Source of the DNA: Acidobacteriota bacterium
GTDB lineage: Bacteria; Acidobacteriota; Terriglobia; Terriglobales; Acidobacteriaceae
Assembly (NCBI GenBank): GCA_021804965.1
Contig: JAJZGG010000005.1
Span: 1 to 58,430, forward strand
Length of the DNA stretch: 58,430 nt
Direction of reading: 5' to 3'
Each line of letters starts with the position of its first letter. The first letter of the stretch is position 1. The notes under the pieces are model-generated. The model made no database searches, was not told the origin of the DNA, and saw only the letters and a list, made by a program, of their open reading frames with translations. Below are positions 1-58,430 of this stretch, piece after piece. The position numbers were made by a program, and so were the translations under genes.

Positions 1-2
1 CC

Positions 3-635
3 TCCAATGCCTCCATCAACATGAAGAGCCTGAATCTGAGCTTTTCCGAGACCGGCTACCTGGGTCCGCATCTGAACCTGCACAGCATGCAGCTGAATGG
101 ACAGGTGAATGGGACGCCTGTGACTGTGGGTGCGCAGAGTTCGAATGGTCAGTATCAGGTGCAGATGTTTGCCAATGGGCAGCGCACGCAGACGCCGCTG
201 GCCTTCCATTCCCGCACAGTCTTCTTTCCTGACTTTGATCCCGCAGGGCTGCAGGCGATGCTGCGGCTGGGCGCGGCCTATGACAATGCCCACATCTGGG
301 CGCTGATTCCCAAGCAGTCCGGTTCCATGGCTCCGATGCAGATAACCACCGATGCCGACATGCAGGGAACGCTGAATGGATCGGCGATTCCGGTGCACCA
401 CTACACGGTGAACGTGAACGGGGGCACGATTGAGGTCTTCAGCAACCGCAGCGGGGATCTGCTTCAGGCCGAGTGGACGCAGGAGGGATTCGCGATGGTT
501 CGCCAGGCGTTCATTCTGACTCCGCCGCAACGGCCGCTGGGCACGCCGCCACCACCGCCACCGCCGCAAAGCACGCAGCAGAACGGCCAGCAACCCAGCG
601 GCCAGCAGCCGAACACACAACAGCCGCAGTCGTAG
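3..635 (+). CDS. Hypothetical protein, 5' end outside window, Pro/Gln-rich tail
   Basis: The frame is already open at position 3, before the first ATG at 21, so this is probably the C-terminal part of a longer protein. About 210 residues are visible. The body is polar, with alternating beta-type stretches and no membrane segment. The last 35 residues are low complexity: a run of seven prolines and then Gln/Asn-rich repeats (QQNGQQPSGQQPNTQQPQS). Such tails are common on secreted or envelope proteins, but no family is recognised and no signal peptide can be seen because the start is missing. A GC-rich hairpin with a T-run follows 23 bases after the stop. It faces convergently towards the RNase R gene. 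Confidence 0.6.
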   Translation, partial: SNASINMKSLNLSFSETGYLGPHLNLHSMQLNGQVNGTPVTVGAQSSNGQYQVQMFANGQRTQTPLAFHSRTVFFPDFDPAGLQAMLRLGAAYDNAHIWALIPKQSGSMAPMQITTDADMQGTLNGSAIPVHHYTVNVNGGTIEVFSNRSGDLLQAEWTQEGFAMVRQAFILTPPQRPLGTPPPPPPPQSTQQNGQQPSGQQPNTQQPQS

Positions 636-658
636 CCGGTTCTGCATCAGCAATAAAG

Positions 659-690
659 GGGCCGACCTTATCGTCGGCCCGTTTGCTTTT
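659..690 (+). terminator. Rho-independent terminator of the first gene
   Basis: An 8-bp perfect stem (GGGCCGAC / GTCGGCCC, 659-666 and 673-680) has a 6-base loop and is followed by GTTTGCTTTT. It lies just after the stop at 635. The stop codon of the convergent RNase R gene (668-670) lies inside the loop, so the two transcripts overlap here. Confidence 0.8.
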
Positions 691-3307
691 TCTTGCGATT
701 GCCCCGCTTGAGAGCCTGCTTGGGCGGACGAAACTTGGGGTGGGCTGCCTGTTTGGTTTCCCGCTTGCTTTTCTGGTTGCTCTTGTTGCTGGTGGATCTG
801 CGCGGTGAAGACGCCGCTTCGTCCTCAACGATGGCGAACTGAAGCTTGCGCTCGAAGGCGAGGACGCGATCCAGGAAGACGTGCAGCCGGTCGCCGGCGC
901 GAAAGCAGCGCCCCGTATGGTTGCCGATGATTTCGCGCGTGTTTTCACGATAGGAGTAGCGATCGCCGGGGAGCAGTTCGATGGGGATCAGACCCTCGAC
1001 GAACATCTCCTCCAGTTCGATGAAGAGTCCGTACTTTGCCGGATTCAGCACAATGGCATGGAAATCCTCACCCACGCGATCCTGCATAAAGCGAACTTTT
1101 TTCCACTCGATCAGCTCGCGTTCGGCCTCTGCTGCGCGCCGCTCGGCCTGCGAAGACTCGCGCGCAATTTCGGCCAGTTCTGCCTCAGCGATGGGCGCAG
1201 AAACGGTGTGCGCCGGGCGCGGAGCAGAGTCCCGCGCGTGGACCGGAGCGCGATGTCTGGTCTGCCAGGGGGATTCCAGTCTGGTGCTGCTCAGGCTGCG
1301 TTCGGCGCAGGCTCCGTCCTGGAGCAGGGCTTTGGTGATGCGATGGATGATCAGATCCGGGTAGCGCCGGATCGGTGACGTGAAGTGGGTGTAGCTGGGC
1401 GCTGCCAGCGCAAAGTGGCCGGTATTCTGCTCGGAATATCGTGCCTGCTTGAGCGAGCGCAGCATCAGGTGGTTGAGAATTCTCTCTTCCGGATTTCCGC
1501 TGATGCGCTGCGTCAACAGCTGATACATCTGAGGAGTTACGTCGACTTTTTCCGGCAGCTCGATGGTACGGGCCTCGCGGGCATTGCTTCCGCGCCGATG
1601 CTGCTCGCGGCGATCGGTGCGCGGTTGAAAGCGCTTGACCGGCAATGCGCCAATCCCGAGGGTGTATCCGAAGGCAGCAGCAGCGTCCTCAAACTCCATC
1701 ACCCGTTTGGGATCGGGCTGCTCATGAATGCGATAGAGAGCCGGTACGGGCATGTCCTCCAGCCAGATGGCGACACACTCGTTTGCCGCCAGCATGAACT
1801 CCTCGATCAGGCGGTTGGCCCATGTCCGCTCTGCCCGGGAGACACCTTCCATCTGGCCTTCGGGATTGAATTCGATCACCGGCTCGGGCAGGTCGAAGTC
1901 AATGCTGCCGCGCTCCTGGCGTCTCTGCTGCATGCGTCCGGCCAGCTCACACATCTGCTCGAACAAGGGCACGAGCGGCGCAAAGCTGCTGCGGGTTTCC
2001 GCATCCCCTTCCAGAATTTGATGCACCTGCGTGTAGGTCATGCGGGCGGCGGAACGGATGACGCCTTCCGCCAGTCGAAACCCCTGGATGTTTGCCTGCG
2101 CATCGAGCTGAAGGATGCAGCTAAGCACCAGTCGGTCCTCCTGCGGACGCAGCGAGCAGATTCCCGTGGAGAGATCATGCGGCAGCATGGGCACGGCGCG
2201 ATCCGGGAAATACACGCTGGTTCCGCGCAATCGCGCTTCCAGATCGAGCGCGGAACCGGGACGGACATAGTGCGCCACATCGGCGATGTGTACCTGCAGC
2301 TCCCAGCCTGCATCCTCGCCTGCGCCCAGTCGGCGAACATGGACGGCATCATCAAAGTCTCGCGCAGATTCGCCGTCAATGGTGACAATGGGGAAAGCGC
2401 GAAAGTCTTCCCGGCGCTTCAGCTCGGCCACATCCCCGGTGGGTGGATCGGGCAGGGCGACGGCCTTCGCCTCGGCCAGTACGGCCTCCGGAAAGATACG
2501 CGGCAACTGATGCTTGCGCAGCATGATCTCAACGTCCACGCCGAAGTCATCGGGCCGGCCAAGCACCTCGAGAATCCGACCTTCCGCGGATCGCGTCGCG
2601 GTGGGCCAGCGCGTAATCTCGACATCCACCATCCAGCCTTCCAGATCCTGAAAGGAGGCGATGGTTTCCGCCTGCCCGGCAACGACGCGATGCTTGCGAC
2701 TCCAAGCCTGATCAGGAATCGGCTCCGTGGCAGGAATGCGAATGGGCTGCGTCATGCGAGAGTCGAATGGCACCATCCAGAAGCCATCGTGTGACGGATG
2801 CCGGGATGCGCTCTGGGCGGCGGATCGATGACCTTTGAGCACGAGATGAAAGGTTCCGACGATGGTCACATTTCTGCGCTCGAGCACGCGGGCCACGCGC
2901 CCGGAAGCTCGCCCGGAAGCCGATCGTCGATCCAGTTCCACCAGAACCAGATCGCCCTGCATGGCTCCGTGAATCTCCGTGGGGGGAATGAAAATATCTT
3001 CGCGCTGTGTTGCGGATTGCGCATCGGATTCACGGCGCACAAAGGCGAAGCCATCGCGATGCAGATCCAGCCTGCCTGCAACCATGCCATGCGGGACAGC
3101 GGCGGAAGAAGCCTGGGGCAGGCTCCAGCCACCATCCTCGCCGACAAGGAGCGCGCCCCGCTGCACGAGCGCCTGAAGCTGTTCACGCAGCTCGCGACGC
3201 TCTGCGCCGCCGGCCAGGCCGAGTTCATGGACAAGCTGCTTGTAGGCAACCCGATGGCCGGGCCTGCGGCGAATCCACTGCAACAGTTCGCGCTCGTTTA
3301 TGCTCAC
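668..3307 (-). CDS. rnr: Ribonuclease R (VacB/RNB family 3'-5' exoribonuclease)
   Basis: Cytoplasmic 3'-5' exoribonuclease that degrades structured RNA. The 879-residue protein has an N-terminal winged-helix region (about 1-70), cold-shock-like OB domains, the RNB catalytic domain with the acidic signature IDGESARDFDDAV, which holds the metal-binding aspartates, and a C-terminal S1 domain (NPAKYGLFIELEEMFVEGLI). A Lys/Arg-rich tail of about 45 residues follows, typical of RNase R. A spacer of about 60 residues separates RNB from S1 and looks disordered (SPWQTRHRAPVHARDS). The start is GTG; an in-frame TAA lies four codons upstream, so no longer start exists. It begins 44 bases after the glucan-synthase stop and is likely co-transcribed with it. 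The family call is secure. Confidence 0.95.
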   Translation of the reverse strand: MSINERELLQWIRRRPGHRVAYKQLVHELGLAGGAERRELREQLQALVQRGALLVGEDGGWSLPQASSAAVPHGMVAGRLDLHRDGFAFVRRESDAQSATQREDIFIPPTEIHGAMQGDLVLVELDRRSASGRASGRVARVLERRNVTIVGTFHLVLKGHRSAAQSASRHPSHDGFWMVPFDSRMTQPIRIPATEPIPDQAWSRKHRVVAGQAETIASFQDLEGWMVDVEITRWPTATRSAEGRILEVLGRPDDFGVDVEIMLRKHQLPRIFPEAVLAEAKAVALPDPPTGDVAELKRREDFRAFPIVTIDGESARDFDDAVHVRRLGAGEDAGWELQVHIADVAHYVRPGSALDLEARLRGTSVYFPDRAVPMLPHDLSTGICSLRPQEDRLVLSCILQLDAQANIQGFRLAEGVIRSAARMTYTQVHQILEGDAETRSSFAPLVPLFEQMCELAGRMQQRRQERGSIDFDLPEPVIEFNPEGQMEGVSRAERTWANRLIEEFMLAANECVAIWLEDMPVPALYRIHEQPDPKRVMEFEDAAAAFGYTLGIGALPVKRFQPRTDRREQHRRGSNAREARTIELPEKVDVTPQMYQLLTQRISGNPEERILNHLMLRSLKQARYSEQNTGHFALAAPSYTHFTSPIRRYPDLIIHRITKALLQDGACAERSLSSTRLESPWQTRHRAPVHARDSAPRPAHTVSAPIAEAELAEIARESSQAERRAAEAERELIEWKKVRFMQDRVGEDFHAIVLNPAKYGLFIELEEMFVEGLIPIELLPGDRYSYRENTREIIGNHTGRCFRAGDRLHVFLDRVLAFERKLQFAIVEDEAASSPRRSTSNKSNQKSKRETKQAAHPKFRPPKQALKRGNRKKKQTGRR

Positions 3308-3351
3308 TCCAACAGCTTACCTGCAGACGCAGCCCAGCGACGGAATTCTGC

Positions 3352-6300
3352 TTATGCCTGGCCCTGGAATTCAGCCTGGATGGCTGGCGAGAGACGGTGC
3401 GCATCCTTGAGCATGCTGCTGCGTGCCGGCATCTCATTCAGCAGCGCTTCGGCTGATTGCACCAGCGCGTTGGCATGGAACCACTCCTGCACCTTGCCGT
3501 CGTGAAGGAGATTCAGCAAGGCAAGCAGGGACATACCCATGTGATGCGCCATCCACTCGCGCACCACTTCCGGCTGCTTCCGGGAGGTGCGATAGTCGAT
3601 GGCCTCATAGAGCCCATAGCGACCGCAGCCAGCGGCAGCTTCCAGAGTGCGCAGGTTGGCCATGGCTGCCTGCGGATCGATGACCATGGCCAGATAGGTG
3701 GCATAGGGGGCGATGACTGGTCCTGCCTTTGCCTCCCAGGACAGTGCCACATCTGGAATGCCCCAGGCATGGTAGCCGTAGTCTCCGGAATCATTGCGCT
3801 CGGCAAAACCCGATTCGGAGATTCCCCACGGAAGACTGCGCTTGCGTGCCCATGCACGCTGGATGCGCACGCAGGCACTCTGGGTTCGGGACAGCAGGGT
3901 GTTGGGCCAGGCACGCATCCACAGCGCCGGCATCAGGTATTCAAACATCGTACCGGTCCAGGACATTAGCGCGTGGCATCCAAAGGCCTGCGCGTGATCG
4001 CGCGAAAGCCGGAACCAGCTTTGCTGCGGCATCTCTCCCCGGGCGATGGCCAGAAACGCCGCCATACGTGCTTCGGAGGCCAGCATGTCATAGCAGGAAT
4101 CGTGAAGACGGTTTGCGCGCAGATCCCAGCCGATGGAGAGAACCCTGCGATCGGGATGCAGGAGAAAACCAAATTCCATGCCGTCGGCAAGCGCTTCCGT
4201 CCGCTGCACGATCTGCTTCCGCTGCTCGTCAAGCCGGGCAAGCCGCGCAGCCGCCTGTGCAGTTATCTCGCGGCAGCGCTCCGCAGCCGGGCGCGTGGCG
4301 GTATCCTGCTGCGCGTTGGTACGCAGTGCCTCCAGCACCGCTTCCGCCACACGGAGCAGCTCGCCTGGCCTGCGGTCTTCGATGGCGTCCTGGGGAAGAC
4401 TGGCGGACAACACGGCAAACTCGGGCAGCACCCAGGGTGCATATTGCTCGATGAGCTGCAACAGTGCGCGATGCCGCGCGGAGAGGCTTCGCGCCGCATG
4501 AGTGTCGATCTGCGAAAGATCCTGAGATGACTCCACCAGCCAGCGCGAGGATGCAGCGAGGCTGAAGCTGCCGGCAGGCAGCGGATGAGCGGCCAGCCAG
4601 CGTTGCAGATCGGGCTCGTCCTGTTCACAGGCTGCCTGCAGAGTCAACGCGGAAAAGTGCTTCGCTGCAAAGACTGGTTCCGACGCAAGCGATTCCGTGC
4701 CTGCTTTGAGCGTGAGCAGCGATGCGAGGAAGTTGCCACTATCCACTGTGGAGACGAAGGGCGATGCGTCCAGCGGCTTACAGGTGCGGGTGTCATACCA
4801 GTTGTAGAGGTGGCCGCGATACTGATCGAGTGACTCGATCGTTGTCAATGAGGCAAGTGTTTGCTCGACGAACTCCGGCAGGGTGAGAAAGCCGAAGGAT
4901 ACGGCAGCCTGCCGTGCATTCAGCAGCAGACCAATGTTCGTGGGCGAGACGCGTGCTGCCTCCCGCATGCCCGTCTCATCGACGTTGTCCGGGATGAGCC
5001 AGTGATGCTGCTGCGTGCCAAAATCCTGAAAGTAGTGCCAGATGCGCAGGGCATGGCCCAGCAGCCACTGCCTGTCCCGCGGCCGCAACTGCTGCTGCTC
5101 GTCCATCGGGGAGCGATTGAGCCACTGAATGAGCACACGCACCAGCAGCCAGCCCAGCAGCAAGGGCAGCGCCACGAAAAATGCATGCCGAACATTGCGC
5201 GTGAACCAAAGGATGCCGCCGAGCAGCAGAGCCAGAACAGGAACCCAAAGCATGTACTGGTCCACGGGAGTCCGGCGCTCGCGTGAGGTTTCCGCCTGTG
5301 CTGCCGTCTCCCACTCCAGCAGCCGCTCCCCCGTGATCCAGCCGCGCACCAGGGAGCGCAGAACAGCATCCAGCCCAAGCAGCGCCTGGTGCGGCAGCAG
5401 GAGAAGATTCAGCGTGGTGATCAGCAGATTGCGCCCGAAGCCAAGGAAGACCTCCCGCACGGGAGATACGGGCGTGGTTGCGAACAGGATGCGCGCGATC
5501 CCAATGGCCAGCTGCAGAACGGTGGGAGCCAGCAGGAGCAAGAGGATGACCAGCATCCAGTAAAGCGGCTGGCCGGGAAGCGCGAGCCAGCCCGCAACGA
5601 GAAAGAGAAACAGAAACGGATCGACGAGGGAACGTCGCAGATTGTCCAGAATCTTCCAGCGCGAGATGAAGGAGATGGGATTCGCGACCACGCGTCCGGA
5701 CTCCTCCTGGACGGTGGGAAAGATCCAGCGCACAATCTGCCAGTCCCCACGCACCCAGCGGTGCTTGCGGCGGCTGTAGGCACTGTAGTGCGAAGGGTAA
5801 TCATCGATGAGTTCCACGTCGGTGATCAATCCGGCTCGTGCATAGGCGCCTTCAATCAGATCGTGACTGAGCAGTGCATTGTGCGGGAAGCGATGGTTGA
5901 GCACGGCATGCAGAGTTTCAATTTCATAGATGCCCTTGCCGGTAAAGATTCCTTCGCCGAAGAGATCCTGATAGGTGTCAGAGACTGCGCGGGTGTAGAT
6001 GTCCAGGCCGGTTTGGCCGGAGAAGATGCTGGCAAGTCGCGAGCGAATGGCCGAATGCACCGTGACGCTGACCCGGGGCTGCAGAATGCCGTAGCCGGTT
6101 TTGACGACGCGCGTCCGGGGATCGATGATGGCGCGGTTGAGCGGGTGTGCCATGGCTCCGATGAGACTGGCGGCTGATCCGCGTGGAAGCTGGGAGTCGG
6201 AGTCAAGCGTGAGCACGTAGCGAATGTTCTGGAGGACGTCCAGATTGCCGGCCTTGATTGGAAAGGCATCAAATTCGCCGGTCAGCAGCTTGTTCAGATC

Positions 6301-7815
6301 AATGAGCTTGCCGCGCTTGCGCTCCCACCCCATCCACGCACCCTGCCTGCGATTGAAGATGCGATGACGATGCAGAAGAAGAAAACTTCCCTTGCCTGCA
6401 CCGGCATATTTGCGGTTCAATCCATCGGCAAGCTCCACGGCCAACTCCACCAGCGGATGGTCGTCGCGCAGGTTGGGTTTGCTGACGGAATCGGGCAGGT
6501 CGGTCAACAGGGCAAAGTGGAGATTGGCGTCGCGATTGGCGAGATAGCGTACTTCAAGAGTTTGGAAAAGATCCCGCACCTGATCCGGACTGAGCAACAG
6601 GGTTGGCACCGCGACCAGCGTTGCGCACTCTGCCGGCACTGCGGCACGAAAGTCCAGACGCGGCAGGGGAGAAGGCTCAAACGATGCGCTGACCAGCGTA
6701 TTCACAAGCTCCACGGCACACTGGGAGGCAGGAAGAGCGAGGAGAAACAGGCCAAGCAGCAGTTCAGTCCAGACGTGGACGTACCCTGCCAGAGGGAACA
6801 GCGGCAGAGCCGTGAACAGGATGGTAAGGATGACGATGTTGCCCACATAGAATTCATCCGCCGATGCGCGGATGCTTTCACGCATTCGCCAGAGCATGGG
6901 CGGATGATAGCCAATGCGGGTGCGCAGCATGGAAAAACCCTCGGCAAAGAGGTAGCAGCCAATATGCTGTTGCCGTTGGCGCGTGCGAGGATCGGCGTCA
7001 TCCGCAGCCTTCGCCTGCCGGGCCAGTTCCAGCGCGGCCTGCGCAACTCTGGATTCGCCGAAGTCGGAATACGCTGCGAGAAATGCCACTCTGCGGCGAT
7101 AGCTCTCGCGGCTTTCAAAATCCATTTCGGCAAATGTGCCGGTGGGATCCTGCTTCAGAACGGCATCGAAGAGGATTCTGGGCTCGAGCACAGAGGCCCA
7201 GTCAATCCAGCCCACCTGACGGAGACTCATCAGGCAGTGGAGCGTCCGTTGTGCGACATCTTCGCAGTCGGCCGCATCCAGCAGCACGGGAGCATCGTGC
7301 AGAATCGACTCCAGCAATGCAAACTTCAGGAAGATGGGCAGCTGCCAGATTTCCTTGTAGAGCAGCGGCTCATAGGTCTGAAAGGCGTCCACATATTCCA
7401 GCAGGGATGGCAGTGTGAACTGAGACTCCACCTGCTCGAGGTAGAGCTGCATCAAGCCAGCCACCCGCGGTTCCTCCCGCTGCAGCAGGCTCAATCTTGG
7501 CAGCTTGTCCGATTCGGTGGGAAGATCCACGAGTGCGGAGTGCAACAGCTTCAGGCTTTTGCGCAACTCCGCAACTGCCTGACCGCGAAGAGGCTGATGC
7601 GAAGGGGTGCTGTCGATGGGCAGGCGCACAAAGGCCCTGTTCAGCTTGCGCATGGCGATGCGCATGGCATCGGTACGCTCTGAAAACGATGAGGCGTTGC
7701 TGGGCCAGGGAATCACTTCCCAGCCGGAGGCTGTCTGTGCTGCCGCGTGCAGCTTCTGGATTGTCTGTTGTTCGCGCTGCATTTCTTCCGGTGTTGATGA
7801 GCTCATCTCTGGCAT
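3352..7815 (-). CDS. Short cyclic beta-1,2-glucan synthase-like protein (GT84 plus glycoamylase-like domain, no GH94)
   Basis: Inner-membrane glycosyltransferase of the NdvB/ChvB type, 1487 residues. It has an N-terminal cytoplasmic region (1-320), membrane segments around 325-365, a GT84 catalytic domain (about 390-720) with LTLDSDSQLPR at 536-545 and RRKHRW at 682-687, more membrane segments (about 733-930), and a glycoamylase-like domain to about 1450 ending in MAHHMGMSLLALLNLL. That last domain corresponds to the middle, cyclising region of NdvB. Characterised NdvB/ChvB proteins are about 2800 residues and carry a C-terminal GH94 phosphorylase that sets chain length; here the protein stops before it and RNase R follows directly. 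Its start is 6 bases after the stop of an ABC exporter gene. Family is confident; the product (cyclic or linear beta-1,2-glucan) is inference. Confidence 0.85.
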   Translation of the reverse strand: MPEMSSSTPEEMQREQQTIQKLHAAAQTASGWEVIPWPSNASSFSERTDAMRIAMRKLNRAFVRLPIDSTPSHQPLRGQAVAELRKSLKLLHSALVDLPTESDKLPRLSLLQREEPRVAGLMQLYLEQVESQFTLPSLLEYVDAFQTYEPLLYKEIWQLPIFLKFALLESILHDAPVLLDAADCEDVAQRTLHCLMSLRQVGWIDWASVLEPRILFDAVLKQDPTGTFAEMDFESRESYRRRVAFLAAYSDFGESRVAQAALELARQAKAADDADPRTRQRQQHIGCYLFAEGFSMLRTRIGYHPPMLWRMRESIRASADEFYVGNIVILTILFTALPLFPLAGYVHVWTELLLGLFLLALPASQCAVELVNTLVSASFEPSPLPRLDFRAAVPAECATLVAVPTLLLSPDQVRDLFQTLEVRYLANRDANLHFALLTDLPDSVSKPNLRDDHPLVELAVELADGLNRKYAGAGKGSFLLLHRHRIFNRRQGAWMGWERKRGKLIDLNKLLTGEFDAFPIKAGNLDVLQNIRYVLTLDSDSQLPRGSAASLIGAMAHPLNRAIIDPRTRVVKTGYGILQPRVSVTVHSAIRSRLASIFSGQTGLDIYTRAVSDTYQDLFGEGIFTGKGIYEIETLHAVLNHRFPHNALLSHDLIEGAYARAGLITDVELIDDYPSHYSAYSRRKHRWVRGDWQIVRWIFPTVQEESGRVVANPISFISRWKILDNLRRSLVDPFLFLFLVAGWLALPGQPLYWMLVILLLLLAPTVLQLAIGIARILFATTPVSPVREVFLGFGRNLLITTLNLLLLPHQALLGLDAVLRSLVRGWITGERLLEWETAAQAETSRERRTPVDQYMLWVPVLALLLGGILWFTRNVRHAFFVALPLLLGWLLVRVLIQWLNRSPMDEQQQLRPRDRQWLLGHALRIWHYFQDFGTQQHHWLIPDNVDETGMREAARVSPTNIGLLLNARQAAVSFGFLTLPEFVEQTLASLTTIESLDQYRGHLYNWYDTRTCKPLDASPFVSTVDSGNFLASLLTLKAGTESLASEPVFAAKHFSALTLQAACEQDEPDLQRWLAAHPLPAGSFSLAASSRWLVESSQDLSQIDTHAARSLSARHRALLQLIEQYAPWVLPEFAVLSASLPQDAIEDRRPGELLRVAEAVLEALRTNAQQDTATRPAAERCREITAQAAARLARLDEQRKQIVQRTEALADGMEFGFLLHPDRRVLSIGWDLRANRLHDSCYDMLASEARMAAFLAIARGEMPQQSWFRLSRDHAQAFGCHALMSWTGTMFEYLMPALWMRAWPNTLLSRTQSACVRIQRAWARKRSLPWGISESGFAERNDSGDYGYHAWGIPDVALSWEAKAGPVIAPYATYLAMVIDPQAAMANLRTLEAAAGCGRYGLYEAIDYRTSRKQPEVVREWMAHHMGMSLLALLNLLHDGKVQEWFHANALVQSAEALLNEMPARSSMLKDAHRLSPAIQAEFQGQA

Positions 7816-7821
7816 GATCCC

Positions 7822-9684
7822 TCAGCGATAACTGGCTGCCTGCATCTCAAACATGGAGGCATAACGACCGCCTGCAGCCATCAGTTGTGGATGTGTCCCT
7901 TCTTCGACCAGCCGACCGCCTTCGAGAACGACGATGCGATCCGCCATGCGAACGGTGGAAAATCGATGCGAGATCAGCAGTGCCATTTTGTTGGAGGTGA
8001 GATCGGAAAACCGCTCAAAGACCTCCATCTCGCTACGGGCATCGAGCGCGGCAGTGGGCTCATCGAGAATCAGAAGCTGTGCATCGCGCAGATAGGCACG
8101 AGCGAGCGCGAGCCGCTGCCATTCCCCTCCGGAAAGATCGACACCGCCTTCAAAACGTCGCCCGAGCATTTGATCGTAGCCGTGCTGGAGCTTGGCCACC
8201 ACGCTGGCTGCCAGGCTCTTCTCCGCGGCATCCTCAATCTCTTCGAGTGTGTGCGGAATCTCCACGCGACCGACGGCAATGTTTTCCCGGGCAGTCATCT
8301 CATAGCGCATGAAGTCCTGAAAGATGACGCCAATCTCGGCATGCAGATCGTCCAGATCATAGGCGCGAAGATCCACTCCATCCAGCAGAATTTCGCCTTC
8401 CGTGGGATCGTACAAGCGGGTGATCAGCTTGACGATGGTTGTCTTGCCTTGTCCGTTTTCACCGATCAGCGCCACGCGCTCGCCGGGTGCCAGCAGAAAA
8501 TTGAAGTCGCTGAGCACTCTGCGCGTGGTGCCGGGATAGGAGAACGAGACGTTGCGAAATTCAAATCCGCGCCGGATCGGCCTGGGTACCCGCAGACCAT
8601 TGGCGACGGATTCCACACGCGGCTTCATGGCAAAGAATGCAAGCAGGTCCGTGAGAAACAGCGCCTGATCTGCGACGCCTGAAGCGGTGGAAAAGACCAT
8701 CTGGATGTTGCTCATCGCCTGGAGAATCGCGGTTGTGATGAGCGTGAGATCGCCGACCGTATATTGGCCCTGAATGGTCCGATAGATGCTGACGCCATAG
8801 GCTGCGTAGTAGCCCAGCTGGCCGAGGATGGCAAGCAGTCCGCCCCAGAACAGTCGCCTGCGGTTGAGATCGACGTTGTCGTGATAAATCTGCAGCGAGA
8901 TGGCGCTGAATCGCTCCGTGAGGTAGTGGCTCAGGTTGAAGAGCTTGAGCTCCTTGGCCGCTTCCTTGCTGGCACCGACCTGCCGCAGGTAATCCATCTG
9001 TCGTCGCAGTGGTGTCTGGCGCAGGTTCTTGGCGTAGGAGAGAAACGCGAAATGGCTTTCCCCAAGAAATGCAGGCACAATGCCCAGTACAAGCAGGGCG
9101 AGCAGCAAGGGCGAGTAGCGCACCAGAACAGCGGAAAACGCAATGGCCGTGACCGACTGCTGGATGAGCCGACCCATCATCTGGATCATGGCCAGACGAT
9201 CGGTTGCCTGCACACGCGCACGCTCCAGCCGATCATAAAAGACCGGGTCTTCATAGACGGTGACGTCCAGAGCCGCAGCCTTGCGCATCACCTCCACGCT
9301 GACGTGGTGGGTGTAGCGGTCTGCCAGAAGACTGTCGAAATAATCCACGAGGCGCAACAGAATTCCGATGGCGACAGAGAGCAGCATCTCTGCGGCCACC
9401 AGCCACCAGAAGTGTTTGGGGAGCGGTTCGTGCAGTCGAATGTGGTTGACGCCGTCAATGATGAATCGGCTAATGATCCCGATGCCCACGGGCAAAAAAG
9501 CAACCACGATACGAATGGTGATATTCCAGAAGACGACCGAAGGCCCGGACTCCCAGACGAACCGGAGCACAAGCGGAATATTACGCAGCGCCTGAATGCG
9601 CTCTGCCCAGGCGCGACCGGAAGACGCAGCCTGAGGCATGGGTGTGCTGGAATCAACCGAGGCCTGCCCTGTGATTTTCGACAT
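7822..9684 (-). CDS. ABC exporter, fused permease and ATPase (possible NdvA/ChvA-like glucan exporter)
   Basis: A 620-residue half-transporter with an N-terminal six-helix permease region (about 40-330) and a C-terminal ATPase. The ATPase motifs are complete: Walker A GENGQGKTT, Q-loop VIFQDF, signature LSGGEWQR, Walker B LLILDEPTAALD and H-loop LLISHR. It should work as a homodimer in the inner membrane. I place the start at the ATG giving MSKITGQ because GAGGGA sits at normal spacing before it; another start lies 54 bases upstream. The stop is 6 bases before the glucan-synthase gene, so the two are almost certainly co-expressed. In rhizobia a fused ABC exporter (NdvA/ChvA) exports cyclic beta-1,2-glucan, which suggests the same job here. 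The substrate is inference; lipids or peptides remain possible. Confidence 0.85.
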   Translation of the reverse strand: MSKITGQASVDSSTPMPQAASSGRAWAERIQALRNIPLVLRFVWESGPSVVFWNITIRIVVAFLPVGIGIISRFIIDGVNHIRLHEPLPKHFWWLVAAEMLLSVAIGILLRLVDYFDSLLADRYTHHVSVEVMRKAAALDVTVYEDPVFYDRLERARVQATDRLAMIQMMGRLIQQSVTAIAFSAVLVRYSPLLLALLVLGIVPAFLGESHFAFLSYAKNLRQTPLRRQMDYLRQVGASKEAAKELKLFNLSHYLTERFSAISLQIYHDNVDLNRRRLFWGGLLAILGQLGYYAAYGVSIYRTIQGQYTVGDLTLITTAILQAMSNIQMVFSTASGVADQALFLTDLLAFFAMKPRVESVANGLRVPRPIRRGFEFRNVSFSYPGTTRRVLSDFNFLLAPGERVALIGENGQGKTTIVKLITRLYDPTEGEILLDGVDLRAYDLDDLHAEIGVIFQDFMRYEMTARENIAVGRVEIPHTLEEIEDAAEKSLAASVVAKLQHGYDQMLGRRFEGGVDLSGGEWQRLALARAYLRDAQLLILDEPTAALDARSEMEVFERFSDLTSNKMALLISHRFSTVRMADRIVVLEGGRLVEEGTHPQLMAAGGRYASMFEMQAASYR

Positions 9685-9794
9685 GCTTTCCCTCGAAAAC
9701 AATGGCAACCCGCAGAGAGCTCTGCGCAACAACTGCAAAAAGGGAACGTGAATTGTCTCCCCGGAATATCTTCATTGTAGCGTCATCTTGCGCG

Positions 9795-11192
9795 TCATGC
9801 CGGTGTTCGATAGGGCGGGCGCTCGTAATGCTGAAAGCCCGCCTTCTGCATGCCGCGCATGGCCTCTGGATTGCGCATAAACGTACTCCACACGAAGCCG
9901 GTCCTGGCATTCTCCGCCATCAGCATAGTGATTCCGGTATCGATTCCGACCACGTCGGTATCGAACCAGCCGGTGAGCGGATTGAAGGCATCGACAAAAC
10001 CGTATTGCGACCAGGCCTGGGGATAGTGATCGTAGATGGTGCGCAGGACTCGCATGGTCTCTGCGGGCAGGAATGGCAGCGATCCGGCGGCAGCGCAGGG
10101 AACAATGCTGCCATCAATGGGGCCTGTTGCCGGAGGTCCGCCCCAGACAGTGTAGCCATGCACGGAATCCGAGGCGGTAATTCCCCATAAGGCATGGGTG
10201 TAGTCGGGAAAGCGCGTGTTCATGTCCACGCAGAATCTGCGGTGCGCCTCTGTGGCAAGAATGGAGTTTTCAAAGTAATCGGCAAAGTGATCGCGCTTGT
10301 TGCGGAAATCAAACCATGCCTGGGAATATTGATGCACGAACAGCGGCGCGTAGGAGCCGATGTAGCGCAGCCCGTCGTACTCGAAGAGGGTGCGCTTCCA
10401 TGCGGTCCATGCGTCGGCATGCAGGGGATGCGTGGCCGATCCCATGCCGAGCAGATAGATCATCATCAGTTCGCTGTAGTCATCCCATCGGCTGGCCAGA
10501 AACCCAAACTCCGGCGTCCATCCCATGGGCAGGATGGCCGTGTCCTCCGAGAGCCAGGACCAGTCCACGCGATCATAGATGGCCTGCGCAAGCTTGCGGA
10601 TATCCTGGTCCGGAAAGTGCGCCTTGCACATGAGCACGCCGCAGAGAAGGATGGCCGTATCCACGGATGAGGCTTCCGCATCCCAGATTCTTTCGCCTGT
10701 ATTCAGATTGGCGAAGTGATAGTAGAAGCCGCGATGCGTCGGCAATCGGTGCCAGAGCGAGGACAGCGTTTGAATGACCCGCAAACGAGCATCGGCACGG
10801 CTTACATAACCGCGCTTTTCTGCAATGCAGATTGCGGTCAAACCAAAGCCGGTGGCAGCGATGCTGGCCACGACACTGGTGTCGTTGCTGCGCGTGTTGC
10901 AGCGGTCCTTGATGAGCCCGGTCTGCGGATGTCCCTGCTCCCAGAAGAAGCGGAAGTTCGCCTGCTGCATGCGGTCCAGCATGGCTTCGTCTTCCGGGCG
11001 GAAACCGGCGGGCTGGACTGGCTCCTGCTTTTGCAGTGGATGCGGAGCAGAATCGCCTGCTTCGGAAATCGCAGGGAGGGCTCGTGTGAGAGCTGCCGTT
11101 CCAGCACAGCACAGGCCCAGCATGCGCTGCAATGCCTGGCGTCGCGTCCAGGGCTTCCGTCTGGCTTCCGGATTGGCTTGTGAGTCCTGCAA
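9795..11192 (-). CDS. Secreted glycoamylase-family glucanase (GH144-like, probable beta-1,2-glucanase)
   Basis: A 465-residue protein of the COG5368/glycoamylase family. The N-terminus has a twin-arginine motif (TRRQALQ) and a hydrophobic stretch, so export by Tat is likely. The body starts with the family hallmark QANFRFFWEQGHPQTGLIKDR-like segment and contains WTPEFGFLASRWDDY and YGFVDAFNP, consistent with an (alpha/alpha)6 barrel. Characterised members of this family (GH144) are endo-beta-1,2-glucanases. The start is TTG with AGGAGA upstream; the next in-frame ATG would cut into the Tat signal. It lies 110 bases upstream of the ABC exporter and in the same direction, so it probably acts on the glucan made and exported by those neighbours. 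The exact linkage specificity is inferred. Confidence 0.8.
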   Translation of the reverse strand: MQDSQANPEARRKPWTRRQALQRMLGLCCAGTAALTRALPAISEAGDSAPHPLQKQEPVQPAGFRPEDEAMLDRMQQANFRFFWEQGHPQTGLIKDRCNTRSNDTSVVASIAATGFGLTAICIAEKRGYVSRADARLRVIQTLSSLWHRLPTHRGFYYHFANLNTGERIWDAEASSVDTAILLCGVLMCKAHFPDQDIRKLAQAIYDRVDWSWLSEDTAILPMGWTPEFGFLASRWDDYSELMMIYLLGMGSATHPLHADAWTAWKRTLFEYDGLRYIGSYAPLFVHQYSQAWFDFRNKRDHFADYFENSILATEAHRRFCVDMNTRFPDYTHALWGITASDSVHGYTVWGGPPATGPIDGSIVPCAAAGSLPFLPAETMRVLRTIYDHYPQAWSQYGFVDAFNPLTGWFDTDVVGIDTGITMLMAENARTGFVWSTFMRNPEAMRGMQKAGFQHYERPPYRTPA

Positions 11193-11338
11193 TGCGCCCT
11201 GGCATCTCCTGTTCGCATGGGGCAGTTGCGTGCTGTGCCCCTACTCGCAAAAGAATACATGCTGCACAAGGGTGGGGGAATGGGGTATCGCGTCAGCCTC
11301 CCGGATCAGGATATGCTTGCAGCGAAGGATGTCTTGCC

Positions 11339-12340
11339 ATGAAGCCGCGCCGGATCGCACTCATCACCAGCGGAATTCTTCTTGCGACCGCGCTGCTGCT
11401 GCTCATGCGGCGCGACTCCAGCCTGGGATCTCTGGAGATTCAAGGTGCGGTTCTGCGCCAGGATCCGGATCTGCGCCGACAACAGCCGATTGCCGATGCG
11501 CGGGTGGAAGTACGATCGGGAAGAAGCCTGTGGACCGGCGAGACTAACGGCGAGGGCTACTTCCGCATTCCCATCCGAAAAATCCTTCTTCCCGGGTCGC
11601 AGTTTTCCTTCACGATCACCCATCCGGATTTCGAGCCGCTGCATGTCGCCACTTCCGTTGGCCTGCGCGCAGCCCGGCACCAGCTCCATATTTTTCGGCT
11701 TATCCCAACCACTCCCGACTCTTCGCAGCAGGCACCCGGCGCAAGCCCGGTCCGCGTGACTGGACTGCGTGTTCGCTTTGTGGAGAATGGCTCGACGGAA
11801 AACAATATCGGCAGCATCTCCCGCACGTTTGAAGTGAAAAATCAGGGCAACCAGCCGTGCGATCCCAAGTCCACCTGCTCGCCGGATGGTCGCTGGAGGG
11901 CCGCCCAGATGCAGCTTCCACTGAATGCAGGCGCTGGCAATCGGTTTGAACAGCTGCGCGTCTCCTGCATTGCCGGCCCGTGTCCCTTCACTCGGACGGC
12001 GACCTCCACGGATGCACACAACGCTTCACTGATGACCGTGAAAGCCTGGGACTGGTCGGATTCGGCGACGTTTCTGGTGGAGGCGGAGGTGTATCACACC
12101 TCATTCAGCTCTGCCGTGCATCATCTGTTTCCTGTGCTCTTTGGTCGCACACTCAACTTCACACTTCCCTCCAACGAGGAGGGCGTGAGCCTTGAGGCGG
12201 AACTGAACGGAACGATGATGGTCTTCCCGCTTGGCCCGGAGGGGGATTTGAGCTGGGCAAGCTGCGTGGTGCGCGAGAGCGACAGCTCCAACCCCATGCA
12301 CGTGTACCACTGCGAGCTGAAGCCGGGATTCAGTTTCTAG
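11339..12340 (+). CDS. Membrane-anchored protein with carboxypeptidase-regulatory-like domain
   Basis: 333 residues. An N-terminal hydrophobic helix (about 7-23, ITSGILLATALLLLM) follows a KPRR cluster, so the protein is anchored or secreted. Residues about 35-120 look like a PegA/carboxypeptidase regulatory-like beta sandwich (ADARVEVRSGRSLWTGETNGEGYFRIPI). The C-terminal half is a second, unassigned beta-rich region with paired cysteines (CDPKSTC, CIAGPC). I start at the ATG with GAAGGA in front rather than at the longer open frame, which would overlap the divergent glucanase gene. Function unknown; such domains occur widely in acidobacterial envelope proteins. The stop is 44 bases from the convergent egtD stop and no clear terminator is visible between them. 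Confidence 0.7.
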   Translation: MKPRRIALITSGILLATALLLLMRRDSSLGSLEIQGAVLRQDPDLRRQQPIADARVEVRSGRSLWTGETNGEGYFRIPIRKILLPGSQFSFTITHPDFEPLHVATSVGLRAARHQLHIFRLIPTTPDSSQQAPGASPVRVTGLRVRFVENGSTENNIGSISRTFEVKNQGNQPCDPKSTCSPDGRWRAAQMQLPLNAGAGNRFEQLRVSCIAGPCPFTRTATSTDAHNASLMTVKAWDWSDSATFLVEAEVYHTSFSSAVHHLFPVLFGRTLNFTLPSNEEGVSLEAELNGTMMVFPLGPEGDLSWASCVVRESDSSNPMHVYHCELKPGFSF

Positions 12341-12384
12341 CCGACCAGACGGGGAGCGCGCAAGCGAGGCAACCGCAGATCTCG

Positions 12385-13398
12385 TTACTGCTGCATCGAA
12401 GTCGGGTCATCGGCAGGCCGACTGCAGCGACGGCCGAGGAAGACGCCGAACCAGCGCTGCGGATCCATCCAGGCGGTAACAAACGGAAAGCCTGCCTGCT
12501 GCAACAGTTCCTGCACCTGCGGAACGGTTGGCTTGTAGCTGCTTTCCGTGTGGATGGATTCGCCGGCCTGAAAGAGGAATGACTCCTCCAGTTCGGCCAG
12601 ATATACCCGCTGACGGATGCGACTGACCAGATGCATCTCCATGCGGCCGGCAGCCTCATTCCAGTCGGCTCGATGCTCAAATTGATCCGCGCGGAAATCG
12701 GCACCCAGCTCGCGATTCAGTCGCAGCAAAAGATTGCGATTGAATGCTGCCGTCACACCCTCCGCGTCGTCATAGGCCAGAATCAGATCCTGCTTCTGCT
12801 TGCTGCCTTCGGAGGGATGGAGGTCGACGCCAAGCAGCAGGACATCCCCGGCACGGAAGTGGGCCGAGGCTCGCCGGAGCACGGCAACGGCTTCCGCCTC
12901 CTCGTAGTTGCCAAGGCTGGACCCCATCCACAACAGAGCCTTGCGTGCGCCGGCATCCGATGCAGGCAAGCGCGGCTGGGTTTGCGTGTAGTCGGTGACC
13001 TCCGGACAGACCTTCACCGCGGGCAGTTCCTGCGCCAGATATTCGACGGCATTCTGCATGGCATCGAGAGAAATATCCAGCGGATGATACTCGACACAGC
13101 GCTGCCGCTCCAGCGCCGTCCGCAGCAGATGGGCGGTTTTGCGCGCCGATCCTGCACCCAGCTCGAAGACCTGCCACTGCGTTTCCGGCACACAGGCGTC
13201 GACGATTGCACCGGAGTGCTGAAGCAGAATCTGCCGCTCCTTGCGCGTGAGGTAGTAGGCCTCCAGCTGCGTGATGCGCTCGAAGAGCTCCGAGCCGGCA
13301 GCATCATAGAAAAGCCACGGGGGCAAGGCCTTGGCTTTGCGACTGAGTCCTGCGCGCACAAGTTCGGCGATTCCGCTCTGGCTTACGGCTGTCTTCAT
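12385..13398 (-). CDS. egtD: EgtD, L-histidine N-alpha-methyltransferase (ergothioneine biosynthesis)
   Basis: SAM-dependent enzyme that trimethylates histidine to hercynine, the first step of ergothioneine synthesis in the cytoplasm. 337 residues with the family opening WLFYDAAGSELFERIT and LEAYYLTRKE, the SAM-binding FELGAGSARKT, and GSSLGNYEEAEA. The start ATG overlaps the stop of egtB in an ATGA tetranucleotide, so translation is coupled. A longer frame would begin 42 bases earlier inside egtB; I reject it because the overlap start is typical. With only egtB next to it, this is the minimal two-gene form of the pathway. Confidence 0.93.
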   Translation of the reverse strand: MKTAVSQSGIAELVRAGLSRKAKALPPWLFYDAAGSELFERITQLEAYYLTRKERQILLQHSGAIVDACVPETQWQVFELGAGSARKTAHLLRTALERQRCVEYHPLDISLDAMQNAVEYLAQELPAVKVCPEVTDYTQTQPRLPASDAGARKALLWMGSSLGNYEEAEAVAVLRRASAHFRAGDVLLLGVDLHPSEGSKQKQDLILAYDDAEGVTAAFNRNLLLRLNRELGADFRADQFEHRADWNEAAGRMEMHLVSRIRQRVYLAELEESFLFQAGESIHTESSYKPTVPQVQELLQQAGFPFVTAWMDPQRWFGVFLGRRCSRPADDPTSMQQ

Positions 13399-14702
13399 CG
13401 TGCAACACTTTCTGCCAGGCGAATTCCGGAGAACTGCCAACGCGTTTCCGGAACGAAGAAATTCCGATACGAGGCTCGGATGTGGGAGGCTGGCGTGGCC
13501 ATCGATCCGCCACGCAGGACCATCTTTCCGCTCATGAACTTGCCGTTGTACTCACCCAGTGTTCCGCCCAAAGGCTGGAAGCCGGGATAGGGCAGATAGG
13601 CGCTGGCCGTCCACTCCCAGCAATCTCCGAAGAGCTGCGCCATGGCCGACGTATCCGCGGCCTCGGGCAGAAAAGTGCGGCGCTCCAGGAGATTGCCCTC
13701 CACGGGCAGAGAACCGGCCACGTGCTCCCACTCCGCCTCGGTCGGCAGGCGCATGCCCATCCATCGGGCAAAGGCATCGGCCTCGTAGTAACTGACGTGG
13801 CAGACGGGGCGGCTGGCCAGCGTTTCCAGCGGCCACTCGCCGCGCAGCGTCATCACCTTCCAGATTCCATCCTCCCTGCGCCAGTAGAGCGGTGCCGTCC
13901 AGCCCTGCTGCTGCACGTGGTGCCAGCCATCGGACAGCCACAACTCGGGGCGCTGATAGCCTCCATCTTCGATGAACGCAACGTACTCCTGATGCGTGAT
14001 CAGGCGATTGGCAAGACGGAATGGCTCCAGCCATACGCGATGCCTGGGCCGCTCCAGATCGAAGCTGAATCCATCGCCTGCGCCCGTCTCCACCAGACCG
14101 CCGGCATAGGTACGAAACTCCGGCGCGGAGGTGGCAGCTGTCGCAAGCTGCTCCATGCGGAGATAGGAGGGATGGAGCGGATTGCTGGCAAAGGCATGCA
14201 GGATGTCGGTGAGGATCAATTCCTGATGCTGCTGCTCATGATGCATGCCGAGCAGCAGCCGGTCGGCGGCCTCCGGGCGCTGCAGAATGTGGGCAGGATG
14301 CTCCGCGATGGCCTGCTCGACATGGCTGCGATAGGCTGCAATCTGCTCCAGGGACGGACGGGAAAACGATGCGCGCAACTGCTTGTCAGGGAAGGCGGAA
14401 AAGCTCTGGTAATAGCTATTGAACAGCCATCGAAAGTCTGGATCGTACACCCGGTATCCATCCACGAAGGGCGACAGGACGAAGGACTCATAGAACCAGC
14501 TGGTATGCGCCAGGTGCCATTTGGCCGGAGATGCCTCCGGCAGTGATTGCACCATCATGTCTTCCGCAGTGAGTGGCGCCACCAGCGAGCTCGTACAGGA
14601 GCGCACGGCAAGAAAGCTGGAGAGCAGCTCTTCAGGATTCAGCCGGAGCCGGTGGGTTGCCTTGTCGCTCGTAGGATGGGTCATCGTATTGGGGGCTGCC
14701 AT
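13395..14702 (-). CDS. egtB: EgtB, iron(II)-dependent sulfoxide synthase (ergothioneine biosynthesis)
   Basis: Non-haem iron enzyme that joins hercynine to a thiol donor to form the C-S bond of ergothioneine. 435 residues: an N-terminal DinB-like domain with the iron ligands (WHLAH at 62-66 and the H-x3-H-x-E motif in HHEQQHQE), and a C-terminal formylglycine-generating/sulfatase-modifying domain ending in GDCWEWTASAY, LRGGS and RNFFVPETRWQFSGIRL. A tyrosine pair (YY at 97-98) lies in the DinB domain at the place where the Chloracidobacterium-type EgtB carries its catalytic tyrosines. That type uses cysteine directly, which would explain why no egtA or egtC is nearby. Start chosen at MAAPNTMTHP; MTHP six codons later is possible and neither has a strong ribosome site. 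Confidence 0.92.
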   Translation of the reverse strand: MAAPNTMTHPTSDKATHRLRLNPEELLSSFLAVRSCTSSLVAPLTAEDMMVQSLPEASPAKWHLAHTSWFYESFVLSPFVDGYRVYDPDFRWLFNSYYQSFSAFPDKQLRASFSRPSLEQIAAYRSHVEQAIAEHPAHILQRPEAADRLLLGMHHEQQHQELILTDILHAFASNPLHPSYLRMEQLATAATSAPEFRTYAGGLVETGAGDGFSFDLERPRHRVWLEPFRLANRLITHQEYVAFIEDGGYQRPELWLSDGWHHVQQQGWTAPLYWRREDGIWKVMTLRGEWPLETLASRPVCHVSYYEADAFARWMGMRLPTEAEWEHVAGSLPVEGNLLERRTFLPEAADTSAMAQLFGDCWEWTASAYLPYPGFQPLGGTLGEYNGKFMSGKMVLRGGSMATPASHIRASYRNFFVPETRWQFSGIRLAESVAR

Positions 14703-14805
14703 GAGTCTATAGGATGCCCGACCTGCGTCCTGAGCATCCGTTTTTTCGTCTATGCTGACAATAACGGGCAGACAGCAGCGGCATGCGCGCCCGGAAGGAG
14801 CAACC

Positions 14806-15651
14806 ATGAATCCCCTCCAGCAGGCAGCAACCCCCACGCGCAACTGGTTCCGTTTCCGTTTCTTCCGTCATGCTTCCTTCATTCAGGCTCTGGGGATTGC
14901 ACTTTTTCTGCTGCCGGGGGTGGCTGGTGCACAGCAGGCTTCGCCTGCAGTCCCGCCTGGGCCTGGCAGTGCATTTGCTCCAGGGGACTGGCTGGCCGGG
15001 GCGCGGGGCGTGATGGGAACAGTGGTGGACGCAACAGCATCCTCGCTGCGGCTGCGCTTGCAGAGTGGCAGCGTGTATACGATTCACTTTGGTCCCAACA
15101 CGCATATTCTGCAATCGAAAGCTCAGTCGGGAGAGCATGCGTCTCCCTCCGGGCATCCGCGACCAGCAGGGCCTCATGCGCGTCCTCCCATGGAGCCGAT
15201 TGCAGCGAGTGCGATTCATCCGGGAGATGCGGTTGCGGCCGTTGGGGAAGTGGAGGATGCGGCAAAGTCCGTGGGCGCCGTGCTGATTGTCCGGCTGCAT
15301 CCGGAGCAGGCTCAGGAGCTGAAGTCCATGGAGGCCCGCTACGGGAAGACCTGGCTTGCCGGGGAGATTACCGCCATTCACGGCAATGCCATCACCCTTG
15401 CCGGCATTCTGGACAGCCATCCCCAAACCCTGATCGTGGATGCGCAAACCACCATCCGGAGCAGGCACGAGCTCATTACGCTGCAGGATCTGAAGGCGGG
15501 TGAATTTATTCGTGCGGCTGGAACACCGTCTGCAGATGGATTTCTGGCGCGAAGGATTCGCGTGCTTCCGATGCGACATCACCCCGGACCATCCGCTCCG
15601 CAGGAGAAGCCCGACAACGAGCACAGCTCACAGTCAACGGCCACGCTTTAG
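14806..15651 (+). CDS. Secreted DUF5666-type protein
   Basis: 281 residues with a strong ribosome site (GGAAGGAG) 5 bases before the ATG. A signal peptide is visible (SFIQALGIALFLLPGVAGA, cleavage near AQQ). Two beta-barrel-like modules follow, RGVMGTVVDATASSLRLRL and LAGEITAIHGNAITLAG, the repeated 'G.v..v.g..itl' pattern of DUF5666 domains, each with a following 'IHPGDAVAAVGEV' or 'LKAGEFIRAAGTP' segment. The linker between them is rich in Pro, His and Gly. The C-terminus is polar and low complexity. Function unknown; probably periplasmic or outer-membrane associated. It is transcribed away from egtB and converges on the EAL-HDOD gene, with only 17 bases between stops. Confidence 0.8.
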   Translation: MNPLQQAATPTRNWFRFRFFRHASFIQALGIALFLLPGVAGAQQASPAVPPGPGSAFAPGDWLAGARGVMGTVVDATASSLRLRLQSGSVYTIHFGPNTHILQSKAQSGEHASPSGHPRPAGPHARPPMEPIAASAIHPGDAVAAVGEVEDAAKSVGAVLIVRLHPEQAQELKSMEARYGKTWLAGEITAIHGNAITLAGILDSHPQTLIVDAQTTIRSRHELITLQDLKAGEFIRAAGTPSADGFLARRIRVLPMRHHPGPSAPQEKPDNEHSSQSTATL

Positions 15652-15668
15652 GGCGCGGGAACCAACCC

Positions 15669-16985
15669 TTATTCCTGGACTTCAAGCGGCATGTTTTCCC
15701 GTGCCCATTGCAGGGACTCCAGATACAACGCGGCCATCTGTTCGGAAGAAATTCCAAGCTGCTCGGCCAGGGCGTCGCAGCGAGCCCATTCGCCGTGTTC
15801 GTAACACTCAATCCAGCACAAGGAGCCGCGCTCCGGGTTTTTGGCTCCCATCAGGGCCAATCGAATCGGCTGCCGCAGCGGCAGGTGGTTGACCACAATA
15901 TCTGCGGACGTATGGAGCAGCGCCGGGACCAGGCTCAGCATGCCCAGCATGTACTGTTCGGCTGCATCCAGGCCTCTCTGTGTGGCCACGATCTCACAGA
16001 ATCGTGCCCGGTGGAAGGCCATCTGCAGCAGCTCGGAGGGCTGATCGCCGAGCATCTCACTGGCCACAGCCAAAGTTGCCATGCGCCGAAAGACTGCATC
16101 CCCCACCAGTTGCAGCGCCATGCGGATGGAGTGAATCTCGTTGCGCATGCCGTAGAGCGGAGAGTTAACGAGGCGGAACAGTCGCAGCATCAGCGAGGGG
16201 TCGCGCTTGACCAGGTCGCTGAGCTTGTTCTGATCGAGTGGATCCTCCAGCAGCGAGCGTAGCAACTCCAGATGCAGCATCCGATTTGTTGGGATGGCCC
16301 GATTCTCGACAATCGCTGGCCGGGAGAAAAAATACCCTTGGAACAGGCCGAATCCCTCGCGCCGCAGTTGCTGAAAATCCTCCTCTGTCTCCACGCGCTC
16401 GGCAATCCATGCTGCCGAACAATGGTGAATGCGGAGCGTGCCCTGGAGTTCCATCCGGGCAATGACATCCATCTGTTCAATGTCGACTTTGATGTAATCG
16501 ACGAGCGGAAGAAATGGCTGCCAGGAGTTGCTCCAGGTGAAGTCATCCAGCGCGAATCGATACCCACTGCGGTGCAATCTTTGGCAGGCTGTGAGCAGTT
16601 GCGCATCCGGCTCCAACGTTTCCAGCAGCTCCAATACGGTGCGGTCTGGCGGCAGGACGCGCACCTGCTCCTCCAGAATGGCCTCGCGCGTGCAGTTCAC
16701 AAATGCCGTGTGACCGTTGGTGAGCACATCCAGCCCGAAGACAACCGTCTGGTCCAGAATGTTTTGCGTGGCACGGACACCGTCGCCACGGAAACTGGCT
16801 TCGCGCCCGGCCCGAAAGAGCAGTTCATACCCATGTACCTTGCCATGAGCATCCAGGATGGGCTGGCGGGCAAGGTATCGGTTTGCGAGTGGGTTTGGGA
16901 CTTCCTGAATGACAGGAAATCTTCCTGGTGCAGTCAACTCTCCTGCGGCTTCTTGCGCACCGACCGGATGAGCTTCCATCTTCAT
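15669..16985 (-). CDS. EAL-HDOD signalling protein
   Basis: 438 residues: an EAL-type domain (about 35-240) followed by an HDOD domain (about 245-435). The EAL half opens with LARQPILDAHGKVHGYELLFR, where ExL is kept as ELL, and has VNCTREAIL, LELLET, ALDDFTWSN, YIKVDI and QGYFFSRP. Most metal and c-di-GMP contact positions look present, although the glycine of DDFG is replaced by threonine. The HDOD half has LVKRDPSLMLRLFRLVNSP and GDAVFRRMATLAVASE. In this family the EAL part is often catalytically weak and the protein acts as a regulator of motility or chemotaxis. The start with GAGGAA upstream (MKMEAHP) is preferred to one 87 bases earlier. Confidence 0.88.
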   Translation of the reverse strand: MKMEAHPVGAQEAAGELTAPGRFPVIQEVPNPLANRYLARQPILDAHGKVHGYELLFRAGREASFRGDGVRATQNILDQTVVFGLDVLTNGHTAFVNCTREAILEEQVRVLPPDRTVLELLETLEPDAQLLTACQRLHRSGYRFALDDFTWSNSWQPFLPLVDYIKVDIEQMDVIARMELQGTLRIHHCSAAWIAERVETEEDFQQLRREGFGLFQGYFFSRPAIVENRAIPTNRMLHLELLRSLLEDPLDQNKLSDLVKRDPSLMLRLFRLVNSPLYGMRNEIHSIRMALQLVGDAVFRRMATLAVASEMLGDQPSELLQMAFHRARFCEIVATQRGLDAAEQYMLGMLSLVPALLHTSADIVVNHLPLRQPIRLALMGAKNPERGSLCWIECYEHGEWARCDALAEQLGISSEQMAALYLESLQWARENMPLEVQE

Positions 16986-17048
16986 GCCAGATTCCTCATA
17001 ACGGTCATCGGCAATCCGGGAGGAAACGTGAAGCTGTGGCAGGACGTT

Positions 17049-17093
17049 CCGCCATTTTCCTGTTGATCGCATGCAACAGGAATGGCGGTTTTT
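17049..17093 (+). terminator. Strong terminator-like hairpin facing the plus strand
   Basis: CCGCCATT and CCTGTTG (17049-17056, 17059-17065) pair with CAACAGG and AATGGCGG (17074-17088): 15 bp with a 2-base bulge and an 8-base loop, followed by TTTTT on the plus strand. Both flanking genes are on the minus strand, so the T-run faces antisense to them. On the minus strand the hairpin lies about 5 bases after the fabG stop but is not followed by Ts. It may still mark the fabG 3' end. Confidence 0.65.
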
Positions 17094-17097
17094 ACGA

Positions 17098-17847
17098 TCA
17101 GCCGCCCATGTACATGCCGCCGTTCACGTCGAGGACGTGTCCGGTGACGTAGCCGGCACCTTCACTGGCAAGATAGGCGACGGCGTGGGCGATCTCGGCG
17201 TCCGTACCCGGGCGTCCAAGAGGAATGGAGGTCATCATGCCGGCGCGCTGGGCCTCGTTGAGGACGGCGGTCATCGGCGTTTCAATGTAACCGGGAGCAA
17301 CGGCGTTGACGGTGATGCCGCGGCTGGCAACTTCCCGGGCCAGCGAACGCGTCATGCCGATCAGCCCGGCCTTGCTGGCGGCGTAGTTCACCTGACCGGC
17401 CTGGCCGGTGCGTCCGACGACGCTGGTGATGTTGATGATGCGTCCCCAGCGATTTTTGAGCATGGCGCTCAGCAGCGACTGGGTAAGCAGAAAGGCTCCG
17501 GTCAGGTTTGTCGTGAGCACATCGTCCCAGTCGGCGCGCTTCATGCGCATCGACAGGCCATCGCGCGTGATCCCCGCGTTGTTCACAAGGATGGCGACGG
17601 TTCCCAGCCGCTCCAGCACAGCTTTGGCCGTACTTCGGATCGAATCCTCGCTGGCAATATCGAGGGGGAAACACTCCGCGCGGCCACCGGCGGCAGTGAT
17701 CTCGGCCTGAACTTCTGCGAGTTTTGCCTCGTTGCGGGCTGCCAGAGCCACGGTGGCACCCTCGGCTGCCAATGCCAGGGCACAGGCGCGCCCGATGCCC
17801 TGTGATGCTCCGGTTACCAATGCCACACGCCCCGTCAATCCGCTCAT
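17098..17847 (-). CDS. fabG: 3-oxoacyl-[acyl-carrier-protein] reductase (SDR family)
   Basis: NADPH-dependent reductase of the type II fatty acid synthesis cycle, cytoplasmic. 249 residues, the usual length. The Rossmann motif TGASQGIG (12-19), NNAG (89-92) and the catalytic Ser142-Tyr155-Lys159 (SxnYaasK) are all present. The C-terminal GHVLDVNGGMYMGG matches FabG. Without acpP or fabD/fabF next to it, a different 3-ketoacyl substrate cannot be excluded, but the sequence is closer to FabG than to generic short-chain dehydrogenases. A possible -10 box (TATAAT) lies about 100 bases upstream. A long hairpin follows the stop. Confidence 0.88.
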   Translation of the reverse strand: MSGLTGRVALVTGASQGIGRACALALAAEGATVALAARNEAKLAEVQAEITAAGGRAECFPLDIASEDSIRSTAKAVLERLGTVAILVNNAGITRDGLSMRMKRADWDDVLTTNLTGAFLLTQSLLSAMLKNRWGRIINITSVVGRTGQAGQVNYAASKAGLIGMTRSLAREVASRGITVNAVAPGYIETPMTAVLNEAQRAGMMTSIPLGRPGTDAEIAHAVAYLASEGAGYVTGHVLDVNGGMYMGG

Positions 17848-18283
17848 GCCCTTGCTCCTTCTCTCTTTCTTCCTGCTGCGCCGCTAGTGAATCAGGACCG
17901 CAGGAGGAACTGCGGTTGCCGACCAGCCAGTACAGACACTCTGCTGATTATAAAATTCCCATTCCGGCTGGCGCGGGGTAGGCGCAAGGAGTTATCGGCC
18001 GGCCGACTGCAGCCGGTGTGGACTCTCCGGCTGGCCAGGATCGCCGGACATGAGCCTGCCGGGTAGAGCAACCGCGCCCCCACTTCCAGCGGGAATGCTT
18101 CGGCTGATGGCTGAAAACCCACCAATTTGGGTTGACCCAGGGCAAGCACGGAGCGCGCGGCAAATAAGCCCGTCAGCCAGAAAGCCAGCGGAACTCCACG
18201 CGGAAAGCGGATCGGAGCAAGAAGTGGACGCATCTTCCTTGCGTCCTCTTCCTATCTGCTAAATCGAGGCACCGCTAGCGTAC
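17848..18283 (-). other. 436-base intergenic stretch without a convincing gene
   Basis: Nothing here passes as a gene. One minus-strand open frame of 113 codons exists (17892-18233), but it has no ribosome site, no recognisable domain and low-quality composition. The stretch holds the upstream region of fabG and the 3' flank of the hexosaminidase gene; no terminator with a T-run is visible after the latter. Confidence 0.6.
17947..17952 (-). promoter_or_regulatory. Possible -10 box for fabG
   Basis: A perfect TATAAT on the minus strand about 100 bases before the fabG start, in an AT-rich patch (GGGAATTTTATAATCAGC) unlike its GC-rich surroundings. No good -35 sits 16-18 bases upstream, so this is tentative. 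Confidence 0.35.
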
Positions 18284-20350
18284 TTACTGCGCTTGCCCCC
18301 CTGCAGCCGCCTGCACCAGCTGCCGCACAGAGGCGACGATCGGCAGCACGAGCACGGCCTGCGGTGCCTCGTCCGCCTTCAGCTCGCGCGTCCATTCGGC
18401 TGTCATCTCCGGGGTGGAATGCTGGCCGCCCTCTAGCTCCAGCATCGCATCCAGACCGATCTCCGCCACGCGGCTCAGTCTTTCGGAGACCGGAGCAAGC
18501 TCCAGCATCTGCGGACTGCGGGAGAGCATCGGGGCGAGCTGCTGCGCATTTGCGCGCCACGTCATCAGCATGGAATGCGCCTGCTCCTGCTGCGCCTGGG
18601 TTGCGCTTCCTGCTGCAATCGCTGCGGCAAGCTGCTGAAAGGTTCGTGCGGCATCGCTCTCCGGCGGAATGGCATCGACGAGCTGATTCAGCGGCGTGTA
18701 GGTGAATGCCGGTTGCAATCCGCCACGCACGTAACCCTGCGGAGGCTGCACGGCCGAGGCAAGCACGCGCAGGGCGGTGGGATTGGCCTCGCCAGAGATG
18801 CTTTCCAGCATGGTTTCCGTAGTTGCCTGCGGGTTGATGCCCCAGGCGGCAAGCCGGGTGCGGAAGGTATCGAGCCGACGGTACATGCTGGAGACATCCG
18901 TCACCTCCGACGGGGACCAGAGCCGTTCGGCGATGGCCGCCATCCGCGGCCAGATGCGGGAGTCGATGGTCTGGCCGTCCACATACTCGCTCCAGATGGC
19001 AGCCTCGCCGCCGAGGATATTCTTTGCCTGGGCGGGAGTCAGCTTGTCGGCAATTCCAGCCAGCGGATCGACGCTGTAATGCTGCGCGGCGCTCTGGTTC
19101 AGATCCAGGTAGTAGCCGGTGGAAAGCAGCGCACGATAGCCGTGCTGGGCCGCGTTCAGCAGCGATTCCCGCCCACGCCAGGACTGGATGATGACCTGCT
19201 TCGGCGTATCCGGCTGCAACACCTCATCCCAGCCTTCCGTGATCTTGCCGTGCGCTTTCACCAGCTTCTCCACGCGCGCGGTGAAGTAGGCCTGGAGCGC
19301 GGCGTTGTCCTTGAAATGATGCAGGCGCATGAACTGCTGGATGCGCGGGTTGGCGTCCCATTCCTTGCCGTTGCACTCATCGCCGCCAATGTGGAAATAG
19401 GCATCGGGAAAAAGCGCCGTCATCTCGCCGAGGAAGCGGTTGAGAAAGAGATAGGTGCTCTCGCGCGTGGGGTCCATGGCGCCGTCGAGTACGCCGAATT
19501 TGTCGGCAATGCTGTAGGGACCTTTTGCGCTGCCCAGCTGAGGATAGCCGACCAGCCAGCTGGTCGAGTGCGCCGGCATGTCAAACTCCGGCACCACGCG
19601 AATGCCACGATCCCGCGCGTAGGCGATCACCTCCCGAATCTCCGCCTGCGTATAGAACTGGCCGTTGGAGCCTTTGCCCGTCAGAAGCGGATAGACCCTG
19701 CTTTCGGCGCGGAATCCCTGATCGTCGGAAAGATGCCAGTGGAAGACATTCAGCTTGACGGCTTCCATCGCATCCAGATTTTGGAGAATCACCGGAAGCG
19801 GGATGAAGTGCCGCGAGGAGTCGATCATCAATCCGCGCCAGGGAAAACGCGGGTGGTCCTCAATCTCCGCACAGGAAATGGCAAAACCCTGAGGCGTGGC
19901 CTGCACGCGCTGCAGAATCGTCTGCAGTCCGCGCAGAACGCCCAGCGGATTCTGTGCCGTCAGCTCGATTCCGGTTGTGGAGATGACAAGATGGTAGCTT
20001 TCATCCTCACCCAGCTGCTGCACAGCCGCGCTAGCCTGACGTGTGTGCACCACCAGTCGCGGCCCTGCGGAGTCTGGCTGCAGACCAAAGAGGATGCCGG
20101 TTTCGGCGCTCAAACGCTGCAAAAAACGATCCTGCGCCCTCAGCAGGCGGGGCTCGCGATAGCCCTGCCACTCCAGATGCAGCCGACCATCCAGCAGCAG
20201 TTGGCCGGGCATGGGATGCACGGCTGCAGGCAGCGGAATTCCCTGCATGGCATCGTCCGGCAAAGCCGGGCTCTGCGCCCATAGCGGCATTGCCGTGAGG
20301 AGAAGCATCAGGGAAGCGTAGAGCGCAGTACGGCGGAAACGAATCGACAT
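18284..20350 (-). CDS. Secreted beta-N-acetylhexosaminidase, GH20
   Basis: 688 residues. Signal peptide at 1-25 (LYASLMLLLTAMPLWAQS). A GH20b-type N-terminal domain (about 30-165) is followed by the catalytic TIM barrel (about 168-510) with FPWRGLMIDSSRHF, FHWHLSDDQGFR, GIRVVPEFDMPAHS and the catalytic pair Asp324-Glu325 in HIGGDECNGKEW; substrate-assisted cleavage is expected. The last 150 residues are helical and not assigned. The likely role is removal of terminal GlcNAc/GalNAc from chitin or peptidoglycan fragments or glycoproteins in the periplasm. Start ATG is preceded by GGAG at 7-8 bases. It follows the aminotransferase gene on the same strand, with a strongly structured spacer between them. 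Confidence 0.93.
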   Translation of the reverse strand: MSIRFRRTALYASLMLLLTAMPLWAQSPALPDDAMQGIPLPAAVHPMPGQLLLDGRLHLEWQGYREPRLLRAQDRFLQRLSAETGILFGLQPDSAGPRLVVHTRQASAAVQQLGEDESYHLVISTTGIELTAQNPLGVLRGLQTILQRVQATPQGFAISCAEIEDHPRFPWRGLMIDSSRHFIPLPVILQNLDAMEAVKLNVFHWHLSDDQGFRAESRVYPLLTGKGSNGQFYTQAEIREVIAYARDRGIRVVPEFDMPAHSTSWLVGYPQLGSAKGPYSIADKFGVLDGAMDPTRESTYLFLNRFLGEMTALFPDAYFHIGGDECNGKEWDANPRIQQFMRLHHFKDNAALQAYFTARVEKLVKAHGKITEGWDEVLQPDTPKQVIIQSWRGRESLLNAAQHGYRALLSTGYYLDLNQSAAQHYSVDPLAGIADKLTPAQAKNILGGEAAIWSEYVDGQTIDSRIWPRMAAIAERLWSPSEVTDVSSMYRRLDTFRTRLAAWGINPQATTETMLESISGEANPTALRVLASAVQPPQGYVRGGLQPAFTYTPLNQLVDAIPPESDAARTFQQLAAAIAAGSATQAQQEQAHSMLMTWRANAQQLAPMLSRSPQMLELAPVSERLSRVAEIGLDAMLELEGGQHSTPEMTAEWTRELKADEAPQAVLVLPIVASVRQLVQAAAGGQAQ

Positions 20351-20371
20351 CGGCCACTCCGGAAGCGGGCA

Positions 20372-20482
20372 GACTTCTGCTCCATCAGGTGTCGCAAAGG
20401 CACCGCCTCACTCAGCCTGTATCTTACCGTGACCAGATGGCTGCCCGTGAGCGGTGGCCTGCGCTTGTCCGGAGCAGAAGTC
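20372..20482 (-). repeat. Nested inverted repeats, possible structured RNA
   Basis: An outer perfect 12-bp inverted repeat (GACTTCTGCTCC 20372-20383 with GGAGCAGAAGTC 20471-20482) encloses a second stem (CACCGC-C-TCAC with GTGAGCGGTG, one bulge) and an inner CAGCC/GGCTG stem. The three arms are nested in the right order to fold as one long hairpin. It fills most of the gap between the aminotransferase stop and the hexosaminidase start, about 22 bases before the latter on the minus strand. No T-run follows, so it is not a plain terminator. It could be a leader RNA, a processing site or a small inverted-repeat element. Confidence 0.5.
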
Positions 20483-20516
20483 CGGAGAGTGGACCTGAAC
20501 GTCCATGACGAAACTG

Positions 20517-21686
20517 CTATCCCAGGAAGGTCTTGAGCGCGGCCATGGCTGCTTCAATCTGATCAACCGGCAATGCGTAGCCGAAGCGGAGATGGCCCTC
20601 TCCCTGGGCACCGAAGACCGAGCCGGGAATGGTGGCGATATGCGCCTTGTCCAGCAGAATCTCCGCAGCTGTGCGGCTGATGCGGTGAATCCTCTCCACG
20701 TTGGGAAAGGCATAGAAGGCACCGGCCGGCATCTCGCATTCCAGCCCGGCTGCGCGCAGCCCCTGCACCAGCAGATCCCGCCGACGGCGATATTCCTCCA
20801 GGCGCATGCGAATCTCGGACTCCGGCGTCTGCAGCGCCTCGAGCATGGCGTACTGCACCGGAGTGGGCACTCCATTGGTGGCATAGAGCACAATCTTGCG
20901 CAGAGCGGTCATAAACGGCTCCTGCGCCACGGCATATCCGCCGCGCCAGCCGGTCATGGCATAGGTTTTGGAAAAGGTGTAGCAGGTGATGGTCCGCTCC
21001 GCCATGCCCGGCAGCGAGGCAATGGAAACATGCTCGCCTTCGTAGACCAGATCTTCATACGCCTCGTCGGCAATCACCACCAGGTTGCGAGCACGGGCAA
21101 AGGCAGCCACTTCTTCCGCCTCGGCCCGGGTGAAGACAACACCGGATGGATTCTGGGGCGTGTTGTAGTAAATGGCTCGCGTCTGCGGCGTGGAGAACTG
21201 CTCCAATGTGGCTGCGATTCCATTGCGCCGCGCCGTGGTCGTTGGCACCAGCAACGGACGCGCCTGCGCCCCACGCACCAGATCGCCAATCGGCGTCCAG
21301 TACGGAGAAAACACCAGTGCATCATCGCCCGGATCGAGCACAGACTGAAAGGCCGCGTACAACGCATGCGATCCACCCACGGTGGCAATCACATGCTCCA
21401 CGTCGGCCGGAATGCGATTCTTGCGGTTGACTTTTTCCGCCAGCGCCTGTCGCAGGGGGGCAATTCCGGAAGACGGTGCATAGTGCGTCTGATTCTGGAC
21501 CAGTGCGGAAATGGCGGCGTATTTGATGGCATCCGGCGTCTCAAAATAAGGCTCGCCCCCGTGCAGCGCATGCACCTGGGTACCTGCGGCTCGCAGGGCC
21601 ATCACCTTGTTGCGAATTTGCACGATGTCAGAGAATCCGACCTCATCCATACGCCTTGCTATGCGCAGCTCCGAGCTGTTCGCCAT
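20517..21686 (-). CDS. PLP-dependent aminotransferase, class I/II (aspartate aminotransferase-like)
   Basis: 389 residues, fold-type I. The PLP-binding lysine is Lys240 in CYTFSKTYAMTGWR. Asp207 (IADEAY) and the Asn in YNTPQNPSG bind the cofactor, and an Arg near the end (LRFGYA) should hold the substrate carboxylate. AspC-like subgroup Ib; amino-donor specificity cannot be read from sequence. ATG start with AAGGAG 6-7 bases upstream. It is divergent from the ccdC-like gene. Confidence 0.88.
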   Translation of the reverse strand: MANSSELRIARRMDEVGFSDIVQIRNKVMALRAAGTQVHALHGGEPYFETPDAIKYAAISALVQNQTHYAPSSGIAPLRQALAEKVNRKNRIPADVEHVIATVGGSHALYAAFQSVLDPGDDALVFSPYWTPIGDLVRGAQARPLLVPTTTARRNGIAATLEQFSTPQTRAIYYNTPQNPSGVVFTRAEAEEVAAFARARNLVVIADEAYEDLVYEGEHVSIASLPGMAERTITCYTFSKTYAMTGWRGGYAVAQEPFMTALRKIVLYATNGVPTPVQYAMLEALQTPESEIRMRLEEYRRRRDLLVQGLRAAGLECEMPAGAFYAFPNVERIHRISRTAAEILLDKAHIATIPGSVFGAQGEGHLRFGYALPVDQIEAAMAALKTFLG

Positions 21687-21868
21687 CTGGATGCTCCTTC
21701 ACGGGCAGATCTGCTTCCACCCATATTTCCAGCATAGCGGATGCCGGAATCCGATTCCTCCCGGCTGAGCCGACTTTTATCACCGCCTGAAACTCTCGTC
21801 CCTGCATCGCCGCCAACGAAGTTTGCACTCTCCTGCCGAGCCGCTATGCTGAAGGAGAGGTTGTTGTC

Positions 21869-22366
21869 ATGCATGCCCTGCCATTTGGAGTTTCCCAACA
21901 GACTTTTACTGCGGTCGTCACTGTCTGCGGACTCATTGGAGTGCTCTTCTGGCGCGTACGGGAAGGCCGATCTGCCGTAACCGTGCGCAAGATCATGATT
22001 CCTCCGCTGGGCATGTCGACGGGCTTCTGCATGTTTTTTGCGCCACAGTTTCGCGTGCCGTGGCTGTGGGCGCTGGTTGCGTTTCTGGCCGGCGCGGTGC
22101 TGCTGGCATGGCCATTGCTGGCCACCTCACGACTGGAACGCGATGGCGAAGCCATCATGATGCGGCGATCGAAGGTCTTCTTCCTGGTGATCGTGGTGCT
22201 GGCTGCGGTGCGCTACTTCGCGCGCGGATACTTTGACCACGTGCTGACGCTGGAGCAGACGGGCGGACTGTTTTTCATCCTGGCCTTTGGCATGATCCTG
22301 CGCTGGCGGCTGAGCATGTTGCGACAGTATCGCCAGTTGGCACAGGTAAGCCTGGAGCCGGCGTAG
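21869..22366 (+). CDS. CcdC-like membrane protein (DUF1453)
   Basis: 165 residues with four likely membrane helices. The conserved block TVRKIMIPPLGMSTGFCMFFAP and the later MRRSKVFFLVIVVLAAVR match the CcdC family known from Bacillus, where it lies beside CcdA and takes a poorly defined part in cytochrome c maturation. No other cytochrome c biogenesis gene is in the window. AAGGAGAGG lies 9 bases before the ATG. Divergent from the aminotransferase gene; a 144-base gap to the rocD stop contains nothing recognisable. Confidence 0.75.
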   Translation: MHALPFGVSQQTFTAVVTVCGLIGVLFWRVREGRSAVTVRKIMIPPLGMSTGFCMFFAPQFRVPWLWALVAFLAGAVLLAWPLLATSRLERDGEAIMMRRSKVFFLVIVVLAAVRYFARGYFDHVLTLEQTGGLFFILAFGMILRWRLSMLRQYRQLAQVSLEPA

Positions 22367-22510
22367 CCATCGGCGTGGAAAAAGGCGATGCGGGGTACGT
22401 TGGGCACGTGTTCTTCGATGAGCGCAAATTGTACTCGCCCAATCGGCATAACTGAAACGATTGCCACTACGAAACGGAGAACCGTGACGGGATGGCTTGG
22501 CGAAAAAAAG

Positions 22511-23734
22511 CTAGGCCGTCAGCACGGCTTCGATCTGGTCGAGGCCCCAGTCGAGGTCTTCGCGGGAGATGACCAGCGGAGGTGCAATGCGGATGACCGT
22601 CTCATGCGTCTCCTTGCAGAGCACGCCACGCTGCTGCAGTGCCTCGCAGATGGGCCGTGCCGGCTGGTGGAGTTCGATGGCAAGCCAAAGTCCGCGACCA
22701 CGCACCTGACGGACGCGCGAGCTGGAGACACCGCGCAGCCGCTGCAGTGCATGGGCACCGAGTTCTGCAGACCGCCGGATGAGATCTTCGTCCACAAGCA
22801 CACGCAGGGCGGCACGGGCGACGGCGCAGGCCAGGGGATTTCCCCCGAAGGTGCTGCCGTGGTCGCCGGGGTGGAAGACGCCAAGAATCTGGCGCGAGGC
22901 AAGCACGGCCGAGACGGGATAAAAACCGCCGGAGAGCGCCTTGCCGATGATGGCAGCATCGGGTCGGATGCCCTCGTGCTCAAAGGCAAAGAGCTTGCCG
23001 GTGCGACCCAGACCAGACTGAATCTCATCGGTGATGAGCAGCACATTGTGTCTGCGGCAGAGAGCAGCGGCAGCAGCCAGATAGCCATCGGGCGGAAGGA
23101 TGATTCCGGCCTCACCCTGGATCGGCTCGACGAGAAAGGCTGCAGTGTGGGGCGTGATGGCCTGCTCGAGCGCGGCGATGTCTCCGAAGGGGATAGCGCG
23201 AAAACCCGGCGCAAAGGGGCCAAAGCCGGAGCGGTATTGCGCGTCCGACGAAAAGCCGACGATGGCGATGGTGCGTCCGTGGAAGTTGCCGGAGGCAACG
23301 AGAATCTCCGCCTGATTGGCAGGGATTCCCTTCACGGTTTCCCCCCACTTGCGCGCTGCCTTTAGAGCGGTCTCAACAGCCTCTGCGCCGGAGTTCATGG
23401 GCAGGGCCATCTCAAAGCCGGTCAGTGCATGCAGGTCGCGATAGAGCAGGGGGAGCTGATCATTGCGAAAAGCGCGTGAGGTAAGCGTGACCTTCTGCGC
23501 CTGCTCCACCATGGCCTGGCGTATGGCCGGGTGACAGTGCCCCTGATTGACGGCCGAATATGCCGCGAGAAAATCCAGATACCGTCTGCCGGAAACATCC
23601 TCAACCCAGGCACCCTCCGCACGGGCAATCACGACATCCAGGGGATGGTAGTTGTGTGCGCCGTATTGCTCTTCGAGTGCGATCAGCTCCGAGGCATTCA
23701 ATTCGGATTCCAGGGCAAGGGTTCTTCCAGACAT
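22511..23734 (-). CDS. rocD: Ornithine--oxo-acid aminotransferase
   Basis: Class III PLP aminotransferase, 407 residues, converting ornithine and 2-oxoglutarate to glutamate semialdehyde and glutamate (arginine breakdown or proline formation). The opening [18 protein letters not shown] is typical of ornithine aminotransferase rather than acetylornithine or GABA aminotransferases. [28 protein letters not shown] with Asp236, and Lys265 in [16 protein letters not shown] form the active site. Start ATG has AAAGG upstream. It lies 104 bases downstream of the sulfite/nitrite reductase stop and in the same direction; no terminator is visible, so read-through is possible. Confidence 0.92.
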
Positions 23735-23838
23735 AACGAGCCTTTCTGGTTGGTTGCTGCGCGTGGTTGCGCTGCAGCTATGGTAACGCCGTCATGCAAT
23801 GGGTGGATACAGGCAGCGGGCTTCAGCCGACAGGTGGT

Positions 23839-25518
23839 TTATGCCAGTACTTCCTGCGGGATCGATGCCCCCTCCAGCATGCCGCGCAACTGCTCGTTGG
23901 AGTGCCGTGCAAACCATGCGCGCAGGTTTTCGCCTTCGCTGCGCTGGCCCAGATACTGCCGCAGCAGCCTCTCCAGTGCATCGGCCACCTCTTCGGAACG
24001 GCATCGATAGTTCACCTGCCGCGCAAAGCCGGCATGCTGTCCCAGCGCTCCGCCCAGTGCAAAATACCAGGCATCGACCAGAGCGCCATCATGCTTGATC
24101 TTTTTGCCTTCGAGGCCGATATCCCCGATCCAGGCCTGGCCGCAGTTGTTGGGGCAGCCGGTAACGTGCAGCTTGAGCTGCTGATCAAACTCCGGCAGGC
24201 GCAGGTCCATCTCCTCGGCCAGCCAGCGGGCAAAGCCTTTGGTTTCCGTGATGGCCAGCTTGCAGAACTCGGTTCCGGTGCAGGCAACCGTACCCCGCCA
24301 GAAAGGCCTGGCATCGACGAAGAGTCCGAGCTCCTGCAGTGCCGTCAGCACCGCGTCCAGATGCTTCTCCGGCACATGCGGAATGACAAAGTTCTGGTTC
24401 GGCGTTGTCCGCAGCTCGCCGCCGGCAAACTGCTCCACCAGGTCCGCCAGTGCGAGCAGGGTTTGCCCGCTCAAACGGCCATTGATCACGCTGGCACCCA
24501 CGGCATAGAAGCCCGGCTGCCGCTGCGGCTGCACGCCGGAGTGATCCCGCAACACATCTTCCGGAACATCGTCGGCCACACCCGGCTCCAGCCGATAGCC
24601 GAGGATGGCCTCGACCTCCTGCAGAAAACGCTCTGCCGTCCAGCCCTCGCCGAGAAACAGGTACTTGAGGCGGGCGCGATCGCGGCTTTGCCGCAACCCC
24701 TGTTGACGCCGGAAAAGCTCCGCAATGGCACGCACCACCGGGATGACTTCCGCCTCACGCAGGAATGCGTCCAGCTTGACGGCAAGATGCGGCTCCTTGG
24801 ACAATCCGCCGCCCACGCGCACCGAATATCCCACCTCCGATGCGGCTCCGGTGCCGCGACGCACTGCCGTGATGGCCACGTCGTTGATCTCCGGATAGCT
24901 GCACCAGACCGGGCAGCCGGTCACCGTGATTTTGAACTTGCGCGGCAGGTTGTAGAACTCCGCGTTACCGTTCAGCTCCCGGGCGATTGCCCGCGCCAGC
25001 GGCGAGGCATCCACAATTTCATGCGGATGCAGCCCGGCCAGCGAGCATCCGGTCACATTGCGCACCACATCGCCGCAGGCTCCGCGCGGCGACAAACCGA
25101 CCGACTCAATGCCATCGACCACCTTGGGCAGCGCGTCAATGGTGAGCCAGTGGAGCTGGATTGCCTGTCGCGTTGTGATGTCGGCCAGATCGCGGGCGTG
25201 ATCGACCGTAAGATGGCCGATGGTGCGAAGCTGCTGCGCCGACAGAATCCCGTTGGGCACGGCGATACGCATCATGAAGTAGTCGGTCGTTACGCCTTCG
25301 CCGCCCTTGCCACCGGTCACTCCTGCGCCATCGCCCTGGGTGTATATCCCCCACCACTTGAAGTAGAGACCGGCCCACTCCGGCAGCACGCTTCCGCGTC
25401 CCTCGGCAGCAAATCGCCGCACCTCATCCCACGCCTGCCAGGGATTCTTCTCCAGCTTCAGCCGCTCGGCTCGCTGCGCTTTGGTTTCCTTCACGGCGGA
25501 CTCGTTTGCTTGCGTCAC
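23839..25518 (-). CDS. Siroheme nitrite/sulfite reductase, probably assimilatory sulfite reductase
   Basis: 559 residues with the two repeated ferredoxin-like halves and two siroheme/4Fe-4S domains of ferredoxin-dependent nitrite/sulfite reductases. The cluster ligands are Cys413, Cys419, Cys455 and Cys459 (CTGTEFC and CPNNC). It carries six-electron reduction of sulfite to sulfide (or nitrite to ammonia) in the cytoplasm. Sequence alone does not settle the substrate, but the cysteine-rich leader peptide and attenuator directly upstream point to sulfite and cysteine synthesis. The start is GTG with AGGAG 8 bases upstream; a longer in-frame extension of 67 residues is rejected because it overlaps the leader and terminator and has unrelated composition. 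No other cys genes are in the window. Confidence 0.88.
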   Translation of the reverse strand: MTQANESAVKETKAQRAERLKLEKNPWQAWDEVRRFAAEGRGSVLPEWAGLYFKWWGIYTQGDGAGVTGGKGGEGVTTDYFMMRIAVPNGILSAQQLRTIGHLTVDHARDLADITTRQAIQLHWLTIDALPKVVDGIESVGLSPRGACGDVVRNVTGCSLAGLHPHEIVDASPLARAIARELNGNAEFYNLPRKFKITVTGCPVWCSYPEINDVAITAVRRGTGAASEVGYSVRVGGGLSKEPHLAVKLDAFLREAEVIPVVRAIAELFRRQQGLRQSRDRARLKYLFLGEGWTAERFLQEVEAILGYRLEPGVADDVPEDVLRDHSGVQPQRQPGFYAVGASVINGRLSGQTLLALADLVEQFAGGELRTTPNQNFVIPHVPEKHLDAVLTALQELGLFVDARPFWRGTVACTGTEFCKLAITETKGFARWLAEEMDLRLPEFDQQLKLHVTGCPNNCGQAWIGDIGLEGKKIKHDGALVDAWYFALGGALGQHAGFARQVNYRCRSEEVADALERLLRQYLGQRSEGENLRAWFARHSNEQLRGMLEGASIPQEVLA

Positions 25519-25563
25519 AGTATGCTCCTGCCTGGTTGTTCGGAAGTAATTGCCTGAGAAACG

Positions 25564-25594
25564 AAAAACTCCGGGGCCTTGGGGCCTGCCGGAG
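25564..25594 (-). terminator. Intrinsic terminator in the reductase leader (attenuator)
   Basis: On the minus strand CTCCGG-CA-GGCC / CCAA / GGCC-CCGGAG is followed by TTTTTCGTTTC. It stands 45 bases before the GTG of the reductase and after the leader peptide, so it can only stop transcription into the reductase. The first arm, CTCCGGCA, is a perfect 8-nt complement of TGCCGGAG inside the leader ORF (25655-25662), which gives a competing antiterminator helix. Confidence 0.8.
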
Positions 25595-25625
25595 TCATTG
25601 TGCCTGGTTGCGGATTGTGCGCCTC

Positions 25626-25727
25626 TTACGGCTGCAGCTGCTCCTGTGACCATGCTCCGGCATTGTCGAACCGCGGACAACACGGCATCGAACAGGCATT
25701 CGGACACGGACAGGCGCAACGAATCAT
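25626..25727 (-). CDS. Cysteine-rich leader peptide (33 aa) of the sulfite reductase attenuator
   Basis: A short ORF, ATG at 25727 to TAA at 25626. Cysteines are at positions 4, 6, 8, 12, 16 and 17 of 33 (RCACPCPNACSMPCCPR), and none after. The remaining residues are ordinary and end in QEQLQP. A candidate promoter (TTGACT, 17 bases, TAGGCT) would start transcription at or next to the A of the ATG, so the peptide may be leaderless; GAGG is only 2 bases from the ATG. A terminator with an alternative pairing partner follows. The arrangement matches a translational sensor of charged tRNA-Cys: stalling at the Cys codons would leave the antiterminator half free. Not recognised as an annotated gene family; the role is inferred from layout. 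Confidence 0.7.
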   Translation of the reverse strand: MIRCACPCPNACSMPCCPRFDNAGAWSQEQLQP

Positions 25728-25733
25728 GTCCTC

Positions 25734-25762
25734 AGCCTACGTGCGAATCCATGCGAAGTCAA
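25734..25762 (-). promoter_or_regulatory. Candidate promoter of the reductase leader
   Basis: TTGACT (25757-25762), a 17-base spacer and TAGGCT (25734-25739) on the minus strand. The -35 is close to consensus, the -10 is weak. The predicted start falls on the leader-peptide ATG. Confidence 0.4.
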
Positions 25763-25868
25763 CGCGAGACAAGGCTCATGATTCTATTTTTTGGGAATCC
25801 CCTGATTTGTTAAGGTTCAAAAAGTCAATTGCCCATGGTTCTGGTGATGGAGAAAATCGGTTTTATGC

Positions 25869-25897
25869 TTGCCAGCGGCAGGTGCAGTGCGTATAGT
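25869..25897 (+). promoter_or_regulatory. Sigma-70 promoter of the TonB-dependent receptor gene
   Basis: TTGCCA, an exact 17-base spacer and TATAGT, each 5 of 6 to consensus, about 54 bases before the ATG at 25951. Its surroundings are AT-richer than the rest of the window. Confidence 0.65.
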
Positions 25898-25950
25898 CGT
25901 GACGTTCCTGAAAACAATTTCCCTGCCGTCCTTAACCAAGAGGTTCCCAA

Positions 25951-28900
25951 ATGGCCCGCTCCAACCCTGCTAGAACAATCGATTGTTTTTTCTTTGCTTT
26001 TTGCCTTCCGTCCTGCCGGTCTCTGGTTTTTCGCCTTCACTCCCTCGGTGCAGCCGTCGCGTCCACGATCCGTCTTCCCCACCGCACTCTCAGATTTGCT
26101 CTTTGCAGTCTGCTGGCGCTTGGCCTGCTTTCCGGTCCCATGGCAGTCAAGGCGCAGCCAGCCGCTGCTGCCGGAAGCGCCGCGAACTCTGTCATTGCGG
26201 TTGCCGGCACTCTGCGTGACTCCGGCGGGGCTCCGATTGCCTCGGCACGCATCCAGTTGCAGAACGCTGAAGGCCAACACCTGCAGGCATCCACGGCGGC
26301 CGATGGCAGCTTTCATTTTCCGCGACTGGCACCCGGCAGCTACCGGCTGAGCGTCCAGCGGGGTGGACGCAGCTATGCCGGAAGCGCCCTTGTCACGCTG
26401 CCGTGGGTGCTGGCCAGCGGCAGCGTCGGCGATCTTGCCATCACGATTACGGCACAAGGGGATCTGACCGTATCCGGAAGCCAGCGCGTGGAGGCCACGA
26501 GTGGTGAGGATCTCTCCGGCAAGGAAGTGAGCAGTCTTCCGCTCAACAAGCGCGACTTCAGTCAGTTGCTGCTGCTTGCCGCAGGCACCATGACAGACAG
26601 CAATGGCGCCACCAACTTCACCGAGCAGTTTGCCATCGATGGGCAGCGCGGCGTGGAGGCAACCTTTGCCATGGACGGGGCCGATATCAGCGATCCGGAG
26701 ATGGGCGGAGCCACCTTTACCAACTTCAACGTGGACGCAATCGACAGCATTCAGTCCAGTTCGGGATGGATGCCGGCGCAGATCGGTCGCGGAGCCTCAG
26801 GCTTTACCAACATCATCACGCGCTCGGGCAACGCCGGTTTTCATGGCTCGGTCTTTGAATTCGTGCGGAACTCCGCCTTTGATGCGCGCAACTACTTCGA
26901 CTACTCCTCGCCGATCAATCCCGGCCGCCTGCCTCCGTTCCGTCGCAACGAATTCGGCTTTACCAATGGCGGACCCGTGGTGCTGCCGCATCTCTACAAC
27001 GGGCGCGGACACACCTTTTACTTTGGGCAATACCAGGGATTTCGTCAGGTGCTAGGCACCACCCAGGTGCTGCCTGTTCCCACGGCACAGCAGCGCTCGG
27101 GAATGGACACCATCTCCACCGGCAATGGCCAGACAGACACCCTGTATGTTCCGATCAACCCTGCCATTGCCGCCATTCTGGCGCGCTATCCGCTGCCGAA
27201 CCTGCCCACCGGAGCCTACGGTGCGGAGACCTTCGCCACCTCGTCGAAGGTCATCACGAATGCCAACCAGTTCTCGTTGCGCATCGATGAGCAACTCTCC
27301 GACAAGACCCAGCTGATGGGCCGGTATGTCTGGGATCATCTGACCGGCCCAACCACCAATCCGGATCAGACCACGATTGATCCTGCCTTTGGCGTGCAGT
27401 ATGTCGATCATCAGTCGAATGGCATCCTGAACCTGCGCCATGAGGTGTCTCCGCACTTCACCTTCAGCACCTCGCTTAGCGCCACCCGCACCACGCCTGG
27501 ATTTCCGACACCGGACCACACGGACCCGGCGGTCAAGTTTCTGGATGGCTCTTTCGAGCCCTTTGATTCCGCGGCCGGGTCGGTCATGAGCGCCTTTGGC
27601 AATCTCTTTCAGGGTCAGCAGTCGTTTACCTGGACGCGGGGATCCCATCTGGTGCAGTTTGGCGGAGAAGCACGGCTGAACCGCGATACCACCTATTTCG
27701 GCATCAGCCCCAACGGGGAGTACGACTTCGGTGGCGGTACCGCCTACTCGCCGGTTTTTATTCCGTCGGCCAGCGGACAGCATAATGTCCAGCCCGGGCA
27801 GGCGCTGCCGGATACGCTCAGCAGCTTTCTCGTCGGCAGCCCGTTCCAGTACACCGTGGCGGTGGCTCCGCCGTACTTCTCCAACGGAACCCACATTGGT
27901 CCGGCGGCAATCAACCGCAATGCCTGGGCGCTCTATGCGCAGGATACCTGGCGCGTGGCGCCAACGGTAACCCTCGATTACGGCCTGCGCTGGGAGCTGT
28001 ATACGCCCATCTCGGAGCGCGCGCGCCGCACCTCCGGCCTTAGCTTTACCCCCACGACCAACGGCGGCATCCAGCAGCAGTATGTGATCAATCCGCAGCC
28101 GGGCTATCGCTTCCAGATGAATGGATTTATGCCGCGCGTCCAACTGAGCTGGGCTGCTCCGCATGGCTTTCAGGTGCATGCCGGCGGCGGCATCACCGTG
28201 ATTCCGCCCAACATCTGGCAGGATAACTTCCTCACCGGTTCCACGCCGTTTGTGGTCTATCCGCGCCTGACCTCGGCCTCGGGCGCACCCATTTCCTACG
28301 GCTATCAGATCACTCCCAATGAACTGCCCAATGTCTATACGCCGCAGGGAGCCAATATCTTTGCCAACGGCAACACCAAGTCCGTACCGGCGAATACCGT
28401 GATGGACCTGAACCGCTATGAGCAGGATCTGGCCGCACTGACTCCTTCCGGTGCCGTGGCACCGCTGGCGCTGAGCTCCATCTATCCCAAATTCGGCAAC
28501 GCCTGGCTCTACCTGTGGACACTGGGCGTGGAACGCAAGATCGGGGATCTGGTGGCGGATGCCGCGTATGTGGGCTCGGCCGGATCGCATCTGCCGCGGG
28601 AAAGCTTTCCCAATGCCTACCCCGGAGCAGGTCCGGTTGAGGCTCCCTACACGACCTTTGACAGCAACGGGAATATTCTGGGCGGCTTTGGCTTCGAGCA
28701 GGTGATCACCGATACCTCGCACTCCACCTACCACGCGCTGCAAACCTCATTGCAGGGAACCATCGCCCATGGTGGCCCTGGAATTCAGGCCGGCTACTCC
28801 TGGTCCAAATCGATCGATGACACCAGTTCGGTGACCGGCGGATTCATCTCCGGCGGAACCGGGGCCGTGGCTCCCGCATTTCCGCAGAACCCCACCAATA

Positions 28901-29526
28901 CCCATCTGGAAAAAGGTCCGTCCACCTTTGACGTGACGCACAGCTTCACGCTGAGCGTTGCCCAGGATATGCATCTGCAGCAGATCGGCTTTCTGCATCC
29001 GGTGCCTCGCGGCGTGACAGAAGGCTGGGAGCTGCTGAGTATCTCCAGCATCTCCAGTGGTCTTCCCTTCACCGTGCTTTCCGGAATTCAGCAGACCGGG
29101 TATGGCTCCAACGGGGTGGACCGACCCGATCAGATCGGCAAGCCCAACCTGTCCACGGCGCGCAAGAAGCGGGAGGATTACTTTGGTCTGGGACCGGACA
29201 ATGCCTCCTACTTCTCGATTCCGATTCACATCCCCGGCGGCACAGGCCCCAATCAGGGCCGCTTTGGCACGCTGGGCCGGAATACCTTCCGTGGACCCGC
29301 CTACTACGACTTCGACTTCGCCCTCATCAAAGACACTCCGTACGGGCATCGGCGCAGCGGGGTGGAGCTGGTGGATCTGCAGTTCCGGGCAGAGTTCTTC
29401 AACCTCTTCAACATTGTGAACATGGGGCTGCCAGCCAACACGATCAACGGCGCAGGCTTTGGCGTCATCAGCAAGACGGCCGGAACGTCCCGTCAGATTC
29501 AACTTTCGCTCAAGCTCATCTACTAG
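25951..29526 (+). CDS. Oar-like TonB-dependent outer-membrane receptor with carboxypeptidase-regulatory domain
   Basis: 1191 residues, the size usual for the expanded acidobacterial Oar-like family. A long N-terminus ends in a signal-type hydrophobic stretch (LRFALCSLLALGLLSGP, about 48-65). A carboxypeptidase-regulatory-like beta sandwich follows (about 80-165, VAGTLRDSGGAPIASARIQLQ, ...GSYRLSV). Then a plug domain (about 180-320; LPLNKRDFSQLLLLAAG, FAIDGQRG, NIITRSGNAGFHGSVFEFVRN) and a C-terminal barrel ending in aromatic LSLKLIY as outer-membrane proteins do. Likely imports large carbohydrate or other ligands using TonB energy; the ligand is unknown. AAGAGG lies 8 bases before the ATG. 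Start codon could be further downstream because the first 40 residues are atypical. Confidence 0.9.
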   Translation: MARSNPARTIDCFFFAFCLPSCRSLVFRLHSLGAAVASTIRLPHRTLRFALCSLLALGLLSGPMAVKAQPAAAAGSAANSVIAVAGTLRDSGGAPIASARIQLQNAEGQHLQASTAADGSFHFPRLAPGSYRLSVQRGGRSYAGSALVTLPWVLASGSVGDLAITITAQGDLTVSGSQRVEATSGEDLSGKEVSSLPLNKRDFSQLLLLAAGTMTDSNGATNFTEQFAIDGQRGVEATFAMDGADISDPEMGGATFTNFNVDAIDSIQSSSGWMPAQIGRGASGFTNIITRSGNAGFHGSVFEFVRNSAFDARNYFDYSSPINPGRLPPFRRNEFGFTNGGPVVLPHLYNGRGHTFYFGQYQGFRQVLGTTQVLPVPTAQQRSGMDTISTGNGQTDTLYVPINPAIAAILARYPLPNLPTGAYGAETFATSSKVITNANQFSLRIDEQLSDKTQLMGRYVWDHLTGPTTNPDQTTIDPAFGVQYVDHQSNGILNLRHEVSPHFTFSTSLSATRTTPGFPTPDHTDPAVKFLDGSFEPFDSAAGSVMSAFGNLFQGQQSFTWTRGSHLVQFGGEARLNRDTTYFGISPNGEYDFGGGTAYSPVFIPSASGQHNVQPGQALPDTLSSFLVGSPFQYTVAVAPPYFSNGTHIGPAAINRNAWALYAQDTWRVAPTVTLDYGLRWELYTPISERARRTSGLSFTPTTNGGIQQQYVINPQPGYRFQMNGFMPRVQLSWAAPHGFQVHAGGGITVIPPNIWQDNFLTGSTPFVVYPRLTSASGAPISYGYQITPNELPNVYTPQGANIFANGNTKSVPANTVMDLNRYEQDLAALTPSGAVAPLALSSIYPKFGNAWLYLWTLGVERKIGDLVADAAYVGSAGSHLPRESFPNAYPGAGPVEAPYTTFDSNGNILGGFGFEQVITDTSHSTYHALQTSLQGTIAHGGPGIQAGYSWSKSIDDTSSVTGGFISGGTGAVAPAFPQNPTNTHLEKGPSTFDVTHSFTLSVAQDMHLQQIGFLHPVPRGVTEGWELLSISSISSGLPFTVLSGIQQTGYGSNGVDRPDQIGKPNLSTARKKREDYFGLGPDNASYFSIPIHIPGGTGPNQGRFGTLGRNTFRGPAYYDFDFALIKDTPYGHRRSGVELVDLQFRAEFFNLFNIVNMGLPANTINGAGFGVISKTAGTSRQIQLSLKLIY

Positions 29527-29542
29527 GCGCCGATATTCCGGG

Positions 29543-29578
29543 CGGTGCACACTTCTGACGTGGCGGGAGTGTGCACCG
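29543..29578. repeat. 10-bp inverted repeat between convergent genes
   Basis: CGGTGCACAC and GTGTGCACCG with a 16-base loop, 17 bases after the receptor stop and 28 bases before the serine-hydrolase stop on the other strand. No T-run follows on either side. It may act as a bidirectional 3' hairpin. Confidence 0.5.
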
Positions 29579-29605
29579 AATCCTGCATGTCGGGACCAGT
29601 TTTCA

Positions 29606-30694
29606 CTACTTTGCCGCAGCCAGCGGGTTGCTCCAGTCGATGGCCGCCGGATCCAGCCCGGTCGGTGACCAGGCCTGCACCACGGCGGCACCCACGCGGC
29701 CTAGCGTCTTCTCTGCCTGATTGTCGCCGGTCCAGCGCTGGTCCTGATTCTGCTGCGTGAACGCGGCAATCACGATGGGACCGGCCTTGGTTGCCATGAC
29801 GGCCACATCATTGCGCACCGCATCGAGCGCTCCGGTCTTGTTGCCAATGGCAGAGCCGGCTTCACTGGTGTCGAGTGTCTCGAGATAGCGGGGCAGCCCG
29901 TCGCGATCCTGCTGCTGGCGCAGCATGGTGAGCATGGCACCGCAGATGGGTCCGTCCTGCGGTTTGGCCGGTCCTCCGGACAGGTCCAGGCGACACTCGA
30001 CCAGCCGCTCCATGATGGAAGCCATCTCCCGCGCGGTCGTCTTCCCCAGTCCGAACTTCGGCTGATCCTCCGGCATGGGACCGGTTGCCGGGCGAAAGAC
30101 CTTCTTGTAGAGCCAGGTTTGCTTCAGGCCCGCGGCGAGGATGGTCGCATCGATCTTTTCCAGACCAAAGCGATCAATTGCCATATTCGTCGCCGTGTTG
30201 TCGCTGAGGACCACCATAAGCGTCAACACATCCCGCAGCGTGAGGGTCAGGGGAGTGTCCAGATCGTTGAGCACCCCGGAGCCGGGAGCCTGATTGTCCG
30301 GGGTCAGGACAAGCTTCTCTTCCAGATGCGCACGCCCGGCACGCATCTCCTCGGCGGCGTCCAGCAGAATCGCAAGCTTGATGACGGACGCAGTCTGCAC
30401 CGGGGTATCGGCGTGGAGGGCAGCCGTGTGCCCGGTCTTCAGATTTGTGGCAAAAACGGTCAGCTGCCCTTTGTGTCCGGCTGCAATTGCGGCAAACTGG
30501 GCTTCCAGAGCCGAATCCTCCCGGGCAGAACCGCGCAGAGTGGAACCTGGAAGCGCATGATCCGGCCGGTCTGCAGCCGGTTGCTGAACTTCCTGCTGCT
30601 GCCTTCCCTGCTGCGCGGCGAACAAGCTATTGCCTGCCAGCAGCAGGGCCAGCCCGGTCGCGATGCCAAATGCTTTCTGCAAAATCATACCCAC
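29606..30694 (-). CDS. Class A beta-lactamase-fold serine hydrolase, secreted
   Basis: 362 residues with a signal peptide (IATGLALLLAGNSLFA). The class A active-site boxes are present: SVIK (Ser103, Lys106), SDN (165-167) and KTG (in NKTGALD). The omega-loop motif ExxLN, which holds the deacylating glutamate of true class A beta-lactamases, is not seen; the equivalent stretch reads VFRPATGPMPEDQPKFGLG, with only Glu210 as a candidate. It may therefore be a slow beta-lactamase, a penicillin-binding-like or other acyl hydrolase. The start is GTG, or the ATG two codons later; neither has a well-spaced ribosome site. The C-terminal 30 residues (SPTGLDPAAIDWSNPLAAAK) extend beyond the fold. Convergent with the receptor gene. 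Confidence 0.8.
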   Translation of the reverse strand: MGMILQKAFGIATGLALLLAGNSLFAAQQGRQQQEVQQPAADRPDHALPGSTLRGSAREDSALEAQFAAIAAGHKGQLTVFATNLKTGHTAALHADTPVQTASVIKLAILLDAAEEMRAGRAHLEEKLVLTPDNQAPGSGVLNDLDTPLTLTLRDVLTLMVVLSDNTATNMAIDRFGLEKIDATILAAGLKQTWLYKKVFRPATGPMPEDQPKFGLGKTTAREMASIMERLVECRLDLSGGPAKPQDGPICGAMLTMLRQQQDRDGLPRYLETLDTSEAGSAIGNKTGALDAVRNDVAVMATKAGPIVIAAFTQQNQDQRWTGDNQAEKTLGRVGAAVVQAWSPTGLDPAAIDWSNPLAAAK

Positions 30695-30735
30695 AGCATA
30701 CGCGCAGGTTCTCCCCTTGCAGCGCGGCTGGGATC

Positions 30736-31140
30736 TTATTGCCGGGCAAAGGTGAGCGAAGCCGAGTTGATGCAGTAGCGCAAACCCGTGGGACGGGGTC
30801 CATCGGGAAAGACGTGCCCAAGATGCCCCCCGCAGCGGGCGCAGGTGACTTCAATCCGGCGCATACCGTAGCTCAGGTCCTCATGCTCCACGATTGTGTT
30901 GCTTTCGGCGGGAAGAAAGAAGCTTGGCCAGCCGCAGCCGGAGTCAAACTTCGCATCGCTGGTAAACAGCAGTGCGTCGCAACCGGCGCAGTGATAGTTG
31001 CCCGTGTCATGGTGGTGCGTCAACGCACCGGTAAAGGGTCTTTCCGTCCCTTTTTCGCGCAGCACGTGATACTGCTCCGGCGTCAGCCGGGCACGCCACT
31101 CGGCCTCGCTCCACTGCATTTCCGGTTTCTTCTCGGCCAT
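30736..31140 (-). CDS. msrB: Peptide-methionine (R)-S-oxide reductase MsrB
   Basis: 134 residues, cytoplasmic repair of methionine-R-sulfoxide. Two CxxC pairs (CAGC and CARC) bind structural zinc, GCGWPSFF and [12 protein letters not shown] are family hallmarks, and the catalytic cysteine is in [18 protein letters not shown] sits right before the ATG. It is 41 bases upstream of the beta-lactamase-like gene and may be co-transcribed with it. Confidence 0.96.
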
Positions 31141-31308
31141 TGCCTCACTCCTGTACTGATGCTGGATGCCCTGCCCGCCGGGGCGGATTCAGTGTATCGC
31201 ACTGAAGATTGTGCATTTTCAAGGCATTTTTCGCCCTGCCGAACTGGAGCAAAGCGATTTTTAATGCCAGTTCTTAGCTCCGTGCGTTAATGTGTTGAGC
31301 ATCAGGAT

Positions 31309-31992
31309 TTGTCGGGGGACAGTCATTTGGGGAACCTTACCAGTGCGGTAGCCATTCACACGCCGGAAGAGGCGATGATTCATGAGCTTCAGGCAGGCTC
31401 GGAAGACGCCTTTGCCTGGCTCATCACGCGCTACCATCAACCGATCTACAGCCTTCTGGCCCGCACGGTTCGCGACCCCGCCGATGCCGCCGACCTGACG
31501 CAGGAAGTCTTTGTGAAGGTCTTCCGCGGCATTGGCGGATTCCACCAGGAGTCCTCGCTGCATACCTGGATTTACCGCATCGCCCTGCATGAAGGACTGA
31601 ACCAGCGCCGCTGGTGGTCCCGCCACAAGCAGCAGGAGATCACGCTGGAGACGGAAACCTGCTACGGAGAGGGCGATGAACCACTCCTGCTGAAGGACAT
31701 GCTGGAAGATCCGGCAGAGAAGCCGGACGAAATGCTCTTCCAGCGCGAGGCGCGGGAGCGCCTGGAGACGGCGTTGCTGAAGGTGGCAGAGCCCTATCGC
31801 ATGGCGGTTCTTCTGCGCGATGTGGAAGGCTTTTCCTACGAAGAGATTGCGGAGATGCTGGCCGTCAATGTCGGCACCATCAAGTCCCGGCTGGCCCGCG
31901 GTCGCAACCAGTTGCGGCAGGTGCTGCTGCGCAATATGCAGGCCACTTCGCCGGCTCAACCACGCTCCATCTGCGCTCAGGAGGCATCATGA
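31309..31992 (+). CDS. ECF-type RNA polymerase sigma factor
   Basis: 227 residues at the longest. Region 2 (YSLLARTVRDPADAADLTQEVFVKVFRGIGGFHQESSLHTWIYRIA) and region 4 (RMAVLLRDVEGFSYEEIAEMLAVNVGTIKSRLARGRNQL) are complete, without region 3. It directs RNA polymerase to a small regulon and is held by the anti-sigma factor encoded next, with which it overlaps in ATGA. The start is uncertain: TTG at 31309 is the longest, TTG at 31330 follows GGGGGA, and ATG at 31375 follows GGAAGAGG and would give a typical length. An inverted repeat GAACTGG/CCAGTTC lies 62-36 bases before 31309. Confidence 0.92.
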   Translation: MSGDSHLGNLTSAVAIHTPEEAMIHELQAGSEDAFAWLITRYHQPIYSLLARTVRDPADAADLTQEVFVKVFRGIGGFHQESSLHTWIYRIALHEGLNQRRWWSRHKQQEITLETETCYGEGDEPLLLKDMLEDPAEKPDEMLFQREARERLETALLKVAEPYRMAVLLRDVEGFSYEEIAEMLAVNVGTIKSRLARGRNQLRQVLLRNMQATSPAQPRSICAQEAS

Positions 31993-32705
31993 TCCCCCCG
32001 GATTCCTGCGCCGAAATTCGCACCTCCATTCCGGACTACCTCGATGGCTCACTCGACGGCCGCCAGATGCAGACTGTGCGCCGCCACATCGACAGCTGTG
32101 CCGCCTGCGCTGCGGAGTTTCATGAGCAGGAGTCCCTGCTGCGCGCACTTTCGGCATTGGGACCGGTGCGTGGCCCGCGGCAGGCACCGCGTGACCTGAC
32201 GCTGCGGATTCGCGTTGCCGTGGAGCAGGAACGGCTGACCCGGCTTCGCAGCCAACTGCCGGCGCGCAGAATTGCCTGGAAACTGGCCTGGACCAACAGT
32301 GTTGGACCGTTTCTCTTTCAGTTGTCCACGGGTTTGGCCAGCGCCGTGCTGCTGCTTGGCTCGGTGGCCCTGATGGTTGGCCTCTTTGCCCGGCCGGAGA
32401 AAGCCAGCGCCTTCGATGAGCCGCTGGGGGATGCCTCGGCACCGCACCTGCTCTATCAACTACCCGCCGTTGCCAACGATGACTCCATTCAGAATGCCAG
32501 CACTCCGGTGGTGGTGGAGGCTTACATCAATCCGGATGGGCTGGTCTACGATTACCGCATCGTCTCCGGACCACGCGATGCGCGAACGCGATCGGCGGTG
32601 GAGGATCGGCTGCTTTTCAGCATCTTTGAGCCTGCCCGAATCTTTGGCAAGCCGGTTCGCGGGCTGGCGGTCATCTCCTTTGCCGACGTTGCCGTTCACG
32701 GCTAA
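31989..32705 (+). CDS. Membrane anti-sigma factor with ZAS domain and TonB-like C-terminal domain
   Basis: 238 residues. The N-terminus is a zinc-finger anti-sigma domain with Cys7 and H33-x3-C37-x2-C40 (HIDSCAAC). One transmembrane helix follows (about 112-134, LSTGLASAVLLLGSVALMVGL). The periplasmic part (about 165-235) resembles the TonB C-terminal fold (VVEAYINPDGLVYDYRIVSGP, LLFSIFEPARIFGKPVRGLAVISF). The start codon overlaps the sigma-factor stop, so the two are translationally coupled. The likely role is to hold the sigma factor at the membrane and release it on an envelope signal sensed through the C-terminal part. The TonB-like resemblance is by eye. Confidence 0.82.
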   Translation: MIPPDSCAEIRTSIPDYLDGSLDGRQMQTVRRHIDSCAACAAEFHEQESLLRALSALGPVRGPRQAPRDLTLRIRVAVEQERLTRLRSQLPARRIAWKLAWTNSVGPFLFQLSTGLASAVLLLGSVALMVGLFARPEKASAFDEPLGDASAPHLLYQLPAVANDDSIQNASTPVVVEAYINPDGLVYDYRIVSGPRDARTRSAVEDRLLFSIFEPARIFGKPVRGLAVISFADVAVHG

Positions 32706-32814
32706 CGGCTCCAGAACGGGCCAATCGGCTCTGAACCCGACCCTCGCTGCTTCCCAAACTCATCCGCGCTGCTCCTGAACCCGATCCGGAAGCGGCGGGG
32801 CAGGGAGCGCCGGA

Positions 32815-34890
32815 TCAGGGCTGCTGCATCACCCAGTCCCACTCCCTGCCGGCCTGCTGCAGCATGGCATCCCGATCGGCTGCCAGCACATAACCTTCCT
32901 CAGACAGCCGGTCCAAAGCGCGCGTATAGGCAGCCAGATACGCCTCCCGGCTGGCGTAACGGCTCTGGATGGACCGACGCGAATCTCCTGCAGCCCGGGC
33001 CTGGGCATCTGTCCGCTGGAACGGCACAAAGGAGCCCAGAAACGGCAATCGTTCCGTGGCCGCTCCGATTGACGCAGACCGCAGATTCCATCCGGTATAG
33101 GTTCCCAGCGGGGCATCCAGCTCCGGCAGGCGAACTCCGCCAAGATCATTGCCGTCTGCATCCACCTGCGGCACGCGTGCCGGATATTCCCCGGATATGC
33201 GCGGCGGCTGAATGTCCAGGATGCCGGCAGCAGCGCGAGGACCAAAGTCCAGCTTCCATCCCTCGGCCATGGTTGTGGGTGGGTGCAACCCAGGGATCGC
33301 GGGGAAATGAAGCTGGCTCCGGCGCACCAGGGTTTCGGCTGCCAGGGTGGGATAGCGGCTGGGCGGGGGTAGCGTGCCACTGCGGACCCATGCATCCATG
33401 TTGGCCACCATGGCACGCCAGTACCAGTGGATGGGCAACGGGCTCATCCACTGCTGGCTGCTCAAAGGCCCAACACCGCGCCTGGGCGGAAACGGTCCGG
33501 AGAAGTGCTGCAATCCGGCATAGAAGTAGATCCTAACCTCCGGGCCGGGAGGCTGATCCTGGCGACCATCTGCGGTGGTGTGCGTCAGCGACTCGGCGCG
33601 ACTCCAGTACTCATGCGAAGTGTTGGAAAGGAAGATGTGGGGCGCCACGCCGGCTGCCCTGGCCCGGTCCAGCAGTCCGCGCGGCGGCGCTGCCGGGCTG
33701 AGTGGATCCCGCTCGGGGAGATCGGTGTAGGGGAAGATATCGGTGGGCCAGTCAATCGATGAGCTTGGCTCCGCATCCCGCGATGGCTGGGCAAAGCGCA
33801 CGTTGAAGCTTCCGCGTCCGGCCCCGGCGACGTGCGCCAGAACACCATCGAGCGCCTTCCGGCCCTGCTCATCGGCGTTGAAGCCCTCGTAGACAAAATC
33901 CCGCAGGAAGCGGCCGCACTGCGAGATGCCGGCCGCATAGACCCGCTGCACCGGAGCCAGTGCGCCGGGATTGTGCTTGCTCCAGGATGCAAAATCACGG
34001 ACGGCGGCAAATCCCAGCCCGGCCACCACGGGATTCTGCACAACATAGACCAGCTCATAGATCCTGCCGGGCTGGAATCCTCCGTCCAGGTGCACAAACC
34101 GATCACTGGCCACCAGCTTCCCGTCCACCGTATGGGCAAAGCTCCACTGCGAGCGGGGAATCACCTGCCGCCTTCCGTGATAGCTGTCGCGGACGGTCAG
34201 CACATTCCGTGCATCGGCAGGATCGGCCACCGGGTACTCGGTTCCGCCCATGCGGTCCACGATGACGTGGCCGAGTGGAATCTCGGACTCCGCGCGCCAG
34301 GGGGTGTAATCATCGCGCAACAGGCCGCGGATCGGCTTGCCGCCGTCGGTTGCCACGGGGGCATCCAATGCCAAACGTCCCGGAGCACGCGCAACATCCC
34401 ACTGCCAGCCAAGCGCCGCAAAGGTCACTCCCTGCCGAAAGAGCCATCCATCGCCCATCTGCGAAGCGTCAGTGGGCGCGCCGGATCCGCCGTCGATCAA
34501 CCCCAGCAGGCCCGTGCCACCCCGGTTGGGAATCTCCAGCAGCAGAGAGCCATTGCCGCCCTGCAAGGGACGCAGCAGGAGCAGGTCGGCAGCAAACTCG
34601 ACCTCGCCCTGCGCATTCCGCGGTGCCTTGTCCAGATCCACAATGCCTCGGTTCTGGGCTGCCTCCGGCCGCACCGCAAAGTAGACCCGGGCACGAATCC
34701 GCTCGACCGGCGGTGTGGACCCTGGAATCGCAGCTCGCTCCACGACTTCCACCCGCAGCACCCGTGCCCGCAGCGGAGTGGCGGCCATCAGCATCCAGAC
34801 CATTCCAAGGAAACAGAGCGCTGCAGCGGCGAAAAGCCGTTCTGGCAATGGCGTCTGGAACCAATCCTTGCGATTTCCTGGCGAGTGCAT
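32815..34890 (-). CDS. Secreted alpha/beta-hydrolase-domain protein
   Basis: 691 residues. An N-terminal hydrophobic stretch (FAAAALCFLGMVWMLMAA) acts as signal or anchor. The large body matches the alpha/beta hydrolase domain family of about 600-700 residues found in soil bacteria. The nucleophile elbow is likely GISQCG (AAGISQCGRFLRDF), with later Asp and His not certain. Substrate unknown; possibly an esterase. I choose the ATG with GGAGGA 10 bases upstream (MHSPGN). Two further ATGs lie upstream, but a -10-like TATACT at 34917-34922 would leave only this one with a leader. Divergent from the M24 peptidase gene; the promoter regions of both lie within 65 bases. Confidence 0.75.
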   Translation of the reverse strand: MHSPGNRKDWFQTPLPERLFAAAALCFLGMVWMLMAATPLRARVLRVEVVERAAIPGSTPPVERIRARVYFAVRPEAAQNRGIVDLDKAPRNAQGEVEFAADLLLLRPLQGGNGSLLLEIPNRGGTGLLGLIDGGSGAPTDASQMGDGWLFRQGVTFAALGWQWDVARAPGRLALDAPVATDGGKPIRGLLRDDYTPWRAESEIPLGHVIVDRMGGTEYPVADPADARNVLTVRDSYHGRRQVIPRSQWSFAHTVDGKLVASDRFVHLDGGFQPGRIYELVYVVQNPVVAGLGFAAVRDFASWSKHNPGALAPVQRVYAAGISQCGRFLRDFVYEGFNADEQGRKALDGVLAHVAGAGRGSFNVRFAQPSRDAEPSSSIDWPTDIFPYTDLPERDPLSPAAPPRGLLDRARAAGVAPHIFLSNTSHEYWSRAESLTHTTADGRQDQPPGPEVRIYFYAGLQHFSGPFPPRRGVGPLSSQQWMSPLPIHWYWRAMVANMDAWVRSGTLPPPSRYPTLAAETLVRRSQLHFPAIPGLHPPTTMAEGWKLDFGPRAAAGILDIQPPRISGEYPARVPQVDADGNDLGGVRLPELDAPLGTYTGWNLRSASIGAATERLPFLGSFVPFQRTDAQARAAGDSRRSIQSRYASREAYLAAYTRALDRLSEEGYVLAADRDAMLQQAGREWDWVMQQP

Positions 34891-34954
34891 GCGCTGCTGT
34901 TCCTCCATCCAGCGAGAGTATACGCATACGGTTGCGTAGTACAGTGGGGAAATC

Positions 34955-36238
34955 ATGCTGAATCGTCGCCAGTTTGTCTCCGCCTCCGGTCTGCTTCTGC
35001 CTGGCTTTGCCGCCGCCCCGTCCGCCCTGGCCCAGGCTCCGGCATCGACACTGCCCCCGGCGTATCTGCAACTGCCGAACCGCAGTGCCGAGGCCCATCC
35101 GATCTCCCTGACCGAACGCGAACAGCGCTATGAGCGTGCGCAGCAGAAGATGCATGCAGCCGGTCTGGATGCCATCGTTCTGGCAGGCGGGACTTCGCTG
35201 GTCTACTTCACCGGCATTCACTGGTGGAACTCCGAGCGGTTGTTTGTCTGTGTTCTGCCCCGCACCGGAGCTCCCTTCTATGTGGCACCGGCATTTGAGG
35301 AGGAGCGGGTTCGCGCACGTATGGCCGAGGCTCCGGGCGGGCATTTTTCGCGTGTCTACACCTGGCAGGAACAGGAAAATCCCTATGCGCTGGTGGCCAG
35401 GGGCCTGGCCGAGATGGACCTGCGCACCGGACACCTCGGCATCGAGGAGCGAATGCCGTTTGTCTTTGCCGACGGGATTCGCAGCGCGGCAGCCGGCTTC
35501 ACGATTGCCAGCGCCACGGCTGTCACTGCCGGATGCCGCTCCATCAAGTCTCCGGCCGAACTGGCGCTGATGCAGCTGGCCAACGAAATTACGCTGGCGG
35601 TCTATCGCGCCACCTGGCAGTCCATAACGCCGGGCGTGACCAATCGCCAGGTCACGGACTGGATTGCTGCGGCCTATGAGCGATCCGGATTTCCCGGAGA
35701 AGCCAGCTGCCAGGTGGATGCCTGGACTGCGCTGCCGCACGGCGCACCCCAGCCCCAGACCATCCACGAAAACAGCATTGTGATGCTGGACGATGGCTGC
35801 ATCGTGCAGGGCTACCAGTCCGACATCACCCGGACCTTCGTGATGGGCAAGGCCACGGATCCGATGAAAAAGGTGTTTGCCATAGTGCATCAGGCACAGG
35901 GAGCGGCACTGGCTGCTGCCCGCCCCGGAGTGGCGTGTGGAGAGGTGGATGCCGCGGCGCGGAAGGTGATTGTCGATGCCGGTTTTGGCCCCGAATATCG
36001 TTTCTTCACGCATCGCGTGGGTCACGGCATCGGGATGGACATGCATGAGTGGCCCTATCTGGTGCAGGGCAATCCACTTCCGCTGGCCGCCAACATGACG
36101 TTTTCCGACGAGCCCGGCATCTATCAGCGCGATGCCTTTGGCATCCGGCTGGAAGACGACATGCACATTACCGAAGATGGTGCCCGGTTGTTCACGCCGC
36201 AGTGCCTTTCCCTGGAGCAACCCTTCGCTGCTGGCTGA
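34955..36238 (+). CDS. Tat-exported M24 family Xaa-Pro-type peptidase
   Basis: 427 residues. Twin-arginine signal (NRRQFVSASGLLLPGFAAAPSALA) directs the folded enzyme to the periplasm. A creatinase N-terminal domain (about 55-195) precedes the pita-bread catalytic domain (about 203-420). The five metal ligands are present: Asp279, Asp290 (SDITRT), His357 (GHGIG), Glu386 (DEPGIY) and Glu400 (LEDDMHIT). It should remove residues before proline from peptides. Most M24 enzymes are cytoplasmic, so Tat export is notable though not unique. GGGGAAA lies just before the ATG. Confidence 0.93.
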   Translation: MLNRRQFVSASGLLLPGFAAAPSALAQAPASTLPPAYLQLPNRSAEAHPISLTEREQRYERAQQKMHAAGLDAIVLAGGTSLVYFTGIHWWNSERLFVCVLPRTGAPFYVAPAFEEERVRARMAEAPGGHFSRVYTWQEQENPYALVARGLAEMDLRTGHLGIEERMPFVFADGIRSAAAGFTIASATAVTAGCRSIKSPAELALMQLANEITLAVYRATWQSITPGVTNRQVTDWIAAAYERSGFPGEASCQVDAWTALPHGAPQPQTIHENSIVMLDDGCIVQGYQSDITRTFVMGKATDPMKKVFAIVHQAQGAALAAARPGVACGEVDAAARKVIVDAGFGPEYRFFTHRVGHGIGMDMHEWPYLVQGNPLPLAANMTFSDEPGIYQRDAFGIRLEDDMHITEDGARLFTPQCLSLEQPFAAG

Positions 36239-36284
36239 GCGATTCCGGTTTCCCTCGCCGCACCGAATGGACTAGACTCGGGGG

Positions 36285-38126
36285 GTGATGTTGCACTCGT
36301 ACCCCTCCCGTCTTTTCGCGCGGATGGCCGCCTTCAGCCTGGCCCTGGCCATCCTGACTCCGCTGCCAGTTGCGGCTCAGTCCAGCTCTTCCAATCCCGA
36401 AGCAGCACAGGATGCGGCGGCGCAGGGAGCATCGCTTTCCTCCTCCGGCATGCCGACCAGCAAGCTCGCCTATAAGCGGGAAAAATCTCCGTCCCTTGTG
36501 GATCCGGATGGGCCTTCCATCTCGCTGACCACCTCGGAGACGGTGTTTACGATGGCCGCTGCGCTGAACTCCTGCGGGTACAACGATGGGCTGCCCGACA
36601 GCGAACCGATCCGCATGGAGATCCGCAACGCCGTCCAGAAGGTGCTTGTTTCCAGTGAATCTGCCCGGGAAAAGCGCGACAAGGTGTGCCTGTTCATCCA
36701 GCAGCACAACATGACCGGGACGATTCATGACATTACGCAATACATCTCGCTGGCACTCTACCTGACCCCGCCGCCGGAACTGGAGACCTCGGTGGAGCTG
36801 ACGGATATGCCTCCGGATGCCACCCAGGTGGTGGATATTCTTCCCGTGCTGCGGGAGTTTGCGGCGGCGGTGGATCTGCACGGTCTCTGGCTGATTCACC
36901 ACCATGACTACGATCTGATCTCGGCCAGCCTGCATGACAGCCTGACGAAGATGATTCTGAACACCAGCTACTACCTGAAGATGCCGGTGCCGGGCTACGA
37001 TGGCCGCCGATTCCTGGTCGTGGTGGAGCCGCAGCTTTCGCCCAACACCATCAACGCACGCATCTATGGTGCCGACTACGTGGATATTGTTTCCCCCCGC
37101 CATGGGGTGATTCCCATGAACGAGGTTCGCCACACGTATCTGCATTACCTGATTGAGCCGCTGCTGCTGCAGCGCCGCGACTCCATGGATCGCTTTGTCT
37201 CGCTGCTCAAGCTGGTTCAGGATGCGCCCATCGACTACCAGTACAAAAGCGATGTGGCCTCGCTGACGATCGAGTGCCTGATCAAGGCCATTGAAGCGCG
37301 CACGATGGATACCGGCGTGACGCCCTACACGCCGCCACCCGATGCCGCGCGCGAAGACTTTGCCAAGGTGCAGAGCGCACAGAATGCCGTTGCGGAGAAG
37401 ATGGAGCGCGTCCGTCAGGCCCGGGTGGATCACGATATGCGCCAGGGCTGGGTCTTTACCAGCTACTTCTACCACGAGATTGTCCAGTTTGAAAAAAGCC
37501 CATCCAGCCTCTCGGATGTGATCGGCGAGATGGTCTACAGCATGGACGTGCAGCATGAGGCACACATCATCCGCCATATCGACTTCGACCCGACCGTCGA
37601 TGCCGACATCCTGAGCCGCAGCAAGCCGCGCCGCCTGCAGGGGCTTGACCTGGCAGAAAACGAACTGGAAGGCGGAGACATCAAATCCGCCGCAGGTCTG
37701 GCGCAGGTGGCGCTAGCCGATCCGTCCACGATTCCCGGCCAGGGCGTGGGGCGCGCCGACTTTATTCTTGCCCGGATTGCCATCATGACCGGCAAACCGA
37801 TGCAGGCGATGGACAGCTTCCAGAAGGCCGTCACCAACTCGCATGAGCCACGGATTATTGCCTGGTCTCACATTTATCTGGGGCGCATGCTCGACCTGGA
37901 CTGCAAACGCGATCAGGCGGTGGCGGAATACAAGGCTGCGCTGGCAGCCCGCGACGGCCAACTGGATACGCGTCTGGCGGCTGAACGGGGACTGCGCTCT
38001 GCCTACGCGGTAAAAGGCCATACCTGCACGGAAGACGATGCGGACCAGGCAGCTCCCGAGCCAGGGCAAAAACCAGCCAACCCACCCTCGCAGCCGGGAG
38101 ATGATCCGGTTGCAGCCCCCAACTAG
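36285..38126 (+). CDS. Secreted protein of unknown function with C-terminal TPR-like repeats
   Basis: 613 residues with a signal peptide (MAAFSLALAILTPLPVAAQ). The central part (about 90-390) is mostly helical and acidic with no recognised family. It includes NEVRHTYLHYLIEPLLLQR, which recalls a helix with HxxxH spacing, but no metalloprotease signature is complete. From about 445 to 585 helical pairs typical of TPR repeats appear (AGLAQVALADPSTIPGQGVGRADFILARIA..., AWSHIYLGRMLDLDCKRDQAVAEYKAALAA). The tail is Pro/Asp-rich. Start is GTG at 36285 or ATG at 36288; the ribosome site (GGGGG) is very close to both. It stands alone, with a stem-loop 15 bases after its stop. Confidence 0.65.
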   Translation: MMLHSYPSRLFARMAAFSLALAILTPLPVAAQSSSSNPEAAQDAAAQGASLSSSGMPTSKLAYKREKSPSLVDPDGPSISLTTSETVFTMAAALNSCGYNDGLPDSEPIRMEIRNAVQKVLVSSESAREKRDKVCLFIQQHNMTGTIHDITQYISLALYLTPPPELETSVELTDMPPDATQVVDILPVLREFAAAVDLHGLWLIHHHDYDLISASLHDSLTKMILNTSYYLKMPVPGYDGRRFLVVVEPQLSPNTINARIYGADYVDIVSPRHGVIPMNEVRHTYLHYLIEPLLLQRRDSMDRFVSLLKLVQDAPIDYQYKSDVASLTIECLIKAIEARTMDTGVTPYTPPPDAAREDFAKVQSAQNAVAEKMERVRQARVDHDMRQGWVFTSYFYHEIVQFEKSPSSLSDVIGEMVYSMDVQHEAHIIRHIDFDPTVDADILSRSKPRRLQGLDLAENELEGGDIKSAAGLAQVALADPSTIPGQGVGRADFILARIAIMTGKPMQAMDSFQKAVTNSHEPRIIAWSHIYLGRMLDLDCKRDQAVAEYKAALAARDGQLDTRLAAERGLRSAYAVKGHTCTEDDADQAAPEPGQKPANPPSQPGDDPVAAPN

Positions 38127-38141
38127 GGCCAGTTTCCTTTC

Positions 38142-38176
38142 CTGAGCCGACGGCAAAGATCCAACCGAAGGCTCAG
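38142..38176 (+). terminator. Possible terminator hairpin
   Basis: CTGAGCC (38142-38148) pairs with GGCTCAG (38170-38176) across 21 bases. It lies 15 bases after the preceding stop but has no T-run, so termination is uncertain. Confidence 0.35.
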
Positions 38177-38202
38177 AATCCGCATTTCGGCCTTTCTGAA
38201 GA

Positions 38203-38279
38203 CGATTTCAGGAATTTCCATGGCAGTTGCCGGGGATTGCCGTTTCGGGCGGCTACCATGGAAGCAGTCCCTGAAATCG
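38203..38279 (+). promoter_or_regulatory. Long leader hairpin upstream of rnc, probable RNase III autoregulatory site
   Basis: Three stacked stems form one 77-base hairpin. CGATTTCAGG pairs with CCTGAAATCG (10 bp); TTCCATGG with CCATGGAA (8 bp); AGTTGCC with GGCGGCT (7 bp with two G-U pairs). One asymmetric internal loop and one mismatch interrupt about 25 bp of duplex. It ends 20 bases before the TTG start and 9 bases before the GAGG ribosome site. RNase III cleaves such extended duplexes, and in enteric bacteria it cuts its own mRNA leader. Confidence 0.7.
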
Positions 38280-38298
38280 ACCTGTGCGAGGCCCCAGA

Positions 38299-39186
38299 TT
38301 GAGTCGCGAAGCCGATCTCAACCATCTTGAAGCGATTCTGGAACATCGGTTTCGTTCCCGTGAGCTGCTCCTGCTGGCACTCACGCATCGCTCCATGGGT
38401 CACGAACGAATTCCTGAAGGCAGCGAGCCGGGTGCTCCGCGGTATGACAATGAGCGGCTGGAGTTCCTTGGCGATGCCGTCCTTGGCCTGGTCGTCTCGG
38501 ACGCCATCTTTGCCCTGAATCCGGACTGGCAGGAAGGCGAGCTGACGCGCGTGAAAGCGCAACTGGTCAGCCGCAAGCACATGGCCCAGGTGGCACTTTC
38601 CATTGATCTTGGCCGCCACCTGCTGCTGGGCAAAGGCGAGGAACGCACCGGCGGCAGGCGCAAGCTTACCCTGCTGGCCAACGCCATGGAAGCCGTGCTC
38701 GCAGCACTGTATCTGGACGGCGGCATCCAGGTGGTGCGGCGCTTCACGGAGCGCTACATTCTGGGCGAGGCGGCACGCCAGCTGGCTGCGCGGATCCAGA
38801 TTGATGCCAATCTGGGCGACTGCAAATCCACCCTGCAGGAAGAGCTTCAGGCAGCCCACTGCGGCACGCCCACCTACGCCGTGGAGCAGGAGTCTGGACC
38901 TGACCACCGCAAGCATTATCAGGTGATGCTGCGCATCCGGCGTCCGGATGGCTCCCTGACCGGTATATTGACCCGCGGCCTGGGTGGCACCAAGAAGAAA
39001 GCCGAGCAGGAGGCTGCCCGCATCGCTCTGGATCGGATTGCGGAGGCCGGTGTTGCCTCCCTGCTTGAGCAATCCGCATCCGACGCTGCCGCCAGCCCGG
39101 CTCCGACAAATGCGACTCCGGCCGTGCCACCCCAGGCGCATCCGCAGCGCATCCGATCTCCCCGGTCCGGAGCAGCGCGTTCATGA
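38299..39186 (+). CDS. rnc: Ribonuclease III
   Basis: Double-strand-specific endoribonuclease for rRNA and mRNA processing. 295 residues from the TTG start. The catalytic domain has the signature NERLEFLGDAVLG, and the downstream acidic pair lies in NAMEAVLAALYLDGG. A dsRNA-binding domain follows (DCKSTLQEELQAAHCGTPTYAV ... GGTKKKAEQEAARIAL). A low-complexity Ala/Pro tail of about 55 residues is unusual for the family. TTG at 38299 has GAGG 7 bases upstream; a GTG at 38284 would have its ribosome site buried in the leader hairpin. It opens a run of five genes and overlaps the next gene in ATGA. Confidence 0.93.
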   Translation: MSREADLNHLEAILEHRFRSRELLLLALTHRSMGHERIPEGSEPGAPRYDNERLEFLGDAVLGLVVSDAIFALNPDWQEGELTRVKAQLVSRKHMAQVALSIDLGRHLLLGKGEERTGGRRKLTLLANAMEAVLAALYLDGGIQVVRRFTERYILGEAARQLAARIQIDANLGDCKSTLQEELQAAHCGTPTYAVEQESGPDHRKHYQVMLRIRRPDGSLTGILTRGLGGTKKKAEQEAARIALDRIAEAGVASLLEQSASDAAASPAPTNATPAVPPQAHPQRIRSPRSGAARS

Positions 39187-39989
39187 CATCGGATCCAATG
39201 CAGACGCAGGCACTCCCAACCAACACGCCCGGAGCGCAACATGGACGGCAACAGACCACTGCGCACGGTCCGCTGCAAGCCCTGGAGTCCCTGCTGCGGA
39301 TGACCTGCATTGCACTGTTTGTGGTCACGTTCATCGTGCAGCCGGTGGTGATCCCCTCGGAGAGCATGGAGCCCACGCTGATGGTTGGCGACTTCCTGCT
39401 GGTGGACCACATTTCGCTGGCGTCGAATGCACCCTGGCACATGCTGCTCGCTGCCAGACAGCCGGTACGGCAACAGATCATCCTCTTCCGCTCGCCGGAG
39501 CATCCCCGCCACTATCTGATCAAACGGATTGTCGGCATCCCGGGGGATCATCTCCGCGTGGCTGCCGATCAGGTATGGGTCAATGGCCAACTGCTCCATG
39601 AACCGTATCTGGAGCCACAATCTCACAGTACGGCGGCGGCACTGGAGGACTTTCCCGTGCATGCCTATACGGATCCCCGCATGGATCTGGGGTGGTGGAA
39701 CAGCCTGCACCAGCTTGTACACGATGATCAGCTGACCGTTCCGCCGGGCAAATACTTCGTTCTTGGGGACAACCGCTCGCACAGCCTGGACTCCCGCTAT
39801 TGGGGGTTTGTGGACCGTGACCAGATTGTTGCCACGCCGATTCTGATCTATTTTTCCCTCCGCAGGACGCCGACACCCGAGCTGCCCGGAGCACAGCCAG
39901 CGAATGATAGACTCGGATTCGATGGCAGTCTGCTGGATCGTATCCGCCACGGTGTCCGCTGGTCACGTCTGTTTCAGCTCGTGCATTAG
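39183..39989 (+). CDS. lepB: Signal peptidase I, first of a tandem pair
   Basis: 268 residues, inner-membrane protease with one N-terminal helix (about 41-57). The catalytic Ser61 is in PSESMEPTL, the general base Lys114 in LIKRIVGIPGD, and GDNRSHSLDSRYWG is box E. It removes signal peptides from secreted proteins. The start codon overlaps the rnc stop. rnc beside lepB is a common bacterial arrangement. A second copy lies 91 bases downstream. Confidence 0.93.
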   Translation: MTSDPMQTQALPTNTPGAQHGRQQTTAHGPLQALESLLRMTCIALFVVTFIVQPVVIPSESMEPTLMVGDFLLVDHISLASNAPWHMLLAARQPVRQQIILFRSPEHPRHYLIKRIVGIPGDHLRVAADQVWVNGQLLHEPYLEPQSHSTAAALEDFPVHAYTDPRMDLGWWNSLHQLVHDDQLTVPPGKYFVLGDNRSHSLDSRYWGFVDRDQIVATPILIYFSLRRTPTPELPGAQPANDRLGFDGSLLDRIRHGVRWSRLFQLVH

Positions 39990-40080
39990 CGCCTCCGGCT
40001 CTCAGGCAGCATCCATGCATCGGTAGTTTTTATCCTTCAGGAGCAGTACAGTCCCACCCGCGACGAACGGACACCACGCA

Positions 40081-40893
40081 ATGACCACATCCAAGCGAAC
40101 CAACAAGCAGACGGAAAGCACGGAATCGCTTCAGGCAGGTGCAGCCATACCGCAGCCCCGTGCCGAGGAGACGCCGCTGGAGTCGCTCTCCGGCATGTGC
40201 GCCGTGCTTGTTGTGGGTCTCTTTGTGCTTACCTTCATTGCGCAGAACTTCGTCATTCCCTCCGGCTCCATGGAGAACACGCTGCTGGTGGGCGATCACC
40301 TGATGGTGGATCGAATCACGCTGGCGCCGCCTTCGCACTGGATGCCGCTGGTGCACTATCGCGAGCCTCGCCGGGGAGACATCATCGTCTTCCTGAAGCC
40401 TGGAAATCCGGACATGTTCCTCGTCAAGCGCCTGATCGCCGTGCCCGGCGACCGGATTCATCTGCGGAACGGGGTGGTGATCCTGAATGGCGTGGCCCAG
40501 AACGAGCCCTACGCGCGACTTCGCCCGGAAGACACCTACTCGGCATACATCGACGATTTTCCTTCCGTGTCGCCGTTTGACTCCAGCGATGTGACGACCG
40601 AGTGGGCGATTGATCTCTCCCATCACATTGAAGGCAACGATCTGGTGGTCCCTCCGGGGATGTATTTCATGATGGGCGACCATCGCCACAACAGTCTGGA
40701 TTCGCGATTCTGGGGCTTTGTGCCGCGAGCCAATATTGTAGGCAGACCCCTGTTCAACTTCTGGTCCTTCGTCACGCCGGACGATCAGGTGGACAAGACA
40801 GGAATCGGCGACCGGCTGGCCTGGGCGGCACACGTGGGCATCCATTTCTTCACCGATACGCGCTGGAAGCGTACGTTTCATGTGGTGCGATAG
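40081..40893 (+). CDS. lepB: Signal peptidase I, second of a tandem pair
   Basis: 270 residues, same fold as its neighbour. The catalytic Ser63 is in PSGSMENTLLVGD, Lys116 in LVKRLIAVPGD, and box E reads GDHRHNSLDSRFWG with His replacing the usual Asn. The two copies share the membrane helix and boxes but differ widely elsewhere, so the duplication is old. A different substrate range is possible. The ribosome site is weak. It ends 16 bases before the AsmA-type gene. Confidence 0.92.
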   Translation: MTTSKRTNKQTESTESLQAGAAIPQPRAEETPLESLSGMCAVLVVGLFVLTFIAQNFVIPSGSMENTLLVGDHLMVDRITLAPPSHWMPLVHYREPRRGDIIVFLKPGNPDMFLVKRLIAVPGDRIHLRNGVVILNGVAQNEPYARLRPEDTYSAYIDDFPSVSPFDSSDVTTEWAIDLSHHIEGNDLVVPPGMYFMMGDHRHNSLDSRFWGFVPRANIVGRPLFNFWSFVTPDDQVDKTGIGDRLAWAAHVGIHFFTDTRWKRTFHVVR

Positions 40894-40909
40894 TCTGGTG
40901 CGATAGGCC

Positions 40910-43549
40910 ATGAACGAGCCCACGGGTCACATCCCGGACCAATCTTCCGAACCCGGTTCTGCGGCACGTCCGCTGATGCGCCGCCCATGGTTTCTGCCTG
41001 CGCTGCTGGTGGTGCTGCTGCTGGCTGCCTTTCTGCTTCCCTCGCAGCTTGGCATCAGCCGTTATCAGCGCTCCATCGCCTCGGTGATGGCTCGATCCAT
41101 CGGCCGTCCAGTCCATCTGTCCGGGGTTGACTGGCGGCTGCTCCCCACGCCGGCCTTTGTACTGCATGACCTCACGGTCAGCGAGGATGCCTCCTTTGGA
41201 GCAGAGCCGCTGCTGACGGCACGAACCGTGATTGCCTCGGTGAATCTGTTTTCCCTGTGGCGTGGGCGTCCGGTCTTCAGCAGCATCCATGTGGATCAGG
41301 CCAGCCTGAATCTGGTGCGCAATCCGGCCGGACGCTGGAATCTGGAGGCGCTGCTGGCAGGGCCGGCGCAGCAACATCTGGCCGGCGCAGGTGCAGCTGC
41401 CCATCCTCATACGCTGCCCTATCTGGAAGCCACCGAGTCCCGGATCAACCTGAAGTTTGGCAGCGAAAAAAGCCCCTATTCGCTGGTCAACTCCGATCTT
41501 TCCTTCTGGCAGGACAAGCCGGGGCAATGGCGCATCCGCCTGCGCGGCCAGCCGGTGCGCACAGACATTGCACAGAGCAGCGACAGCGGCCAGGATGCGG
41601 GCGAGATCCGCATGGAAGGCAGCATGCTTTCGGCAGCTTCGCTTCGCCAGATGCCGGTCCACCTGCAGCTTGCCTGGCGCAACGCCCAGCTTGGGCAGCT
41701 CTCGCTGCTGCTGCTTGGCGACGATGCCGGCTGGCGTGGGAATCTGACTGCGGATGTTGCCCTGAACGGAACCGCCGAGCGCGCCACAGTGCAGGGCCGG
41801 CTGCGGGCCACGCAGGTGCATCGCGCAGAACTGGGTCCCGTGGCTCCGCTGGACTTTGATTCCAACTGCGGGCTGATGTACGAGCATACGCTCCGCGCCA
41901 TCCATCAACTGCACTGCGACACCAGCATCGGTGGCGGGCATCTGCTCTATGCCGCCGAGATTCCGGCTGCCGAGGAACACGCTGCCCACCAGCAGACAGT
42001 CACCTTCCAGCAGATTCCCCTGCAGGCACCGCTGGATCTGCTACGAACGCTGCGCAGCGGCATCGCCCCCGGCATCAGCGCCGCCGGGACGCTGAATGGT
42101 GCGCTGAGCCTGCAGTCGCCGGTATCGCAGCCCATCCGCCCCTTGCATCGACGGCCCCACCCGAAAGCGACAACCGCTGCATCGCCGGTGTGGACGGGAG
42201 CGCTGAATCTTACGGGAGGCGAGCTGCGCGGCGGGAGTCTCACTCATCCATGGTCCCTGCCTCATCTCACGCTGCAATCCGATGGGACTGGCACCCTGGA
42301 AACAGCGCTTCCGCTACCGGTGTGCCACTCCAAAGCAGTCCCGACCGACTGCATGGCAGCAGTGAATCTGAGCCGTTCCGGCTATGTGATGCGCGTTACG
42401 GGGGACGCCGACGTACCGGCACTTCATGACTTTGCAACTGCGCTTGGGATTTCCCTTCCGGCGCTGGACGGCTTTCAGGATGGCACCGCCGATCTGCATC
42501 TGCTCGGCGAAGGCTCGTGGATTCACTCCAGCCCGCAGCTCCCCACGCTGTCCGGCTCCGCCGCTGCTGCGGATGCGCTGACGGGCACGGTTCACCTGCG
42601 GGCAGCACGCTGGAGCCATCCCTCGCTGGCATTGCCCATCAGCCTGCCGGATGCGACCCTCACCCTGCATCCGGATTCCTTCCAGCTGCAGGGCACGGTG
42701 ACGGCAGGTGGCAACCGCGCGCAGCTGATCTTCGTGCAGTCCGCGCCTGCGACGGCGCCCCCGGACCTGCCAGCCCTGGATGCCACACAGACGACACAAG
42801 CGGATGCAGCGCCGGTTCCAACGCTCTCACTGACCTTGGATCGACTGGATGCGACGGCGATGGAGGACCTGCTGGCCCCGGCCGAACACGCGACCGGCCT
42901 GTTGGCTGCGCTTGCCAGCCGAGTGCATCCCGAATCGCTGCCCGCCCTGCCGGCACTGCAGCTGACGCTGAGCGCCAACTCCTGCACCCTGGACCGACTT
43001 ACCCTGACCCACTGCACGGCCAGCCTGCATCGAGCACCCGCCGACCCGCAGCGCACCTTTGCTTTGGATAGCTTCCGGGGCAGCTTTGCCGGAGGATCCG
43101 TCTCGGCCACGGGAACCATCGACGGGGCTGCCGACACGCAACGATTCCGCCTGCATCTGGAGGCACAGAATCTGCAGCCCGCTCCGGTGGCTGCCCTGGT
43201 GTCGGCACACTGGAGCGGTGGATCCCTGAACGCGACAGCCGATCTGGCCACGCAGGGCACCACGCCGGCGCAGTGGGTTGCTGCTGCCACGGGCAATGTG
43301 CATTTTGACTGGAAACATGGCTTGCTGAATGGCGTGGCCCCAGCCGCCACCGGTGCTGCACCTTCGCCCCAGAAGCAGGCACACGCACAGCCGTTCGATC
43401 GCTGGACCGGCACGGCGCAGTGGAGCGGCAGTCATCTGACGCTCGGCGCCAATACACTGACCCAACATGGAAAAACCATCCCGCTGACGGGAACGATTCC
43501 GTATGGAGGCCCGCCGCAGTTGATCCTGCCGCATTCCCTCCTTCCCTAG
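40910..43549 (+). CDS. AsmA-family envelope protein
   Basis: 879 residues with one N-terminal membrane helix (about 25-43, WFLPALLVVLLLAAFLLP) and a long periplasmic beta-rich body. The opening ISRYQRSIASVMARSIGRPVHLSGVDWRLLPTPAFVLHDLTVSED is the AsmA N-terminal pattern, and the C-terminal part (FRGSFAGGSVSATGTIDGA) matches the repeated AsmA_2-type strands. AsmA-like proteins are thought to move or sort phospholipids between membranes. Placed after the signal peptidases and before a HAD gene on the same strand. Confidence 0.82.
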   Translation: MNEPTGHIPDQSSEPGSAARPLMRRPWFLPALLVVLLLAAFLLPSQLGISRYQRSIASVMARSIGRPVHLSGVDWRLLPTPAFVLHDLTVSEDASFGAEPLLTARTVIASVNLFSLWRGRPVFSSIHVDQASLNLVRNPAGRWNLEALLAGPAQQHLAGAGAAAHPHTLPYLEATESRINLKFGSEKSPYSLVNSDLSFWQDKPGQWRIRLRGQPVRTDIAQSSDSGQDAGEIRMEGSMLSAASLRQMPVHLQLAWRNAQLGQLSLLLLGDDAGWRGNLTADVALNGTAERATVQGRLRATQVHRAELGPVAPLDFDSNCGLMYEHTLRAIHQLHCDTSIGGGHLLYAAEIPAAEEHAAHQQTVTFQQIPLQAPLDLLRTLRSGIAPGISAAGTLNGALSLQSPVSQPIRPLHRRPHPKATTAASPVWTGALNLTGGELRGGSLTHPWSLPHLTLQSDGTGTLETALPLPVCHSKAVPTDCMAAVNLSRSGYVMRVTGDADVPALHDFATALGISLPALDGFQDGTADLHLLGEGSWIHSSPQLPTLSGSAAAADALTGTVHLRAARWSHPSLALPISLPDATLTLHPDSFQLQGTVTAGGNRAQLIFVQSAPATAPPDLPALDATQTTQADAAPVPTLSLTLDRLDATAMEDLLAPAEHATGLLAALASRVHPESLPALPALQLTLSANSCTLDRLTLTHCTASLHRAPADPQRTFALDSFRGSFAGGSVSATGTIDGAADTQRFRLHLEAQNLQPAPVAALVSAHWSGGSLNATADLATQGTTPAQWVAAATGNVHFDWKHGLLNGVAPAATGAAPSPQKQAHAQPFDRWTGTAQWSGSHLTLGANTLTQHGKTIPLTGTIPYGGPPQLILPHSLLP

Positions 43550-43646
43550 CCGATCCGCGGGATACACCCAGGCGCTGCCGGAGAGCGCATTGCCTCTTCG
43601 GTTCAGGATTCCTCCATTCCCAGCCACCTACCAGGAGATTGTCGTC

Positions 43647-44306
43647 GTGACCGAACTTATTTGCCGGGGATTCCTCTTTGACATGGATGGAATTCTGATC
43701 TCCTCGCTTGGCTCTGTGGAGCGGTGCTGGCGCACCTGGGCTCTGGAGCATGATGTGGACCCGGAACTTGCCATTCGAACGGCGCACGGCTGCCGGGCCA
43801 TCGAAACCATCCGCAAGCTTCGGCCGGACCTGGATGACCAGGCCGAACTCCGCCGCATCGAAGACCTGGAGGTTGCCGATCAGGAAGGCGTGACGATTCT
43901 GCCCGGCGTTGCTTCCCTGCTGGGTTCGCTGCCGGCAGACCGCTGGACCATCGTCACCTCAGCCACGGAGCGACTGGCGCGCGTCCGGCTGAGGGCGGCA
44001 GGCATTCAGCCTCCGGAGCGATTCATCACTGCCGATCAGGTGACGGAAGGCAAGCCTCACCCCGAGCCTTATCTGCGCGGGGCGGCGCTGCTTGGCCTTG
44101 ATCCTGCCGAGTGCGTGGTCTTCGAGGACGCCGGCTCCGGCGCCATCGCCGGTCGGGCCGCAGGAGCCACGGTTGTGGCCACCCTGTTCTCGCACACGCC
44201 CGAGCAACTGCACGCGGCGCACCATCTCGTGCGGGATCTGACGTGCGTACAGGTCCAGTGGCGACCGGAGGCGTCTGCTTTCCAACTGCGCTTCCAGCCG
44301 GCCTGA
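43647..44306 (+). CDS. HAD-superfamily sugar-phosphatase-like protein
   Basis: 219 residues. Motif I is FDMDGILISS, where the first and third Asp-containing positions are kept; motif II TSAT; motif III Lys in GKPHPEP; motif IV FEDAGSG. The cap is of the small alpha-helical type, placing it among glycerol-3-phosphatase or sugar phosphatases of the beta-phosphoglucomutase group. A small phosphorylated sugar or polyol is the likely substrate. GTG start with AGGAGA 8 bases upstream, rather than the ATG 57 bases earlier. Last gene of the rnc run; converges on kdsB. Confidence 0.85.
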   Translation: MTELICRGFLFDMDGILISSLGSVERCWRTWALEHDVDPELAIRTAHGCRAIETIRKLRPDLDDQAELRRIEDLEVADQEGVTILPGVASLLGSLPADRWTIVTSATERLARVRLRAAGIQPPERFITADQVTEGKPHPEPYLRGAALLGLDPAECVVFEDAGSGAIAGRAAGATVVATLFSHTPEQLHAAHHLVRDLTCVQVQWRPEASAFQLRFQPA

Positions 44307-44340
44307 TCCGCTTCCCGCCGCCGGCCAGTGGAAAGCTCCC

Positions 44341-45066
44341 CTACGAACGGGCCTTGAGGATTTGCTCCACGCGCTCGCGATCCGCCTGGGTGTCCACGCC
44401 GATCGTATCGCCCGCGGCTTCGCCCACGTAGATGTCCATGCCGTTTTCCAGCATGCGAAGCTGTTCCAGCCGCTCGGCGAGCTCCAGCGGTGAGGGCGGC
44501 AGCTGTGCGAACTCGGCGAGTGCATCCCGGCGATAGGCGTAGAGCCCGAGGTGCTTGCGCCATGCCACACCGCCTGCCCCATCCCGATCAAACGGAATAG
44601 TGGAGCGCGAGAAATAGAGTGCGCGGCCGTCGCCGGCCATCACCACCTTCACGGCATTCGGATTGGCAACATCCTCCGGAGGACACGGCACGGCCACGGT
44701 GGCCACGCGGACCGCGTCCCGGGCAAACAGCTGCAGCATCGGCGCAAAGTGCTGCGGCGTCAGCAGGGGTTCATCGCCCTGGATATTGACGTAGATCTCT
44801 GCCTGGACCTGCTGCGCAATGGCATAGACCCGATCACTTCCGCTGGCGCAGTCGGCAGGGGTCATCCGCGCCGGAATCCCACGCTGGGCGCAGACCTCAA
44901 GTACCTCTTCGGAGTCAGTGGCCACCACCACCTCATCCATCTGTCGGCTGTCGACCGCTGCGCGCCAAACCCACTCGATCATCGGCCGCCCGGCAATCGG
45001 CAGCAGAACCTTGCGCGGCAGCCGCGTGGAGCCAAGCCGCGCCGGAATTACACCCAGAATTCGCAT
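44341..45066 (-). CDS. kdsB: 3-deoxy-manno-octulosonate cytidylyltransferase
   Basis: Activates Kdo with CTP for lipopolysaccharide core synthesis. 241 residues. The N-terminal nucleotide-binding pattern VIPARLGSTRLPRKVL, ATDSEEV, NIQGDEPLL and FSRSTIPF are all typical. The ATG (MRILGVIPAR) starts right at the fold and is preferred to one 39 bases earlier. KdsB shows that the organism makes Kdo-type LPS; kdsC lies 3 kb away on the same strand. Confidence 0.96.
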   Translation of the reverse strand: MRILGVIPARLGSTRLPRKVLLPIAGRPMIEWVWRAAVDSRQMDEVVVATDSEEVLEVCAQRGIPARMTPADCASGSDRVYAIAQQVQAEIYVNIQGDEPLLTPQHFAPMLQLFARDAVRVATVAVPCPPEDVANPNAVKVVMAGDGRALYFSRSTIPFDRDGAGGVAWRKHLGLYAYRRDALAEFAQLPPSPLELAERLEQLRMLENGMDIYVGEAAGDTIGVDTQADRERVEQILKARS

Positions 45067-45173
45067 GGATTCATTGTAGGGTCTGCCCCTGCCGCCGCAC
45101 GGCACGCAAAAACTGGCCCGGGAACTCCGGAAATTCCTCCGTGATATAGCAACCTGACGGGAGCGGGGCGGGT

Positions 45174-45202
45174 TTGACCACTCCGGCAGCGCAACGTATC
45201 AT
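45174..45202 (+). promoter_or_regulatory. Sigma-70 promoter of the tRNA gene
   Basis: TTGACC, exactly 17 bases, TATCAT, 57 bases before the mature tRNA. Both boxes are 5 of 6 to consensus. Confidence 0.6.
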
Positions 45203-45259
45203 CAAACATGGAGATGCCGCCCTGTCTGTCCCCTTCTGCGGCACATTTTCCCCACTCCC

Positions 45260-45336
45260 GGCGGAGTAGCTCAGATGGTTAGAGCGACGGATTCATAACC
45301 CGTAGGTCGGCGGTTCGATCCCGCCCTCCGCCACCA
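45260..45336 (+). tRNA. tRNA-Met (CAT anticodon)
   Basis: 77 bases with all four arms. The acceptor stem GGCGGAG/CTCCGCC is fully paired, the anticodon loop reads TTCATAA, the T-loop is TTCGATC and CCA is encoded. The G1-C72 pair excludes the initiator, so this is elongator tRNA-Met. A tRNA-Ile with lysidine-modified CAT is the alternative. It stands alone, 43 bases before a TPR gene. Confidence 0.93.
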
Positions 45337-45379
45337 GCTTCGATTCCAGCTCCGGCATGCGCTACACTCGGTAGCTGCA

Positions 45380-47161
45380 ATGCTTTTTTCCGTCCTGTTG
45401 CGCCGTATCCGTCCTGATCTGTCTGTGCTTGTTCTGCTCGTGGCAGCCTCTTCGCTTACTGCATCGGCTCAGTCCAGTGCGCTGCAGCAGGCCGACCATG
45501 CCTACCGGAATGGACTGGCCGCGCTGAACCGAGGCGACCTCCATGCAGCCCAGGCCAGCTTTGCCGAGGTGGTCCGCCTTGATCCTGCCGCCGAGCAGGG
45601 CCACAGCGCACTGGGCGCCGTTCTGGTGCGTCTGGGCCAGCTTTCTGCCGGAACGCGGGAACTCGAACTGGCCTTGCACATCAACCCGCAGGATCACAGC
45701 GCGCAGGAGAATCTGGCACTGGCGTATCAGCAGACGGGAGCCTATGCGAAGGCCATTCCGCTTTTTCAGGCAGATATGGCCGCTGCCCGGGCCGGGCATC
45801 GCACGCTGCCGGTCGGCGTGATCCAGTCCTACGCGCGCTCGCTTGCCGGTCTTGGGCGCATGGCGGAAGCAGCCGCAGTCTTCTCCGTGGCGGCGCACGC
45901 GCATCCGACCGATGCTTCGCTGCAGGACGAGCTTGGCACCCTCTACGCGCTGGGCCGCAACTGGCCTGCTGCACAAACGGCCTTCCGCGCCGCCATTGCG
46001 CAGCAGCCGGGTAACGCGCTGGCGCATCTGCATCTTGGCTCCGTACTGGCCGCCACGCAGCAGCCTGGCGCAGCGGCGGAACTGCTGGAGTCCGCACGTC
46101 TGGCTCCGGAAAACGCTGCACTCCAGCTGCAGGCCGGCACGACGCTGGCACACGCAGGCGCGGATGCCGCAGCACTGCCGCTGCTGCAACGCGCTCACGC
46201 TCTGCAGCCGCAATCGGCTCCGGCAACGCTGCAACTGGCACTCGTGCTCCAGCGCCAGAACCAGATTGCTGCCGCGATTCCACTCTTTGAGCAGGTGCTG
46301 CGGACCCAGCCCAACGACGCCGACACGCTGGTCAACCTGGGCATGGCCTATACGCAACAGCAGCAGGCAAAGCTCGGAATCCCCTACCTGCGCCGGGCCA
46401 TTGCGATCGATGCCGGCAACGCCATGGCACATCAGGATCTGGCCGCTGCCTTCATTCAACTCAATCAGGTGGACGATGCGGTCACGGAGATGAAGGCCGC
46501 TCTGGCGCTGGATCCCAACTCCCCGCAGTTGCACTACAATCTGGGGCTTGCCTACAAGATGCTGGACAATGCCACGGCAGCGATTCCCGAACTCGCGCAG
46601 GCCGAAAAGCTGAACCCGGATGCCTGGGAGCCGGCCTATGTTCTGGGTCTGTTGCAACTCCAGGAAGGCCGCTATGCCGAGGCAAGGCCAGAGTTGGAAC
46701 ACGCGATGCAGGCGCATCCGGACAACGGCGAAGGGTGGTCGATGCTGGGCAGTGTTTACAGCAAACTCGGTCAGCTTCCGCAGGCGCAGGCTGCGCTGGA
46801 GCGCGCCATTCAGCAGATGCCCGACCAGTCCGACGCTCACCTGCTGCTGGCCACCGTCTACATGGAAGAGAAAAAGCCGGATCTGGCCATCGCCCAGCGA
46901 AAGCTGGCAGCCAGCCTGATGCGCAATCACATGAACGAGCAGCGTGCCGAGGTCGCCACGCACTCCGGGCAATCGCTGCTGGCGCAAGGCAAGCTGGATG
47001 CTGCAGCCGTGGAGTTTCACAACGCCATCGGCTTTGACTCCAGCTATGCCGACGCACATCGCGGCCTGGCCACGGTCTATCAGCGGCAGGGAAAGATGAC
47101 CGAGGCAGCCATTGAAAACTCGCTTGCCACCAAGGTGCAGGCACCTGCACCGGCACAATAA
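45380..47161 (+). CDS. Secreted TPR-repeat protein
   Basis: 593 residues. A signal peptide (LSVLVLLVAASSLTASAQ) is followed by about 14-16 tandem 34-residue TPR units from about 36 to 580 (A-x-Y-x-N-G-x-A-A-L-N-R-G-D pattern repeated). Probably a periplasmic or outer-membrane scaffold. No catalytic domain is present. It starts 43 bases after the tRNA and ends 25 bases before the sugar isomerase, with which it may be co-transcribed. Confidence 0.85.
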   Translation: MLFSVLLRRIRPDLSVLVLLVAASSLTASAQSSALQQADHAYRNGLAALNRGDLHAAQASFAEVVRLDPAAEQGHSALGAVLVRLGQLSAGTRELELALHINPQDHSAQENLALAYQQTGAYAKAIPLFQADMAAARAGHRTLPVGVIQSYARSLAGLGRMAEAAAVFSVAAHAHPTDASLQDELGTLYALGRNWPAAQTAFRAAIAQQPGNALAHLHLGSVLAATQQPGAAAELLESARLAPENAALQLQAGTTLAHAGADAAALPLLQRAHALQPQSAPATLQLALVLQRQNQIAAAIPLFEQVLRTQPNDADTLVNLGMAYTQQQQAKLGIPYLRRAIAIDAGNAMAHQDLAAAFIQLNQVDDAVTEMKAALALDPNSPQLHYNLGLAYKMLDNATAAIPELAQAEKLNPDAWEPAYVLGLLQLQEGRYAEARPELEHAMQAHPDNGEGWSMLGSVYSKLGQLPQAQAALERAIQQMPDQSDAHLLLATVYMEEKKPDLAIAQRKLAASLMRNHMNEQRAEVATHSGQSLLAQGKLDAAAVEFHNAIGFDSSYADAHRGLATVYQRQGKMTEAAIENSLATKVQAPAPAQ

Positions 47162-47186
47162 ATCGAATGCCACGTTTGGAGTAACC

Positions 47187-48239
47187 ATGCGCACGATTCA
47201 GGGACCAGCCATCTTCCTCGCGCAGTTTGTGCAGCAGCAAGCCCCCTTTGACACGCTCGAAGGACTTGCCCGCTGGGCAGCCGATCTGGGCTATGTCGCC
47301 GTCCAGCTACCCACATGGATGCCGGAGATCTTTGATCTGGAGCGCGCCGCCACCAGTGCTGCCTACTGCGACGACCTGCGCGGCAAGCTTGCCGAGCATG
47401 GACTTGGGATCAGCGAGCTATCCACGCATCTGCAGGGGCAGCTGGTTGCCGTGCATCCGGCCTACGATCTGCTCATGGACGGCTTTGCTCCGGCGGCCCT
47501 GCGCGGTCGCCCTGCGGAGCGCAGGCAGTGGGCTGTTCAACAGCTGCAGCTTGCAGCACGCGCCAGTCGGAATTTGGGTCTGAGCGCACATGCCACATTC
47601 TCCGGCGCACTGGCCTGGCCGTATTTTTACCCCTGGCCGCAGCGACCGGCTGGGCTTGTGGAAGAGGCCTTTGCCGAGCTTGCCCGTCGCTGGCTGCCCA
47701 TCCTGGAAGCCTTTGATCAAGCTGGCGTCAATCTCTGCTTTGAACTGCATCCCGGCGAAGATCTGCATGACGGAGTCACCTTTGAGCGATTTCTGGACGC
47801 TGTAGCCGACCACCCGCGCGCAAACATCCTCTTCGATCCCAGCCATATGCTGCTCCAGCAAATGGACCCGGTGCGCTTTCTCGACCACTACCACACGCGC
47901 GTGCGCGCCTTCCACGTGAAGGATGCCGAGTACGAACCCAACGGGCGCAGCGGTGTCTATGGCGGATATCAATCGTGGATTGACCGCCCTGGGCGCTTCC
48001 GCACACCCGGCGCAGGGCAGGTCGATTTCGCGCGCATCTTCAGCAGACTTGCGCAATACGACTATCCCGGCTGGGCCGTGCTCGAGTGGGAGGACCCGCT
48101 GGAATCCGCCGCCGAAGGTGCGCGCAAGGGCGCCACGTTCATACGCAACCAGATCGTGCAGGTTACGGATCGGGCCTTTGATGACTTTGCAGCCTCGAAG
48201 GGCGATTCCGTGCGGAATCGCCGCATTCTGGGTCTGTAA
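47187..48239 (+). CDS. Sugar phosphate isomerase/epimerase-like TIM-barrel protein
   Basis: 350 residues, AP-endonuclease-2 type TIM barrel. The conserved metal-ligand glutamate and histidines are likely in NLCFELHPGED, ILFDPSHML, RAFHVKDAEY and AVLEWED. Substrate is not evident, probably a keto-sugar or inositol-like polyol. GGAG lies 6 bases before the ATG; a longer start would overlap the TPR gene. The last residues (RRILGL) lie in a 15-base unit that is duplicated immediately after the stop. Confidence 0.83.
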   Translation: MRTIQGPAIFLAQFVQQQAPFDTLEGLARWAADLGYVAVQLPTWMPEIFDLERAATSAAYCDDLRGKLAEHGLGISELSTHLQGQLVAVHPAYDLLMDGFAPAALRGRPAERRQWAVQQLQLAARASRNLGLSAHATFSGALAWPYFYPWPQRPAGLVEEAFAELARRWLPILEAFDQAGVNLCFELHPGEDLHDGVTFERFLDAVADHPRANILFDPSHMLLQQMDPVRFLDHYHTRVRAFHVKDAEYEPNGRSGVYGGYQSWIDRPGRFRTPGAGQVDFARIFSRLAQYDYPGWAVLEWEDPLESAAEGARKGATFIRNQIVQVTDRAFDDFAASKGDSVRNRRILGL

Positions 48240-48254
48240 ATTCTGGGTCTGGAA
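48225..48254. repeat. 15-bp tandem duplication at the isomerase stop codon
   Basis: ATTCTGGGTCTGTAA followed directly by ATTCTGGGTCTGGAA (14 of 15 identical). The first copy carries the stop codon. Confidence 0.8.
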
Positions 48255-48271
48255 TTTTTGCCCTGTGATTT

Positions 48272-48967
48272 CTACGCCTGACCTTTGCCTATGTCCCCTT
48301 TACCAATGTCCATGGACGCGGCCATCGGATTCCGTTCGTCGATATACGCTTCGATCACCTCGTCCAGCAGACCCTTGGCCGCGAGAATAAACTCCACCGC
48401 ATCGCGCCCGGCTCCGTGTCCGCCCTCGTGCGGCGTGATGTAGTGCGCTGCCGCCTTCACCTGCTGGCGCGCATTGGCCACGGCAATCGCAAGGCCGCAC
48501 TCCCGTAGAACGGGCAGATCGATTACGTCGTCACCGACAAAAGCAATCTCCTCCAGCGTGACCTGTTCCTTGGCCATGATCTCGCGTACGGCCTGCATCT
48601 TGAAGGACTGGCCCATGTAGAGGAACTCCAGCTTCAGGTCGCGCGCCCGCAGCGCCACCGTCTCCGAGATGCGCTTGGTGATGAAGCCACACTTCATCCC
48701 GCCCAGCCGCGCCAGGGAGAACGCTGTTCCGTCATGCGCATGAAAGCCCTTGGCCTCGACCATCGACGTCGATTGAATGCCGAATCCGGTTTCGCCGTCC
48801 CGCTTCCCCAGATGCTGCTGTGTTGCGGCGCTGGAAGCTGCCGGCGCGGGAAAGATCCAGATTCCGCCATCGGTCATCACTCCATCCACATCAAACAACA
48901 CAATCTTGATGCGCCGCGCACGCTCTTCTGCTGTCAGTTTGTTGGGGCTTGTCCCTGTCTCGCTCAT
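48272..48967 (-). CDS. kdsC: KdsC-type HAD phosphatase (3-deoxy-manno-octulosonate 8-phosphate phosphatase)
   Basis: Removes phosphate from Kdo-8-P before activation by KdsB. 231 residues. Motif I is FDVDGVMTDGGIW (Asp26, Asp28), motif II FITKR, motif III GQSFK, motif IV FVGDDVIDLPVL. C0-type without cap. A stretch of about 30 residues (40-68), rich in Ala/Ser/Gln and Gly, is inserted between motif I and the AKGFHAHDG segment, where typical KdsC has about a dozen. The C-terminus repeats DIGKG twice. The ATG (MSETGT) is preferred to one 60 bases earlier. Convergent with the isomerase gene. Confidence 0.85.
   Translation of the reverse strand: MSETGTSPNKLTAEERARRIKIVLFDVDGVMTDGGIWIFPAPAASSAATQQHLGKRDGETGFGIQSTSMVEAKGFHAHDGTAFSLARLGGMKCGFITKRISETVALRARDLKLEFLYMGQSFKMQAVREIMAKEQVTLEEIAFVGDDVIDLPVLRECGLAIAVANARQQVKAAAHYITPHEGGHGAGRDAVEFILAAKGLLDEVIEAYIDERNPMAASMDIGKGDIGKGQA
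48282..48311. repeat. 15-bp tandem duplication at the kdsC 3' end
   Basis: CCTTTGCCTATGTCC followed by CCTTTACCAATGTCC (13 of 15 identical), encoding the repeated DIGKG at the KdsC C-terminus. Confidence 0.75.
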
Positions 48968-49035
48968 GCACTGATTGTATCGGCTCGCAATCTGACCATC
49001 GCCAACCGGGCCGCTTCTGCGCGACAATCAGGACA

Positions 49036-49233
49036 ATGCCTGACCAGCCAGACAAGACGACCCGACCCGACAGCACAGGCTGGACGTCAACGCCGCAGGA
49101 GGGCGAGTTCTACTTCGACGGGCCATACATGGTCTTCACAGAGGCGTATCATCTGCGTCGCGGCTCGTGTTGCCAATCCGGCTGCCGTCACTGTCCGTGG
49201 GGATTCCAACGCAAGCCTGAACCCTCACCCTGA
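49036..49233 (+). CDS. Small DUF5522 protein
   Basis: 65 residues. The core EFYFDGPYMVFTEAYHLRRG with the following CCQSGCRHCPWGF is the DUF5522 pattern, with four cysteines and a histidine that may bind a metal. Function unknown. Divergent from kdsC; the lutA start is 108 bases downstream. The ribosome site is weak (AGGA). Confidence 0.78.
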   Translation: MPDQPDKTTRPDSTGWTSTPQEGEFYFDGPYMVFTEAYHLRRGSCCQSGCRHCPWGFQRKPEPSP

Positions 49234-49341
49234 ACAGCAAGTCGCAGGGTGCCACTCCACACAGATTGCATCCGGCATCGTATGCTGTTTGCAACAGAGA
49301 TCAAGCGGAGCACCCAGCCCGAAACCCCTACAGGAAGCCTT

Positions 49342-50142
49342 GTGCGCATCTCGCTCTTCATCCCCTGCTACAACGACGCGCTCTTTCCCGAGTCAGGCAA
49401 GGCTGTGGTGCGTGTGCTGGAGCGGCTTGGCCATGCGGTTGAATTTCGCGACGCACAGACCTGCTGCGGCCAGATGCACTGGAACACCGGCTACCTGCGC
49501 GAAACCTTACCGATCCTGCGCCACTTTCTTCGCGTATTTGCCGATGCGGAAACCATCGTCGCGCCGTCCTCATCCTGTGTTGCCATGATGCGCGACCACT
49601 ACCGGAAGGCTGCGCAGATGGATCGCGATCCTGCGCTGGAGCGCGAGGTGGAGGCACTGCTGCCGCGCATCTTCGAGTTCTCCGAATTTCTTGTGCGCCG
49701 CCTGGGTGTGGAGGATGTTGGCGCACGCTTCACGCACAAGGTTGCCTACCACCCCAGTTGCCACTCGGCGCGCAGCCTTCACCTGGACACAATTCCGCTT
49801 CGCCTGCTGCATCGGGTGCGCGGCCTTGATCTTGTTCCACTGGCCAATGCGCAGGAGTGCTGCGGCTTTGGCGGAACCTTCGCGATTAAAAATGCCGATG
49901 TCTCCTCTGCCATGCTTGCCGACAAGGTGCGCTGCGTCCTGAACAGTGGTGCCGAAGTGCTTACGGCTGTCGATACCAGTTGCCTGATGCATATATTTGG
50001 CTCGCTCCACCGCCAGCGCACCTTTGTCCGCACCGCTCATCTGGCGGAGATTCTTGCCTGCTCCGACGATGACGCCGGGCAGAACTCGACACTTGCCCCG
50101 GAGCAGCACGATGCATCCTCATTCGGGAGGATGGTGCGATGA
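49342..50142 (+). CDS. lutA: Lactate utilization protein A (Fe-S oxidoreductase)
   Basis: 266 residues, part of the three-protein LutABC complex that oxidises L-lactate to pyruvate. Two CCG-type cysteine-rich domains are present (TCCGQMHWN, ECCGFGGTFAIK), with further cysteines at YHPSCHSAR and DTSCLMH. The fold begins exactly at VRISLFIPCYND, supporting the GTG at 49342 with AGGAAG upstream. It overlaps lutB in ATGA. Confidence 0.93.
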   Translation: MRISLFIPCYNDALFPESGKAVVRVLERLGHAVEFRDAQTCCGQMHWNTGYLRETLPILRHFLRVFADAETIVAPSSSCVAMMRDHYRKAAQMDRDPALEREVEALLPRIFEFSEFLVRRLGVEDVGARFTHKVAYHPSCHSARSLHLDTIPLRLLHRVRGLDLVPLANAQECCGFGGTFAIKNADVSSAMLADKVRCVLNSGAEVLTAVDTSCLMHIFGSLHRQRTFVRTAHLAEILACSDDDAGQNSTLAPEQHDASSFGRMVR

Positions 50143-51656
50143 AGCCGGAGACCACACACTGGAATCGCCAGGATTTCCCGGAAGCAGCCCGAAAAGAGCT
50201 GGCAGCAAAGCCTTCTCAGGATGCGCCCTTTGCTCATTCCCAGACGCGCCGCAATGTTCGCAACGCGACAGAAATCATCCAGGCCAAGCGCAATGCTGTC
50301 GTGGCCGAACTGCCGGAGTGGCAGGATCTGCGCGCTGCAGGCGCGGCCATTCGCGCACACACGCTGGAGCACCTTGACCACTATCTGCTTGAGTTCGAGG
50401 CCAACTGCACCCGCCACGGAGGTCATGTTCACTGGGCTGCTGACGCGGCCGAGGCGCGAAAGCTGGTGCTGGAGATCCTGGCTCCGCATGCCCCGCGCGA
50501 GATCCTCAAGATCAAGACAATGACCTCGGAGGAGATTGGCCTGAACGCATGCCTCGAAGAGCATGGCATGCACCCGCTGGAGACCGACCTCGCCGAACTG
50601 ATCATCCAGATGGGCAGGGATCGGCCGTCGCACTTCGTCGTACCTGCGCTGCATAAAAGCCGTGGCCAGATTCGCGATCTCTTTGCGCGCGAGATGCACC
50701 GACCCGAACTCTCCGATGAGCCGGAAGCACTGGCCGCCGCTGCACGCGACTACCTGCGCCAGAAGTTTCTATCCACGCGTGTCGCCATCTCTGGAGCCAA
50801 TTTTCTGCTTGCCGATACGGGTGGCGTCTGCATTGTCGAATCGGAGGGCAACGGCCGCATGTGCCTGACGCTTCCGGATGTGCTCATCACCATCGTCGGC
50901 ATTGAAAAGGTTCTTCCCAGCTTTCAGGATCTCGAGGTTTTTCTGCAAACCCTGCCGCGCTCAGCCACCGGCGAACGGATGAATCCCTACAATTCCATCT
51001 GGTCCGGCACGCCGGGCAACGACGGTCCACGCGAATTCCACGTGATCCTGCTCGACAACGGTCGCTCGCCCATTCTTGCCGATGACGAATCCCGCCAGAC
51101 CCTGCGCTGTATTCGCTGCGCGGCGTGCCTGAATACCTGCCCCGTCTATCACCAGACGGGTGGGCATGCCTATGATTCCGTCTATGCAGGGCCGATCGGA
51201 GCCATCCTAACGCCGCAGCTTCACTCCATGCAGGCTGCACAGTCCCTGCCCTATGCCTCGTCGCTTTGCGGAGCCTGTTATGAGGTCTGCCCGGTTGCCA
51301 TCAACATTCCAGAGGTGCTCATTCATCTACGTGGCAAGATCGTCGAACAGCAGCAATCGACAGTTGCCGGTTCCCTGAGTCTCTGGAATATCGCGATGAA
51401 ATCCGCTGCCTTTCTGATGCAGGATGGAAGCCGGCTCCATGCCGCCGTTCATCTGGCGCAGGCTGCACAGCGACCACTCGTCTCCCGCAATGGGTTCATT
51501 GAGTGGCTGCCCGGCATGCTGAACGGATGGACAAAAACCCGCGACCTGCCTGCACTGCCTGCTGAATCCTTCCGCGACTGGTGGCGCCGCACCCGCTCGG
51601 CCAATTCATCGTTGCAGCCGTCCGCAGAACAACCCTCGGAGCCGCGCCATGACTGA
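50139..51656 (+). CDS. lutB: Lactate utilization protein B (Fe-S protein)
   Basis: 505 residues. The LUD domain (about 75-300; SGANFLLADTGGVCIVESEGN) is followed by a pair of 4Fe-4S motifs, CIRCAACLNTCPVY and CGACYEVCPVAINIP. The C-terminal part matches the LutB tail (FIEWLPGMLNGWTKTRDLPALP). It passes electrons from lactate to the respiratory chain. Overlaps lutA by 4 bases and lutC by 8. Confidence 0.95.
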   Translation: MKPETTHWNRQDFPEAARKELAAKPSQDAPFAHSQTRRNVRNATEIIQAKRNAVVAELPEWQDLRAAGAAIRAHTLEHLDHYLLEFEANCTRHGGHVHWAADAAEARKLVLEILAPHAPREILKIKTMTSEEIGLNACLEEHGMHPLETDLAELIIQMGRDRPSHFVVPALHKSRGQIRDLFAREMHRPELSDEPEALAAAARDYLRQKFLSTRVAISGANFLLADTGGVCIVESEGNGRMCLTLPDVLITIVGIEKVLPSFQDLEVFLQTLPRSATGERMNPYNSIWSGTPGNDGPREFHVILLDNGRSPILADDESRQTLRCIRCAACLNTCPVYHQTGGHAYDSVYAGPIGAILTPQLHSMQAAQSLPYASSLCGACYEVCPVAINIPEVLIHLRGKIVEQQQSTVAGSLSLWNIAMKSAAFLMQDGSRLHAAVHLAQAAQRPLVSRNGFIEWLPGMLNGWTKTRDLPALPAESFRDWWRRTRSANSSLQPSAEQPSEPRHD

Positions 51657-52302
51657 CGATTCCCGCGCACGGATTCTCAACCGCATTGCCGCTGCGCTTG
51701 GCCGTGACAGTTCCGCTGCCTCCTCGGCGGCAGCCGCCAGCTACGCGCAGATCGCCCGCGACTATCGCTCTGCAAACGCGAACAGCGACCGCTCCATCCG
51801 CGATCTCTTTGTCGAACGGCTGCATGAGTACGACGCAGCCTGTACCCGCGTTGCCACGCCTGCCGACCTGCCCGCGGCCATTGCGGCCACGCTTGCGGCG
51901 CGTCGTTTGGCTACGCCGGCTGTCGCCTCGGGCGTTCCCAGGGAGTGGCTGCCGGAGGGCTGTGATTTTCCCGCGGCAGATTCGCTGTCCGTTCACGAAC
52001 TTGATCGCGTGCCGGGCATTCTGACCGGCTGCACGGTAGCCATTGCGGAGACCGGATCCATCGTCCTGCAATCCGGCTCAGGCCAGGGGCTGCGTCGCCA
52101 CACGCTCATTCCTGACTTTCATCTTTGCGTGGTTCTGGAAAGTCAGCTCGTGGCCAGCGTGCCGCTGGCATTTCCGCGCCTTGTGCCGGATCTTCCCACC
52201 ACCTTCATCTCCGGGCCATCGGCCACGGCAGACATTGAGATGACCCGCATTCGCGGTGTGCACGGACCGCGCACGCTGCACGTTTTGCTTGTGGCAGACT
52301 GA
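51649..52302 (+). CDS. lutC: Lactate utilization protein C
   Basis: 217 residues with the LUD domain (GCTVAIAETGSIVLQSGSGQ, RRHTLIPDFHLCVV, ISGPSATADIEMTRIRGVHGP). Third member of the lactate oxidation complex. Starts inside the end of lutB. Its stop is only 8 bases from the convergent uxuA stop and no terminator is visible. Confidence 0.95.
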   Translation: MTDDSRARILNRIAAALGRDSSAASSAAAASYAQIARDYRSANANSDRSIRDLFVERLHEYDAACTRVATPADLPAAIAATLAARRLATPAVASGVPREWLPEGCDFPAADSLSVHELDRVPGILTGCTVAIAETGSIVLQSGSGQGLRRHTLIPDFHLCVVLESQLVASVPLAFPRLVPDLPTTFISGPSATADIEMTRIRGVHGPRTLHVLLVAD

Positions 52303-52310
52303 AGATCGGA

Positions 52311-53486
52311 TTAGAGCAGGCGCTCAACCGCCGCCAGCGCGCCGCGCAGTTCGGCAAGGCCCTTCAGCCGGCCCACCGCCGGATAACCCGGCACACATTC
52401 GCGCTCCCGATCCGTAAGAATCTTGAGCCCATGATCGGCGCGGAAGGGAATCTCCTGCAGGTCACCCGCGGCACGCCGACGCCGCTCCTCGCGCACCAGC
52501 AGACACAGCAGCTCCACGAGATCGACATCGCCCTCGAGGTGCGGAGCCTCGTGAAAGCTCAGCGGATTCTGTTCGCGCCGCGTGGCCCGCAGATGGACAA
52601 ACCAGACCCGCTCGGCAAACCGGCTCAGTATCGCGGCAAGATCATTGTCTTCCCGCACTCCCAGCGAACCCGAGCAGAAGGTGATTCCATTCGCCGGCTC
52701 CGGCGTTGCCTCCATCAGTGCGCGCAGATCGTCCGCAGTGCTGCATATCCGCGGCAATCCCAGCAGCGAACGCGGCGGATCATCCGGATGAATGCAAAGC
52801 CGCACTCCGAGCTCCTCAGCCACCGGTGCCACCGCTCGAAGAAAATCGCTGACATTCGCCTGAAATCCCTCGCGACCCAATTCGCGATAGACCGCAATCG
52901 ACTCCCGCAGATACTCCAGCGAATAGACATCCTTCGAGCCCGGCAATCCAGCCAGAACGATGCGCTCCAGCTGTGCCCGTTCCCCTTCGCTCATGGCTTG
53001 GAATCGCTCCGCCGCAGCGCGCTGCAACGTAGCATCCCAATCTGCTTCCGCACCGCTGCGACGCAGCACAAACAGATCAAAGGCAGCCATCGCGGTCACA
53101 TCCAGCCGCATGGTCACCGAGCCGTCGACAAGCTCCCAGCCCAGATCCGTACGCAGCCAGTCGAGAACCGGCATTGCGTTGTAGCAGACCACACGCAGTC
53201 CGCATTGCGCGAGGTTGTGCAGCGTCTGAATGTAGGCATCGATGTGCTGCCGCCACGGGCCGCTGCGCCGCTTGATCGCCTCGCTGACGTTGACGCTCTC
53301 CACCACGCTCCAGCGCAGGCCGGCTGCCTCAACTCTGAGCCGCCGCTCCTCGATTGCCTCCACCGGCCACACCACGCCGGGTGCAAAGTCGTGCAGCGCA
53401 CTCACGATTCCCCTCGCGCCAGCCTGCCGAGCTTCCTGCAGAGAGACCGGATCGTGCGGTCCAAACCATCGCCACGTTGCTTCCAT
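52311..53486 (-). CDS. uxuA: Mannonate dehydratase
   Basis: 391 residues, dehydrates D-mannonate to 2-keto-3-deoxygluconate in the glucuronate branch. The pattern MEATWRWFGPHDPVSLQEARQAGARGIVSALH, IHPDDPPRSLLGLPRI, FCSGSLGVREDND and FVHLRATRRE is characteristic, with conserved His and Cys for metal binding. The ribosome site GGAGG lies 9-10 bases before the ATG; the start is 16 bases after the uxaA stop, so the two form one operon. Confidence 0.96.
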   Translation of the reverse strand: MEATWRWFGPHDPVSLQEARQAGARGIVSALHDFAPGVVWPVEAIEERRLRVEAAGLRWSVVESVNVSEAIKRRSGPWRQHIDAYIQTLHNLAQCGLRVVCYNAMPVLDWLRTDLGWELVDGSVTMRLDVTAMAAFDLFVLRRSGAEADWDATLQRAAAERFQAMSEGERAQLERIVLAGLPGSKDVYSLEYLRESIAVYRELGREGFQANVSDFLRAVAPVAEELGVRLCIHPDDPPRSLLGLPRICSTADDLRALMEATPEPANGITFCSGSLGVREDNDLAAILSRFAERVWFVHLRATRREQNPLSFHEAPHLEGDVDLVELLCLLVREERRRRAAGDLQEIPFRADHGLKILTDRERECVPGYPAVGRLKGLAELRGALAAVERLL

Positions 53487-53502
53487 GCTTACCGCCCTCC
53501 GG

Positions 53503-55158
53503 TCAGAGCGAAACGCCGCGCTTCCAGGGAATGAAGTCGTCCTGACGCAAGGCTTCGGCCTTGGTCAGTCTGCGTCCGCTTGCCACTTCCACCACCTCGG
53601 CCAGGATCGCTTCACCAACCTGCTCCACGGTGGCTTCGCCGCGCAGAATCGCACTTGTATCGAAGTCGATGATATCCGGCATGTGCGCAGCCAGCCGCGC
53701 ATTGGTCGCCAGCTTCATCACCGGCGCAATCGGATTGCCCGTGGGCGTTCCCAGCCCGGTTGTGAACAGCACCAGATTGGCCCCTGCACCCACCTGCGCC
53801 GTCACCGCTTCCACATCATTGCCAGGGGTGCAGAGCAGCGTCAGGCCTGCTCGACGGACATACTCTGGATAATCCAGCACATCGGCCACCGGAGCCGTGC
53901 CGCCCTTGCGTGCCGCGCCTGCTGACTTCATGGCATCGGTGAGCAATCCATCGCGAATATTGCCGGGCGAGGGATTCATCTCAAAGCCCGAATGCACTGC
54001 CCGGGCGCGCGCCTCATAGGCGCGCATCAGCGCTGCAAATCGCTCCGCAGACTCTACCCGCGCACAGCGATCGATCAGCTCCTGCTCCACCCCGCACAGC
54101 TCCGGGAACTCCGAGAGAATCGTACGGCCACCCAGCGCCACCACCATGTCCGAGAGATGACCAATGGCAGGGTTGGCGGAGATGCCGCTGAATCCATCCG
54201 AGCCACCGCACTTCAACCCAACCGTCAACGCGCTGAGCAGGGCTGGCTCGCGACGTGCGGCATTTGCTGCCTCCAGGCCGGAGAATGTGGCTGCAATCGC
54301 CTGCTCGAGCAGCGACTGCTCGGTGCCAGCCTCCTGCTGCGTGAAGATCAAAACCGGCTTCTCGGTCTGCCCCCGTTTTTCCAGCTCCTCGCGCAGCATC
54401 TTCGGCTGCGCATTCTGGCAGCCCAGGCTCAGCACCGTGGCACCTGCAACATTGGGATGATGGATGTAGCCGGCCAGCAAGCCGCAGAGCGCCTGCGCGT
54501 CTTCCCGCGTGCCGCCGCAGCCGCCCTGGTGCGTCAGGAATCGAATGCCATCCACCTGGGGAAAGATTTTCGGGTTTGCAGATTGCACCGCAGCGCCTGC
54601 ACTGCCCCGCCACTTTGCGGCCAGCGTGCGCACCAGCGCACGATGCGCATTCGGTGACGCATATCCCAGCTCCTCTTCCAGAGCCTCGCGTAGCGCATCT
54701 ACATTGCGGTTTTCGCAGAAGACCAGCGGAATCACCAGCCAGTAATTCCGTGTTCCCACCTGTCCATCCGCGCGGCGATATCCATCGAAGGTTGTCCCGC
54801 GCCAACGATCCACCTCCGGGGGCGTCCACGCGTAGTGTCCGCTGCTGCCCACAGCATATCCGGCAGCGTCATGGGACACATTCTGCGTTGTCAGCAGGCC
54901 CCCGGCTGGAATTGCCGTGCGCGTCCGGCCCACCAGCACTCCGTACATCCACACCGCCGCACCAGCGTCCATTGGCTCCAATGCAATCTTGTGCTTGGCT
55001 TCCACCGGCTGATTCAGTTGCAACCGCTGGCCGTCGACGGGAATCTCTTCGCCGGCAGGCAGGAACTCAAGAGCCACCGCCACGTTGTCCCGCGCATCCA
55101 GGCGCAGAATCTTTTCTCCAGCCTGCTGTCTCTGTGTGGATCGATCCATCGATGGCAT
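53503..55158 (-). CDS. uxaA: Altronate dehydratase
   Basis: 551 residues, dehydrates D-altronate to 2-keto-3-deoxygluconate in the galacturonate branch. An N-terminal SAF-type domain (about 15-100) precedes the altronate dehydratase catalytic domain (THQGGCGGTREDAQAL, LGCQNAQPKML, GLKCGGSDGFSGISANPAIG). Together with uxuA it serves growth on pectin- or glucuronan-derived sugars, although uxaB/uxuB, kdgK and kdgA are not in the window. A LacI-type operator lies 23 bases before the start. Confidence 0.95.
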   Translation of the reverse strand: MPSMDRSTQRQQAGEKILRLDARDNVAVALEFLPAGEEIPVDGQRLQLNQPVEAKHKIALEPMDAGAAVWMYGVLVGRTRTAIPAGGLLTTQNVSHDAAGYAVGSSGHYAWTPPEVDRWRGTTFDGYRRADGQVGTRNYWLVIPLVFCENRNVDALREALEEELGYASPNAHRALVRTLAAKWRGSAGAAVQSANPKIFPQVDGIRFLTHQGGCGGTREDAQALCGLLAGYIHHPNVAGATVLSLGCQNAQPKMLREELEKRGQTEKPVLIFTQQEAGTEQSLLEQAIAATFSGLEAANAARREPALLSALTVGLKCGGSDGFSGISANPAIGHLSDMVVALGGRTILSEFPELCGVEQELIDRCARVESAERFAALMRAYEARARAVHSGFEMNPSPGNIRDGLLTDAMKSAGAARKGGTAPVADVLDYPEYVRRAGLTLLCTPGNDVEAVTAQVGAGANLVLFTTGLGTPTGNPIAPVMKLATNARLAAHMPDIIDFDTSAILRGEATVEQVGEAILAEVVEVASGRRLTKAEALRQDDFIPWKRGVSL

Positions 55159-55180
55159 TTCGGGGCTTGTAAATCCTTTC

Positions 55181-55194
55181 CGGAATCGTTTCCG
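55181..55194. promoter_or_regulatory. LacI-family-type operator upstream of uxaA
   Basis: CGGAATCGTTTCCG: CGGAA and TTCCG half-sites around a central CG, the spacing expected for LacI/GalR regulators. It lies 23-36 bases before the uxaA start and about 88 bases before the divergent dehydrogenase start. The regulator gene is not in the window. Confidence 0.5.
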
Positions 55195-55281
55195 AAAGCA
55201 TCCTCATGCTACCAGAATCCTGTGCGCACCCGCTGCAGCCGCAGCCGTTGGTATGATGTGCGTCAGTACGGAGAATCCTTC

Positions 55282-56253
55282 ATGCGCGTTGGCTATCCAG
55301 CATCCTTCACCCCAGAGCTGCTCGCCCTGCTTCCGGCAGGAATCGAGCTGGTTCCGATTCCATCCCATCCGGAAGAGATCTACGAGATCGATCTCTGGAT
55401 TCCGCCTCCGGCACCGGCCATCGGCCAGCGCATCTGGCCGCATCTGCGTGGCGTTCGCACCATCCTCAGCCTGATGGCCGGCACAGACTGGCTCATCGCC
55501 CTGGCTCCGACAGGTGTAACCATCTGCAACGCGCAGGATGCCCACAACATTCCCACTGCGGAGTGGACCGTCACCGCGATTCTCTCCATGCTCAAATACT
55601 TTCCCTGGTACCACCAGATGCAGCAGTCCTGCGACTGGCGCAGCCGGTCACAGATTCCCGACGTATACGCACGCATTCACGCCAATCCCACGCCCACATT
55701 CCCGCCCATCCAGCAGGAGGAACTGCATGGCAAGCGCGTTCTGCTGGTGGGCTACGGCTCGATCGGCAAGACCATTGAAAGCCTGATTCTGCCCTTCGGT
55801 GTGGAGCTCACGCGAGTTGCCCGCACGGCCCGCACCCAGCCTGTTCCTGTACACGCTGTCAGCGAGCTGGATGCGTTGCTTCCGCAGGCGGAGATCCTCA
55901 TCCTGATCCTGCCGCTCACGCCACAGACGCATCACCTGATCGGCGCATCACAGCTCTCGCTGCTTCCACAAGGTGCATTGCTGGTGAATGCAGCGCGCGG
56001 TCCGGTGGTGCATACGAATGCGCTGGTGGATGCCCTCCACTCCGGTCGTATCCGTGCTGCGGTGGACGTGACCGATCCGGAGCCACTGCACCCCGAGCAT
56101 GCGCTATGGAAAGCGCCAAACGTGCTGATCACACCCCATATCGCTGGCATCACGCCGCGCTCTGCGCCACGAGCGGTTGGACTGGCTGCCCGCCAGATCG
56201 GACGGATCCTGCGCAACGAGCCCCTGCTGCACGTGGTGCATACAGGCAGCTGA
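55282..56253 (+). CDS. D-isomer-specific 2-hydroxyacid dehydrogenase
   Basis: 323 residues. Rossmann motif VGYGSIG, catalytic Arg in NAARGPVVH, Glu in DPEPLHPEH and His in TPHIAG. The N-terminal half is the substrate-binding domain. It reduces or oxidises a 2-keto/2-hydroxy acid with NAD(P); glyoxylate, hydroxypyruvate or a sugar acid are possible. GGAGA lies 7-8 bases before the ATG; an in-frame start 447 bases earlier would run antisense through uxaA and is rejected. Divergent from uxaA. Confidence 0.9.
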   Translation: MRVGYPASFTPELLALLPAGIELVPIPSHPEEIYEIDLWIPPPAPAIGQRIWPHLRGVRTILSLMAGTDWLIALAPTGVTICNAQDAHNIPTAEWTVTAILSMLKYFPWYHQMQQSCDWRSRSQIPDVYARIHANPTPTFPPIQQEELHGKRVLLVGYGSIGKTIESLILPFGVELTRVARTARTQPVPVHAVSELDALLPQAEILILILPLTPQTHHLIGASQLSLLPQGALLVNAARGPVVHTNALVDALHSGRIRAAVDVTDPEPLHPEHALWKAPNVLITPHIAGITPRSAPRAVGLAARQIGRILRNEPLLHVVHTGS

Positions 56254-56334
56254 TGGATCACGGAAATCCATGACGCTGCGCAGAACGAGGCGGCAAACCC
56301 CAGGGGAAATTCCCCCCCACGAAAGGAAGATCCG

Positions 56335-57330
56335 ATGAGGCGGAAGCTGTTTGCTCTTGTGCTTTCCTGCGTGCTGGCCTCGTCCCTTGCTGCAGGGGCG
56401 CAGACAGGAGTGGTCCGTCCGGGAGATCAGTGGAGGGATAATCACGGCCGTCTGATTCAGGCGCACGGTGGGGGAATCACCTTTTGGAAAGGCATGTACT
56501 ACTGGTTTGGGGAGGATCGTTCGCGGGACAATGATCCGGCGAAACGCTATGTTGCCTGCTACTCGTCACGCGATCTGATGCACTGGCGCTTCTGCGGCAA
56601 ATCGCTTGCGCTCTCCGATCCGGAGCATCTGGGGCCGGGTTGGGTGCTGGAGCGACCCAAGGTTTTTGTCAACGCCAGCACGGGGAAGTTTGTGCTCTAT
56701 GCCCATCTGGATGATGCGCACTACTCGTTTGCCAGGGTGATGGTTGCCGTCAGCAACCGCATCCAAGGCCCCTACAAGTATGTGAAAAGCTACCGTCCAT
56801 TGGGCGAGGAAAGCCGCGATATAGGCCAGTTCGTCGATGACGACGGCTCCGCCTATCTGATCTTTGAATCACGCCCGACGCACGGATTTTTCATTGCGCG
56901 CCTGACCGGGGATTTTATGAATGTGGAGAAGACCTGCTTCCTTCCTGCCCCACTGGAAGGCGGTGCGCTGGTGCATCTCCGGGGAACCTACTACGTGGTT
57001 GGTTCGCATATGACCGGCTGGAAACCCAACCCGAATGTCTATGCCACAGCACCGGCACTGACAGGGCCCTGGACGGAGTTTCGCACCCTTGCACCTGCTG
57101 CTGCCAGGAACTACGGCTCGCAATCGACAATGCTGCTGAAAGTAGCCGGATCGAAAGTGACCACGGTGATCTTCATGGCGGATCAATGGCACCCGGACGC
57201 GTTGTGGGATTCACGATATTTCTGGATGCCACTGGAAATGGGCGCTGGAAACATGCACCTGCCGCCTCCCCGGCCGTGGTCCATTGATGCCACAACCGGG
57301 GAAACTATCTTTTCAGCCGCAGGCAGGTGA
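56335..57330 (+). CDS. Secreted glycoside hydrolase, GH43-type
   Basis: 331 residues, signal peptide at 1-22 (LFALVLSCVLASSLAAGAQ). The five-bladed propeller starts with DQWRDNHGRLIQAHGGGITFWKGMYYWFGE, typical of the GH43 galactan/arabinan subfamilies, and continues with RPKVFVNASTGKFVLYAH, GQFVDDDGSAYLIF and PLEGGALVHLRGTYYVVGS. The galactan beta-1,3-galactosidase subgroup is closest by eye, but the precise linkage is not certain. AAAGGAAGA lies 7 bases before the ATG. Fits a plant-polymer niche with the uxa/uxu genes nearby. Confidence 0.85.
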   Translation: MRRKLFALVLSCVLASSLAAGAQTGVVRPGDQWRDNHGRLIQAHGGGITFWKGMYYWFGEDRSRDNDPAKRYVACYSSRDLMHWRFCGKSLALSDPEHLGPGWVLERPKVFVNASTGKFVLYAHLDDAHYSFARVMVAVSNRIQGPYKYVKSYRPLGEESRDIGQFVDDDGSAYLIFESRPTHGFFIARLTGDFMNVEKTCFLPAPLEGGALVHLRGTYYVVGSHMTGWKPNPNVYATAPALTGPWTEFRTLAPAAARNYGSQSTMLLKVAGSKVTTVIFMADQWHPDALWDSRYFWMPLEMGAGNMHLPPPRPWSIDATTGETIFSAAGR

Positions 57331-57358
57331 TCTGTCCGCAAGCGCAGCAGCGGGTGAT

Positions 57359-58430
57359 TTACTTGGTCGCGCTGCCATCTTCCGTTTTGTGAATGAAGGC
57401 TGCCACGTCGTTGTGGAACCGCTCCAGCACGGCATCATTCACGTAGATCATGTGTCCGGCCGGATAGTAGTGATATTCGATGTTTTTCTGCAGATCCTGC
57501 GGGATGGGCAGATGCAGCATCTCGAACTTGCCTTCGAAGAACGGCGTTGCCAGGTCGTAATATCCACCGGCAACGAGCACATGCATGCCCGGATTGGCCT
57601 TCATGGTGTGCGCCAGGCTCGGCATCACGTTCTGTCCGCCCTCACCGTTGCGATACTGCCAGCGGAAGTCCGGATCGCGATAGGCACTGGGCTTGTAGGT
57701 CTGATTTTCGCCGTACTTCAGCGTGCCGCGCAGATAGCTGTTGATGGCCGCCGTATAGGCAGACGAGACGGCATTGCTCTGCGGATCATACTGAGTCTGC
57801 TCGCTGAGTGGATCATAGTCCGGCCCGGTGTAGCGCGTATCCAACCGCCCGGTCGAGGTATCGGTGGCATCCAGCAGCATCTTGGAAAATGCCCCACCCT
57901 CCACGCGCAGGTTGCTCTTCAGCAGATAATCCACCGGCAGGCCCGTGTAGTTGTGCAACTGTGCGGCCACCTTCTGCCGCTCGGCTTCCGGCAGCGCTGC
58001 CCCCTGCAGCAGAGCATGCATATAGTCGCCCAGCGCCCATTGCTCCACTTCTGGCAGCAGTGCATCGAGAGATGCGGGCGGGTTCGGCAGCTTGTGATGG
58101 TAGAGCGCCGTGGCTGCGTAGGTGGGCAGTGCCAGTGCATAGGCCTGATCGACGCCCGGATTCAGCCGCGGCTCATCCACGCTGTTGTCGAATCCCAGAA
58201 TCGTCGACAGCAGAATCACTCCATTCAGATCGATTCCGTGCAGGTCAGCGCTCAGCACTGCGCTGCGCGGCGTTCCGTAGCTTTCGCCCATCAGGTACTT
58301 CGGCGAATTCCAGCGCTCATATTTGGTCAGAAACCGACGGATGAATCGAGCGAAGGCCTGCGCATCCGGATCAATTCCATAAAATGCCTTCGCGGCATTC
58401 TTTCCATAGATCCGGCTGAATCCCGTCCCC
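57359..58430 (-). CDS. Serine carboxypeptidase-like S10 peptidase, 5' end outside window
   Basis: About 357 residues are visible and the frame is open to the window edge, so the N-terminus is missing. The catalytic serine lies in GESYGTPRSA, the aspartate in VAGGYYDLATPF and the histidine in PAGHMIYVN, in the order of an alpha/beta-hydrolase triad. Residues upstream of the first in-frame ATG (ARFIRRFLTKYERWNSPKYL) continue the family pattern. Such acidobacterial members act in the periplasm on C-terminal residues of peptides. The stop is 28 bases from the convergent GH43 stop. Confidence 0.87.
   Translation of the reverse strand, partial: GTGFSRIYGKNAAKAFYGIDPDAQAFARFIRRFLTKYERWNSPKYLMGESYGTPRSAVLSADLHGIDLNGVILLSTILGFDNSVDEPRLNPGVDQAYALALPTYAATALYHHKLPNPPASLDALLPEVEQWALGDYMHALLQGAALPEAERQKVAAQLHNYTGLPVDYLLKSNLRVEGGAFSKMLLDATDTSTGRLDTRYTGPDYDPLSEQTQYDPQSNAVSSAYTAAINSYLRGTLKYGENQTYKPSAYRDPDFRWQYRNGEGGQNVMPSLAHTMKANPGMHVLVAGGYYDLATPFFEGKFEMLHLPIPQDLQKNIEYHYYPAGHMIYVNDAVLERFHNDVAAFIHKTEDGSATK

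Follow-up and report, generated by a model that had tools for sequence, protein, structure and literature searches.

A candidate cysteine-responsive attenuator, with a predicted leaderless polycysteine leader, ahead of an assimilatory-type sulfite reductase gene in Acidobacteriaceae

The window analysed here is a 58,430-nucleotide stretch of contig JAJZGG010000005.1 from a member of the Acidobacteriaceae, and a short ORF rich in Cys codons lies in it upstream of a siroheme-type reductase gene. The question raised by this locus is whether the ORF and the terminator that follows it control the reductase in response to cysteine. From comparison with related loci, we consider it very probable that charged tRNA-Cys is sensed here by a ribosome-mediated transcription attenuator, which controls an assimilatory sulfite reductase. 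The features upstream of the reductase, all on the minus strand, are as follows.

25762-25757 (−): predicted −35 hexamer TTGACT, read by eye in the window sequence
25739-25734 (−): predicted −10 hexamer TAGGCT, 17 nt past the −35 hexamer and 6 nt ahead of the leader ATG
25727-25626 (−): leader ORF of 33 codons and a stop, with six Cys codons, from the ORF translation
25720-25637 (−): leader hairpin (protector) of the free RNA, the Cys-codon region paired with most of the antiterminator arm, from the minimum-energy fold
25718-25677 (−): stretch of Cys codons, codons 4 to 17, predicted stall region, from the sequence
25682-25677 (−): tandem TGT TGT, codons 16-17, from the sequence
25662-25655 (−): candidate antiterminator arm TGCCGGAG, 17 nt past the A-site base of Cys17
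25628-25626 (−): stop codon of the leader ORF
25596-25567 (−): terminator hairpin with a CA bulge, −19.1 kcal/mol, from the minimum-energy fold
25594-25587 (−): 5′ arm of the terminator, CTCCGGCA, exact complement of TGCCGGAG
25568-25564 (−): U-run of the terminator, from the sequence
25529-25525 (−): Shine-Dalgarno-like AGGAG of the reductase, 6 nt ahead of its GTG
25518-23839 (−): sulfite reductase of NirA/SirA type, 559 aa, GTG start at 25518, from sequence and homology

The original prediction had described a six-cysteine leader ORF, a terminator ahead of the reductase and an exact 8-nt match between the leader and the terminator, and all three were recovered. Translation of the ORF placed the cysteines at residues 4, 6, 8, 12, 16, and 17, with none in the remainder of the 33-residue peptide. 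The six are all retained in the sibling locus L161, which also carries the TAGGCT hexamer. In the minimum-energy fold of positions 25740-25560 (181 nt; z −2.75 against shuffles) the terminator hairpin was formed, and the 8-nt complementarity of the two arms was read directly from the sequence. As modelled, the window leader has the 1:2, 2:3, and 3:4 arrangement of classical attenuators. A simple terminator scan of positions 25400-26100 reported no terminator (1.2 expected by chance), which we attribute to the CA bulge. A simple promoter scan of the same region gave two matches, both other than the TTGACT/TAGGCT promoter used here.

As the chance level for the window locus, at least five Cys codons in 12 turned up in 5 of 1120 sequences obtained by dinucleotide shuffling of such upstream regions. 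The complementarity between the leader tail and the terminator gave p = 0.03 against shuffled tails, for this one locus. Taken by itself the window locus is suggestive, and the case for an attenuator rests on the comparison with relatives. Next to it, a large outer-membrane β-barrel protein with a carboxypeptidase-regulatory-like domain is encoded divergently from the leader (25951-29526, +), and a sulfur-linked gene, that of the methionine sulfoxide reductase MsrB, lies about 5 kb away (30736-31140, −).

Related reductases were searched in 200 Acidobacteriaceae genomes, 151 of which had a match. We fetched 114 of the 136 listed matches at 54% identity or more, and after two loci with short upstream sequence (L013 and L081) were left out, 112 loci were compared. 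At least four Cys codons in 12 occurred upstream of 75 of the 112 reductases, compared with 3 of 112 antisense sequences and 24 of 1120 shuffles. At the threshold of at least six, the counts were 35 of 112, 0 of 112, and 1 of 1120, respectively. Paralogous reductases served as a control: among 26 more distant Acidobacteriaceae enzymes (34-37% identity; 14 from the sampled genomes and 12 from others) a Cys cluster was seen in only one, over a wider upstream stretch. Examples of such leaders are MCRCTCCCCCCCCAFVSSDARGLLT, at the end of the L089 ORF, and MALCPMPVMCCACCCALRRTCG, within the L028 ORF. Among the 80 named loci, leaders were found in Edaphobacter lichenicola, Granulicella aggregans, and Paracidobacterium acidisoli. 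For the Terriglobus roseus reductase (L231), 6 kb of upstream sequence contained no credible Cys leader. The reductase of this locus spans 5944-7710 and is followed by siroheme genes.

Terminators showed the same bias. A terminator of −14 kcal/mol or better was present in the last 150 nt of 75 of the 112 loci, against 8 of 112 antisense sequences and 15 of 560 shuffles. A leader with at least three Cys codons in 12 combined with a terminator of −11 kcal/mol or better was observed in 86 of 112 loci, compared with 9 of 560 shuffles. The distance from the leader stop to the terminator was 19-53 nt in 85 of these 86 loci, with a median of 30. The pair was missing within 350 nt in 26 of the 112 loci. 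At loci of the L218 and L206 type, operon order accounts for the lack of a leader directly at the reductase: leader and terminator stand ahead of cysD-cysN-cysH-reductase-siroheme genes. L219 is ordered leader-reductase-siroheme genes-cysD-cysN-cysH.

A promoter with a TTGAC-type −35 box, a spacer of 17 or 18 nt, and a TAnnnT −10 box was recognised ahead of 63 of the 75 leaders. In 59 of the 63, an in-frame start codon followed 6-11 nt past the −10 box, at 6 or 7 nt in 42 of them. Of all start codons 5-11 nt past the −10 box, 64 shared the leader frame and 1 fell in either of the other two. A Shine-Dalgarno-like motif was seen at 1 of 59 leaders, compared with 60 of 114 reductase genes by a lenient count. 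In the window, TAGGCT lies 6 nt ahead of the ATG, so transcription is predicted to start at or adjoining the leader ATG. This promoter spacing predicts a leaderless leader ORF, as in the mycobacterial polycysteine sORFs. Zheng 2011 (PMC3160421) estimated an average of 13.3% leaderless genes in three Acidobacteria genomes, which makes a leaderless leader plausible.

The pairing between leader tail and terminator was then compared across loci, with the last Cys of the densest cluster taken as the stall point. In 35 of 86 loci, the complementarity of the tail to its own terminator arm exceeded that of shuffled tails at p ≤ 0.05. The last Cys anywhere in the ORF was also tried as stall point and was rejected, with complementarity at p ≤ 0.05 in fewer loci (22 of 86). 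Because related loci are not independent, they were grouped into 31 sequence clusters. When arms were swapped between these clusters, own pairs had a mean of −14.0 kcal/mol against −11.7 kcal/mol for swapped pairs, and 0 of 20000 permutations were as good. The arms themselves vary by clade while the pairing is preserved, with GCCGGAG/CTCCGGC in the window clade and CTGGCG/CGCCAG in the L084 clade. The GCCGGAG of the antiterminator arm is retained in L161, L162, L163, and L180. Covariation inside clade A2 (20 rows) was set aside as evidence in favour of the between-cluster swap, since its near-invariant arms hold little information. Both Cys codons and paired arms, which the original prediction proposed to look for in relatives, therefore recur (Cys clusters in 75 of 112 loci; pairing across the 31 clusters).

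Folding calculations were less informative. With a stalled ribosome at equilibrium, the terminator was still formed in 83 of 86 loci. The E. coli trpL, thrL, and leuL controls behaved alike under the same conditions (terminator probability 0.94-0.99), so equilibrium folding is an insensitive measure and failed as proof of a switch. As the terminator wins at equilibrium both here and in the E. coli controls, a switch could only be kinetic. In partial transcripts, where the 3′ arm of the terminator is absent, upstream pairing of the 5′ arm was higher in the stalled state than with a ribosome at the stop codon in 60 of 86 loci (p 4e-6), and trpL, thrL, and leuL showed the same direction. By cluster, this held in only 17 of 31 (p 0.04), and pairing in the stalled state was not above that of shuffled tails (41 of 86). 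Mean upstream pairing of the 5′ arm in partial transcripts was 0.51 with no ribosome, 0.40 with a stalled ribosome, and 0.24 with a ribosome at the stop. The maximum without a ribosome would imply read-through of an untranslated leader as well, which neither contradicts nor supports the attenuator model. Overall, the switch was not clearly visible in these models, and the E. coli controls did little better.

In the mechanism that we infer, transcription would start at or next to the leader ATG, as the promoter spacing suggests, and a ribosome would load on the leaderless message. When Cys-tRNA is ample, the ribosome would pass the Cys codons and reach the stop codon, the terminator would form, and RNA polymerase would halt ahead of the reductase. 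Under Cys-tRNA shortage, the ribosome would wait at the Cys codons. The stall geometry follows from the size of the ribosome footprint: as 17 nt separate the A-site base of Cys17 from the antiterminator arm downstream, a ribosome waiting at the tandem codons 16-17 would leave positions 25662-25655 free, just beyond its footprint. This arm would then pair with the nascent 5′ arm of the terminator, so that the terminator would come too late and the reductase would be transcribed. The signal in such a kinetic switch would be cysteine.

The closest solved structure to the reductase is 1zj8, mycobacterial NirA (E 1.2e-91). A Tyr and a Cys near the siroheme are cross-linked in the mycobacterial enzyme. 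By a manual count, Tyr59 and Cys148 of the reductase align with these positions, and neither varies across 11 aligned sequences. Every match of the reductase to an NCBIfam model stayed under the cut-off, and no curated family cut-off was reached. Operon partners in relatives, named from Pfam matches and position, include PAPS-reductase-family genes (cysD, cysH by position), a cysN-like GTPase, and siroheme-synthesis genes. The reductase is linked to both sulfate-activation and siroheme genes in L206, L218, and L219, and to siroheme genes in L222 and L231. The Tyr/Cys pair and these partners favour sulfite as substrate and make an assimilatory role very probable, in support of the assignment made in the original prediction. 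The link to sulfate-activation or siroheme genes is absent in the window, where an ornithine aminotransferase gene (22511-23734, −), in the same orientation, starts 105 nt past the reductase. In L162, an aminotransferase class III gene (7796-9013) occupies the corresponding place. Cotranscription of this nitrogen gene with the reductase under cysteine control is possible.

Other sulfur genes were surveyed for similar leaders. For cysD, 14 loci were obtained from 14 of 16 genomes searched, and 10 of the 14 had leaders with at least four Cys codons in 12, while L123 and L140 had three. Of the other two loci, L116 has a match 500-600 nt upstream that was not counted, and L117 lies downstream of the reductase, in one operon with it. 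L140 belongs to the window's own genome; its cysD leader is MTELLANISCCRLSMHIDGCSL, with a promoter read as TTGAAT-17-TAGTCT-7 nt-ATG. The cysD leaders of L119, L123, L124, and L140 share a conserved peptide end, ...DGC.L, which seems to derive from an RNA arm, CGGGTG, that faces a CACCCG further downstream. For three of these four, no terminator with a U-run was found after the arms, and the mode of regulation at those three may differ. Among the other PAPS-reductase-family loci (cysH by position), 0 of 16 reached four Cys codons. No Cys leader was found at 20 cysK-family loci, at the 9 usable of 10 cysS loci, or at 4 loci with a below-cut-off match to the sulfate-binding-protein family.

Beyond the Acidobacteriaceae, and likewise outside the order, the arrangement is patchy. 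In the sister family f68, 3 to 7 Cys codons in 12 were counted in 7 of 8 loci, the eighth having short upstream sequence, and 1 of these 7 showed a recognisable leaderless-type promoter. Leader and terminator were present at single loci of three more families (L247, L254, and L256) among 20 loci. In L256, on the reverse strand at about 800-980, a leader with 8 Cys codons in 12 and a terminator precede a different siroheme reductase (30% identity) of another Acidobacteriota family. A wider cysD survey covered 24 of 30 loci, the others being at a contig end or not cysD. Six of 7 loci within the Acidobacteriaceae reached four Cys codons, and among 17 outside the family two f45 loci had a leader (3 and 4 Cys codons).

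The strongest rival, to which we give a low probability, is that the Cys-rich leader acts by Rho-dependent termination or by translational coupling, as proposed for mycobacteria, and that the hairpin is incidental. PMC4633059 reports Cys-enriched leaderless uORFs ahead of cysA2, Rv0485, and nirA, the last being homologous to the present reductase. PMC1262725 predicts Cys leaders ahead of Mycobacterium cys operons and reports no conserved terminator hairpins upstream. Only 4 of the 12 credible cysD leaders (L111, L114, L115, and L119) are followed by a recognisable terminator, so the mode of the cysD leaders is less clear than that at the reductase. At the reductase, the near-constant distance between leader and terminator and the excess of the pair over shuffles argue against an incidental hairpin.

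A second rival, that the ORF encodes a small Cys-rich protein that binds metal or acts in redox chemistry, is very improbable. The cysteines are indeed the most widely retained residues of the leader peptides, but length, Cys spacing, and the other residues vary between clades. In the clade A2 alignment, moreover, the conserved peptide tail coincides with the RNA arm that faces the terminator. Least probable of all is a metabolite- or tRNA-binding riboswitch (T-box or other) with a fortuitous ORF: the leader is structured and has a terminator, but the Cys clustering is strand-specific, the start-codon spacing is frame-specific, and Rfam at gathering score gave nothing in 20 related loci and in the window only a tRNA gene elsewhere (45260-45333, +).

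The proposed attenuation by charged tRNA-Cys can be set beside known systems. The mycobacterial polycysteine sORFs, whose cysteine response is credited to Canestrari 2020 in PMC9031893 and PMC9094748, share the Cys-codon cluster, the leaderless start, and targets that include a NirA/SirA-type reductase and cys operons. According to PMC1262725, their Cys runs lie near the stop codon and conserved terminator hairpins are lacking, whereas here, in another phylum, a tail with the antiterminator arm and an intrinsic terminator follow. The uORFC-8-2 leader ahead of cysS in Rhodobacterales, as given in PMC8632094, shares tandem Cys codons, a stem holding the Cys codons, and a terminator with U-run; its target is cysS, which lacks such a leader in our survey. 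The E. coli trp, thr, and leu attenuators share a leader peptide enriched in the pathway's own amino acid, a choice between alternative hairpins, and a terminator, but here the signal would be cysteine and the leader ORF has no Shine-Dalgarno-like motif. Sinorhizobium trpL (PMC7298713) shares attenuation and a leader ORF at the transcript start, and Streptomyces LeuL2, TrpL1, and IlvL (PMC8079986) share attenuation, a leaderless leader ORF, and Rho-independent terminators; both concern other amino acids and other phyla. Our literature search, to which subscription journals were mostly closed, found no Cys attenuator in Acidobacteriota. What would be new is that a leaderless polycysteine leader occurs, in another phylum, together with an antiterminator and an intrinsic terminator. 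Compared with the original prediction, the leaderless appearance of the leader and the presence of similar leaders at cysD are new.

A broader reading is tentative and, in our estimate, rather unlikely. In the Acidobacteriaceae, and patchily in other Acidobacteriota, sulfate assimilation (reductase, cysDNH, and siroheme genes) might form a cysteine regulon under leaderless polycysteine leaders. These would work by way of intrinsic terminators at the reductase, and at cysD perhaps in another manner. Such a putative regulon would be independent of, or ancestral to, the mycobacterial scheme and would replace a dedicated cysteine transcription factor. Both this reading and that of an attenuator are weakened because most cysD leaders lack a terminator and pairing was highest without a ribosome. 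In practice, the leader helps to tell the sulfite reductase from several similar siroheme reductases, and this putative, compact natural sensor of charged tRNA-Cys could be tested in a reporter. For the biology of the group, the finding suggests that Acidobacteriota, too, make use of leaderless translation for sensing.
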